Assembly: GCA_030141605.1 (NCBI GenBank)
Contig: JAQGDQ010000723.1
Coordinates: 1-64,000 of the forward strand
Source: Tubiluchus corallicola
Lineage: Eukaryota; Priapulida; Priapulimorpha; Priapulimorphida; Tubiluchidae
Direction of reading: 5' to 3'
DNA length: 64,000 nt
The notes under the pieces are model-generated. The model did no database searches and was not told where the DNA came from. It was given only the letters and a program-made list of their open reading frames with translations. Made by a program: the position numbers and the translations under genes. Of this stretch, positions 1 to 64,000 are shown one piece after another; position 1 is the first letter of the stretch; every line of letters starts with the position of its first letter.

Positions 1-84
1 ATGGATATTTAAAGGAAAACCAGCACCAATTTTAAACAATACCTCAAAATGATTTTCCCGCTAAAATTGTTCGATTTCAAATAC

Positions 85-527
85 CGTAAGTCTTCGCTTT
101 ACGACCTCCCCCATTTAGCAACATTTCATTTTAACAACGCTGAACATTTGACACCTTTTCCAGTAAGTCCTCGCTTAACGACCTCCTCCCCCGTTTAGCA
201 ACATTTCATTTTAACAATGCTGAATATTTGACACCTTTTCCAATAAATCCTCGGTTAACAACGTCCCCCTGTTTAGCGACATTTCATTTTAACAATGCTG
301 AACATTGACACCTTTTAAGTAAGCAGAAAAAATTAATTAGTAGAACCCAAAAGGAAACTCACAAACTTTTATTTTATATGATTTAAGCACTTTGCCACTG
401 GAACGTAACTCCATTTTTTTACATTAGTTTCTATGGAAGTTTTGGTTTCATTTAATGACATTTCGCTCAAGGTTGCATTTTGCTGGAACGCATTAACATC
501 GTTAAGCGAGGACTTACTGTATTGTTT
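85..527. mobile_element. Inverted-repeat DNA element with a triplicated left end
   Basis: The left end reads GTAAGTCTTCGCTTTACGAC and the right end (about 504-525) is the inverse, CGTTAAGCGAGGACTTACTG. The first roughly 78 bp occurs three times in tandem (about 85, 163 and 240), and each copy starts with the terminal sequence and runs to GACACCTTTT. A related element with the same termini lies at 25100-25810. The element sits in an usherin intron. No transposase reading frame is visible. Confidence 0.7.
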
Positions 528-1128
528 CTGAAAGAATAACTCGCATTCGAGTGTTATCACTGCGGAAACTTAATTTTGTCAGTTTTTCATTACTTGCCAT
601 CATATTTTCTTAGATTGCTGAGAAAGTGAGGCCTGTAACTAAGCAAGTCACTCTTGAGGTTGCCTCTTGAAAATTTCCTTTAGAGCTGTAGTCAACTTAA
701 AACTGTGCTCTTATAATTTTCTGAGTTTTTGTGTTTAATGGCCAACATCACATACAGTGCCGCAAATTTAACTTTGAGAACATGTACGGAATGCGCAACA
801 AGTCCTTGGAAGTTTCCGCATTTGAAAAATTGCATCCAGCTGTCATGTCATTCCTAATTGTGCCTCGAGAAAAGTAACCAAGTTTCTGGCACTAATATTT
901 AAATGCAAAATAACATTTTGCCATTTACTGTAGATAATAAATATGTATTTGTAATACAGATTGAAATAATCCATTATTTAAAACATCCTCAAGTTCCGTA
1001 ACCAGCTAATGTCATTGTTACAACTTCTCAGATGAATGATATTGCTAAAACTGGTGGCGAAATGTCCAGTGACAAGTTATGACCGCACATCCCCGTGTTA
1101 TAATATCTCTTGTTTCTTTGCTTTGCAG

Positions 1129-4100
1129 GTTTGAACTTCATCTGAAAATGGCTTGTCCAGCGTCCAGCCAGCCAGTGGATAAACCTTGTGTGGAGAGCAT
1201 GCCCACATTAATCTACAGTGGACCGAGCTTAAAGTTCAATTTGACGGGTCTCACGCCGTACACTAACTACCTTGTTCAACTGCTTGTGCATACTAAAGCG
1301 GGAACTACTAATTCTACCTGGCAACTTTTTACGACAAGCTCTGCAGGTAAGTTAGTGTAGCTGGTTTCAAACATTTGCTTGCCTGTGTGTTTTCAAATGC
1401 ATTTCTATGGCTGTTTGTGCCTGTCATAATAAGATGAGGCTTGCCATTTAATATATAAAGAAATTGTATTTATTATTGCTAAAATATTAAAATGGAATAA
1501 GACTTTTCTTTCGAATGATGAGAAGCATTTAGAAGGCAACAAAGAGGAGAAGTTCTATTGACATAGTCGTTACCAGACCTTCTCATTGCTTGTCATCCTT
1601 GTTAAAAGAATTCTTATTGGCATGGTCCTGGTTAGATGTCTTATTCACATGATCTTTGTTAGAAAGATTCTTGTAGGTACATGTTTGTTAGGAGACTTTT
1701 TATTGACACTGTTCTTCTTGGAGTAATTTTCATTAGCTGGTCTTTAATAGGAAAATTCTTGTTGACATGGTCATTGTTAGACAAATTCTTGTTGGCATTG
1801 TCCTTCTTAGAGCAATTCTTATTAGCTGATCTTTAATAGAAAAATCCTTGTTGACATGGTCACTGTTAGACGAATTCTTGTTGGCATTGTCCTTCTTAGA
1901 GCAATTCTTATTAGCTGATCTTTAATAGAAAAATCCTTGTTGACATGGTCACTGTTAGACGAATTCTTGTTGGCACTGTCCTTCTTAGAGCAATTCTTAT
2001 TAGCTGGTCTTAAAAAGAAAAATCCTTGTTGACATGGTCATTGTTAGACAAATTCTTGTTGGCATTGTCCTTCTTAGAGCAATTCTTATTAGCTGGTCTT
2101 TAATAGAAAAATCCTTGTTGACATGGTCATTGTTAGACAAATTCTTGTAGGCATTGTTCTTCTTAGAGCAATTCTTATTAGCTGGTCTTTAATAGAAAAA
2201 TTCTTGTTGACATGGTCATTGTTAGACAAATTCTTGTTGACACTGTTCTTCTTAGAGCAATTCTTATTACCTGGTCTTTAATAGTAAAATTTTTATTGAC
2301 ATGGTTGTTGTTAGACGAATTCTTGTTGGCATTGTTCTTCTTAGAGGAATTCTTATTAGCTGGTCTTTAATAGAAAAATCCTTGTTAACGTGGTCACTGT
2401 TAGACGAATTCTTGTTGGCATTGTCCTTCTTAGAGCAATTCTTATTAGCTGTTCTTTAATAGGAAAATCCTTATTGACATGGTTGTTGTTAGGTGAATTC
2501 TTGTTGGCACTGTTCTTCCAAGAGTATTCGCCCAATCATTGAGGCAATGGGTTTGGAGTTCAAATCCAACTGTCGACACACTTGTCAGATTGTAGTTTTA
2601 GTTTCCCAGCGTTAGCTGGTAATCTTACTTGTTGATTTGTAACTAGCGAAAGTCTGTAATAATAATAACGTACAATGTTGCTAAGTCTGTAAACGTGCGA
2701 ACTAACACTGCCTATTTGTTTTAGCACCGGAGTACATAATGACACCGTCCATCACTGTAAATGAGCGAACGTTGGTATTGGACTGGTCAAAATCATTCAG
2801 ATTAAATGGTCAGCTTCATCAGTATATCTTATATACTAATGGCTATAAGACTTATTCCGGTTTTGGAGAACAATCGACGCTCGTCCGAGAAAATTTGAGC
2901 AAAAGCAAGTATTTTATTGTTTGTCTTTGTATAACCGCGGTGTTTTATATATCAGTGGGTTGATGAAATGTGGATGCGTTTTCACGTGTGGATGAAAATT
3001 ATGTAAAAAAACATAGGTATTAAATTTTCTTTACCATTTGAAAGTTTTAGTACTTTCTCTGAAAAGGGACAGTTTATAATCTAGCATAGCGACGATTATA
3101 GAGACGAATAGTAAATTGTTTGAGAATCAGCATTGACCCTGATCCACAAATCTAACTCCATTTTTACATTCTGTTCCCTTTATCTGTTCTGATTGGCGAG
3201 TGAAATAATATTGTGATGAAGTGATGTATGCTCTTTCTTTTTCTGCGCTTCCATTTCTGCTATTACAATGATTTGTATCTGATTTTTTAAGTACGTTGTA
3301 TTTTCAGAATACACCATAATGGTAACGCTGATAACGCACGTTGGAAATGTGTCTTCTGACCCAGTCACATTCGACCCGGAGATACACACGACGTTAAAAA
3401 CTGCAGTTGGCGGTAAGTTGAACATTTTTTAACATTTTTCTGTATTCGTGTCTTAATTAATAGCAGCAAATCGTCTCCCATCTCAGTTGTTGTGCCCCAA
3501 TGTTTTTAGCTTGGCTTTGTAATTGCTCAACTAGTCTAAGTTTTTCATTAGTACACATATAATCGATTACCAAATTACGCTTTGCTGTCTGTTGTCTCCC
3601 AGAAACTAGCTTTTCATTGCTTATAATGGTCAACATTTTTTTGTGTTCTTTAAACAGTTTGGAACTCTGTTACTCAGGCTACAGCAATTAATGGTCAGAC
3701 CAATGATATCTAAATGGTTGAGGCTGAGCTGACGCTTAGTTGATAGTTAAAAATAGTCTTCTAAAATGAGGTACTAAAACTGTAAGGACCTCTTCTGGAA
3801 GCCTGTGTTAACAAAATATACATCTGGTGGCCATATGGCAGACTGAATTGCTGAAAAGTATATATCCTGACAGTGACCCATCTGCTGACTGGACAGGCTT
3901 AGGATTGCTTAATCTTTATCAAAGTCATGATATCTGGATTTAGGTTGTCCTCGCAAATACTTTTCTTTGCCATGTTTGTTAATTAATTAACATTTTGTCA
4001 TTTAACTAATTCATATACATTTTTACAGGCACGGTATACGTCGGCACTCCTAAAATCACCAGCCCTCCTGTGACGACGACTACGACCGTAGCACCTAAAC

Positions 4101-7007
4101 CCATCATCGCATACTTCAAGGAAACTTGGTTTATTGTGCTCATGTCATTGTTGGGTGTAATGTTAATCTTCATCATCCTAGCTTGTTGCTTAAAGAACAC
4201 TGGACACAGATCTCCGTACCAGCGAGAGCGACTTCCTCTACCTCCAAAGCCTCAGCGGCAACCCAAGCTGTGGCCAGAATCGTATCCATGTTACGACAGT
4301 ACCATCGGCTATGTGGTAAGTGTAGTAAGCATTTCCCTCGGCTGACAACATGTATATGTTCCTTATTTTACACATGTGAAATTTCTATCATCGTGAATTT
4401 TATATTATTAATTTAGGAACCTCCGTATGACCAGGGCTACAATGTCGCAAAGGGCGATTATCCGCAAGCGTTTAATCACTACGCAAACCACGCATATGAT
4501 CAGGGATCATTGGTCAGTTTGTCGCCAAGTTTACCAGTCAACCAGACTGGCAGATTTCTGCTGGACGAAGATGATGACTTGGCTTGGGTGGATCGACTCA
4601 GTAGCGTGCATCCCGAAAGCTTGGTAATTAGCCATGTAGCATAATTGAGTAGTAAATAACTTGGTAGTGTGCATCTTGAAAGTTTGGTAAGTAGCTATGT
4701 AGCATAATTGAGTAGTAAATGACTAGGTAGTGTGCATCTTGAAAGTTTGGTAAGTAGCTATGTAGCATAAGTGAGTAGTAAATGACTTGGTAGTGTGCAT
4801 CTTGAAAGTTTGGTAAGTAGCTATGTAGCATAAGTGAGTAGTAAATGACTAGGTAGTGTGCATCTTGAAAGTTTGGTAAGTAGCTATGTAGCATAAGTGA
4901 GTAATAAATGACTCTGTAGTGTGCATCTTGAAAGTTTGGTAAGTAGCTATGTAGCATAAGTGAGTAGTAAATGACTAGGTAGTGTGCATCTTGAAAGTTT
5001 GGTAAGTAGCTATGTAGCATAAGTGAGTAGTAAATGACTCGGTAGTGTGCATCTTGAAAGTTTGGTAAGTAGCTATGTAGCATAAGTGAGTAGTAAATGA
5101 CTAGGTAGTGTGCATCTTGAAAGTTTGGTAAGTAGCTATGTAGCATAATTGAGTAGTAAATGACTCGGTAGTGTGCATCTTGAAAGTTTGGTAAGTAGCT
5201 ATGTAGCATAAGTGAGTAGTAAATGACTCGGTAGTGTGCATCTTGAAAGTTTGGTAAGTAGCTATGTAGCATAAGTGAGTAATAAATGACTTGGTAGTGT
5301 GCATCTTGTAAGTTTGGTAAGTAACTATGTAGCATAAGTGAGTAGTAAATGACTAGGTAGTGTGCATCTTGAAAGTTTGGTAAGTAACTATGTAGCATAA
5401 GTGAGTAGTAAATGACTCGGTAGTGTGCATCCAGAAAGTTTGGTAAGTAACTATGTAGCATAAGTGAGTAATAAATGACTAGGTAGTGTGCATCTTGTAA
5501 GTTTGGTAAGTAGCTATGTAGCATAAGTGAGTAGTAAATGACTCGGTAGTGTGCATCCAGAAAGTTTGGTAAGTAACTATGTAGCATAAGTGAGTAATAA
5601 ATGACTAGGTAGTGTGCATCTTGTAAGTTTGGTAAGTAGCTATGTAGCATAAGTGAGTAGTAAATGACTCGGTAGTGTGCATCCAGAAAGTTTGGTAAGT
5701 AGCTATGTAGCATAAGTGAGTAGTAAATGACTAGGTAGTGTGCATCTTGAAAGTTTGATAAGTAGCTATGTAGCATAAGTGAGTAGTAAATGACTCGGTA
5801 GTGTGCATCTTGAAAGTTTGGTAAGTAGCTATGTAGCATAAGTGAGTAGTAAATGACTCGGTAGTGTGCATCTTGTAAGTTTGGTAAGTAGCTATGTAGC
5901 ATAAGTGAGTAGTAAATGACTCGGTAGTGTGCATCTTGTAAGTAGCTATGTAGCATAAGTGAGTAATAAATGACTAGGTAGTGTGCATCCTGAAAGTTTG
6001 GTAAGTAGCTATGTAGCATAAGTGAGTAGTAAATGACTCAGTAGTGTGCATCCTGAAAGTTTGGTAACTATGTAGCATAAGTGAGTAGTAAATGACTTGG
6101 TAGTGTGCATCCTGAAAGCTTGGTAAGTACTGTTGAACAGCATGTAACTTAGCAGCATGCTTCTCTAATATTTGATAAATATCATGAGTAAATGCCACAT
6201 TGCCACAACTTAATAATGCCTGCTGTATGAAACTAAAATATAATAATGAAAGAGAAGAAAATCAGAAACTAATTACTTTACCCAATCAAATCTAATTTAG
6301 ATGGAAAATTTATTATTTACTTTTAACTTTGAGCTTCACAACACACTGCTTCATAATTGCTACTAGTCAAAATCCAGAAAATGTTTGCTCCTTACTTTAA
6401 GAGTCAGTGCTTTGCTTATATTATCATTTCACACACAGACCTAATTTGCCATTAATGTAACAATTATTTTACTTAAATTTAGCCGTGCAGTTACAATGTT
6501 ACTTGGTTATCGATTTTATTCAAAATTACTGCTAATTCAGTAGATTCGTAAGAAGCCTTATCAGAGATTTCATAGCCGAATTTGGCAGCATTTAATTTTG
6601 GCACAATAAAAATAAGGTTGCCTTGGACAGCATTAAAAATAAATGCTGGCATGTAGACATGTAGAAAAAAACTTTTGCTGCCATGATTAGTTTAGTATTT
6701 TAGTGAGATCAATGCAAATGAAATTACAGAGAAGCTACGTACATTATCAAATATTAATTAGCGGGCAGCAACGCTTGTAGGTATTTTCTTGCAGTTTAAA
6801 TGCATAAGCAAGTTACTCACCATTTTGAACCAATAATTTTTCTTACATTTAAAATGTTCATACATTCAGCCATTTTATACATTTTGTTGTATGTAGATTT
6901 GCCTACTTATTTTTCAGCTGGATGATGATTTGTACAGCACAGTGCGCAGTCATCCGTACAGTATTACACACAAACAACATCAGATTTTTCCAGACTCTCA
7001 CCTCTGA
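1129..7007 (+). CDS. USH2A: Usherin-like receptor, C-terminal part (6 exons; gene continues off the left edge)
   Basis: Exons 1129-1346, 2725-2904, 3308-3412, 4029-4315, 4417-4623 and 6918-7007 join in frame into 361 residues ending at TGA 7005-7007. In order: two or more fibronectin III modules (exons 1-3); a Thr-rich linker; a transmembrane segment (WFIVLMSLLG to LACC, exon 4); a basic juxtamembrane YQRERLPLPPKP; an acidic tail with YDQGSL; and the end FPDSHL, a class I PDZ ligand. Vertebrate usherin has the same order, a near-identical WFIVLM membrane start, a related RERPPLVPL tail and a DTHL end. In vertebrates usherin is a giant ankle-link/periciliary adhesion receptor that binds whirlin and harmonin PDZ domains. 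Oddities: the intron after 2904 needs a GC donor, and the donor after 4623 is the first unit of a 63-bp tandem array. The N-terminal bulk of the protein lies outside the window. Identity is strong for the tail; the exon joins are inferred. Confidence 0.88.
1540..2525 (+). repeat. 89-bp minisatellite in an usherin intron, about 10-11 copies
   Basis: Units of about 89 bp, made of four related blocks of about 22 bp (TTCTTGTTGGCATTGTCCTT, AGAGCAATTCTTATTAGCTG, TCTTTAATAGAAAAATCC, TTGTTGACATGGTCATTGTT). The left edge is diverged and the middle copies are very alike, as expected for an array that grew from shorter units. It is not coding. Confidence 0.9.
2519..2600 (+). mobile_element. Possible tRNA-like SINE remnant
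   Basis: GGAGTTCAAATCCAACTG resembles a Pol III B box. It follows the end of the 89-bp array. No clear A box or target duplication was found, so this is a weak call. Confidence 0.2.
4596..6130 (+). repeat. 63-bp minisatellite built from an exon/5' splice-site junction, about 25 copies
   Basis: The first unit (4596-4658) is the real end of an usherin exon (codons LSSVHPESL, to 4623) plus the first 35 bases of its intron. It is followed without a gap by units of exactly 63 bp at 4659, 4722 and onward, with shorter units near 5930-5990 and 6060-6100. Most units carry the donor-like string TTTGGTAAGTA where the true exon has CTTGGTAATTA. The last unit (about 6097-6130) has the exon-like GAAAGCTTGGTAAGTAC. 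Reading on from the exon meets TAA at 4642, so the array itself is not coding in the usherin frame. The unit length is a multiple of three, so a long uninterrupted frame also appears on the - strand; it is a by-product of the repeat. Confidence 0.95.
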
Positions 7008-7247
7008 TGAAATCCTCGTTTAGAGTGAAGGTGTTTTTAGCGAGACTGTAATACGTTTCGTCCAATCCTCAACTGTCGATAAACCACATTGTGAGGAAAA
7101 TGGCAGCCCGCTGAGTACAAGTGCATCAACAGTGCTCATGTAGTACTTATCAGCAGTCATGATGTTTAAGTATGATCAGGAATACTATGATAAGCTGAAT
7201 ATGCTTATTTTATACTTAATTTGTATTAAATGTAATGCTGTTTGAGG

Positions 7248-7653
7248 CAATGGCGTCGCTAGGGGGTATGGCCCACCACACCATCCTGCGGGTGACACCA
7301 TAAATGTGTATTTTTTGGAGGGGTCTATTCATTCATATTCATAATTTTTTATTCATACGATTAAATATTGCTTCAATGTGTAAATACCACACATGAAAAA
7401 TTAAAAATATTAAAAGTTTCATTTTAAAATAAACATTGTCAATGTACTAACGTGTTATTAGCACTTTAACTCAGTAGGATGGAAAACACAATCACGTTGT
7501 CTAGATAATGTTTCTCCTAATCGCCATGTAGCCTGTGCTAGCTACGTTAGATACTATTAAAGGACTTTGTATGATACAGTATATGAGCTGCAACGCACAG
7601 GTGACATCATGAGTACTGCACCGGGTGACACCAACCCTAGCGACGCCCGCCTA
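7248..7653. mobile_element. hAT-type MITE with exact 8-bp target duplication
   Basis: Ends contain GGCGTCGCTAGGG and its inverse CCCTAGCGACGCC. GTTTGAGG occurs immediately outside both ends (7240-7247 and 7654-7661), the 8-bp duplication expected of hAT insertion. The element is about 406 bp, AT-rich and has no transposase frame. It probably lies in the 3' UTR of the usherin-like gene. Confidence 0.8.
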
Positions 7654-8110
7654 GTTTGAGGTTTAACAGTTGTTGAACGTTTTGTGCATCACAGTAGATT
7701 AGCATTGACAAAGACGCATTAGTCACAAAAGAATCTAGTCATAAAAATGATTTACAAGAGTGAGGTTGTGGTGAAAGTGCACACTTAACACTGTATGAAG
7801 CTTTTATGTATTTAATTCATATATAAATAATTAGGGACCATTTTGTACAAACTAAAATTCAAGTGTTTGAGTTCTCACACCACTAACTTATTTCATTTTA
7901 CAAGTCTTAGTTGTAAAAACATAGTATTTTATACTCTATAATAGTTCGTTTTATAGCATTGTTTTCTTATAAATAACATTAAGTAATATATTATATACAT
8001 TTTTCAGCAATCATGAATAACATTTTCACTTAAATCTAGTCGACAAGTATGGCCAGAATTACTGCTTAAAAAGTTTAATATCTTTATTTTGTAAATAACG
8101 GGTATCATAT

Positions 8111-8290
8111 GATTGTGACCAATCATCCGTATTGATGTACTATTCGAACATGTCTTTTATTGGTTTTTGTGATTGTGACCAATCATCCGTATTGATGTAC
8201 TGTTCGAACATGTCTTTTATTGGTTTTTGTGATTGTGACCAATCATCCGTATTGATGTACTGTTCGAACATGTGTCTTTTATTGGTTTTT
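8111..8290 (+). repeat. Three tandem copies of a 60-bp unit
   Basis: Three near-identical 60-bp units start with GATTGTGACCAATCATCCG and end TTATTGGTTTTTGT. The third has a small insertion (TGTGTC for TGTC). The unit is divisible by three, so a short open frame runs through it; nothing suggests that it is a protein. Confidence 0.9.
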
Positions 8291-8426
8291 GTGATTCCGT
8301 CCTTGTTACTGTGATAATACAGTGCATAATGAAATGTAGTGCTCAAATGGTTTAATTTACTTTTGTTCTTTACTATTTAATTTAATATTTATTTATTTAT
8401 TTGTCAGATTTGCAGAGTAACTTTTT

Positions 8427-8432
8427 AATAAA
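8427..8432 (+). terminator. Candidate poly(A) signal of the usherin-like gene
   Basis: AATAAA lies about 1.4 kb after the usherin stop and is followed by a GT-rich stretch (TTGTCATTGTGGGTGTT, around 8453-8470). If it is used, the 3' UTR would contain the hAT MITE at 7248-7653 and the 60-bp repeat at 8111-8290. Other AT-rich candidates exist, so the choice is tentative. Confidence 0.4.
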
Positions 8433-8621
8433 CATCTGTCACTGAAATACTGTTGTCATTGTGGGTGTTTTTTGAACTTCCTGAATAAAGTTTGCAGGTC
8501 TTGCAATGTTCATACGTTTCTGCAATAAGTCTGCAGTTTACAGTCACACTATGTCATTTGTACCTCGCCTTACTATCATCTAAATACATGTGTCAGTACA
8601 TGAGACTACAGTGCGTGACGT

Positions 8622-9430
8622 GTTCCTAGCACTTCTAACTCAGTAGAGGATGGAAAACAAAATGTTGTTGTCTAGATGATGTTTCTCTTAATGACCATGT
8701 AGCGAATATTAGCTATGCACATGACTTACTACTAAATTTTGTATAATACACTATAAGACAGGGGTGTGCAAATTGCAGCCCGCCGAGAGAATTTGTGCGG
8801 CCCGCGAAGAGATTTGTCAACCTAATGAAAGTGCGGCCCGGGCGATTAATTGAGTGTATCCAGCTGAAGTCAGTGCGACGATCCCAAAGACAGTGCGGGT
8901 AGTTTTTTCTACTAGATCGGATGCCATTAACCCTTACAAGACGGTTGTAGCTTAATGTCACTGTACTACACAGACTGTGTGATACACATTACTAATATGC
9001 ATTGTAATGAAATTACCACTATCTGTCCTGAAAATAGAAATATATGGTTTGTAATATAAATTTTAATAACTTCTAAAATAGTTTCTTGAGTGTAGTAGTA
9101 ATGATGTACGCAGGTCGGATGCAAAAAAATCATTATTAGGCCTTTCTGTCCTTGATCAAACTGCCTGTGGCCCGCAGGAAGTGCGGGAAAGTTTAATGTG
9201 GCCCGGCTAGTCAGATAATTTGCACACCCCTGGGTTAAGAGCTCCAGCGCACATGTGGCACCATGAGTACCGCACCGGGCGACACCAACCTTAGCGATGC
9301 CCCCAGTTTGAGGTATAACAGTTGTTGAACATTTCGTGCATCACAGTAGATTAGCATCGACAAAGACGCATTAGTCACAAAGGAATCTAATCATACAAAT
9401 GATTTGCAAGAGTGAGGTTGTGGTGAAATG
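8622..9430 (+). repeat. Diverged duplicate of the 7442-7780 block, interrupted by a hAT element
   Basis: 8622-8758 matches about 7450-7590 (CAGTAG, GGATGGAAAACA, TTGTCTAGAT), and 9236-9430 matches about 7590-7780 (GCACCGGG, GACACCAACC, AGTTTGAGG, then CAGTTGTTGAAC and GTGAGGTTGTGGTGAAA). The copy therefore includes part of the MITE plus non-element flank on its right. This is a local duplication, not a second transposition. Confidence 0.8.
8759..9232. mobile_element. Nested hAT-type element, CAGGGGTGTGCAAA termini
   Basis: It starts CAGGGGTGTGCAAATTGCA and ends TAATTTGCACACCCCTG, the termini of a widespread hAT group. It contains GC-rich GCGGCCCGC and GTGGCCCG blocks next to the ends. Flanks CTATAAGA and GGTTAAGA are an imperfect 8-bp duplication. 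It interrupts the duplicated block described at 8622-9430. At 474 bp it is non-autonomous. Confidence 0.85.
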
Positions 9431-9556
9431 GTCGCACTGAATAGAAGCATTTCAAGAAATTTTGAATCTGTTTAGCCATCTGTCTCTTTACAGATCTTTG
9501 CCTTGACCACTAAATAATAACCTAGCAATAAACATACTGGTAACGTTGCTCAATAG

Positions 9557-12500
9557 TTAGACCTCAAGTGGTAAATTTTCGAGCGGAATTCTTTCATCTA
9601 ACTCGCCAGTTCGTTTAAAGTGTCTGTAGATTAATTTTCGTTTGATATTTGCGTTTACGTGTCCCAAGTTTTCCATTTTCCGCACGGACATCTAATAAAA
9701 AGAAAATATCAAACATTAAATGATTTAATTCAGACGTCATTCTTGGTCAAATATATCTCGTCATCGTTGTTGTTGCTGTTGTTGTTGTTGTTACTGCTGC
9801 TGTTGTTGCTAGTGCTGTGATCGTGGTGGTTTTCGTTGTAGTTGTCATTATTGTTGTTACTGCTGCTGTTCTTGTAGCATGTGGTATTGTTGTTGCCCTT
9901 GCTGCTTGTGATGTTGTTCTTGTCATTGTCATTGTTGAAGATGTTGTTGCTGCTGTTGTCATTGTTGATGTTGATGTTGCCATTTTTGTTACTGTTACTG
10001 CTGCTGCCACTTTTGTTGTTTTTGTCGTCAATGTTGCTGTGGTTGTCGTTTGAAAATATTGGCACTTGAAGACTATATAATTATGTTACTATAGACCACT
10101 GCACCATATTTAAATAAAGACTAAAGATATTTCAAGAGCAGCCATCATTGTAATCAAGTACCTCACAGTCACGTGCGACTTTTGATTATGGGTGAGCATT
10201 CTCTACCAGAAAGCGAATTCAAATTGAGTCAAATTTATGACTTTTGAATTCAAATCGAATTCGAAATGAGTTTGAAAGAATTTCGAACCAGTAGTAAAAA
10301 GTGGTCTTACAAAGATCATGCATATCACTTACTGCAAATTTTTCTGCAGTAAAACCACTATTAGTCTGCTAAAAATTTTGCGCAGAAACTGCAGCTAAAT
10401 TGTGCTAATTTGCATGATTTTTCAAACATTTTAATGATGAAGAACGTAAGTGGCTGAAGTGCTGAATTATTCAAATCTATAATTTTAGGTACGAATCGAA
10501 TTCTAACCAAAAAACTCGTTCGAACTCGTATGTTCGATGCTCAACCCTACTGTTAACCCACAAACAAATTTTAATCACTTTATTCTTGCATATTTGAATA
10601 ACCCTTGCTTTTGAAGACCACAAAAATAACAATAGTGGCGTAGTAAACAAGGGGGCGCTTTTTCAACAATTTTTTAACTCTTTAGTTCACTTGTACGATA
10701 AAAGTCAAATCTTTTATGTAATCGCATAGCCTTGGAAGAATTTTCTGGAGTCATTACTTAAATGACCAACCTGCCTCCCACGTTTTTGAAGAGAGCGTGC
10801 ACTTACGTAACACATTTGTTAACGTTCACTGATTGAAGCAAGGATCGATTTGCCCCTAATCTAATTATTATAATATATTCTTGTCTAACACTGATACTGT
10901 TTGTAATGGATAGACAAACATATAATTGCTTCACGTGTCACGGTGCCTTTTTTATGTGCTTGCACCCCTTAACTTTAGGACATGGCTACACCCCTGCTAT
11001 ATTGTTAGGTTAAGTTAAGTATATGTCCTAAAATATATGTGAAAAATTAATCTTCATCTACAGGAGGCATCAATAGTGTTTTTACTCAAATATAAGATGT
11101 ATTGAAGATTACTGACAATTGCAAAGAGCATTTAGAAAAAGTAGTTACAAGTTCCTTAGTAGTTTAACTGACACAGCTTGTGTTTCAACCCACAGAGCTC
11201 CAGGTTCAAATCCCAGGTTCGAATGCAAATTGCTGATAATTTTCACTTAGCTTCTGATATTTTGGGTGCTCAAAATATTTAATTGCCAGACAACTTAAGT
11301 CAGTTCAGTTACAAGCAAAAAATAGCATTTGAGTGCCAGATGGCTTGCACCGACAACAAAAACCACTCATTAGAGAAAAGTTACCTCTATTCTCTGAACC
11401 AGCTGTACATCATTCTTGTAACATACAAAACTTGTCACGTGACTACTAGAACTCCCTCCGACGCGACCCGTCCGGCCACAGCGATGAATGTAGTCAGACA
11501 TGTTGGAAGGAAAGTCAAAATTAATGACGTGCTGCACCTATAAATAAAAAAGTGAGTAACGAATTCTAATTAAGTAATTAAATTATAAATTTTCAAATGC
11601 TTCGCGATAAGTGATTATTCATTAAGCAAAGTGCCAGTGGCGGCTCGTGTATAGGCACTGTGGAACTGCAGCACCCCCTATTTTCACTCAATATTATAGA
11701 AAATATTCAATATAATGAGACTTTTTCTTTAATTCTTTTTTATACTTGTACAGAACCAGAGCAGGTGGGGTAGGACTGTTTGCTTCACAGCCCAGCACAG
11801 TGCGCTCCAGCAATGCAGTGTTTGGCTGTTGTGCAAATGCAGTCATGCGCACATGTCTGAGCCCAGGTAGAAAAAGTACTGTTGCTCACACAGTTTGTTG
11901 TCACGTGCTTATCGTGAATGGATCAAGCTTGAACTATGACAATTCAGGCTATTAGTAAGCAAAAAATATTTTTTGTTTAGGATTTTATCAAGCTTATGTA
12001 TAAATTTTCACATATTTGTTTGTTTAAAATTACAATTACAACATTAAAATTACATGTACGTTTCGTTTTACACTGTATTAAAACATTTTCAATAGTTTCA
12101 AATGTTCAATAAGCCACTACAAAGCGCTTCAAACTCGGCTTACCCGAAGTGTATCTAAGCCACGTGAGGCGATGTCTGTGCAGACCATAATGTCATACAA
12201 ACCATCTTGGAAAGACTGGAATCTTCCTCGTCTAACCTAAAAGTGCAATAAAAGCTCCGCAAACAATGACCACAAATGAGCTTCCACGGCGATGTCTTAA
12301 AGCAAAAGTCAAGTCTCTCAGGAAGTTGAACTTATTTCAATACTTGAGGAAAATGTTAGAAAATTTCAGCAATAAAACTGTGATAAGCATCTCGTGTAAT
12401 TAGTAAAATCAATTTAAAGTTCTGATTACGTTACGCTTGGGCGTGGTCATTCTAGACAAAAAATGGCGTCATCCGGTTTCTGTGTAATATAAACACTTAT

Positions 12501-15500
12501 CCCGGCAGGTACTTCAGAATTTTTTTTAACTTATAGAGTGAGCTATTGATTGAATGACTAATTTCTAGATAAATACAGTTAAACACAACATTAGAATAAC
12601 AGAACTTCAAAGCAAACTGTAGAAATTTTGCAATGTGTACCTTCACACAGCTTGCCTTCATGGCATTCACGCTGCAAAGCAAACACCAACTTACGTCATT
12701 TTTTTTCAAATATGCTGGCATCAACATTCATTTGGCGGGAGATAAGAAATATTTAAATGTGTTTTACATTTTTCACAAAGCATTCTGTGCGCATATTTTG
12801 TATTGTGATTTATTGTATTGTATATTAATTGTATATTAAAATGGAATAAATGTTGTTCGAAGGTTGGTTCTTCCTTTAATATTCCGACAAATGAGAGTAG
12901 AAGTTGATAAGATTCTTTTACTGGAGTTAAACCTGCTCTATGCCTGCCAAAGATTTTTAACCTATCCCACTATTTGAAGACCTGCTAGTGACTAATATAC
13001 AGATGGTACCAATGCTATCAAAAACTTATCACATCATTCAACATAAAGCAATGGCCTACTGCATAAGCATAGAGGCCATAATGTCCTTGCAATTTAGACA
13101 TAAATTCAGCTACAATACATGGAATGCATTGCAGAATGAGTGTTGACAATTTCAAGTACATGTTAACAGTAGCCATAACTGACTTGATGAAACTTGCATC
13201 TTTCTGTGTTGTTACCTTTTCTGCTAAATCGCCATTGACCTGCACATTAGAGACTCCATTTTCGGTCAAAAATAAATGCACAAAATGAGATCCCTTTGTC
13301 GAGTTACAGAATACGATGACGGGCTTTTTCTTCTTCGCATCAGATTTAGTTAACTTAAGCAGTTCTTCTAGTCGATCTTCAGCATGAAGACGAATGAATT
13401 TCTGTGCGACGTGCGGCATTACGCGGTGTAAATGTGGACCCTCGACTTTCACTAATGAATCTACCTAAAATATTCGACGATGATTATTACGAACGAACTA
13501 ATATCGTCATTAGTTCATGAGGATTTTTACCCAAACAATTTTTTATACAAATCACCGTATCAATGCCAGTAGGTCACTTAAGGCTGTGAGTCCACTCTCT
13601 CTCTCTGACCTGCACAAAATGACCAAGGCTGAGAGTGTGAGTCCACTCTCTCTGACCTGCGCAAAGTGACTGAAGCTGAGAGTGTGAGTCCACTCTCTCT
13701 GGCCTGCGCAAAGTGACTGAAACTGAGAGTGTGAGTCCACTCTCTCTGACCTGTGCAAAGCAGCCGAGGCTAAGAGTGTGAGTCCACTCTCTCTGACCTG
13801 CGCAAAACAACCAAGGCTAAGAGTGTGAGTCCACTCTCTCTGACCTGTGCAAAACAACCAAGGCTGGGAGTGTGAGTCCACTCTCTCTGACCTGCGCAAA
13901 ACAACCAAGGCTAAGAGTGTGAGTCCACTCTCTCTGACCTGCGCAAAACAACCGAGGCTAAGAGTGTGAGTCCACTCTCTCTGACCTGCGCAAAACAACC
14001 AAGGCTAAGAGTGTGAGTCCACTCTCTCTGACCTGTGCAAAACAACCAAGGCTGGGAGTGTGAGTCCACTCTCTCTGACCTGCGCAAAACAACCAAGGCT
14101 AAGAGTGTGAGTCCACTCTCTCTGACCTGCGCAAAACAACCAAGGCTAAGAGTGTGAGTCCACTCTCTCTGACCTGCGCAAAACAACCAAGGCTAAGAGT
14201 GTGAGTCCACTCTCTCTGACCTGTGCAAAACAACCAAGGCTGGGAGTGTGAGTCCACTCTCTCTGACCTGCGCAAAACAACCAAGGCTAAGAGTGTGAGT
14301 CCACTCTCTCTGACCTGCGCAAAACAACCAAGGCTAAGAGTGTGAGTCCACTCTCTCTGACCTGTGCAAAGCAACCAAGGCTAAGAGTGTGAGTCCACTC
14401 TCTCTGACCTGTGCAAAACAACCAAGGCTAAGAGTGTGAGTCCACTCTCTCTGACCTGCGCAAAACAACCAAGGCTAAGAGTGTGAGTCCACTCTCTCTG
14501 ACCTGTGCAAAACAACCAAGGCTAAGAGTGTGAGTCCACTCTCTCTGACCTGCACAAAGCGACTGAAGTTGGGAGTGTGAGTCCACTCTCTCTGACCTGT
14601 GCAAAACAACCAAGGCTGGGAGTGTGAGTCCACTCTCTCTGACCTGTGCAAAGCGACTGAAGTTGGGAGTGTGAGTCCACTCTCTCTGACCTGTGCAAAG
14701 CGACCAAGGCTAAGAGTGTGAGTCCACTCTCTCTGACCTGCGCAAAGTGACTGAAACTGAGAGTGTGAGTCCACTCTCTCTGACCTGCACAAAATGACCG
14801 AGGCTGAGAGTGTGAGTCCACTCTCTCTGACCTGCGCAAAGTGACTGAAGCTGAGAGTGTGAGTCTACTCTCTCTGACCTGTGCAAAGCAGCCGAGGCTA
14901 AGAGTGTGAGTCCACTCTCTCTGACCTGCGCAAAACAACCAAGGCTGGGAGTGTGAGTCCACTCTCTCTGACCTGCGCAAAACAACCAAGGCTAAGAGTG
15001 TGAGTCCACTCTCTCTGACCTGTGCAAAACAACCAAGGCTGGGAGTGTGAGTCCACTCTCTCTGACCTGTGCAAAGCGACCAAGGCTAAGAGTGTGAGTC
15101 CACTCTCTCTGACCTGCGCAAAGTGACTGAAGCTGAGAGTGTGAGTCCACTCTCTCTGGCCTGCGCAAAGTGACTGAAACTGAGAGTGTGAGTCCACTCT
15201 CTCTGACCTGTGCAAAGTGACTGAAGCTGAGAGTGTGAGTCCACTCTCTCTGACCTGTGCAAAGCAGCCGAGGCTGAGAGTGTGAGTCCACTCTCTCTGA
15301 CCTGCGCAAAGTGACTGAAGCTGAGAGTGTGAGTCTACTCTCTCTGGGCTGTGCAAAACAACCGAAGCTGAGAGTGTGAGTCCACTCACTCTGACTCTCT
15401 CTGAAGCTAAGAGTGTGAGATATGTGAAAGTACCGTAAAAAAAGTAAAAATTACACTGAAATTATAGAACAATGAAAGTTAACAGTGAATCATTCACATA

Positions 15501-18500
15501 ATTAAAGGTTTGCAAAAAAGAAACAATCATAATAAATTTATTAAATGGGGTAGAAGTACCAAAATTACCCCCACCTCTATAATACCGTCCAAAATGGTGT
15601 CTAGAGATTTTGGCACTGTAGCACCAACAAATATGATCTGAGCACCAATTACATCATCGTCATCATCATCTGTGTCAGGTGATCTAAACTGTAAACAATC
15701 AAAGACGACCAGAGATTATGTATCACTCAAATGCACAACATGTAAGAGAAAGGCAAATGAAATAAGTATAAAAACGTTAAAAATAAAGTTAAAGTTTTCA
15801 TTTATGTGGGAAGTTTTGAGATTAGAGGCACGACTTCATGTATGTGCAATGTGTCAATTGAATTTAAACCCATGAAAGTAGCGTGCAATCCAAGACGCGT
15901 GATCTGTATTCATTAGAATGTGATTGCTATCGTCTATGTTGAGTTCTTTACTTTAGAAAAGCAATCTGCCATGATTACTAATTACTTCGGAAAAATCTTA
16001 ATCAAATTACAGATTATTCATTACTTTTAGGACAGGTAATCTGTTACCGATTACTATTGTGTGCTAATTTGAGTGATACTTTACCAAAAAGTGTGCACCC
16101 GTTTGACACATTGCCTTTAGTGAAATCAGAGCATTGTTCCAAGGTAATTCACTCTACAATTTTTAACAAAATTCACTGCAACATGAGTTTCAGACATAGA
16201 TAGCAGTTTTCCCCTGCACACAAGCTGCATTGCACTGTTATAATTTAGTTTTTCTGCATTTCCCATACAATTTACTATAAAGTTACGAAGATTAAAATTG
16301 GCCAGAACAACAGCAAAATATCAGAGCAAATTTCCCAATAATCTTTGCCCTGATGAAGATTCTCAAATAAATCTCTGTTATGCGCAAGATTTATCAAAAA
16401 ACAGGATGCTTCTGTTTTGTTTTACATTTTTCATTCATGTGTAACTAACTTTGCAAAAACTAAAAACATTGGCCTTTTTCTCGAGCAAGCAAAGTTGAAA
16501 GTGTGGCAGCTAGTTTAATAAGCAGTTCCACATTGAATGAATACTTTTTTGTCACATCTTTCCAAAAGAGCATTTGTGTGCTTCCATACCGAAACCGTCC
16601 ATAAGTCGGCATAACTAAAACTACGTTACGATGCTTCAAAATAGAATGACCCAGAAATTTGGTTAAATGTCAATTTTTTGTGTTCAGTAAAAACCAACAT
16701 TAAATATATTGGACTTTTTATATTCTAGCATGAAATTATCAAGAAAGTACTTAGAAAATACTAATTTTTACTAAAAATTTAATTTTATAACTCCTTACCC
16801 ATTTTTCTGGCTAGAAACTAGTACTGCAATTGTAAAAAACTCTTATTTTCAAACTCCGATAACTTTAATAGTCCAGTAATCCAAACGCCAGTAGCTCCTG
16901 GCCATTTTGCTTTGGGTTTTTCTGTCAAAAAGTGCCATCTACTGGATTTAAACGTAACTTCAATGTGCTCTTGCAAAGTAAATAGCAACCAACATTTGAG
17001 TGGTTGCTAAGTGTTTTGAAGAAATGCGACAAAAACCAATGGCTAACTTTGACAGTGATTTTCTCAAGATTAGGTTTTCCAGTGCGCAGCCTGCACCTCA
17101 ACTTCAATGTAGATTATCTCAACTTAGAAATAACATAGAGCGATGAACTTGGTATCAAAATGATCCTTATGAAATGGAGAGTCAGGATATGTGAACAACT
17201 AGAAAACCTTAATTGCCAACTTATGAACGATTTTGCTATGCAAACACACATTTGATAAACAAGTCCAGAGTGCCATCAAGTCCCTGTCATGTTATTTGAG
17301 TTTTCCTACCTTAATTTTGTTTAGTATTGAACAGACAATATCATTAAAACTGTCGTCTAGGAGAGTATCGGCTTCATCAATCACAACATAGTTACAGTAG
17401 TTTAAGAAAAATCGTTCTGAAAATAAAACAATGCATCTCTTTGTTAGTCCAGATACCAGTCTAAAAAATTTGGTGGTCGTCTAATGTCCTGCAGGTGATA
17501 AACAGTTGCAGGTATGGCAGCAATAGTTAATAGATAAATGTGTAAATGATAAAAGAGATAAAAGTGTTGCTGAACTTGTCGTGGCTAACTTCCCTAGTAA
17601 AGAGGTTACGAACTAAACACAGATGTTAAAGGACAAAACATTAAGTACCTGAAATAAGTTTCAGAAAAATCGCCTTAAAAATTACATTATAACAATTTTA
17701 TGCATACATCAAACTAGCGTTAAAAGAATTTTTTGTTTGTTTTCATTTTAAACCTCATGCAATACTGTTCTGACCGCACCACGTACGCACAACGTAAATC
17801 AAAGAAAGACAAGTAAATGTTAAACTATGTCCCGAAAAACTTTCAATGCAAAGTTATATTACTTAGCATTTTGTTTATCTGCTTCAAAGACTTATGTAAC
17901 TAGAAAAGAAAATTATCAATTATTTAAAATGCTTTCAGCAATTGGTAAAATTTTGTTTGACTCGCCTTCCGGGGTGCACCACTCACGGCAAACGTGTTTC
18001 CAATCATATTGACAAGATACAGTGATTTAAAATTTTACTTAGTTAGTGACGTGCGCGCTACGAATGCTGTGATTATTTTTTAAAACTTTATTCAGTGTTA
18101 TCTAAACTTTTTCAAACGACATACCATCAAAATGGCTGCGTCTAACGGTCATTGCGGGAGTCTTAATTTACAAGTTTTATACAATGTTACTGCCGACGCA
18201 AGTCCTGTATGCAAAAAGGCAGTATATAAGTGGTATAAAATTTCAAAACGAATTTTTTAAGCTTTATGTAAACATAGGGTTTTCTTGTGCTTTAATGTAA
18301 AACATATCTTCACTTCTCTGACCATGACCTTGAATACAGAAAATGAAGAATTTTTGCTGTAAATGCGGTGTAGAATGACGTAAGCTTACTTCCAGCAAGT
18401 AGTTTTCGGAAAACTCCCGGAGTTGCCACCAGGATATCACCGTGGCTTATGCGTCCTGCCCGAAGCATCAACTGAGTGCCTCGTCCTCCGACCACCATGT

Positions 18501-21500
18501 CAGCTCGTATGGTGCTGCCATCTGTCAGCGTCCTCGCTGCCACCTATTAAATACAATTACTATAAGCTAGAGAGTAATAGGTAAGTTAAATCTGACCTTC
18601 TGAGCTTAAGGAAAGATTAGCAAATGAGAGAAACAACATCAATAAACAAATCTGACTACATGAAAGTGTTAAAGGAAAACACGACAATTGTGTAAACACG
18701 AGTTCAAGATAAAGAATGCTCTAAAATATTGAAAACTACAATAGCTTATTTTAAATCAAAACTTAGATTAAATAATAATTACCCCGAATACTCAAATTTC
18801 GTTAAACTTTCAAAACTACACGCGGCTCAGTGAATCTACTAAGATTGGCAGTGGCACCTTTTTGCACGTGCGCGTGGCCGACAAATAGAAGGCGGTACCG
18901 TGATAACCATGATCATGAACTGCAGTGTTTGTTTCATGACGTAATAAGATGTAAAGCCCATTTTTCGTGACATCATGCATTTAAGCAGTACTGTAACACC
19001 TATGCAAATGTGCTTGATGCACAAGGGAAGACGCCTGCCATTGCACAAACTGTGGTTAGTTTCTGACGTACGCAAATGCTGTGTTTGGTTGCCATTAATT
19101 AACTTTCTAAGCTAATTATTCAAATATAAGGAACAATTGTTAACTTTTATAGGCAAGAAAATGTATATTTTGGACAGTAAATTAAAATTAGATTGAGTCT
19201 AAATAATCGTCCGGTCTTTCTTTAATAAAACACGCCTGCTACTAATATCGATTTTGCTTACAAAATCTAACAAGCTTTCATTTGTATCTCCAATTGTTTC
19301 ATAGTATGGGAAATGGAATAAATACTTTAAAGTTATACATTAAACTGCAAGAAAGTTTCAGATGGCAAAACGAACTCTGCAAATGAACCACGTTTTAATA
19401 TCCACATTGACAATTCCAAAAATGGTGGTTTTATATATTCTGATTTTATTTTATAAAAAGCCTACGGTGTTCTCGTTTTTCAGACATATTAAAAATAGAG
19501 TCACAATGCATTTCAATTGCTCCCTGCTATGTTTATTATTTATATTTTCATCCAAAAGTTACACATCTTAATAAACGTTAACACCTACAATCAAGTCCAC
19601 ATTAAAAATTAACAATAAAATTGGAAACAATGTTCTGGTGTGATTGTTTCACATAGCATTTAAGGTAATTTTGAAAAAAAATTACGCAAAGTTCAGCCGA
19701 GACATTTGTCACTGCTTACTGCAATCTTATTGGAATCTGTAACACTAAGATTGTCTTAAAGCAAACTTTGGATTTTGCAAAACTGAAAATAATTTGAGTC
19801 AACTACACTGAATCGAAATTAGTGCTAACAGCTAAGTATAAACCGTTACAAATACTCGAGTCAACTCACTTAGCTTCGTATAATGAAATGTTTATTCAAA
19901 GAAAACCGGACCCAATGTTAAATTGTAAGCCAAAACAACCAATTTTTAAAAATATTGAAAGGAAACATACTATTTTTAAAGAATAACTTATGTAAAACAA
20001 TTATTACCACACAAATGCAATTTCGTGTTCATGCCATTAGTTTTTTGCTGTTACATGCGTTTAGGCAATCGCTAGTTAGACGGGCACTAGTGCTTGCATT
20101 TCGGAAAGTGTTGTACAAAAAACAGGCGCTGTACCTCTCAGTTCAGATGTTTTAGTTTGTGATGAACTGCACACGTTTGACGGCTCATGCGTGAGTACAG
20201 TGGTAAATTTGAAATTTTATCTTAAAACTTGCCAAGTTTTAGTACAACACACTGAATATCTTACAGTAGCACTGTACTTCAATTTTCGTTTTCGCAAACA
20301 TGTGCAACACACTCGTGGAATGTATCTGCTGCGGAAAATTGTTAGTTTGTGATGTCATAAACAGTTGGGCTCACCAGTCGTTAATTAAGATTCTAATCTA
20401 TTATTTAATTATCAGAAATTTTACAGTATTATTGGTGTTATGGGCTTTTTACCATCCCTACTATACCATGGGGTAATATATGAAAAATCATCTTGTTTTC
20501 CTTTAACAAAAAAAGACCATCAAAGAATTCAATTTATTTCTGTGACACACAAGATAAAAGCAAATACAACATTTACGGTCACTTAGTGCAGTTTTGAACC
20601 CGAAATGTTAGTTTTTGGTGTAGAGTCCTTAAATTAATTGTTAATAAATAAGCAGCAACACACAAATGTGTGCTTGCAAACCAAAACCGTCCATAAGTCG
20701 GTATAGTTAAAACTACATTATGATGCTTCAAAGTAGAAAGCACCAAAAATTTGGTCAAATGTCGATTTTCTATTTTATATGAAAACAAATGCTAAATATA
20801 TTGGACTTTTATATTCTAGCATCAAATTATCAGGAAAATTCACTAAAAATCTAATTTTATAACTCCTAACCAACTTTTCTGTCTAGAAACTAGTACTGCA
20901 ATTGTAAAAAAACATATTTTCTTGCTCAGATTGTAACTTATGGAAGCAGCCATTTTGCTTGGGGTTTTTTCTGTTGACAAGACCAGATCTTCGTCAGGAA
21001 GAGCCATCTACTGGATTTAACTTCAATTTGCTCTTGTAAAGTTTATAGCAACCCCACTTTCGTACGGTTGCTAAGTATTTTCTTGAGACGCGGCAAAAAA
21101 CAATAGCTGACTTTAACAGCATTTTTCTCAGGATTACGTTCTTCAGTGCATAGCTTGTACCTCAACTTCAACGTGGATTATCTCAGCTTAGAAATAACAT
21201 AGAGCGATGAGCTTGGTATCAAAATGATCCTCGTGAAATCGAGATTCGGGACGTGTGAATAACTAGAAAACCTTAATTGCCGACTTATGGGCAATTTTGC
21301 AACGCAAGCACACAAATGATAATTACCAATACTTGTTCAGCGAGCTCTCTACCTGGTACCAGTATAAGTCCTCTTGGGTGATTACACGGTGGCTTAGGTA
21401 CAGATGCTAGATCCAGTCTCAAAATGTTTTGCACTAAAGGAGTTAAATAAGCTAATGTCTTTCCACTCCCTAAAACAGAAAATTGTTAACTCATTGTCAA

Positions 21501-24500
21501 AATATTATGTTAGAGACAGTAGCACAAAGCAAATCCATTAATACAATATTATCACATATCAGTAGCAAAGCAAATCACTAATTTGTGTTGTACAAAAATG
21601 CTAATAGGGCTCTGTAATATAGATTGCAATAGGAAGCATAAAATGACTGTCCCAATCTAAAACTAAGTAAAGCTAAGCAAACTTATGTAAAATATGTACA
21701 ATATTAATGACACTTATCAAATAACTCATGCATTGAAATGTAAGTAACATATAAAATAATACAGTGACATGGATGCCGCACACTTACTTACCTGTCTCTG
21801 CTGCACACAGAATGTTACTTCCTCTTAAGATTTCTGGTATTGCATATTCCTAGTGACAAAGAAAAACAGAAAGAAACAAAGTTAATCTGACTGTAAAATT
21901 TGAGCAACGTATAACACTTTTTTGTATATTAAACGATACATTAGTTCTTTTAAGTTTCTTAACAGTATTTAAAGCATAATTGTAGCAGCTAGATAGCAAT
22001 AGACAGGTATGAAACATTTACCTGTATAACTGTTGGATGCTTTACATTCATAGCAGCCAAAGCTCTAACAACATTATCGTCGACACCCAGGTGATCAAAG
22101 TTAATATATTCTTCACCCTCTTCTAAAGACTGTATCGATGGATTCTATAATGGTAACAAACACTTAAATTAGCAAAACAGATAAATTCTTAGAGGAAAAC
22201 TGGACGACTGATTAGGCTCTATCTCATTTTCATTTACTGTCCAAAATATACATTTTCTTGTCAATAAAAAGTTAGCAATTGTTTCGTAACACTTGAATAA
22301 TTACCATGGAAAGTTAATTAATAACAACCGAACAAAGCTGTCGCTTACATCACAAACTAACCACAGTTTATGCAATGGCAGGCATCTTCCCTGCATATTT
22401 GTGTAAGCAAAGATTGCTATAAGGTGCTGATGTGATGTCATGAGCTCTACGTCACACTGACATCACAGACGAACACTGCAGTTTCTACTCATGCATATCA
22501 AGGTACCATGTCTATTTCTTGGCTGTAAAAAGGTGCCATTGCCAGTCTTAGTGGACTCGCTAAGACACACATAGCTTTGAAAATTCAACAGAATTTAACT
22601 ATCTGAGGTAATTATTATTTAATCTAAGCTTTGATTCATAAAAAAGCTGTTGTAGCCTTCAAAATTTTAGAGCATACTTTATTTTCAACCAATTCTACAC
22701 AATTGTCCGGTTTTCCTTTAATGACGAGAATAATGACAACAATTAAAAAATCACACAATTAAAAAAACAAGTGAAAAAGGGGAGAAAGCACTGTTGAAAA
22801 AAAATGACGAACTTAAATAGTAGTATCAGCATGCCAAAAAGTATTCTATTAGATCATTCTATTAAAATTCTGTTACACCAATATGCGTAACGTCCACATT
22901 TTTCATGTGATGCCAGCATAATACTAAATATTCATAATTATATTAATGTAGAAATGAGTTTGCTTCATTCACACTGGAATTGGGTATGTAAAATGTTCTA
23001 TTCAACTCAGAAAATTCAGTCCCATTTCATGTGGACAGCCTCGTGCTCAGTGGAAACAAAGAAAAAAACCATTTTTACCTTTCAGTAGAACTGATCGTCA
23101 CATTGTGATTGCAGTGAACGTGAAACCTACTATTACACTGAATAGGCCTAATTTATTAGTGTTATATTAATACTTTCTATTACAATTGAAAATTGTTATG
23201 GTGTAAACCTTCAATGTTGTTGAAAATACCAAACTGCTTGTCTCATCATGGCTATTTAAAACTATCCTTAGCTCGAGTGCCAGACCGATCTTTGCGAGCA
23301 AGTCAAACAATTAAATTAACCCAGATATGATAATAATTCAGTTCGTAACAATCTCTCTTACAAAACTTTTCTTACACCATTAGCATGTTATCTAGTATAT
23401 GAAATTATTGGCTTTGCTAGACTGCATCCCAATATCTAATCAGTCGGTGACGGTGTATATAAAAGCTAAGGCTTCCAAGGAACACAAAAAGTTAAAAAAT
23501 TCATTAGATCTACCGTATTTATTCGAGTATAACGAGCAAAATTTTCTACCTAAAAAAGAACTCAAAGTTTGGGTGCGCGTTATAAACGAGAGCTGGGGTG
23601 ACACTCTTAGATGTGTCAATATATTATTTGTGTAACGACTCATTAGTCGAAGATATCGCTGACCACAATCACAAAATATTGAATGCAGCCACATCTCTCG
23701 ACCCACTAAACGCCTATGGGCAACACTCACTACACTAACTGCAGAGGCGAGGCGTAGCTAAGGAAATAATCAAGAATATTTGCGTCATCAGCAGACTTTG
23801 TCAGACGGTGTCTGGCCCACGGAAATCGAGCAGCTAGCCCGAGAATTCACTGTACCAGAGACGAATGTTAGAAGCTGGAGTTGTTCAACAACGCACGTGT
23901 TCAACGTTTGTCACTTACAATGCTTGGTCTGAGCCGAGAAAAAGTGAAACAAAATTTTATACCGATTTTTAATCGAAAATTAGGGGTAAGCATTATACAC
24001 GTGTGCGCGTTATACTCGAATAGATACGGTACACTTACGCTGCTGTAACTGTTTATAGTAAACTTGTTTGTCCTGACAGCTCTAGCACCTTTCATCCAAC
24101 CTTTTGATATGAGTGGTACAGGAGAAAACTTGCTGTAACTTTGTCCTTTATAGTAATTCAACTGTGATCTATCACACACGATGATTGGTGCCTTTCCTTT
24201 AATGCTAAATCCAGCCTGAAATAATGAATTAAACATAAATTATCATTAACCATATGGTAGCTACTAAAACATTCATTAAGTACCTGTATCATTATAGTTA
24301 TTATAACTGAAGAAAAGGACGTTGGAAGGAAAGAATGTCAAAAAAAGTCGAGAAGTCACGTCTTCGAAAAGTTTTTGTTTGTAGGCACTTTCATGCAAAA
24401 GGTAAAACAATCAATTGGTAAGATTCACAGACTAATAAGACATGTACAAGCTTTCTTTGTTACCATACATATACCAAAGTATTTACCTCCAACGTTACAA

Positions 24501-25019
24501 GCTAGTGAAAAATGTTGTAAGTTTTGCCTACACCAGCATTATACTCATACAAGAATCAGTGGAAATTACCAATTAAAAATTTGTTCTTTTTAGCTAGGCA
24601 AATGGTAGTCTGTGTGCGGGTAGGGCATTTAACCATGTTCACAGTCTGTCAATGAAAACAACACCAATGAAGCTGTCATCGCAAAACCTGGCACAGGGAC
24701 AGGTATGGACAACGCCCGGCAACCTATTGCTTTTGGTTCAAAAGTTCAAAGGTCGAGATCATTGGGTCAAAGAATGTCAAAATAAATGTTTGCCCATAGT
24801 GACTTCATGTGCGGTGTGGGTCTGCACTGCTAGTGAGTGCCCTCTAGTTCAAGAAAGAGAGGAATTTGATTAAAATTAAAGGTTTTGACAATTGAGTTAG
24901 TAACAAAAAAAAGTTTAAAGTACCCTTTCTCTTTCTTTTAATGCTAGTCGCAACTTCTGTTTGTTGATGCGCTTTTGAAGATTAACTGGAACAGTAATAA
25001 CTGCACGTGGAGAAGCCAT
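9557..25019 (-). CDS. DDX28: DDX28-like mitochondrial DEAD-box RNA helicase, complete (12 exons, 531 aa)
   Basis: Exons in transcript order: 25019-24924, 24215-24039, 22144-22022, 21849-21792, 21469-21333, 18543-18390, 17416-17310, 15688-15575, 13464-13216, 12236-12144, 11537-11385 and 9691-9557 (stop 9559-9557). All have GT-AG borders and the phases close. Visible motifs: Q motif ending PTVIQ (128-132), motif I AAETGSGKT (148-156), Ia PGREL, Ib ATPG, II DEAD (262-265), III GAT (306-308), IV VIVFCNS (371-377), [10 protein letters not shown] (425-433) and [10 protein letters not shown] (454-461). Motif III as GAT instead of SAT, the [10 protein letters not shown] segment and the total length (vertebrate DDX28 is about 540 aa) point to DDX28. 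That RNA-dependent ATPase acts in mitochondrial large-subunit ribosome assembly. The end of exon 8 could be GAG|GTGGGG (15575) or six bases later (GGG|GTAATT, 15569); family spacing favours the first. The N-terminus is basic (RKR-rich), which suits mitochondrial import. Confidence 0.93.
9757..10045 (+). repeat. GTT/GCT-rich low-complexity tract in the last DDX28-like intron
   Basis: Imperfect TTG, CTG and ATTG triplets run for about 290 bp. Reading frames are open in several phases on both strands (poly-Asn/Ser, Thr, Val or Leu), which is expected of triplet repeats. It lies just upstream of the last exon's acceptor in the transcript sense. Confidence 0.85.
10189..10548. mobile_element. MITE rich in GAATTCGAA, copy 1 of 3
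   Basis: It starts GGGTGAGCATTC and ends GATGCTCAACCC. The terminal regions are rich in AATTCAAATCGAATTCG, and the centre has CTGCAGTAAAACCACTATTAG. Copies at 39485-39876 and about 54478-54840 share the termini and centre. It lies in an intron of the DDX28-like gene. Confidence 0.7.
10637..11000. mobile_element. Possible hAT-like MITE
   Basis: AGTGGCGTAG near 10637 and GGCTACACCCCTGC near 10985 have the look of hAT termini (the inverse of the right end is GCAGGGGTGTAGCC). The terminal match is imperfect and no clean 8-bp duplication was found. Confidence 0.3.
13577..15419 (-). repeat. 47-bp minisatellite, about 39 copies, in a DDX28-like intron
   Basis: On the + strand each unit reads GAGTGTGAGTCCACTCTC, then TCTGACCTGCGCAAAACAAC and CAAGGCTAA. 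Because 47 is not a multiple of three and no phase contains a stop, all three - strand frames stay open for hundreds of bases; this is not a gene. It lies between exons 8 (ends 15575) and 9 (starts 13464). Read in the gene's direction, each unit contains GGTTGTTTTGCGCAG|GTCAG, which resembles a 3' splice site. Confidence 0.95.
16575..17250. mobile_element. DNA element with TGTGTGCTT termini, copy 1
   Basis: It starts TGTGTGCTTCCATACCGAA followed by ACCGTCCATAAGTCGG. It ends with the inverse arrangement, CCAACTTATGAACGATTTTG and CAAACACACA. A second copy at 20667-21314 matches along its length, including the TTGGTATCAAAATGATCCT core. It lies in a DDX28-like intron and has no coding frame. Confidence 0.75.
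17626..18295. mobile_element. DNA element with TTAAAGGACAA termini, copy 1
   Basis: It begins TTAAAGGACAAAACA and ends TTCTTGTGCTTTAA. Internal sequence such as ACTTATGTAACTAGAAAAG and GTGCACCACTCAC is shared with 59842-60502 and partly with 58370-58840. It lies in a DDX28-like intron and has no coding frame. Confidence 0.75.
18669..19225. mobile_element. MITE with TTAAAGGAAAAC termini, copy 1
   Basis: It starts TTAAAGGAAAACACGACAAT and ends ATCGTCCGGTCTTTCTTTAA. The interior (GTTTGTTTCATGACGTAATA, AAACTGTGGTTAGTTTCTGA) matches the copy at 22188-22722 in the opposite orientation. It lies just upstream of exon 6 in the transcript sense. Confidence 0.7.
20667..21314. mobile_element. DNA element with TGTGTGCTT termini, copy 2
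   Basis: It starts TGTGTGCTTGCAAACC, then CCGTCCATAAGTCGG, and ends CCGACTTATGGGCAATTTT, then CAAGCACACA, giving an inverted repeat of about 35 bp with gaps. It ends 18 bp before exon 5 of the DDX28-like gene (21333), so it forms nearly the first part of that intron. Confidence 0.8.
22188..22722. mobile_element. MITE with TTAAAGGAAAAC termini, copy 2 (opposite orientation)
   Basis: It starts TTAGAGGAAAACTGGACGAC and ends ACAATTGTCCGGTTTTCCTT then TAA. It shares CTAACCACAGTTTATGCAAT and AAGGTGCCATTGCCAGTCTT with the inverse of copy 1. It lies in intron 2 of the DDX28-like gene. Confidence 0.7.
23511..24031. mobile_element. DNA element inserted seven bases inside an intron
   Basis: Left end TACCGTATTTATTCGAGTAT, right end ATACTCGAATAGATACGGTA, flanked by TA. 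The right edge stops directly beside GTAAGTG, the donor of exon 2 of the DDX28-like gene (exon ends 24039). The donor hexamer is intact. TA flanks fit a Tc1/mariner-type insertion. No transposase frame is seen. Confidence 0.8.
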
Positions 25020-25099
25020 TTCTTACTGAAAAAAAAACAAAAATACGTAAATGGATTCATGAAGCTACTATAATCTTTTTTTACAAATTATAGGAGTAC

Positions 25100-25812
25100 A
25101 ATAAGACCTTGCTTAGCAACACTAATACCTTCCAACAAATGTGTACTAAAGGGAAATGTCGTTATATGAAACGATTCCATCTACAGAAAACAATGTAAAA
25201 GCATTCAGTTGCATTCCCCAAGCAAAATTCAACAATGCTTCGCTGACATAAAAAGTGATCACGAAGTTGTACTGTAGGACAAAAATAAACAATTCATGGC
25301 TATGGAAGGCTCTCATTTTCATTGTATGACAAAAAATAATAATGTATGTGTCATAAATCAAAAAGTTTAACTTCCGCTTATTTTTAAGTAAAGTTTTTGG
25401 TGAATAACTAAATTTAAAAGCTTCATGCAAATGTTTAATGTTAGAGATCTCTCTTTAGCACTCCTGAGAAATATATCAAGTGTTCTTTCTTCAAATGCAA
25501 ATAAGATGAATGCAACAATATTTAACCCAGCCATGTAAAGCGAAAACTCTTTATATAAGAGGAACTCTATCTCTACATGGGAAAGTACTGGCAATTACCG
25601 TGTGGCCAGCAATGAATCATCACTGCCTGCTCAGTTGGGCAAACTTTTACCACAATTTATTGTAACAGGACTAATTCATGATGTGTAAGGGCAGCAAACA
25701 AACTTTCGGGGCTTAAAAAGCCAAAAAAATCCTCAACATCATAAAACATGCACCGTAAAGTGAATAAATCTGTCAAAAGATCAACATCGTTAAGCAAGAA
25801 CTTACTGTAGTT
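25100..25812. mobile_element. Inverted-repeat DNA element upstream of the DDX28-like gene
   Basis: ATAAGACCTTGCTTAGCAAC on the left and CGTTAAGCAAGAACTTACTG on the right are the same family as 85-527. Its left edge is about 80 bp from the DDX28-like start codon (25019), so it lies in or next to the promoter and may supply the 5' UTR. Confidence 0.65.
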
Positions 25813-26614
25813 TAAAAAGGGCAACTTGGTACCTATTCTTTCATTGCCTCATCTCCTTGCGTAAGCCTAAAATTACAGAATGGTGTGAAAGCAGAACATT
25901 CATGCCCTTATCAGAGAGAAATAAAGAATTTGTTACTATGCGTAAGTGTGGACGATTGCACAGGACGTCTTTTTCAATCTAGAATTCTAGATATCAGTTT
26001 GCAGCGATTGTCCATTTTCTATAACCGCATGCATTTTAATACAGTGTGGGATTATGGTCTACGTGCTCCACGATTTCATAATTACTTGTAAGGAGCGAAG
26101 TAGACCACTAGCCGATATAGGGCAGTTGCGGTAGCCCAATAGTGGTTTTCCTGACTCTTTTAACTTTACATGGAGAATTTTGTCAAATTTTTAGCGAGTC
26201 TGTGAAAGTTTCTTCATTTTATTAAAAACTTTGCTGGAAGGCTGAGTTGCCGTCAGTATAGTGTCCAAAGACTTGCCCAGGTGTTTAACTCATGCCAGCA
26301 TGCAGGACGTAGGTACTGCTTGACGAACAGGTAGTGAAACGGATCAGCCCTCGGTAAAGTGAGACAAAAAAATGACACACCTTAACCAAAATTTAATGTT
26401 GGAACCCTTTCGCTTAACATAAAAAGTTGGCTCATTTCATCTTAAAAAGATTAATCTCAAAGCCAAATTTAACACTGCTCATTATACTAGCTCAGAATAA
26501 GACTTTATCAGATGTATAATAAATTATTCAATGTATATTGACATTTTTTTATATTATTTAGTATTTAATAATTTAATAATATTATTAATATTAAATAAAC
26601 AAGTCGCCTTCATA

Positions 26615-27200
26615 ACTCACCTTCGTGGTGAGTGAACCCTGATTTCTGTCTTTTGCGCCAATCTCTCAATAACTGAGTAGCCTGCTGATAAACAACCTTA
26701 TCCACTCTTCCTAATATACCAAACTGTTATTAAAATAAGATTTTTTTCGCACGAAGTTCTACATCAAGTTTATGATTAAAACTATTTACATTATTTGCGC
26801 TCACTAAAGATTCTGGTAACGAATTTCACATTATCACTCCAGCCTGTGAAAAATTCTACCGGTACCTTTCAGTATTCACCCTATGCTTGAACAATTTAAC
26901 ACTATGCCCAAGTGTAATGATTCTATTGAGTGTAAGAAACTGGTTTGCATTGATATCAGTAATCCCTTAAGAATCTTGAACATTTCAATAAGTCACCCCT
27001 TACGTCTTCTTGCAGAACTTCGATACAGGTCCAGTTTTTCCAGTTTGTGAGAGTATGTGAGTCCTTCAAGTCCTATGATCGTGCCCACAGCTCGTGCTTG
27101 TACCTGTTCAAGAGCACGACTCTCCTTGAGATAGTAAGGGTCCCATACCTGACTGATAATATATTCAAAATGAGAACGAACAAGAGTTTTGTACAATCGG
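26615..27200 (-). mobile_element. Degenerate non-LTR retrotransposon 3' end (CR1/L2-like reverse transcriptase)
   Basis: On the - strand 27196-26993 encodes VRSHFEYIISQVWDPYYLKE, then RALEQVQARA and LEGLTYSHKLEKLDLYRSS, the C-terminal reverse transcriptase region of CR1-like LINEs. Continuing, EMFKIL, NQFLTLNR, LGHSVKLFKH, NSLPESLVSANN and NSFNHKLD can be read across frameshifts and stops to about 26640. It is a dead 5'-truncated copy. Confidence 0.75.
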
Positions 27201-27949
27201 AGAATTAATTACAAAGGCAAGGGGTGCTGCCACTAAGGTTAGCTGGGCTCAATTCGTGACCTTTCTCTAGTGCCCTACTTGGGCAGCATCTACGGCGCGC
27301 CCTACTTGGGCTAGCTCAGGTACGGCATTTGCCCTACCGCGCCCCCTACTCTACATTACTATCTATCATAATTACTGTAGAACTGCGCCGATCTTCCTCT
27401 TAGGCTTGGCAAGGCAAAACAAATTTCAACCTGCGAAGATACTGACCTAGTGATTATGTTATCTCCTTTGCAAGTTCGCAACCAACGTGCATCTGCTAAC
27501 AATACGGTAGCTCTTTAGATTATCTGCTATTTTGGAAAATTTCGTAAAGGTTTTTCTCTTGCCAACTGTGGGCGTGAAATAAACAGAAAACAACAAATTC
27601 ATGGTTTGTTGGATGTGACAGACTTTGTGTAATTGTACGTCCACTTAATTTTAGTAATTATCATTATTATTGTACTTAAATAAATATACAATTCATACTC
27701 ATGCTTTTGAATTGTGCATTTTGTAGTCGAAACCAAATGTGGTATTTTGAATTTCTAAAATACTTTTACCAATTGTTAGGCGTGGTCGCCTTGTGCGAAC
27801 CTAAAACTGGAGAGATTCTGCTTTGAAACGTCTAGTGGTTTTTCTGTTAAACTCTTATAATACTGATAGCTAGGCTTATTTGAATAGAATGTCCATTTTA
27901 AAGCTTGTCAAAATCTTGCAAAGAGTATGTTTACGAATTTACTCACCTT

Positions 27950-28375
27950 CGCAACTAACCTTCTTTTTGAGTAAACCCTGGTTTCCGTCTCTTGCACCAA
28001 TCTCTCATCCACTGAGTAGCTAGCCAAGGAACAACCTTGTCCAGTTATTCGTTGTTGGTTTACTCTTCTCCTAATGTACCAAACTGGTATTAAAACAGAA
28101 CGTTTCTCGCACGGAGTCCTACATCAGATTTATGTTTAAAACTATTTACATTATTTGCTCTCACTAATGATTCTGGTAACGAGTTCCACAATATCACTTC
28201 AGCTTGTGAAAAACAATGCCGATACCTTTCAGTATTGATCCTATACTTGAATAATTTAACACTATGCCCACGTGTAATGCTCTATTGAGTGTAAAACATC
28301 TGGTTTGCATTGATGTCAGTAAATCCCTTAAGAATCTTGAACATTTCAGTAATTCTCCCCCTTACGGAAACATTA
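27950..28375 (-). mobile_element. Second degenerate CR1-like fragment
   Basis: It matches 26619-27000 at roughly three bases in four (CTCACTAATGATTCTGGTAA, CATTGATGTCAGTAAATCCC, AATCTTGAACATTTCA) and stops where the longer copy continues into the coding block. It has the same orientation as its neighbour. Confidence 0.7.
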
Positions 28376-28975
28376 ATTTTATTTTTGTTTAACGACAAAA
28401 GGAGCCAGCAAAACTGGTGTATATTTGGCTAATATTATTGCACTTATTATATATAAGTACTGAATATTGCTTCCTGTTACGCCTTATTACTAAATGTTAA
28501 TATTTCTTAATTTTATCTCCTAATATGTCTTTGCAGTAGAATCACATGACTTCTACTCCAACAATCACTAAAAATCGTTCTGCGATTGTAATGGAAACTT
28601 TCTATCAATAACATATATTGTTGGATGTTTTGGTAACAGTCTTTTTGATTAAATGAACTAGCGTTTATCACCAATCCTGTAGTGTATGCATTTTGTTTTG
28701 CATATGTTAAATGCAAACTGGTTGAATAGTCGAATTTAAACAGATAAATTACATATTACACATATTTGTGTGTTATTTATAATGATACGAATCTTCAAAA
28801 GTATGTTAACTATTGCATTTATTAACCTATTCTGGTTTAGTAGTATTTACTATGCAAAGCAATCCTCCCTTTTCTACATATTTTTTCTGCTTTTCAGACA
28901 TTTTGCAGCTGAACCTTGCAAATATTTTCCCGTTTCGATTTTTATTTCACTTCACTGCTACTGCTTTACCTAAAG

Positions 28976-30988
28976 ATGGCAAAACCACCACCAGCACAAT
29001 GGATGAATGCACCAGCCACAAAAATTCCTAATTGCCCTCCTGGTTTGGAATACCTGACTCAGATAGACCAGCTTCTAGTCCATCAACAAATTGAAATTCT
29101 TGAAGCCTTCACTGGCTTTGAAACTGTCAATAAGTATGCAGTCAAGAACAGCATGGGCCAGCAGATCTACTTTGCAGCCGAAGATACGGATTGTTGCACA
29201 CGTATGTGCTGCGGTCCTTGCCGAGCTTTTCAAATGAAGATCATGGATAACACGGGGAACGAAGTGCTGCATGTGCATCGTCCACTCCGTTGTGACAGTT
29301 GTTGGTGTCCTTGCTGTCTGCAAAAGTTGGAGGTTAGCGCACCCCCAGGGAATCTCATTGGTACCGTTGAGCAGGAATGGTCTATCCTGTTTCCTCGATA
29401 TCGCATCTGCAATGCATCGGGAGACACGATGCTACGTGTCCGAGGTCCACTTTGCACCTGGAGCTGTTGTGGAGATGTGGAATTTCAGATCACTTCGGCA
29501 GATAAGGATCATCAGGTTGGACGGCTGACCAAGCAATGGACAGGCCTAGTCAAAGAAACGTTTACGGATGCGGATAATTTCGGAGTGACCTTTCCTTTGG
29601 ATCTGGATGTCCACGTAAAGGCGTGTTTGCTGGCTCTGACTTTTCTCATTGATTTCATGTTTTTTGAGAAGAGTCAGAATAAGGAGACTGATGCTCCAGG
29701 TATGTTACACTAGTCATACATTTCTCTACTACATTTTGTTGCACAGAGACTCGCAGCAATGGCAGTGGATAACGGGTGTTTGGACAATCGGGTGATGTGG
29801 CTAATTTGTCATTATCTAATAACAAACAGAAATCATTGACAGCGATAAGCTAATCGAATTAGTGATTGCTGATTAGAAACAAATTCAACTGTGTCTATTC
29901 AATTCTACTATGATCAATGATCTGAAAACAATGACTCATTAATGACTCATTGTTTGATTGTCTCATTTTTTGATAAAATTCTGCTTACGGGGAATTACCT
30001 AAATTGACTCACACAAACTATGTAGTCAAAATTTGTCAGCCTATGTGAATAAATTATAATAAATGATGACATTATTACCAATGTTAATTTAAAAAGGGCA
30101 GTTTCTTAAGTGTGACGTGTAATCAATATTTATGAAATGGAATAAATGGCTTGTTGGTTAGACTCTGATTAAATGCAAAACAATGTGATAGTTTGTCCGT
30201 TAAATCGATTATGTTCAGCTTTTGACGCCATGTATATGTTTCACTAGACAACTCATTATCCGTTGCCATTGCTGCATTTAAGTATGAACACACCTTTAAT
30301 CACTTAGGTGTTACATGTAAGTAGGGAAATAGAATCACCTCTTTTAAATTATTCATTTTTGATTGAAAATGTTCTATTATCTATGAAATGTATATTAATC
30401 GTTATTGTGTACATGTGCATGTCTGTATTCTTCATCTATAAATATCTTTCGATACATACGACTTCAGATGTATTTTTCGAACTTACCATTTGCACTTTTT
30501 ATTGAATTTCCCTTGTTAATATAACGTCCAACAGTCCTTATACATAACATATAGATCTATACAGGTATTATACACGTTTCAAGTACAGTAATGTGTTAAG
30601 AGTGAGCAATATTTAAAAGAGCTTGCATATCTTTGATAATGATGTATTATAGTAACCTTCACTATGTGTCTTATCATAAGTAATAGATTTTGTGTATTAA
30701 TCATTAATTATGTAATATGTATTTTAGCTTTCGAATGATTAATTTACTCATATAAAAGCATGCAGTAGTATGTGTTTAGGTTTATTATAATGAATCGACA
30801 GCCAGTATTTTGACTGTAGTGCTATAAAACGTTACATATAGTGTAATATTTTCCCGATTTTTTGCCAGGAAACAAAGGTTTGACATGTGCATATTATTTT
30901 GTTACAATTATGAACGATATAATTTTGTATACAGTTTTCTAATCCTGTGTTAAATGTTGTAGAAACTCAGAAGGATCCGGACGCGTAA
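28976..30988 (+). CDS. PLSCR: Phospholipid scramblase (probable two coding exons, 249 aa)
   Basis: ATG at 28976 opens a frame through 29699, where CAG|GTATGT is a near-ideal donor. An acceptor (GTTGTAG, ending 30962) joins in phase to codons TQKDPDA and TAA at 30986-30988. Without splicing the protein ends GMLH at 29713 (245 aa). Scramblase hallmarks: CWCPCC palmitoylation cluster (109-114), HRPLRC, CSCCGD-like SCCGDVEF (163-170), the calcium-binding segment DADNFGVTFPLD (198-209), and a single C-terminal membrane helix ACLLALTFLIDFMFF (about 216-230). The family mediates calcium-dependent lipid movement and signalling at the plasma membrane. The N-terminal proline-rich region is short compared with vertebrate PLSCR1. 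Pyrimidine-rich sequence ending CTAAAG directly before ATG (or TTTTCAG at 28890-28900) could be an acceptor for a 5' UTR exon. Which of the paralogues it matches cannot be decided. Confidence 0.94.
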
Positions 30989-32987
30989 CAAGTTTATGTA
31001 TTTATAAGTGGTAAGGTGGGTGGATTGCTGCATTACTATGCGTGAAGCCTTGATTTAGCTATTTGAGTTCAAGTTATCAAAGGCCCCATACTGACTTGAT
31101 TTTGCAGTTACCTCAAATATGCTGAACACTAGATGCATCAGTTTAACATTGTTTTGATGATCAAACTGTGTTCATAACAAGACCACTGCCATTTCCTGTC
31201 TTGTTTGACATTTGTTGTTTGCTCGCTAGGTAGCAGCACAATAAATTTATCTCCCAATACATGTGATGTGTTAGTGGCAACTGAAGTGGGATATTTAGCA
31301 AAATCATTTGGATCTAGAATGTTTCGTGTATTTGAGGTTACACTGCATGCAGTTAAGCATGCTGCAGCCAGTTCATCTATATTGGTCTTGTGCCATAACC
31401 ACCTTAGACACTCGTTATATTTTAATATTTTGTTCAGTTTTTTTTCAGTTTCAGCTGACAAACATAGCTTTTGTATAAATAATTTGAATTTACCATTATT
31501 TTTGCTAGAAAATGTTAGCTATTTACAACGTTTTATTCAGTTGGCTTTGTTCGCTTGTAAAGTAGCTTTTGTATTTTGCAACTGTGACTATGATTACATT
31601 TGATGAATGATGACATTAGAGTTAGCAAAGAGTATTATGCTTAGTAAACTTCAAAGCTTGAGTAATGAGAAAATATTGGAAAGTGCGTCCCACTTTCAAT
31701 TTGTTAAGATATTTTCTCATTACTGAGTTGTTTGATATGAATTTTGTACTAATTTTGGCAGAACTGTGTTGTTTCCACGTCGATCTTTCTTCCGAGTTTG
31801 ATTTCTTGTTGATTTGGGAGGAGCGGGTTGACACAGCAAATTTTGATGGAGACGTAGCAGCTAGGCTATTGTTTTCAGCTGCATGATACACTGTAGATTT
31901 ACATCTGTGTCAGATAATGACTACTAACGAATAGAAATCTTTTTTCCTTTTTTCTTCAGATATAATGAGCTAAAAGTTGCATGTTCTGTGAGACTAGAAA
32001 TTGCTGGTTTCCCAAAACACTGTTTAAAAGATTTTCTCCTTACAAAATTCTTCTCAGTCGTTGATAAAAGTTGAAAAAAATGTTATTAGCAATTCGTGAC
32101 TCTCATTGACTCAAATACTCTATTTAAAAATGCATACAGAATCTCAATCTAAATTGACGAGATTTAACACGAATACCTTATCTTTTGTAGAAACTCATTT
32201 GATGCAAGTCTTGTTACATTCATCACTTGATATTGATCTTTGATCATTATATTGATCGTTCGATCACTGTTCAAGTTTGTCATGGCAATATATTTGTTTG
32301 AATCCGTTAATTGTATTTATTTAGCAATCGTATGCACTTTTAGCACTGTGCACTCAGTTCTCCATGTAAGTTTAAACTTCATTATTTTATAGTGGTGTTC
32401 GCTATCACTTTACCAATATTGATTATTGTGGACTTTCTAATCACTGTATTATTATCCATCTGCTTTATTATTAAATCGTATTGCAAATAAGCAAGGTATG
32501 AACTAATGAGTATGACCAATTATTTTTCTTTTTACTCTGTGGTTTTAATTCTATACTACAAAAGGGACGTCTCTTTAGAGTTCCCATATAAATCACCTTG
32601 GATTTTTCTATACTGTATGTGCATTTGAGTAAAACTTATACTCTATAATGAAAGAGTTGTAAAAAACAACATTGTTGCAGTCTTTCTGCTCATAACTGAT
32701 GACCAGTTTTACTCTACTTAAGCAGCTTTTGTCTAAAAAACGTATTTTTCTCACTTTTCTGCTATTCTTGTTTAAAGATGAAATCACTAATCACTAATAA
32801 TTTACACGCACTTGCATTGTAGCTGCTGAGTGTTTGTGATTCATTTTAATGCTCATGTAATGATGCTTTACATGTATCTAGTGCATCGCATGTGGAATGT
32901 AGCATTGCATATAGATGTACGTAACTGTAGCTTTGCATGCCAGGCCTAATGCCTAAGTAGACTCAGTGATGTATGCTTATTGCTGAC
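30989..32987. other. No gene recognised; scramblase downstream region
   Basis: AT-rich DNA. Open frames of 100-130 codons at 31138-31603 have no recognisable motif. A strong hairpin sits at 31659-31724. It may be scramblase 3' UTR or intergenic; I see nothing else. Confidence 0.5.
31659..31724. repeat. 66-bp near-perfect hairpin
   Basis: Arms AGTAATGAGAAAATAT and ATATTTTCTCATTACT are perfect inverses. Inside them GGAAAGTG and CCACTTTC also pair, leaving a small loop and bulge. It could be a minimal MITE or a structured RNA element. Confidence 0.75.
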
Positions 32988-32995
32988 AATATTTA

Positions 32996-33284
32996 CAGGG
33001 CCGTCTTAACAGCATCATAGACCCCCGGCAAAACAGTGCACTTGGGTGGCCTTAATACAACCATTCGCAGGTCTGAAAATGTAAATGTAAATAAATTAAA
33101 CATGTATGTATTGTGTTGATACTTCCAACAAAATCAGAATTTAAACATTAAAAAAACATTCTGTACGGCAAAGATTAATCAACACAAATGTATGAACAAT
33201 ATAACAAGAGCCTTGAAAAACACATAGATTAGCATATGAGGCCCCGGCAACTACCCATTGTGCCCGTGCGTTAAGACGGCCCTG
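32996..33284. mobile_element. hAT-type MITE with CAGGGCCGTCTTAAC termini
   Basis: The ends CAGGGCCGTCTTAAC and GTTAAGACGGCCCTG are perfect inverses. Flanks AATATTTA (32988-32995) and AATATGTA (33285-33292) form an 8-bp duplication with one mismatch, as expected of hAT insertion. Confidence 0.85.
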
Positions 33285-33292
33285 AATATGTA

Positions 33293-36200
33293 CATCGTAT
33301 TTCTACTATTAGACTTCTATTTAAACGATTATCGTAGAATTTACTTGTAAAGTAATATGAAGTGAAGTATGCATGGTTTTTGATCAACACTTGGTTTTTA
33401 ATCATATCACTATATTTTTTTACTTTAAAACCTGATTGCTCTTTTCTTTAACATTTGTAAAAACGTTTTTCAAGGTTTCACAAATATTTTATAAATAGTG
33501 ATATTCTGCAGAAAATTTTTGTCATAATTTTTCAATGAATGTACTCAGTATGGTCCTACGCAATTAAACACAAGTCATATACATATTTTAATGTTATTCC
33601 GTGAAGTGCATTACTCTGAAATAACTTATTGTCACTCACCATTTATGTTCTGATTATCGTTTACCTAATTTGTTTTCTTGGATAAGTTATTTAGTTGACT
33701 ACTTCATGCAGTTATTGACATAGACTCAAAATCAGCATTTTTTGGCACTCTGCCAAGAATCCAGTGTCTTTTTGGCACAGTGCCAACAACTACATTTCAA
33801 TGGCCAGCACAAAGACAGTCACAGGACAAAGAACACTATGTTCCTCAATGTCACGTTTTAGGTTACATTTTTATTCACTTAACCAGATGTTTATTGCTTA
33901 ATTCTTTTCAGCATATTTTTGGTATATTGCCTGGATAAACACTATTTCATTGACCAATGATCGTTTTCGGTGTAACCAGGCTGAACTGTAGTTTGTCTGT
34001 TGAGACCCGATGCTGTCCTGATTAACAGAAAATTTTTGAAATTCATGTAAAAACGTGTTAACTTTAAAATCACTGTTACTATGAAAGAAGCGGTTGTTTA
34101 AAACTGATGGTTTTCAAAAAAAAGCGTGGCATGTCTATGCTTTCAAGATAAATAAACGCTGATAATAAATGTAAGAAATTGTCCAAGTCGGAATACGTAT
34201 CTCTATGGAGCTATAATCTGGCTTCTATAGGAACTAGCTTCCTAGTCAAGCTCGCTGGCAAGATTCAATGGCCTGTATTGTTCACCATTCTCACCTTGAA
34301 TGATGCACCACGTTGCTATGGCGACATTTATTTATAACACGTTTTGTGTGTACAAATGGATTAATGCTGTTGCTCTTTGTTTCTTAGTGTTTGTTTTTTC
34401 TGCTTTCAGAAATAGTGTCGTAAAGGCGAGAAATTGAGGCTAAAATCTCGAATGTGCTTGTTTTTATTGTTAGTTGAAAAAGTTACCTGTATGCTGTGTT
34501 GTTACATTAATGAGTTTTTTCCCCCAATCAAGTATTTTTTAACTTACATGTAAAATGAACCTGTGCTGCTTTTTTACATATTCATTGTGTAAAGCTATAT
34601 TCATTTTTTATGCTTTTTCTTCATTATGAACGTGATGTTGCTATTGTGTAATTTGTAATGATTATTGTAATGGGACAATTAATAAAGCAAATTGTGTAGT
34701 AAATTTCAGTGTCATTCATATTTTTTGAAAAAGCATTCGAATGTTAATTTTTAGTTCTGATAATCATAAATGTTTAGCGTTTATTTTGTCTGATATTGCT
34801 TACAATAATTATGTCACAAAATCTAAACTGTGTCAACTCTAGTTGCTTTAAGTAATTAATTAATAATCTCAAGTTAATAGTGATACGGTAAAAGAAAAAT
34901 TACAAAATTATTAATATTTGTACTCGCATGAGACGACGCGGGTCAATTAACGATGTTCCGGTAACAGCAAAACAAAACTGATGAATTTGCAGAAGTTGAC
35001 TTCACTGGCGTCTATATAGAGCTTGGTTTTTTTGCCCACAGAGGGCAGCATGATGTAGTTCTTGACTTGAAGCAAAAATGCCTCTCGAACCTTACAAAGT
35101 AACATGTTGTGATAAATTAAATAATTGATTACTAAAGCTGAACGCAAGCCACGGCTGTGCATGAATATATATAAATATAATTTTACTTCTACACTCATTG
35201 TTTCTTGGTCGCTGAGCAAAATGAAGCCAAAACTAAATACAAGATTTGAGAAGTTCACTGTTCAGTGAATCTGCTTACGTGAAAAAGTATGAACAGCTTG
35301 AGTATGGTAGAAACATTTTTCAAGCCTTTTTGGCCAAAACGAAAGGTAAATGTGTAAAAGTCGGGCATATTACTGAGTAAGCATAACAGTGTGTAATACA
35401 CAACGTCATTTACTCTGACTGTTTTAACAGGTCTATGTTAATCCAGAAATGTTTTTTACAAAAGTAACAGCAGACAATCGAAGCTTTAAACTTTTACTTT
35501 GTATGCTGCTTTACCTAACCTAGGTGTTGCTTTAATTTTGGCTCAGCAGCACAACTACTTGTGGCGCTCGGGGGTGAAAAACTTCTGGCGCCCTACCCAT
35601 ATAGTGTTTTAATCATTTGTTTCATGAGTGAAGCCACCAGTTGTGCCCGTTGTTTGAATCCCTGAGCTGACTTTCTTTTTTCAACAAGATGGGATAAGGA
35701 TAAACGATTTTTTCCAAGAATCACCTTGAGTTTGATTTGCGGTACTGTCTTGTCTATGCATTAGTTGCCCGTAGTACGACAGTCCTTAAACAGTCACCTC
35801 CGGTATTAAAACATGCAAAGATTGTGAAAGATACTCTACTCTACAGGTTTTCACGATAATACAGTTGGTATTAAATTTAGAGAAACACCACTGCTTCTCC
35901 CAGAATTATCAATCTGCTAAGCCACATGACACAATTTACACGCTGTTAACTAACAACATTAATTATCATTTTTTCTACCTTGTGTGGAGTAATCAACTCA
36001 GCTACGATGATCTCTGACTTCGATTACTAATGTAGGATTAGTAATTAGTAATTGACAGTCATTAAATTGCAGAAGAATTTTGCGCCCTCTCACCCTTGCG
36101 CCCTGGAACGATTCCCCGTTGACTATAGTATCTAGAAGTATTCGGAATAACAATTGGCATAACATTTTTATGGCTGTAATTGCTGCGATAGTTGGAACTT

Positions 36201-36659
36201 TGAAGTAATTAACTAAAGATTTTATATAGCTATTATGCGAAAATAAATTAATTACCAATAAAGGCCAACTTCGTTTCAGAAGTTCCATGGCTTCTCCTGT
36301 CTCATCCGTGAATCAATAATTTCTTGCCTTTCAGTATTATAATTTTCCTGATTTCAATAATGCTTGGCGTAATCTGGAGCGCCTCTCACTAAAATAACAT
36401 CCCGTGGCAACGTTTTGTTTTGATTAGGACATGATTAAAGCGTTATTAACATCGTCTCAGTGATGTAGATCACTTATGTTCCTCCAGGCTATGACGTCAC
36501 GTGCAGACACGTCGTTGTGTTTGCTGGGAAAGTAGATAAGTCTTCATAAATCTGTAATTAGTATACCATACGAGTCTTTAGGCATACGTTATGTGGCACC
36601 AATTGAATCTTACATTATAATGCATTGCGGTTGATCAGTTTTTACACAAATCTTAGTGC
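33293..36659. other. Gene-poor stretch, 33.3-36.7 kb
   Basis: No exon recognised. AATAAA at 34681 followed by TTGTGTAG could end a long scramblase transcript. At 35560-35600 and 36080-36105 there are GC-richer GGCGC/GCGCCC blocks (CTTCTGGCGCCCTACCC; TTTGCGCCCTCTCACCC), possibly the edges of a decayed element. Confidence 0.4.
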
Positions 36660-36670
36660 TCACTCGAGGT

Positions 36671-36822
36671 CATCATCATCATCATACGCCCGTCACGTCT
36701 ATTGTAGACATTGGGCAGGCAGAATTCTAAAATAAAAGAGCAGGTAAACGCAGCAGTAATCCAGCAGAAAAACTAGACACTGCTATGCCAGTGGCTTGTC
36801 AGCACCACTTCCGTTAAAAGGT
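36671..36822 (-). mobile_element. Short retroposon (SINE) with 11-bp target duplication and GAT-repeat tail
   Basis: TCACTCGAGGT occurs at 36660-36670 and 36823-36833. On the - strand the insert ends GACGGGCGTATGATGATGAT, a tail type typical of RTE-mobilised SINEs. The body of about 150 bp has no clear Pol III boxes. Confidence 0.75.
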
Positions 36823-37006
36823 TCACTCGAGGTAAGATTCCACAATACATATCATATCAGGGGTCCAGAAAAATAGGATTTTGTGGTTAATTTGTTCGTA
36901 ACAGGCAATGTTTTAACTGCGGCTCCAGCTTGATCCTGATATTATAATTATGCAGTAATTCACAGGAAATCTTTATTGGCGCTTTAAGGTCAAGGACCAA
37001 AAACGA

Positions 37007-37011
<5 letters not shown>

Positions 37012-37090
<79 letters not shown>
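37012..37090 (+). repeat. (GA)n microsatellite
   Basis: About 39 pure GA dinucleotides. Confidence 0.98.
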
Positions 37091-37091
<1 letters not shown>

Positions 37092-39028
37092 ATTGAGGGA
37101 AACACGCATGCCATCCATAATTGTGCAGCCTAAGCGAATATTTTTCTACGCCTGAGCAACCGGTATTTTAAAAATGCCATATCTTTGTCTGGAGGGCTCG
37201 AAATATGTGAACAAATGACAAAATCATCTCGCAGATATTTGGTTTAGTGTCCATTAATCGATAATTATCCGTTACTTTGCCATCTTAAATGTGCAAAAAT
37301 CAATCATTTTGCTAAAATATTTGTTCTTAGCGCATTTATTACGGTTCAAATCAATACAGTGTAATTGTAAACTCGAAATAATATTCACCCCCCCCCCAGT
37401 CGCGCTCATCTTTATATTCACTCATCCGAGAATGAAACTTCTTCTGTTTAATGTAACACAGTCATATTACTTTTAATGTTACCGTAATCTTCTACTTAAA
37501 TTATTATCATCGCTCTCTTTTAATTTGCACTGTTTTTGTAGTAGTCCTATATTATATTGTCGCTCACTAATGTACAGTACTCTGAACATTACGAAATAAA
37601 AAAATAGTTCGCAAAGATCTCACCAGCACTGATGCGCCGCCTTTTGAAAAGTTGCTGAAACAGCTGATTAATGCAGCACATTTATACTTGGTAATATCCA
37701 TTTAAGTATCTGTCAGTATAACTATACAATAAGGGCCTATGAGCAGCTTCTAAAAAAGTGTGTACTACATAGTCACTTTAGGTGACCAATAGGTCACCGT
37801 AGGTTATACTGTCGTCAGTTACCATAACAATAATGTAAATAATATGACAATTAAGTGTAGTACTAAAACCACCAAGTTGTAGTGCAGCCTACAAAGCAAA
37901 GAGTTAAAAATCTTTTGGTCACAAATAAAACCAAAAAAGCCGATAAACTCTGCTTGCAGCAATCACGTGGTTGTCACGTGCAGATGGTCATCATTAAATT
38001 ATTTGCCATCATAACTCTTTGTACTTGCGCGCCGGGTCTATAAGCCGAAATTGGAAAGTGGATGTCTATTATGTGATTCGGTGTACTTCAAGGACTTATC
38101 CTGGCACCGCTACTGTTTCCTACACTTCTCGCAAAACTATCATAGCTGATTGAGCTAGAGGGAGACTGAAATGCAGACGTCTTAGTGTCACGAGCACTCC
38201 TGGCTAGAAGATCAGTTTGTTATCGTTGAAAGATTGACAAGGTTTTAGTTTATTATTATGACAAGAGGCAAGTGACTGGTTTGAGCAGATCATATACACT
38301 TACAAACAATTAAGTTACAGGAAAAACAGGCAAAAGAGATTAGACCGCTGAGACGCTGTTAAGCAACTTGTTTAATCTAAAAATTAAAAGATGGAAAAAT
38401 TATATCAACGCTCTATACGCACAAGAATCATCTCGTATTTAATTATTGACTTGGTATGCTATGCGCTAAACAGTGTAAAATTTAGTAAATTACGAATAAT
38501 TGTTTCCTCAGCAACAACAACACCTAGTGGCACACAGCTGGGTTAATTTTAGGTAAAAATGTTGTTAAGTTTATTAGTTTAAATGATGGTTTTCCCTCCT
38601 CAAAGCAATTTACCTTTTGTTGGTCTTCTTAGTGTTTTCTGGTTAATACATCAAATAAATTTTTGTAAAGTCCTATAACACACCACAAACAGTTTCTTTG
38701 TCCTTTGTGTGATTTTACCAACTATGAAAAACGGCTTACCTAAGTTTTCATGCATAATTATAAATAATTTTCTTTATTCCTACTACACTAGTAAATGGTA
38801 CTTTGTCCTTTTCCTTGTTGTGTTGTTGTGACTTGTACCTTTTGTGTTCCTTCTTCTCAGTCTCCTAGAATTTTATTTACTGCGGTTTTGTGATTATTTA
38901 ATCCAATTCATTTCAAATTTTTATTCCAATAACTAAGATCATGTGAAATACAAATACTGAAAAAAAGTAAGATAAAGTAAGGTTACACAAGAGCTGAATA
39001 TTCCAATAATAATTCCTCGAGTTTTAAA

Positions 39029-39237
39029 TGTAGGGTACCATGCTTCAACTTGGCGCTCATCATATAGGTGGTCCGATTAAAGAAACAGTTGATGCTGGCG
39101 GCTTCAAAGCAGCTGCCCCGTGGACAAGCATAAAACATCTGTTTATTATACAAGCTTGCCACAAACCGCCTAATGACAAATTAAGCGCCGTGTTTTCATA
39201 TAGTGGCCATATTGTTGGAATCCAGACTTCTTATTGA
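39029..39237 (+). pseudogene. Possible orphan exon or gene remnant (66 codons)
   Basis: An acceptor-like TTAAATGTAG precedes an open frame (ATG 39040, stop 39235-39237) reading LGAHHIGGPIKETVDAGGF, then PWTSIKHLFIIQACHKPP and SYSGHIVGIQTSY. Base composition is more balanced than the surroundings and the segment looks protein-like. I do not recognise the family and see no partner exon. Alternatives: a transposon-carried fragment or chance. Confidence 0.3.
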
Positions 39238-39484
39238 TAGGGCGCTTAGGCTAAGAGCTCTAGCGCTATTGTCGGTTGATGATGCAAGGAGCAGGAGCAG
39301 TAATCCTGTGCAGGTGGAGCGATTGTTAGGCTTTTAGCAGCCAAAAAGGCACACTTCCCTGCGTCAAAGGATAGCAAACAGAGTAGGAACTAATTCTCGA
39401 TCATCCACGATTAGCACTTGCCTAGATGAGGGGTCTTACTTACACGGTCACTTAGGAGCCCCGGACTCGACTGCTAACGAACAT

Positions 39485-39876
39485 TAGGAGTGAGCATCGA
39501 ACGTGCGAGTTCGATTCGAACATATTTTTCCAGTTCGAATTCGATTCGAACCAAAAATTATAGATTCGAATAATTCAGCACTTCAACCACGTACGTTCTT
39601 TATCATTAAAACGTTTGAAACATCATACCATCAGCACAATTCAGCTGGGATTTCTGTGCACAATTTTTAAACAAATTATCAGTGGTTTTACTGCAGAGCA
39701 AAATCGAGCAATATGAATGATCTTTGTAAAATCACTTTTTATTTGAGGTTCGAAAACTTGTTCGAAAATCTTTCAAACTCAATTAGAATTCAAAATACAG
39801 AAATTCGGTTCGCTTCGAAATCGAAAGTCACAAATTAGATTCGAATTCGCTCTGTAGTACAGAATGGTCACCCCTA
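39485..39876. mobile_element. hAT-type GAATTCGAA-rich MITE, copy 2, with exact 8-bp target duplication
   Basis: It starts TAGGAGTGAGCATCGAA and ends GAATGGTCACCCCTA. ACGAACAT lies directly outside both ends (39477-39484 and 39877-39884). The duplication length places this family among hAT elements. Confidence 0.85.
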
Positions 39877-39963
39877 ACGAACATGAGAGAAGAGAACCAC
39901 TTTGCAGATTTTGAAATGCTCAACTGCAGTCACCGAAAGCGACATGTTAAAATGACAGAGTTT

Positions 39964-40170
39964 TATAAGGTGTTCCAAAAGAACATTCACTAATAAATGC
40001 TCCAATCGTAGCAATTAGTAGCACACTATATGAGTTGTGTGGTTGTATCAAAGTAATAAACTTCCAGGTCCAGCGGTTATTGTGGTATAATCTCTTGCTA
40101 AGTTACATAACACCCAACCGAATTTTCTGTGATTTGATCAGCATATGTCTCTTTTGGAACACCCTGTATA
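39964..40170. mobile_element. Short mariner-like MITE
   Basis: TATAAGGTGTTCCAAAAGA and TCTTTTGGAACACCCTGTATA are inverted copies (14-bp perfect core) flanked by TA. It is 207 bp with no coding capacity. It sits 87 bp from the preceding hAT MITE. Confidence 0.8.
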
Positions 40171-40910
40171 GCCTGAATTCAAAGATAAAATGATTGTTAT
40201 AATAATCTTAGTCATAATCTTCAGTGCGAAATAAATTCATACATATATATAATGAGTACATGTTTGACTGCTTACTTGGATAACTAGATAAACATTCATT
40301 TACTTACAATATTATGCATACTATGCTTGGTATTGTTAGTACTAATATATATTGGCAAAGTCATTGTATTGCACATTTTTTACACGCGCCCAGCCGCACG
40401 GATTACAGTTTTGCCAGGGACGCGAAAAAGATTATCTTTCCTATATTGCTGTGCTTTGAAATTTAGACAAATTAGATTTAATAATAGTAAACATGTTTAT
40501 TTCTTGATTGACCATATTAGTTTTCTAAACATATAGTATACTAACTTTAATTTCACACAACATTTTAGCAATAAAAACGGCAATACAGTAGCAAGAAATT
40601 TAATGATCCATCGCGCATGCGCAAAACCAGACAGTGGCATTACGCACCTCTTTCAGGTAGGCTAATATTTTATCAGGTGGCCTGTAGAGCTACTTAAAGG
40701 ATCGTTCACTCAAGATGCTTTGTTTGCCAATTTGTAATTATCTTAACACTGATCGGGTTACGACATTTCTCTCAGGAACAAACGCTAAACTAAGATGAGT
40801 CAAGTAAAGAAGATTTAGCTTTGAAAGTGAGAAACTAGCCGTTACCGTTACAGAATGGACTCAACAATAATGTTGCCGTTGTTATTGACGTTCACGCTGA
40901 TGACATTAAC

Positions 40911-40974
40911 AATGATGATAATTATGACGACGACGACGATGATGATGATAATGACGGTGATGGTGATGATGAAT

Positions 40975-41054
<80 letters not shown>

Positions 41055-41133
41055 TATGATGATGATAATGGTGATAATGATAATGATGATGACAATAACG
41101 ACGACGATGATAATGACAACGACGATGATGATA
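40911..41133 (+). repeat. (ATG)n microsatellite
   Basis: About 220 bp of GAT triplets, pure in the middle (40975-41052) and interrupted by AAT, GGT and ACG triplets at the sides. Poly-Met, poly-Ile and poly-Ser frames arise trivially. Confidence 0.97.
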
Positions 41134-41149
41134 AAAAACAATTGAATGT

Positions 41150-43865
41150 TTGCCTACTTGGATGATTGGTTGTTTTGTTGATTCAACGACTGAATAATTG
41201 GCTAAATTGCTGACTGACTAGTAACTTTGAATAATCTTGGCAAGATTCTACAAGCGCACATTTTTAAACTGCCTCCCCCACCCCAGAAAACAGAAAGTAA
41301 GATATCTGACATTCTGGTCAAAAATGGAAAGATCTGCATGAAAACTGTAAACTTCAATTGCTGCCATTAATGAAAATAACAATAACAATTAAGGAACGAG
41401 GAAAATGTTTCAACTGTTATATATAAAATTGTGACTCTAAGATCATATAAAAGATCACACTACTACAGCTTACTAATTTTGGACACTATTTTAATATTAT
41501 TAACACATAAAAGTGACACACTTAAAAAGGATACAAACACGTAGAAAAACACATAAGTTTACGATTAATGGATAATAAAAACAATGTGAAAAATAAGGTG
41601 TTTGTATAATGATCATTTCCACTATTTCAGGCCACCATTGTGGGCTATCTTAACGCGAAAAAGAAGAAGCCACAAAAGTAAACATTACTTTCTAGATTTT
41701 GTAATTATGTAAACTTCGATAACCATAGAAGTATACCTTACCTAGAAGACGTTAACAAGCCAGCTACAAATTTCGCACAGGGTCTACAATAAATAAAAAC
41801 TAAAAAGCAAAAAGCACAAAAAACACAGTTACAATTGCACTGAAGTAGGAACACAAAAATCTATGTGTTAAGCATTATTATAAAATCCAAAAAATAATTA
41901 TTCAGTGCATTTTATTATTGCAATTAAGAGTTATATCGTGTAGGATATCTCTCACTATTATTGTTTATTTACTATTGTACTCATCAAAGTAACTATTTCG
42001 TTTATATATATATATATATATATATCATATATCATTTTTATTCGTACTTGTGGTACAATCACATCAAATAAACAAACCGATCAACAAGCAAAATAACATC
42101 AATTAACAAGATTAGCAAGCAATGTGAATATATGCAATTAAGCAAGAGTAAGATATGTTAATATGGCGTACAACTCATTCATGTCAAAAAATCGAAACAA
42201 TCACGTTCTAGAGCCCATATAACTTCTATAATGAAATTTACAGTCCGTATTTGTTCATCGCTGACATTACCTCTTACATCTAATGTACAGGAAAGAACTG
42301 TAGAAAGAAAATTTTCATTTGTGTAAAAAGTTTTGTACTCGTTCCAAATGGATAACAAATTATAACCCATTATAGAAGAGGCAGGAAATCGTGAATTATG
42401 TGCAAAGAAATTCGCTATATGATTTTCACTATGATAAAATTTAACAAATCGTTTTTGCATTGTTTAAGCTTTAAAGCTTTATCACTAAATTAGCATAAAG
42501 AAAGTCGCACAGGAGGCCCCTTATGCTTACATTACCTAACTATGAAGATTTACTGACTTTAAGGACACCTAAAACTTAGAAACTAAAATAGGTTTCAAAA
42601 TAAACTAACAGAATACTACTTAAAAGCTTTAAAGCCTACTTTATTATAAAGTTCATTAAGTGAGAGGCTGACGTTATAATTACGCAATACAGTAATTAGT
42701 AATTATTACAGTTAAAATTAGAAGCTTATATTGAACAGGTTAATTGCTAGTTAGGGGGTTAAACAACTACGGGGTCTGTTAATAAGCCGACTGACGAATC
42801 GTTTATGCTGCAAGCACAGCTAACAAATCTAACCTACAAGATCCGATTTCAATAATTCCTGTATCCATTCATCTGGAAGCTTTGCAATTAACATCACAAT
42901 GCGGCTAATTAACAGATAATTCCTGCAAATCTTTTCTTACTTAATTAATGTCCGCCGTGTGAGGTCGCTTTAAGCTGATCAGACCTCTGTCTTGCTGTAC
43001 ACATTTTTCACACCAATTTCCGAGGCTCAATCAACACTTAAAGGGTTAAGACAGAGCGCGGTGCGTCTTCGTTCTGAGTTGTTAACGCCCCATCAAGAGC
43101 TGGAGTTCATTGAAAGAGATCCAGGATGTGTGAAAACTAACGGCTTCAGTTTTAAGTAAACAGAGAAAAACGATTTACCGACAATGGCAAACCAGGTTAC
43201 AGTTAATTAGCTACTCGTAACTCATTAGCGTATAATTTCTGTTCGTCACAACTAACTTCGTGGGAATTTCACTATAACGCACTTTTTATTAAAATACCAA
43301 AAAAATTCAAGTCAGAATATTCCATGCGGCTCTATGACCGTAGTTTTGATCCTATTTAATTGCTGGTACTATTTGCTGATGAGATAGAAGACGTAGGCTT
43401 GAGAAACATTAATTAATATGTGTTATTGAGAAAATATATATGAAAAACGTTAACCAAGCGAACGTATAACTATATACACTAGATTTAAAATTAATGCGCA
43501 CAAATTGGATATTGAGAGGGGGAGGGCCATCATAAACCAAAAATACCTGCTCTCCGAAGAGTATGTAAAATATGTGAGATAAATCAAGGGGAAGATGAAA
43601 TGCATTTTTGTATGACATGTGACATGTCCTGCTTATCAAAATGAGAGAAATGTTGTAATTGAAAACATTTCCTCCTTTTGCACAAATGCCTGTAAGTGAA
43701 CAGTTTATGTTTATTAATGGCCTAAAATGATGCAGAGATGAGAACCCTAGTAATAAACTTTATTTACGACATCAGTAAGAAAAGGAAAGAGAAACAGGAT
43801 AGTAAATAATATTAATTTGAACTCGCAACCTACAAACTGTATTCTTACTTACTATTGTTGTTTTT
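41150..43865. other. Gene-poor AT-rich stretch
   Basis: No exon, RNA gene or element recognised. It contains a short (TA)n run at 42004-42024. Confidence 0.5.
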
Positions 43866-43867
43866 TA

Positions 43868-44020
43868 TGTGTTATCATTGTGCTTTTGTTAGTATTGTGC
43901 TTTTGTTATCATTGTGCTTTTGTTATCATTGTGCTTTTGTTAGTATTGTGCATTTGTTAGTATTGTGCATTTGTTAGTATTGTGCTTTTGTTATCATAGT
44001 GCATTTGTTAATATTGTACT
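43868..44020 (+). repeat. 17-bp tandem repeat, about 8-9 copies
   Basis: Units alternate TTATCATTGTGCTTTTG, TTAGTATTGTGCTTTTG and TTAGTATTGTGCATTTG. Confidence 0.9.
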
Positions 44021-44610
44021 TTTTTATATTATCGTCCCCAGTATGTTTCAGCCGCTCCATCATATGTACAGGGTCAATGCTTTTTTTCTCTTTATGTTGC
44101 ATCCTCAATAAACAAACAGTATATGTGTTTAAACTGTCTGCAAGTCACAATATAAAGGGCTTATTATAGAGAAAACATGTGGCTAAACGTTTTGCAAGTG
44201 AAACAAAGAAGCCAAGACCAAACGAAAAAAGTAATATTTCCTTGAACTATTTGCAAGTCACCAACAGGAGGTCTAACGGGACGATTATTCTTACATTGTT
44301 AAACCTGTCTGCAATTCTGTGTTGAATTTTCTATTTAAGACACCTGCGTACGTAGATTAAAGATTTCTAATCCACATTGTTGAGGGAAGTGGATAATAAG
44401 AGCTCCTCGACTTGTAAAAGTTCATTTCATACTGAGCACATCTCTAGAGCGTCCAGAGTACCAAACTCCAAGGACCTGCCAAGAGTCCGCAGCTGACCAT
44501 GCCATCTTAACTCGGATCCAGGAAGGGATACTCCGTAAGTTGAAAATGAGGGCCATGTGTCTAATTTGTGTTTTTTAGGTAGAAAAACGCTAACTTTTGT
44601 CCCGTAAAAA

Positions 44611-45015
<405 letters not shown>

Positions 45016-45103
45016 AACTGATTTTTTCTCGTTGCTTTGTTACGGATACTATTCAGACATAATATAAATAGCTTTATTATTATATCTATTATATTATACA
45101 TGT

Positions 45104-45320
45104 ATAGTTAAAAACAACACAACTTTATTAAAACATTTGCATTAAAAAGTTAAAAGTTAAAATCATGCCAAACGTTTCGACTAGCTGCTGCTGTCACCAT
45201 CAGTGATAAATTTACAAATATACTACCAGTATATATAGCTAGTCGAGACGTTTGCCATGATTTTAACTTTTTAATGTAAAAGTTTTAATAAAGTTGTGTT
45301 GTTTTTAACTATAAATGTTT
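45104..45320. mobile_element. Long inverted repeat (about 80-bp arms) with retroelement-like sequence
   Basis: The left arm (45106-45187) contains TTAAAAACAACACAACTTTA and ATCATGCCAAACGTTTCGAC. The right arm (45236-45317) is its inverse with few mismatches. The centre holds CTGCTGCTGTCACCATCAGTG. The GTCGAAACG and CTGATG strings and the ATAAAGTTGTGTTGTTTTTAA end recall the terminal sequences of Penelope-like or related elements; that link is an inference. Confidence 0.6.
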
Positions 45321-45769
45321 TCTATGTCTCTGTAATAAAAATATACATGTAATTCTAAATACTATAGCATTATGTTCGCCGCAATGTTAGAGATAATTAT
45401 ACTAGTACATAACTTGCATAACAACATCACAGACTGTTAAAAATTACTAATTAAAAACAACTTTCACGATGAAAAGATTTTTTGATAGAACCTCAAATGC
45501 GGTACCTTATATTTTCTAAATTTTTAATATTAATGTAATGCAACTTATTTTATTCAAAATTATGGCAGTAAAGCCATTATTATAAGTTATTATAATGTCA
45601 GCATTCGTTATGGTCGGATTTTGCTTTAAAACATTTAGAAATACGATGCACATTTTTATGTGGACAATTGAATGGTTTGCAATGGCCTAGATCTGCCCCT
45701 AGGTCCTCTCAAAGTGCATTTTCAAGGAGGGATTCAGGTATCTCATTGAAGTGCTGCAAGTGAGCAAGC

Positions 45770-46269
45770 GCGCGAGCAAACACAGCCGGTGATTCGGTAA
45801 TGTTTGGGGAGGGAACGTAAGCCGCTGATTCGAACACGCTGATTGGTCGATCAAAGTTTTGCAATCAAAAATCCGAGCTCGCGGCGAATGAGGCGATTAT
45901 TAAGCAGTTCTTGAAAGCTTACATTACTAATTATACTAGGATTAGCTAGTTTAGGGACTAAAGGTTCGAGTGGCGAGCAATTTCATTAACCAGTGAGAAT
46001 GGAGTTGGTCTGCAGTTAAACTTGCACGTTTACTGAAAAGTTTTAGTTTTTCCACGAAGGTTTAGCGCATCTACGGGACCTGTGACGTCACAAATAATAA
46101 TTGCACCATGTGCGTATAATAGTCGATACAAGTCCTCGGAAATTCTAACGCACGCACAGGCGTACACATTCTGTATAGAAAAAACTAGAAGGGAAAGATT
46201 TAGTTTGGTTGTGGACGAAGCAAAAGGGCTTTCCGGTGTCAAAACGCTATAATTTTGGAGATATACAAG
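45770..46269 (+). promoter_or_regulatory. Putative goosecoid promoter region
   Basis: GC-richer than its surroundings, with an inverted CCAAT box (GATTGG, 45841-45846), a TCF/LEF-type site (GATCAAAG, 45849-45856) and GGATTA (45939-45944). The last is the inverse of TAATCC, the preferred site of K50 homeodomains such as Goosecoid itself. No TATA box stands out. Known goosecoid genes respond to Wnt and Activin/Nodal and autoregulate; that these particular sites act is an inference. Confidence 0.35.
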
Positions 46270-46825
46270 ATGGCAGCCCCCGTTCCATCTACCTTTCTAC
46301 CTCCTCTGCAATATACGTACTTCCCTTCTGCTGAAAGTCTGAAACATTATTACTCGGCGATGACAAGTCCTTCTCTATTTACGATAGACAGCATCTTGGC
46401 TCCAAGACCTATTCTAGCTAGTCCGAGACAAAGTCCATACAGTTTTCCTTCTCCTTCAAGCGCTGCAACGATCAGTCCATTCTGTTCTTCACACCACAGC
46501 AGTCTTTTCGGTAAGTTTAATCATTATATTTATAGACATATTTTTTGTAAATTTTTCCTAATAATTAAGCAGGCTTCATCGCTTTCTTTTCAAGTTTGTT
46601 GAAACAAAAGGAATATTTAACATTTTATGAAGTGATAACTTAATCACATTGGCTGATTAATTAATTGTTAATCAATTGAGTGATTAATGACATTTTTTGC
46701 AAAGTGAATAATACGTTTCAATTTCTTTTCTGGTAGAATTAAGCAATCATTTTAGAAATGACATCCTTTCCAGGACAATTTGTACATTTCCGCAGGGCAA
46801 AAACTGATACTGCTCTCTCTCTCCC

Positions 46826-46902
<77 letters not shown>

Positions 46903-49900
46903 AATTTATATCTATCTATCAACATCTTACTTGGAATATCTTAGCAGAAGCCGGAGTGCCATAAGATGATCATTTATGTATTTTACCATTATAAATTTAG
47001 ATTATAATACATTATAGAATTTTACCAAATAGTTATTAAAGTGACAAATTATATTATACACTATAATTATTGTTTTATTAAACAAGATTATACTAACTAT
47101 ATAACTACAAAAAATGTCGCTTAATATGCGAGCGGTTCGAAATTGATTAAACATTGCTTTATCGTTAATACAGAGTAAGCCTATACCCTAGTCCTAAATG
47201 CAGTGATTTTAGGGAAAAACGTTAAATTATCCCACTGGTGCGGTAGCTATAAGTACTAATCTTCAATAATATATTATATGTTCACGCCGTCTTAACGCAA
47301 AAATTGTACAACTGATTTTTTTATCAAAAAGTGTAGTTAGACAAGGGATGCAAAATGATGTAATTTGCGCTGCGCTTACGTTACTTATACAGATTTCAAA
47401 TTAACTGTAAATTAAAACGTTACGATGAACTTTGCTGGAATTATTCGATTTTACTACATTTATAATGTGGCTTAAACCAGTTCATTTTGCATTTTATGAA
47501 AGCGAAAAGTTCTTACATTAAAAGAGTTACACGTATTGAAGTATCAAATTAGCTAGTATCATGTAGCTAGTAGAGAGGAACTCAAAGAACGACTAACAAA
47601 CCTATACAAAGCAAACACATTACTTTTTGATATAAACAATCTTGACCCACAATTAAAAATCTTAGTTTTTCTTTCTGGTAGTTCTCTACTAAATTATGAA
47701 TAGAACATCATCGTATCACCGGATACAGCAATATACTGGCTCATCTAACCGTTTTAATTATATTAATTAACAATTGGAATAGTTATCTATATTTTGTGAT
47801 AGATTTGTTTTTCCTGTTAAACTGTACTCCTGTAAATTTTGCAGCCTGAGGCAACTTGATCAGAATTTATTTGCTGTTTGCCAATGTCAATTATTTCAAA
47901 TAAATGTTTATAAAAAAAGTATCAAATTAGGCTTAACTATCTAAAACGTGATTGATACGTAATACACTAGAAATAATTTTAATAGCCTTTATAAATTTAT
48001 AATCAAGTTTTGTTAAACATGTGCGTCGTAGAAGCCAGATGCCTACAAACAATAATGACATTATGTTAAATTTGAACATTATGTTAATTTAAATTTGGAC
48101 AACCTATGCGAGGCCCAACTGCGCACAAGTTATATTTTCTCTCACTAATTAGTGCAATAATCATTACCTTGGTAACTGCTCTAGACATCAACAAGAGTAT
48201 GCTTTCTAAAGTACTTGTAATAATGAAAACTTTTCTGCTTTTGATAATTCTTTTTTCTTGCCTCAGTTAAGTGCTGGATTTACTTACGCTTGATAACTCT
48301 AGCTCTTTAAACATCTTTAAATCTCGACTCAAGAATCACATGTGTTTTAATAAGCGACCTACTTACTTTTCGAGTGGTAGTGTGGTACTCGAAATTCATC
48401 TGCACACCATACTAGAATGAGGGTTGATTTTTGTCAACTAAATTAAGATTTATACTTCAGAAAATGTAAAAATTACGATAGGTCGCTAGTATCACCCAAT
48501 TGTCAATGTGGTTCTACTTATGAAACAGTCGGTCATTACTTAATTAGCTGCCCTCTTTACCACCAGGCCAGACGCGACTTATTTACGAATCTCTGCACTC
48601 TTTTCTCGGCTTTTAACATCAATGTTTACAGTCTTTCATCAAACAAACTTATATGTTTGTTCCTGCATGGGAACCATATCCTCTAGATAATTCTGTGAAC
48701 ACTCAAATTTTTGTTTTGGTGCAGTCTTTTATCTCAAACACCAAGCACTTTAAATAGTATTAACTTTGTTACTCTTGTTACATATTAATGCTTATATTTA
48801 TTGCAACATTTCTTGTACATTGTGGTCACCATTGTTCTGCATGTCTAGCGTTTCGCTCCCACTACGGGAGGACATATATCAGTTGTAAAATGGTCTGTTT
48901 CAAACCTATATGTTACACCTTCAATAAATTATGTTTAAATCAAAGTACTTGCAACTTAAATAGGCTAATAAACAAAAATGTTCTTTTCTCTACTTTTATG
49001 CTTAATATAAATTATTTCTGCCCAATTTCATTACTTTTATGATCGTTTATGAATAGGTTCTCTTGAGTAATCTCGACTGAAAATCTTTAAATTTGCGTGA
49101 TTTAGTGATAAGCAATTTACTCTGTCTGTCCTTATTGTTTGTTAAATTTACCTGCTTATTTACCGATTTACATCACATTAGATAGAAAAAAATTTTAAAA
49201 GCACACAAAAAAACAGATAGGCTTGTACAATGCACCTATAAAGGCCCATATCGTTCTTCTAGGTAGACGCAATATTAGGCTACAACAATGCGGCTATGTA
49301 TATTTCATCCGCAACTCAGACACTCAGATAAGGCAAAAGTAATTATAATGCACAAGAAAATTATAATAGAATTTGAATTATCGAATATAGTGTCATAAAC
49401 CTATCTATACAATCATTAAACGTACTAGGCATAAATGTCATTCTACTTAAGTCTCATACAGGCTTGACCGTTTATATATAAATAAAGTAGATATGAATTT
49501 AAGTGACAACACTAGCTTGTATATAACTTAATTGGCAAACTTATTGAAATAAATATGCCTATTTATTTGTTTATTCATTCAGTTTTGTTAATTTTACATC
49601 TTATTTTTTTCATTTACTTATTCATTCTTTTCATTTACGTATTTACCTAAGAATACGTTTTTCATCTGTTTAATTAGTTATTTTTCAATCAAGTATTTTT
49701 AGTTCAATTATATCATGACTGTGAACACTAGAATGTTCATAAACAATTGCAGTTTATTTTATAACAATTTTTACCAATTACGGGTAATGATTTGAAGAAG
49801 AAAGATTATCTTAATCTATCTTATCTCTATATCTTAATCTAATTTATCTTAATATATACTTACGCTATAAACTTACTGTTACTAAATCCTTTTAATGCCA

Positions 49901-52900
49901 TTCTCTTACAACGAGACGCAAACTAAATATGGACTATATCTAAAATAATTTTACAATGTAGTATCCACTACCTATGGCTTAGAATTATTTTTTATTATTC
50001 AACACCAATAAAATTAACTTCAAACTCCAGCTTGTAAGCAAATGGCTTAAGCTGTAAAACCAGCGCTTTTTGTTATAATTAGATTATAACGTAAATGCAG
50101 GTAAAATCACATTATACAATGAAAATCTTAGTAGTTTAATGTTATATTAAAATAAAATTTTATTGTTTAGTTGCTTAATTACCTGTGTTGTTGTCTATTT
50201 ATTCATACATTTGTCTGTCTGTGTGTCTGTCCATCCATCTATTCATCTATCTATCTGAAGTCTATCACTGCTAGCGCGTATGACAGCTAGGTCTTACACT
50301 ACTGTTACTTTGAACGAAGATAAACGCCAAACGTTATTATAAACAATTGCTTACAGTGGTATAGGCCTAATACCTGACGAATAACGTACTTATTTAGTTA
50401 GCTAATTAGGCCTACAGGCTTGCATTTTTGCTGAAGTTTTACCTATGCTGGTCTGATTGCCTATCATTATTATAAAGTACTTATGCACGTAAATGTGTAC
50501 GCTATTAAATTTAGGATTATTCTGTCACATTAAATATAAAAATAGCAGTTCATTTATTCCCTCACAATAATTGTATATGTAATAGCATTACATGCTTCCT
50601 CGCACTGTGAGACGCGTGATCCTAGATTTATCTGTTTACGACTGTTTGTTTGTTTGTTCATTAGGTTACAATCCCTATACCTCCCCGTATTCACTGGTCA
50701 GCGAACTGACAGGCAGATCCTCAAAACGAAAGAGAAGACACCGGACAATATTCACTGAAGAGCAACTGGAGCAACTAGAAAACACATTTGACAAGACACA
50801 TTACCCCGATGTATTGCTCCGCGAGGAACTAGCTGCAAAAGTAGATCTGAAAGAAGAACGAGTGGAGGTGAGTCAAAAGCTTAGCTGATTTGAAAAAACA
50901 AACACGTGACCCAATAATTTGGAGCACTTGGTAATTGGGAATTTTAGGAGTTGTTCGAAAAATGACACCAATAGCTCAATGGTAGCGTGCTCGCTTCTCA
51001 CTCGGGAGGTCACTGGTTCAACTGCCAACCGAGTCTGGCCAAACTTGAAAAATGATACGCCAGGTTCTTCGGCCAAGCACGCGGGCTTATCGAAGTAACA
51101 TGTGGGGAAATAATAATCGGTACGACCTTGGTAATAAATAATGTGTTACTTTAGGCATTATCTTAATCATTAAATCAATTATTTAACTTCAGCAGTACAT
51201 ATACAAAACCACAACATGCAATATGATTAGAAAAAAACCAGTATAGGTAAAAACACTAATGAAGTCATATTAACCAAGAGCATATGCAATACCTCTCGAC
51301 TATGTCCTTATGATGATAATGACCAGAAGTAGCTGTGATATCTTTGTATGAACATCAAGTAAGTTAAGGAAGTTTGAATTGGTTTAAGCAGCGCACGCTT
51401 ACGGAAAGCCACGATCGGCTTACGAAAAGTCACGAAGTTCACAAGTTACAACACAAATTTGAGGTGAATGGAGGCATCCACCGCGCATGAAAATTTCTAT
51501 ACAACAGTAGTATAAAAGACTATATGCTTTATAGATAGTTTTTGTGCAAATTTAGGTAATGAACTTTAGGTAAGCTACAGATGTTTGAATTAGTGTAAGC
51601 TGTCGGCACTTACGAAAAGCCAGTTGCGTTTGCAAAGAATCGCGAAGTCCACCAGTTACGTCATAACTTTCAACTGATGGCGACGCCACCGTGCTGAAAA
51701 TTTCTATAGTGCCATAGTGTAAAATCACTTTCTAGACAATTTTTTCGCCATTCTGTTTGTTACATTTTTCTATATTTAGGTGATCATAGTAAAATAAACC
51801 CAACATGCTAAATTACTTGTCTTCTCCTTTAATAACATCGCATTTGTCACCTTACAGCTCAACTTCTGATTAAAAGCTGATCTGAAATTTGCTAAATTAG
51901 ACGCTTTTGTGCAAAGCGTAAAATAGGTGAAATAACATCGTCAGTGTGAAAAGTAATGCGTGACACTGGTACTGCCTGAAGGTAACTAAGCAATCACGTA
52001 AAGGTATGAATTAGGTAGCTAGGATCCAAAGCAACAAGAGGCCATTTTGAATGCTGAAATAATTAATCTTGACTTGATTAACTTACTCAAGTGTGATGTA
52101 CGATCTTGTTGCATAGAAAAGATTATCTGCAGATATCATAATATACGTTTTACGTCACTGGGTTTCATTTTAAGACTTTGAGAAATTAAGTAAATTTCCT
52201 GTTCTAATTTAAAATTTCTAGACTACCGATGAACAATATATTTAAATTTACTTCTAGGACATGTAATAAACCTGTATAAACTAAACAAATAATCGAAAAA
52301 AAGAGTAAGCCCCATCAAGTAACTAAAAACAGACGAGAAATTAAAATGTTTAATAGATCATCACTTTATTGCATTTTAGACCCCCCCCCCAAATTCATGC
52401 ATTTTAGATACCTAAATTCAATGTTGAAAAATTATGTTTGCATTGTGATTCAATCTAGAGTACAAGTAAGAAGTAAAAATTATACAACACGTCTTAATTT
52501 AAAGTAGAACACATATCTCAAATCAATGGTGAAAATATTTTGTCAATAAAATATTTATGTGATAAATGTCTTAGCTAAGAGTAGGGCGAAAATATGAAGT
52601 TTTTGTAAAGTAAGTGCAGTATTGTGATTCAGTTTACGGCTATATCACGTTGAAAACACCGGTTCTCGTCTGATCACCGAAGTTAAACAACGTAGAGCCT
52701 GGTTAGTACTTGGATGGGTAACCACCTAGGAATACCAGGGGCTGTAGGCTTGCGGGATGCCCACACTGTATCTCGACACTAAGCGGAGGAGCTGCACAAG
52801 CAGCCAACGGCTAGAGGGCAGAGGAGGTCAAGTGACCCAACGGCCATGTGTAGAGGAGTAAACCTTCCAAATCAGGAGTGGAGCCCCGAAGACGGACCAG

Positions 52901-55900
52901 TGCAGCATGCTCACTGACTCCAGCCGCTCCTGCAGCCAACCTGGTGCCAAACGTATCGTTCCGCTTTCATTTTGGACTACACCGGGGAGGAAGAGAGGGG
53001 CTTCCTGTTGTCTGGGCAACTCAGGATCTCCATACACCTTGCCTAGGCGTGCGCCCTGGAGACGTTCAAGAATCGGACTGCTCAGCCACAGTCGACGCTG
53101 CAGCTCCATCAAAGTGATCAATAACTGACTCTCTTGGCGCACACTCCATTGTCTTCCAAGACAGAAGGATGCCAACAACAACATTGTGATTCAGTGTTGA
53201 CTTCATATAAAAATTAAATTCGTGTTCAATGCACATGTACAGGTTAATTGTTATGTACGCGCACAATAAAATGCTTGTACAACCTCAACGCTATTAATTA
53301 ATAAGTATTAATAAGCGTGATTCAATGCAGAGTATACAAATATAAGAGTGAATAAAATGATATAAAAGAATCACAGGATACTAAGAACGACTTAAGTACT
53401 TCAAGGTAACAACGTAAACCTTGCTTTAATGTAAGTAAATTAATGTGAGATGAAATTAATTTTAGCGTGATATGGGTCACCAAAGTTGTATAAGTACAAA
53501 AGACCATGACTCACTGTTGAATACATGTATGTACCTAATAATGTTTGTGTAATACAAGCACGTATGAAACCTGTTCGGATTATGGCTTCATCAAGATTTA
53601 ATGCGCCGATTCGAATCCGTCAATCCCAAATGCAAACTGAGTCTCTGATTCCAACCTTAATCCGAACCAACTGCCAACTCTTACACATGCTAATACGGTT
53701 CTTCAGTATTATCCGCTCATCAGGGCTACTAATTTTAATCACGTCCATTCCAAGAGCTGCAGGTCGTAGCATATAAGTTGTCCTAGATTTGTATTTAACT
53801 CGTTTTTATACATAAACATATAGGGGAGACCCGGGTAAAGTGGATCACTTAAGGGTTTCCATTCATAGAGTTCAAGACGTTTGATCTGTAACATGCCCTA
53901 TTCTTCCGTAGGAAACTCTGCTATATTCATGTGGTATAATTACTATTACTCGTTTAACAGATAATTCCGAAATACGAAACCAAAATTTCTAGGGCAAAGT
54001 GGATCTCTTCCAAGCATAGTGGATCATACCGGAGCGGTTGAGTTCAACTAACTAACAATATTTATTAAATCGATTTTGTTTATTTTGCAAAAGTAAATTG
54101 ATATGAAGCAGCAATGAACCATCCATCATATGTAAAAACAGTAGCGAATAAATTTGCACTAAGTGGAATTTATCATCTATAAAAGTGAACAATCGCAAGA
54201 AAGTGGGTGAAAAGTTTATTTTTGTGTACCGCGTTTAGACAAACTTTGCAAAGATCGAGGTCGTTTATGCAGAGTACACAGTAGATGATGACGTAACATC
54301 ACACAGTGCGTAGACCGCGACGCCTTACGGAAAAAAGAGCAAACACATTTGATCCGCTTTGCCCAGTGATCCACTTTACCCGGGTCTCCCCTATATATAT
54401 ATAATTGTCTATATATTTGTATACATAATTATATATTCCATTTTTAAAAGAATTTACTTCCGAGTACAACCAACAGCCGCTAAGGACGAGCATTCTTTAC
54501 CACAAAGTGAATTCGAATTGAATCGAACGTCTGACTTTCGAATTTTATCTGAAGTTTAACGATTTTCGAATCACTAATAAAAAGCGGTCTCACAAAAGTC
54601 GTGTATATTACATGATTTTGTTCTGCAGTAAAAACACTAATAAAAATACCATGCTTAAAACCTAGACACAGAAATCACAGATAAATTGTGCTAGTTGCAT
54701 GATGTTTCAAACATTTTAATGATAAAGAACACATGAAGCTGAAGTGCTGAATTACTCCAATCTGTAATTTTAGGCTCGAGCCGAATTCGAACGAAAAAAC
54801 TCGTTTAAATCGAATTAGAATTCTATTTGATATACACTCCCAGGGCCAACACGAACCAACATGATGAAAGATCGCTAAGTAGTAATAGCAAGTAGTTTCA
54901 AAACTTTCTTGGCACAATGTTTCCTTAAAAAGTTTGTTTAATGCTCTACAGCCAGTAGATGGCGCTCGTGATAGATTTTCACGGTCTATTTGTTGCAATT
55001 TCAGTTAATAATAATATATAATAATAATAATTTCAGTTAATAATAATATATAATAATAGTAATATCTTTATTTAAGAAAGCTACTTACAATCCCAAGAAA
55101 AGATTATAATAAAAACACGTTAAAATATTGTTTATTTTATTAAACTTAAATAGACGGTTGGCCCAAAGTTATGGAAAAGGATCGAAATTCATAGAATTTT
55201 AATTAATTTTACCTGATTTTAACTTACGTTAATGTTTTACCGAAAAACAAAAAATTTACTGAACTATTTTTACAACATTATTTTTCGGCATTTTAATAGT
55301 TTTCTTTACAATATTTATGAAAGTTCTGCGTTCATTAATGTCCTGTTCACCTCTCTCTCTCACCTGTTCACCTCTCTCTCTCACCTGTTCATTCTCAAAT
55401 TCATGGAAGGATTCTGTTGATTACATAGTAACACCCTGGTATATTCGTTTATGAAAGTGGTACAAAAAACAGATTTTAGCGCTTATATCTTAACGCTCTT
55501 CCATTAATGACGTCGTTCGTTGGTTGAAAAACAGCAGTGCACTGCAAATTTATGTCAAAAGCAGAATAAGTTTTTACACAAAATTAGATATAGTATCAGC
55601 TTATGGTGTTGGGTCTTATTTATCCGCTAGCTGTTCCATTCAGTATAGCAGGTTATACTAGAATAATGCAATATGAACTAATTACTGCACAGAATGTTTA
55701 ATTTTATTAAAGGAAAGATCAAGCCTTCTGGGAAGTTAGGCTTATATTCAATAATCCAGAAAAATGCTAGAAGGATTTAGTAATAAAAGTGTGTTAAGCG
55801 CCTCGTGTAATCAGTAAAATCACTACAAAGTTGCGATCATTTTACGTTTGGGAGGCCATTTTGAACGCTCATTCTTCCACCAATGACGTCGTTCATCGGT

Positions 55901-58900
55901 TAAGGAAAAGCAGCAGACTGACATTTTTCGTCAAAAGTATAATAAAATGCTATAAAAAAATTGGATAGCTAATTTTGTGATATTTTTGTATGAACATGAA
56001 GTAAGTTGCGGAAGTTTGAATTGGTTTAAGCAGCGTGCGCTTACGGAAAGCCACGATCCGCTTACGGAAAGTCACGAAGTTCACAAGTTACCTCATAAAT
56101 TTGAGATGAATGGATCCAGCCACCGCGCATGAAAATTTCTATAAAACAGTAGTATAAAAGACTATATGCTTTATAGATAGTTTTTGTGCAAATTTCCTTT
56201 TTTATATTTTTTTAAGTTTAAGTGATATCAGCAAAATAAGCCAAACATACTGAGTGATTTGTTGTTTCCTTTAACTTGAGGGGGATGTTTAGTTCTTTTT
56301 CTTCTTAGGCAGCAAGAACAGTATTTGCAAAATATAGTTCCTCGTCGTGAGAAAAGCAAAAGTTATTTGTAAATCACAGCAGCATGCGAGTTAAGAATGC
56401 GACTTACTGAAAACTTGTGAGAACTAAGCGATTAAGCGCTAGCGTTTACGCATAAATCTGTTTAACTGTTTGAACAAAAGGTGTTTAGAAAAAAGCGTTT
56501 ATGTTCACGTTCGTAAAAAGCGCCGCCTAGCAAAGCGGCCACGCGGAGTGATTAAATGCGCACAAATCTCTAAGATTTCTTTGATCTGCCTGCAAGCCAG
56601 TGAAGAGCATTATAGAGTAACTCCATTATAATTTATTCACTTATAATCCTGGATAAATGTGGACTGGGACTTGGGGCGGATGCAGACTTAAAAGCTGCCC
56701 CCTTTTTTAGATTTCGATCCGCCATTGGTGCTAATCTAAACATCTACAGATTCTAAACAGTCATCCACCCTTTCTTCTCTCTCGGCATTGATCCACCCTG
56801 AACAAGACCCTCTTCACATCCGCCCTCGATTGGGACAGCTGTTTGCGTGAATTACATTTCATGACGCGCTAATACATAAAGAAATAACAAATATATGTAG
56901 AACTTTTTGAAAGAGCTGGCATATTGAGGTTTGCAAGTAGAACCTGAACGGATTTAATGCACAGGTGGGCCAATTTCCACCTTCAACTTTTGTGTAATTA
57001 TTTCGTCCACAACTTTGATAACAGCAAATTGACAATCATTAGTTTGTTCAAACAACGTCAAAGTGAAACTATGTTTCAACTCAATTAAAACCGCGCGAAA
57101 AAATCTGAAGTACAAAACGGAAAGAAAACAGAAACGATAACGAAAAAAACAAGTTTCTGTTAGAAAGACATATGAACTTAATAGGTCAGCTAAAACATAC
57201 TGCGTGAAGGGGTAGTAACAGGTGAAGGGGTCGGCTGTTTCTGAGGCGGAAACAAATAAGTATAGATGGTGTGGGGTGGCTGATCCGATAACGTATGTTT
57301 GTCGCCACCCCTTCCCACTTACTTTGATTGCAGTATTTACTGATGTTGTTTTTTTTAGTTTGGGATAAAATAAATAATTTGAATTTAGATGCACACAGAA
57401 CAAAATGTTGACTAAATTACAAAAATTGTAAAGTAAGAGTTAATTTAAAGCTGCTAAACAAGCTGAAATTAGCGTCTTAGCAATGTGGAAGGTCTGCTAA
57501 CAGCCAGCAAATTATCAACGAATATTTGACAAAGGTATGAAATATTGTTTGCAAGCGTTTGTGTTGTGCTGTTGCGTTTAAATGGTTGAATGAACACGGT
57601 TTACTGTTTTATTCACGTGTTCAATTTAGACGCTACAAACATACAGAAAAAGAAGTTGCAAGGGAAAATATATATGAAATTGCATGAAAAACTGGTGATT
57701 TTTTTAAGCACAGATCATAGGATGTAATGACAATGTTTACCAAAAAGTACAATAAATTCAAAACTTACATGTCACCAAAAACACTGGAAAAATCGCTAAG
57801 ACGAACGAGACTTAATTTGTAAACAGCTGGTGCTGCCCCCTATCAGATACGCTGAGAGATAATTACAGAACGTTTAACCCCAGCGATTTTGTGCATTTTG
57901 ACCTGCATGTCAGACCCAAATCATCGCTTTTCTTACATTGTTCGTCCCGCTAGAGGGCCTTACGGTAGAGGGCCGTAAGCGCTGCATAACGACACTCAAG
58001 AAAAGTGAAGAAAGAAACAACGAAACTAAAACTTAGAAATTAAAAGAGGCGACTGAGGAGAACAACGACAAAACAAAAACCTGATGACAATGCTTCAAAT
58101 CTGACAGGACCAACGACACTCAGCAGGCAGACAGAAGTGCATCCAACGATGTCACGTGTTCGTTTTTTCTACAGGAAACCACTCCTCAACCAATCGCAGG
58201 TAATGTTATGGGCTTCCTAGTTTAAAGTGGGGTCATAACATTACCTGTAGGTTGTCTATGAATAAATGTAATGCACATTCACCTGTTCAGCTCAATATTT
58301 TATAATGCAGGCGCTTCCAACAGACTTCAAAAACAGTATAATTTCGATAAATATGGTACAAAGGAAAATAAAAGCCAATTTTAATGTCCCAGAAAACGTT
58401 CCGTACAAAGTTATATTACTTTACCTGTATTGCATTATGCTTACCTGTTTGAAATACTTACGTAACTAGAAAAGAAGATTCTGAGTAAAAGTTACTGTTT
58501 CACCTTTCCAATGTACACAATAGATGCTAACCAAAACACATTTTTAATCTCATAGAAAAGATAAAGTAATTTAAATTTTTGCTTAGTTAGTTAAGAATAT
58601 GACACCGAATGCTCTGATTATTTTTCAAACTTTATGCAATGTTATTTAAACTTGTTTCAAATGATTTATCGTTAAAATGGCAGTGTCTAACAGTCATCGC
58701 GAGAGTTTAAATTTACAAGTTTCATACAGCGTTGTTGCCAATACAAGCCCTGTGCGCAATAAGGCAGCGTGAAGGTGATGCAAATTTCGAGACGATATTT
58801 TTAGGCTTTATGCAAGTAAAGGGTTTTCTTAAGCATTATAAGGATTGAAATACATAATACATAATGCATAATACATAAAATACATAATATGGTGAATATA

Positions 58901-59207
58901 TTATTGGCAGGTTTGGTTCAAAAACAGAAGAGCCAAATGGAGGAAGCAGAAACGTGAAGATGCCGATCGGGCTCGTCGGCTACTGGCAGAGAAAACTCGG
59001 ACAGAAGGCGCCGCCCTGGTGGAGCAACGACGAACAGCAGTAGAAGTTGGTCAGATTGAGCCTCGGGCTTCGTCCATACCCGCACTGTTACAAGAACGTG
59101 ATGACGCAAGCACAGATTACGTCAGAGCAGATATTAGGCAAACTTTCACAGAACCTGAGCATTCAAAAGAACTAAATCTTCTTATACAGCGTGCACGAAA
59201 AACTTGA
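46270..59207 (+). CDS. gsc: Goosecoid homeobox transcription factor, complete (3 exons, 246 aa)
   Basis: Exons 46270-46510, 50665-50867 and 58911-59207 join with phases 1 and 0; stop TGA 59205-59207. The N-terminus holds the eh1/GEH Groucho-binding motif FTIDSILA (37-44). Homeodomain residues are about 103-162 ([39 protein letters not shown]). Position 50 is Lys (WFKN), the DNA-recognition residue of goosecoid, Otx and bicoid. The second intron falls between homeodomain residues 46 and 47, the classic paired-class position. Length is close to vertebrate Gsc (about 257 aa). The start ATG has a good context (CAAGATGG). Goosecoid is a repressor of axial and mesendodermal patterning. The introns are 4.2 and 8.0 kb, and the second is loaded with mobile DNA. 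AATAAA at 59694-59699 is one possible end. Confidence 0.97.
46814..46900 (+). repeat. (CT)n(TA)n compound microsatellite in goosecoid intron 1
   Basis: CT dinucleotides from 46814 to about 46872 pass directly into TA dinucleotides to about 46900. Confidence 0.97.
47572..47765 (+). mobile_element. Probable non-LTR retrotransposon C-terminal remnant
   Basis: The + frame reads [19 protein letters not shown], then [19 protein letters not shown] and, after a stop, an ILASSNRFN-like string. This resembles the tail that follows the zinc motif in several LINE reverse transcriptases. It is short and broken. Confidence 0.4.
48340..48780 (+). mobile_element. Non-LTR retrotransposon remnant with C-terminal zinc motif
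   Basis: From 48492: [19 protein letters not shown], then [19 protein letters not shown] and [14 protein letters not shown]. This is the C-x-C-x8-H-x4-C motif and CPLY...R that close many LINE ORF2 proteins. Stops and the lack of an upstream reverse transcriptase show it is a truncated relic in goosecoid intron 1. Confidence 0.65.
50960..51140 (+). mobile_element. tRNA-derived SINE in goosecoid intron 2
   Basis: TAGCTCAATGGTAGCGTG (A box) and, 32 bp on, CTGGTTCAACTGCC (B box) have tRNA spacing. The following roughly 110 bp is unrelated to tRNA. It starts about 90 bp downstream of exon 2. Confidence 0.65.
51355..51835. repeat. Dispersed repeat family, copy 1 (two diverged halves)
   Basis: GAAGTTTGAATTGGTTTAAG, AAGTCACGAAGTTCACAAGT and AAGACTATATGCTTTATAGA match 55985-56200 closely. 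A second, more diverged version of the same block follows at about 51580-51830. It lies in goosecoid intron 2. Confidence 0.75.
52632..52751 (+). pseudogene. 5S rRNA-like sequence, 120 bp, head of a retroposon
   Basis: Exactly 120 bp and alignable along its length with invertebrate 5S rRNA: ATCACGTTGAAAACACCGGT, TCTCGTCTGATCACCGAAGT, CTGGTTAGTACTTGGATGGG and GGGGCTGTAGGCTT. Several stem positions are changed (TTTACGGC for TCTACGGC, GTAACCACCTAGG for GTGACCGCCTGGG), so it is unlikely to be a working ribosomal gene. The internal C box is largely kept. Confidence 0.85.
52634..53182 (+). mobile_element. 5S-headed SINE (SINE3-like) of about 550 bp
   Basis: The 5S-like head is fused to about 430 bp of unusually GC-rich sequence ending ATGCCAACAACAAC. 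ATTGTGATTCAGT stands at 52621-52633 and again at 53183-53195, a 13-bp target duplication. The size and structure match the 5S-derived SINE3 class described in fish. Similar GTGATTCA strings at about 52444 and 53318 make the duplication slightly less certain. Confidence 0.8.
53821..54393. mobile_element. MITE with 28-bp perfect inverted termini
   Basis: Left arm 53822-53849 starts AGGGGAGACCCGGGTAAAGT and is the exact inverse of 54365-54392. It is flanked by TA within a TATA context. The inner sequence repeats TGGATC motifs (AAGTGGATCTCTTCC, TAGTGGATCATACC). The element is 573 bp and has no coding frame. It lies in goosecoid intron 2. Confidence 0.88.
54478..54845. mobile_element. GAATTCGAA-rich MITE, copy 3
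   Basis: TAAGGACGAGCATTC, GAATTCGAATTGAATCGAA, TGCAGTAAAAACACTAATAA and AGCTGAAGTGCTGAATTACT are shared with the copies at 10189 and 39485. The right end is eroded. Confidence 0.65.
55760..56290. repeat. Dispersed repeat family, copy 2
   Basis: It matches 51355-51575 over its right half. Its left end (AATAAAAGTGTGTTAAGCGC, CTCGTGTAATCAGTAAAATC) matches a fragment at about 12360-12450 in a DDX28-like intron. The family is probably a DNA element. Confidence 0.7.
58197..58247. repeat. Short hairpin in goosecoid intron 2
   Basis: CAGGTAATGTTATG and CATAACATTACCTG are perfect 14-bp inverses separated by about 23 bp. Confidence 0.7.
58370..58840. mobile_element. Truncated copy of the TTAAAGGACAA element family
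   Basis: TGTCCCAGAAAACGTTCC, ACTTACGTAACTAGAAAAG and the AGGGTTTTCTTAAGC end match the two fuller copies, but the left third is missing or diverged. The fragment ends about 70 bp before the last exon of goosecoid. Confidence 0.65.
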
Positions 59208-59841
59208 ATTACTCTACCAGTATGAGGATAAAATGTATTTATTTGTGTATAATGTAGTGTAGTGACTGTATTATAAGAATAATTAATTTATCTTTTTTTG
59301 GAATTTGTAGTGTACATAATAGTATCAGTGTTTTGTGTAAATCAGGTTATGTACTGCGTATAGTAGCTTTATCATGTAGTGTTTAGAATGGTATTCTATC
59401 CGAGAAACTCGATAAAGTTAAAATATTCGAGAAATTTAACCTTATTTATTTTGCTTTGTTATTTTGTGTTTGTCTAAAACACAAAAGTTCTCATGACAGC
59501 AGCTTAAAAATATTTTTCTTGGCCACACATTACAAAGATTAAAGTTCGACTAACGACATTACAGAAAATTAATACTGTTGGACAACTGCTATTTGTACCT
59601 TCGTACATTTTCCCACAGAAACTTGTGTGTCACAAAACTAATTTAAAAACAAGTTAACAGAGATTTGATCAAAAAACATTTCGCGACTGAGAAAATAAAG
59701 AGAAAAAACTCATTTAAGCAAAGTATTTTTAATTTATATATATACATACATACATACATTATATATATATATATACAACATACGCACATGCAAGTGTAAT
59801 AATGTGTCCATTATAACATTGCACCATCTTCAAGCTTCAGT

Positions 59842-60502
59842 CTTAAAGGACAAGAAAGGGGTACCTGAACTTCGTTTCAGAAAAATCGCCTTAAAAAATT
59901 ACACTACCTTGCAGTAATTTTATGCTTGTTGAAAGGAATTTTTGTTTGTTTCATTTTAAATCTCCCGCAATACTGTTCCGAAGTCGCCACTACATGACGT
60001 CACCTACGCAAACGTAAATCAGGGGAAGAAACTGCAATTTTAAATTATGTACCAAAAAACTTTCCGTGCAAATCTATATTACTTAGCATCTCGCTTACCT
60101 GCTGGAAAGACTTATGTAACTAGAAAAGAAAATTATTAATTATTTAAATGTTTTCACCAATTGGTAAAATGTCGCTGACTCACCCTCCATGGTGCACCAC
60201 TCACTAAGCAAAAACTTATTTTTAATCTTATTGACAAGATACAGTAATTAAAAATTTTATTTAGTTAGTGACGTGGATGCTACGAATGCTCTGATTATTT
60301 TTTCTAACGTTATCTAAACTTGTTTCAAACGACCTACCGTCAAAATGGTTGCGCCTAAAGGTTATTGCGGGAGTTTAAATGTTTATACAGCGTTTCTGCC
60401 GTCACAAGCCCTGTATGCAAAAAGGTAGTATTTAAGTGATATAAAATTTCAAGACGAATTTTTAAAGCTTTATGTACGTGGAGGATTTTCTTGTGCTTTA
60501 AG
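59842..60502. mobile_element. DNA element with CTTAAAGGACAAG termini, copy 2
   Basis: It begins CTTAAAGGACAAGAAAGGGG and ends TTTTCTTGTGCTTTAAG (inverse CTTAAAGCACAAGAAAA). It is collinear with 17626-18295. It lies downstream of goosecoid. Confidence 0.8.
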
Positions 60503-60524
60503 TGTCTGCGTTTTTAAATTACTT

Positions 60525-60697
60525 CATTAAGTAGCGTTTACGTAACATCCACATGCGTTTTGTGGGGAGTTCCGAATAGATCATATCGGCTTGTATTGTT
60601 TTCAATGCACCCGTTTCTGCAGCAAGTGTATGCGGTATTGTTTTTCTGCAGATGGAAACGCATACGCATCCGCATGCTACGTAAACGCCACTTAATG
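60525..60697. mobile_element. Very short MITE (173 bp)
   Basis: CATTAAGTAGCGTTTACGTA at the left is mirrored by TACGTAAACGCCACTTAATG at the right. Further inside, ACATGCGTTT and AAACGCATACGCATCCGCAT also pair. It sits 23 bp right of the element ending at 60502. Confidence 0.8.
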
Positions 60698-62559
60698 CTT
60701 TTATCAATAACTAAATACTGCTTATGCCTTATGGTGTATTGCCCATGAAAACAACTGGAACTCAAGACCTGATGCACCAGTGAAGTGTTTTCATTATTTC
60801 ACTCACAACTGCTTAAATAAGTAAACATGCGAAAACTGCTTGTAGCGTGTCAAGTATAAAAACGACACCGTTAAATGTACATTATTGATGCACTGGGTCC
60901 TCGGTTATGTACTGTCTGTACATAACAACACGTACTCACTTTTCATTGTGATGCATCATTAAACCTACCCATGTAATATTTTACCAAAAAACTAAAATTT
61001 TTATCCATAAAAACTGAACAGAAGAAAATTAGAGAGTCAGCTTTTCTGCAAGCATTTAATCAGCTAAATTTGTTTACACATTTATAATAGACTACAAAAC
61101 TATCAGTTCCGTTATTAATATCATCACCATTGTTATTATCATTTACTTTCGTTCAACGTGAGATGTACATGAATGTGGTCACTATAAGAAAGCAATTCAT
61201 TAACAGATAAGATAAATAAGGAAACACGGGTTACTAACTAAATGATTTAGTAACTTCAGACATAGGCTTAAAACATAAAATAGAAAGTTAGAATAATTTT
61301 TATGTGTAAAAGTCACACCCAAACAAAGCCACCCCACACCCCTAAAGCCCTACAGTAAAAAGGGGTGCAGATATGAGTACATGTACAGAAAAATAAAATG
61401 CATATAACCAGTTCGCTATGTCTGTTGATTTCTTCCTAAATTGAATGAGTGTAGTTTTCGGCAAAACAATTTTCAGGTAAATAATTCCACAGATAAGAAA
61501 TTTGAGAAAGAACTTCGCCCAGGGTAAGCCTACAAACAAGAGGGAGCAGAAAAACGAACATTAGGACCAAACTATTGGCATTTAACGTAATCTGTAAAAA
61601 GTCCTTTCAAAGCTAAAGCAACTAATCTTCAACGGGAAAGTGACTGCAGGGCTGACCTCAAATCAGACCCGACCCAACTGATTATATGATTTTGCAAAGA
61701 TCAAGAAGATGAGCCTCATACAGAACCAGTAAGCTTGTTAACTATACGATGCAGCTTTGTAATTAATTTGTCTTGATTTCAGTGGCTGACCTTCAACCGT
61801 GTTACCGCTACAGTAACTATCAGTTTGGCGTCCATAGAAACGCCTAATCTTTGCAAATGGTTGGAGGCCTTGTGGCAGGTCAAGCCTCTTATTACAAAGG
61901 AACATTTTCTAAGGCAAGATGTATATATATATATTCCTTTAATGATAACCATGGGAACAGGGAGCACGACTGACGATAAGAGTCAAAACAAATACTAATC
62001 TCGACAATTACCCATCCATTTACTGATAAGGCCCAGTGTCACTTAACTTCTGACACCAAGACGACACAGTAACCATTAAGCCATTTACCCATTGAAAATC
62101 AACCCATTTTTAGAAGCTGTGTGAATAAAATAGATACATCTACAACAATTTTGAATCATATCATACCACACTACATTCACATACCACGAAAAAGCCGCAA
62201 AATGACATTTATTATTGATCGAAACAAGAAACCTGCGTTCAATTATTACAGAAGCTGGAAAAAACAAGATCTTATTGACTCCAAAATTTCTTTTATTTGC
62301 TTCTTACTTACAATTTCTGTAAAACGTCTACAAAAACGCCATTTTTTCGATGAAAATACATGTAACAATGAAACTTTGACCACACAACAGTCACTCTGCT
62401 GATAACATTGCACAAAACAACCACTCGTCCTAATACCCACAGTTTATCAACAAAGAGGATTACATGCTAATGCAACTGTGGGAGCCAGCAAACAAGAGTT
62501 TAATACGCTAAAATGTCACACACAATATGCTAAATCCGACTCACTTAATTGGATTTAGT

Positions 62560-62740
62560 GGCAGGAGGCGGATCCAGAACACACGGTGTGCAATGAACTT
62601 GTATTTAGAAACAAGAGGTGGATCAAAATTTGGAGGGGCGTTAAACTAGTATTTTGCAAACAAATGGTGGATCCAAAAAGAAGGGGTACACAAAATGGTA
62701 TTTAGTGGCAAGAAAAATGGTTCCATTGAAAGGGCGTAGC
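62560..62740 (+). repeat. Diverged tandem repeat with GTGGATCCAAAA core
   Basis: Three or four imperfect units (AGGCGGATCCAGAAC, AGGTGGATCAAAATT, GGTGGATCCAAAAAG) recur about every 60 bp. Similar GGTGGATCC strings return at 62998-63055, on the far side of the SINE. Confidence 0.6.
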
Positions 62741-62774
62741 AAAAGAGATTGTGCTCTATGAAGCCTACGCACTG

Positions 62775-62970
62775 AGGGCGCACAAGAACAAGAGACCTAA
62801 TCAGTCGTTGGGCCAGCTTTCTTGACCTAGTAGATGTCCAGACACCTTAAGTAAATTGGCCAGCAAAATCCTGCTTAAGTAGTGAATGTGGTGCCTTGAA
62901 AAGCAATGACACGAGCGGGATTCGAACCCAGGTGGACAGCCAAGTGCTGTAACCACTCAGTTACAGTGCC
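62775..62970 (-). mobile_element. tRNA-derived SINE
   Basis: On the - strand: GGCACTGTAACTGAGTGGTT (A box), then CTGGGTTCGAATCCCGCTCG (B box) with tRNA spacing, followed by ATTGCTTTTCAAGGCACC and non-tRNA sequence. The repeat described at 62560 occurs on both sides, so the SINE may have inserted into it. Confidence 0.75.
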
Positions 62971-63543
62971 TTCCAAATATCATTCTTGAAAGTGGCAGGT
63001 GGATCCATAATGCAAATGGCAGCTATAAATTAATACTTATTAGAAGGTGGATCCTGAATGAAAAGATCAATAATTTAGGAATCTGTGAAAAGAAGTGGAA
63101 ACAGAACAAAGAGAGGATGAAAAGTTTACCATTTACAGGAAAATGGCGGCTCCAAAACAAGGCAAAAAAAACGGCACTAAAAATCAGAAACAGTGAATGT
63201 AACAACTAAGTGGCTACAATAAGAGCTTAGCAGTTTAGCAACGCGCATTTGGTAATTGGACGGGTAGCCTGCTTTAGGAGTGTTTTCACTTACCATGCTG
63301 TCTTTGGTCACTTACGTTTTTACACAGGATTTATAAAAATCTGACCATAGCTAAGATACCTCCTTTATAAACAGCTAGGGATGATCGAAGTTGATCAGTC
63401 AATGGTTTAAGACACCTAGGTTCAATTTTTGTGCCGACTGGTTTCATTCACCATACCTATTATGACTGTTCACCTCACAAATGGGTGGATATAGCGTGTA
63501 TACCATCCGAATCTAAACAAATTACTTTGGCTGGTTTGGTGCT

Positions 63544-63759
63544 TCATGTGCACAAGTCGTCCTTGCCATAAAATAGTCTCGCCACAAACATTAACAAATG
63601 AATAAGCTCTGGTACTGAAGTACTGGCTTCCCTAAGTGTATCTAAAAATGTATGAAAAAATCGTCTACTAATTAGGCCACTATTCAGTGTTGGGTCAAGG
63701 CCTGCAGTTGCCAAACTATTTAAAAAACTGGCACCACTAGAATGGGAAGAAGGCATAAC
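63544..63759 (-). CDS. Last exon of an unrecognised gene (71 codons)
   Basis: On the - strand TTTGTTTACACCAG is a good acceptor, followed in phase 0 by VMPSSHSSGASFLNSLATAG, then LISRRFFHTFLDTLREAS and VPELIHLLMFVARLFYGKDD, ending CT and TGA at 63546-63544. The alternation of amphipathic helix-like segments suggests a helical-repeat (HEAT/armadillo-like) protein end, but I cannot name the family. The rest of the gene lies beyond the right edge. It looks more protein-like than chance frames nearby. Confidence 0.5.
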   Translation of the reverse strand, partial: VMPSSHSSGASFLNSLATAGLDPTLNSGLISRRFFHTFLDTLREASTSVPELIHLLMFVARLFYGKDDLCT

Positions 63760-64000
63760 CTGGTGTAAACAAATAAACAAAAGATCACGTTTTTGCTAAT
63801 CATGTAATTATGCAAGATAGTATTAGTTTTACTTCCATAAAATCACAAATTATTTCTTTTATCTAGTCCACTACAACAAACTAAAATGAACAAAAATAAG
63901 ATTTGATTAGCGTAGACATAAATAAAAGAAATAAAGGATTAGGCATTCATGCAGGAAATGGTTTGCCAGCTCAGTAAATACCTGCCCCACCTAGACATGC

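Follow-up and report, generated by a model that had tools for sequence, protein, structure and literature searches.

A 63-bp minisatellite spanning a putative exon-intron boundary of an usherin-like gene in the priapulid Tubiluchus corallicola

What does a gene do with some 25 copies of one of its own exon ends? In Tubiluchus corallicola, the 3' border of a predicted penultimate coding exon is also the first unit of a minisatellite, and most of the later units carry a better-looking 5' splice site than the border itself. The locus therefore raises a simple question: is the array a splicing switch, or a repeat that the gene tolerates? We analysed a stretch of 64,000 nucleotides (positions 1 to 64,000 of contig JAQGDQ010000723.1; hereafter the window), which contains the 3' end of the gene. 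There, a single frame joins six exons through putative splice sites:

1129-1346, 2725-2904, 3308-3412 and 4029-4315, plus strand: four upstream exons, with FN3 sequence, a hydrophobic membrane-like segment and a proline-rich tail
4417-4623, plus strand: penultimate coding exon, 207 bp, phase 0, ending ...HPESL (open frame, putative splice sites)
6918-7007, plus strand: last coding exon, ending DSHL, a class I PDZ-ligand-like C-terminus

The predicted product comprises FN3 sequence, a hydrophobic segment that by eye resembles a membrane segment, and a proline-rich tail ending ...FPDSHL; the DSHL end presumably belongs to the class I PDZ-ligand motif class. Only fn3 exceeds the Pfam cut-off (E 5.4e-6), and a search of the PDB returned weak FN3 and chance matches (best E 0.0089). 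Usherin itself ends in DTHL. Its FN3 domains and its binding of whirlin through a C-terminal PDZ motif are described in PMC2873905, and chicken ADGRV1 is printed with a DTHL end (PMC5896214). The usherin architecture of FN3 repeats, one transmembrane segment and a cytoplasmic tail with a C-terminal PDZ ligand is matched by the features predicted here, in a gene of which only the 3' end lies in the window. The predicted gene fits the 3' part of usherin, short of proven orthology. Homology searches with the tail, whose length limits left out full-length usherins, returned none of 1382 candidates at E 0.001 for a 361-aa query and none of 26 at E 10 for a 166-aa query. Exon 2725-2904 has an apparent GC donor (AAA/GCAAGT) at 2904, and an upstream intron entirely contains an 89-bp x 9.4 minisatellite (1685-2518).

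The penultimate exon would be bounded by the acceptor atattattaatttag/GAACC and the donor TTG/gtaatta, and phase, open frame and the DSHL end together place its end at 4623. The original prediction had put an array of about 25 copies at this exon end, with unit 1 as the exon/donor junction and both halves of that junction copied in the later units. Tandem Repeats Finder recovers such an array, 63 bp x 24.6 with 93% matches. When the units are split at a GTGCATC anchor, which occurs 25 times in the array, once per unit, the copied junction stands; the proposed division into 28 exon and 35 intron bases becomes 29 and 34.

4595-6129, plus strand: array, 63 bp x 24.6, with an exon end and donor in each copy
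4595-4657, plus strand: unit 1, the authentic exon end (4595-4623) and the weak donor from 4624
4658-6129, plus strand: 24 later copies

The exon part of unit 1 reads GACTCAGTAGCGTGCATCCCGAAAGCTTG (4595-4623) and is followed by GTAATTA. Both halves recur in the 24 further units, whose starts follow one another every 63 bp, apart from shorter steps of 54 bp after unit 22 and 59 bp after unit 24. Unit 22 has a 9-bp deletion that leaves the context CTT/GTAAGT, unit 24 also has a deletion, and unit 25 is partial, ending after GTAAGTA. Long arrays are often misassembled, and a copy number created by the assembly would be compatible with any account of what the array does; the units nevertheless carry distinct variants, and we consider an artefact extremely unlikely. 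The boundary-spanning structure of the units is in any case independent of the count and holds whatever the true copy number. The antisense strand of the array (4628-6037, minus strand) reads as an uninterrupted 469-aa frame of 21-aa repeats, which a 63-bp unit would probably produce mechanically.

Arrays of this type had been thought undescribed, a claim that three published cases contradict. In lancelets, two papers describe ‘mirages’, tandem copies of an exon-intron boundary that resemble minisatellites and in many cases include splice signals, in the globins BflGb6 and BflGb9, with Adh3 and TnC cited (PMC3087553); PGBD5 extends the set, with TnC and Adh cited (PMC3902484). Both papers report that units at the cluster edge escape homogenisation and that mirages do not interfere with regular splicing, while the former allows that copies may act as cryptic sites. 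Here too, tandem units each span an exon-intron boundary, albeit a putative one. The counts given there for mirages are 2-7 units (a single duplicate in BflGb9; no count for Adh3 and TnC) of 60-160 bp (10-72 bp in Adh3), compared with about 25 units of 63 bp here. The priapulid array is set apart by its roughly 25 donor copies, the additional donor-like series and the weakness of the authentic donor.

The second case is the 31-bp VNTR at exon 13/intron 13 of human CBS, c.1444_1467+7(16_21), with repeat alleles of 16-21 (PMC2630376). We read this name as 24 exon and 7 intron bases, donor included, in 16-21 copies. More units are reported to lower CBS activity and to go with higher homocysteine in a paper that also terms the repeat non-coding and describes the findings on CBS as inconsistent (PMC5188458); a table in another lists gene expression or enzyme activity as lowered, the entry bearing a question mark (PMC1395315). 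As in CBS, the unit here contains an exon end and its donor; the CBS unit is 31 bp long and belongs to another gene, and polymorphism and activity have been studied there, whereas our analysis covers the sequence alone. The third case, human IFI6 (6-16, G1P3), has a short repeat of 12 bp. Two of its downstream repeat units are used as donors, according to PMC4526556, which cites Turri 1995. In IFI6, as here, a tandem repeat supplies multiple donors at an exon end; those of IFI6 are reported as used, whereas the unit here combines an exon end with a 5' splice site that is plausible by sequence, with GTAAGT in 22 of the 24 later copies. Introns that arise from tandem arrays have reportedly been described by Zhuo (2007) and by Gao and Lynch (2009). 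Those arrays share with this one the duplicated splice signals, a raw material for new splicing, although no new intron is evident in the array here. Tandem donor arrays are thus already described, and an effect of array length has a precedent: this array is a new, large example of the known boundary-spanning minisatellites.

How strong are the copied donors? At the donor position, 22 of the 24 later copies read GTAAGT, the exceptions being unit 19 (ATAAGT) and unit 24 (GTAACT). We scored each unit with a donor matrix of approximate vertebrate frequencies and took U1 duplex energies as a second measure. The authentic donor scores 3.4 bits and -5.1 kcal/mol, while 21 of the 24 later units reach 8.3 bits and -10.5 to -10.7 kcal/mol, an advantage of about 5 bits and of 5.4-5.6 kcal/mol in U1 pairing. 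Unit 22 is moderately stronger than the authentic site (6.4 bits, -7.0 kcal/mol), unit 24 scores 4.2 bits and -5.0 kcal/mol, and unit 19 falls below it (-2.5 bits, -4.1 kcal/mol). Splice-site scoring of every unit, which had been suggested as a check, confirms stronger decoys in 21 units and unit 22. With decoys this much stronger, the first of them just 63 bp downstream, site strength does not predict use of the first donor.

A further series of donor-like sites was overlooked in the original prediction:

4771-6086, plus strand: second series, 21 GTGAGT donor-like sites

GTGAGT stands 21 bases past the donor position in 21 units and is absent from units 1, 2 and 9 and from partial unit 25; this series was counted by motif, outside the matrix scoring. 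Units 12, 15, 17 and 21 have an extra GTAAGT in the exon half. Altogether the array holds 26 GTAAGT and 21 GTGAGT, or 47 GTRAGT hexamers in 1,535 bp, compared with about 0.9 expected on one strand of such a stretch from shuffling of the window (about 76 GTRAGT per 64 kb, both strands). Acceptor-like sites within the array have at most 7 pyrimidines in 13 positions, against 8-11 in the six real acceptors, so internal exons in the array look unlikely.

The predicted consequences for the protein are uniform, because of a stop just beyond the authentic donor:

4642-4644, plus strand: in-frame TAA, reached with decoy use or intron retention

We modelled six donors (4623, 4686, 4749, 4770, 5316 and 6122), and DSHL is reached from 4623 only. 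All five modelled decoys instead end in ...ESLVISHVA, as expected from the proposal that decoy use would add the TAA at 4642 and lose the PDZ-type tail. The remaining decoys must give the same end, since the TAA lies upstream of them all. By derivation, a junction at unit 2 would lie 42 nt downstream of the stop, and one at unit 3 would lie 105 nt downstream of it. The 50-nt rule for NMD, if it applies in this animal, would thus expose transcripts to NMD only when the decoy belongs to unit 3 or a later unit.

Such a layout could work as a splicing rheostat, with decoys competing against a weak donor, array length setting the share of PDZ-tail transcripts and the decoys of unit 3 and beyond possibly triggering NMD. 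The 5-bit and 5.4-5.6 kcal/mol advantage of 21 decoys and the single truncated tail from all five modelled ones would suit this idea, as would the reported fall in CBS activity with more 31-bp units (PMC5188458; PMC1395315 with its question mark) and the reported use of two downstream IFI6 repeat units as donors (PMC4526556). It sits less well with the report that mirages with splice signals leave splicing undisturbed, or with the lack of a conservation signal in the decoy donor columns, and we judge it unlikely. A more specific version, a copy-number-tunable switch in which 47 GTRAGT sites face one weak donor and array length sets the PDZ-tail share, possibly varying between individuals or even somatic cells, strikes us as distinctly improbable.

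The conservation test used the 21 full-length units, with units 1, 22, 24 and 25 dropped, and compared windows of nine columns. One of the nine donor columns is variable, and 37 of the 63 windows (donor window included) have as few variable columns or fewer; by minor-base count, 17 of 63 are as low as the donor window or lower. The donor columns are therefore not unusually invariant and give no sign of selection for the decoys among these units, in a test whose power is low because the units are homogenised.

What do the units say about their own history? In unit 1, 5 of the 29 exon-half positions and 3 of the 34 intron-half positions depart from the consensus. Two CpGs in the exon half of unit 1 are both missing in all 24 copies; CCAG is found in three copies, CCTG in the three most distal and CTTG in 18. 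CpG decay from a unit-1-like ancestor would leave this pattern, and the exon half of unit 1 appears to fit the ancestral state best. In nine copies a CpG is present (CTCGG) at a site that reads CTCAG in unit 1, so change involved more than CpG loss alone. Mean identity is 86% between unit 1 and units 2-24 and 95% among units 2-24, and one C of unit 25 is otherwise present only in unit 1. Units at both edges thus show the mark of having escaped homogenisation, as in mirages, although coding constraint on unit 1 could contribute. Mean identities at even lags (lags 2-10; 0.955-0.967) all exceed those at odd lags (lags 1-11; 0.946-0.953), which suggests that the array spread as dimers.

The one change that sets the donor of unit 1 apart is at +5, where unit 1 alone has T and the later units have G, except for a C beside the deletion in unit 24. 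Most copies had been described as upgraded from the authentic donor. This direction is not established: the polarity is not fixed by the units alone, and a loss of G from unit 1 is no less likely, because G stands at +5 in all four donors further upstream in the gene, the apparent GC donor included. We lean towards a genuine site that was downgraded rather than copies that were upgraded. If the G-to-T change had decayed the genuine donor far enough, the main exon end could have moved into the array, and most of the protein would end ...VISHVA without a PDZ ligand. The G at +5 in every upstream donor and the T restricted to unit 1 within the array would be in keeping with such a shift, which we nonetheless regard as highly improbable, given that the last exon keeps an open frame, an acceptor with 10 of 13 pyrimidines and the DSHL end.

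The array also contains AATAAA in five units (at 4903, 5281, 5470, 5596 and 5965), through one G-to-A variant. U1 telescripting is an established idea, and an array with 47 GTRAGT and five AATAAA might recruit U1 to shield the intron from premature polyadenylation. We give this very little credence: a single G-to-A variant is enough to create AATAAA in so AT-rich a unit, and the signals to be suppressed would come from the array in the first place. Titration of U1 by the array is implausible, since U1 is far more abundant than the transcripts of one gene.

The array is not the only repeat in the neighbourhood. Tandem Repeats Finder reports five arrays with periods of 47-89 bp (80, 89, 63, 60 and 47) in the first 15.4 kb; a period above 40 bp is reported for just one further array of the window, at 43870-44027, as 51 bp x 3.1 and alternatively as 17 bp x 8.6. 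In a search for boundary duplications, 14 stretches, namely 13 boundaries plus the final exon's stop end, were compared with the window at E 1e-3; the donor of exon 4417-4623 alone had a match elsewhere. A 47-bp x 38 minisatellite (13599-15395, minus strand) lies in an intron of a DDX28-like gene, which matches DDX28 in the PDB (E 1e-14) across both flanking exons and has no Pfam match. Its units carry an acceptor-like TTTTGCRCAG/GT on the sense strand, for example TTTTGCGCAG; the real acceptor, with its exon start at 13464, lies downstream of them, and the boundary of this intron has no second copy within the window (E 1e-3). Splice-like motifs in arrays thus also arise without boundary capture. 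Elsewhere in the window are an AGT trinucleotide run of about 133 copies (44615-45013) and a 5S rRNA-like sequence (52632-52750; Rfam RF00001, 107 bits) that by eye has diverged from animal 5S and is perhaps a pseudogene or part of a transposon. A phospholipid scramblase gene (28913-29713) is a single open frame (Pfam 2.9e-89). Its best two matches have 96% and 77% identity, and, in the best 120 of 2099, named animals have 60-70% and no Branchiostoma is among the names.

So, is the array a switch? Probably not: we favour a boundary-spanning minisatellite that is tolerated and largely neutral, its decoys used occasionally, over a selected switch. A tandem duplication would have taken in roughly 29 bases of coding sequence from the end of the penultimate exon, along with its 5' splice site, and unequal exchange may then have expanded it within the following intron to a minisatellite of 25 units. 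The coding role would have stayed with unit 1, with the copies drifting as non-coding DNA and becoming homogenised. Any mRNA with the PDZ tail would have to come from splicing at 4623, the only one of the six modelled donors that leads to DSHL, and decoys would probably be used at a mostly minor rate, each giving a short tail without DSHL. For this account we count the array and its register, the CpG and even-lag patterns of the units, the unremarkable donor columns, the reports that mirages leave regular splicing alone, that exclusive route to DSHL and the four other minisatellites (80, 89, 60 and 47 bp) in the same 15.4 kb. Against it we count an authentic donor far weaker than decoys that begin 63 bp downstream, and the functional effects or real repeat-donor use reported for CBS and IFI6. 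Also counted against it are the nine copies with a CpG that unit 1 lacks, the cryptic-site option in the mirage paper and the human CBS 844ins68 allele, a 68-bp duplication of an intron/exon junction in which splicing is reported to favour the distal site strongly (PMC2630376), evidence against a simple first-site rule.

Whatever its role, the locus is a natural and unusually large test of donor choice, with one weak authentic site placed before about two dozen near-identical, stronger ones and a single readout, a PDZ-type tail or none. The array could reveal what governs the choice of donor, be it position, site strength or exon context, and boundary-spanning minisatellites may extend to another animal group.
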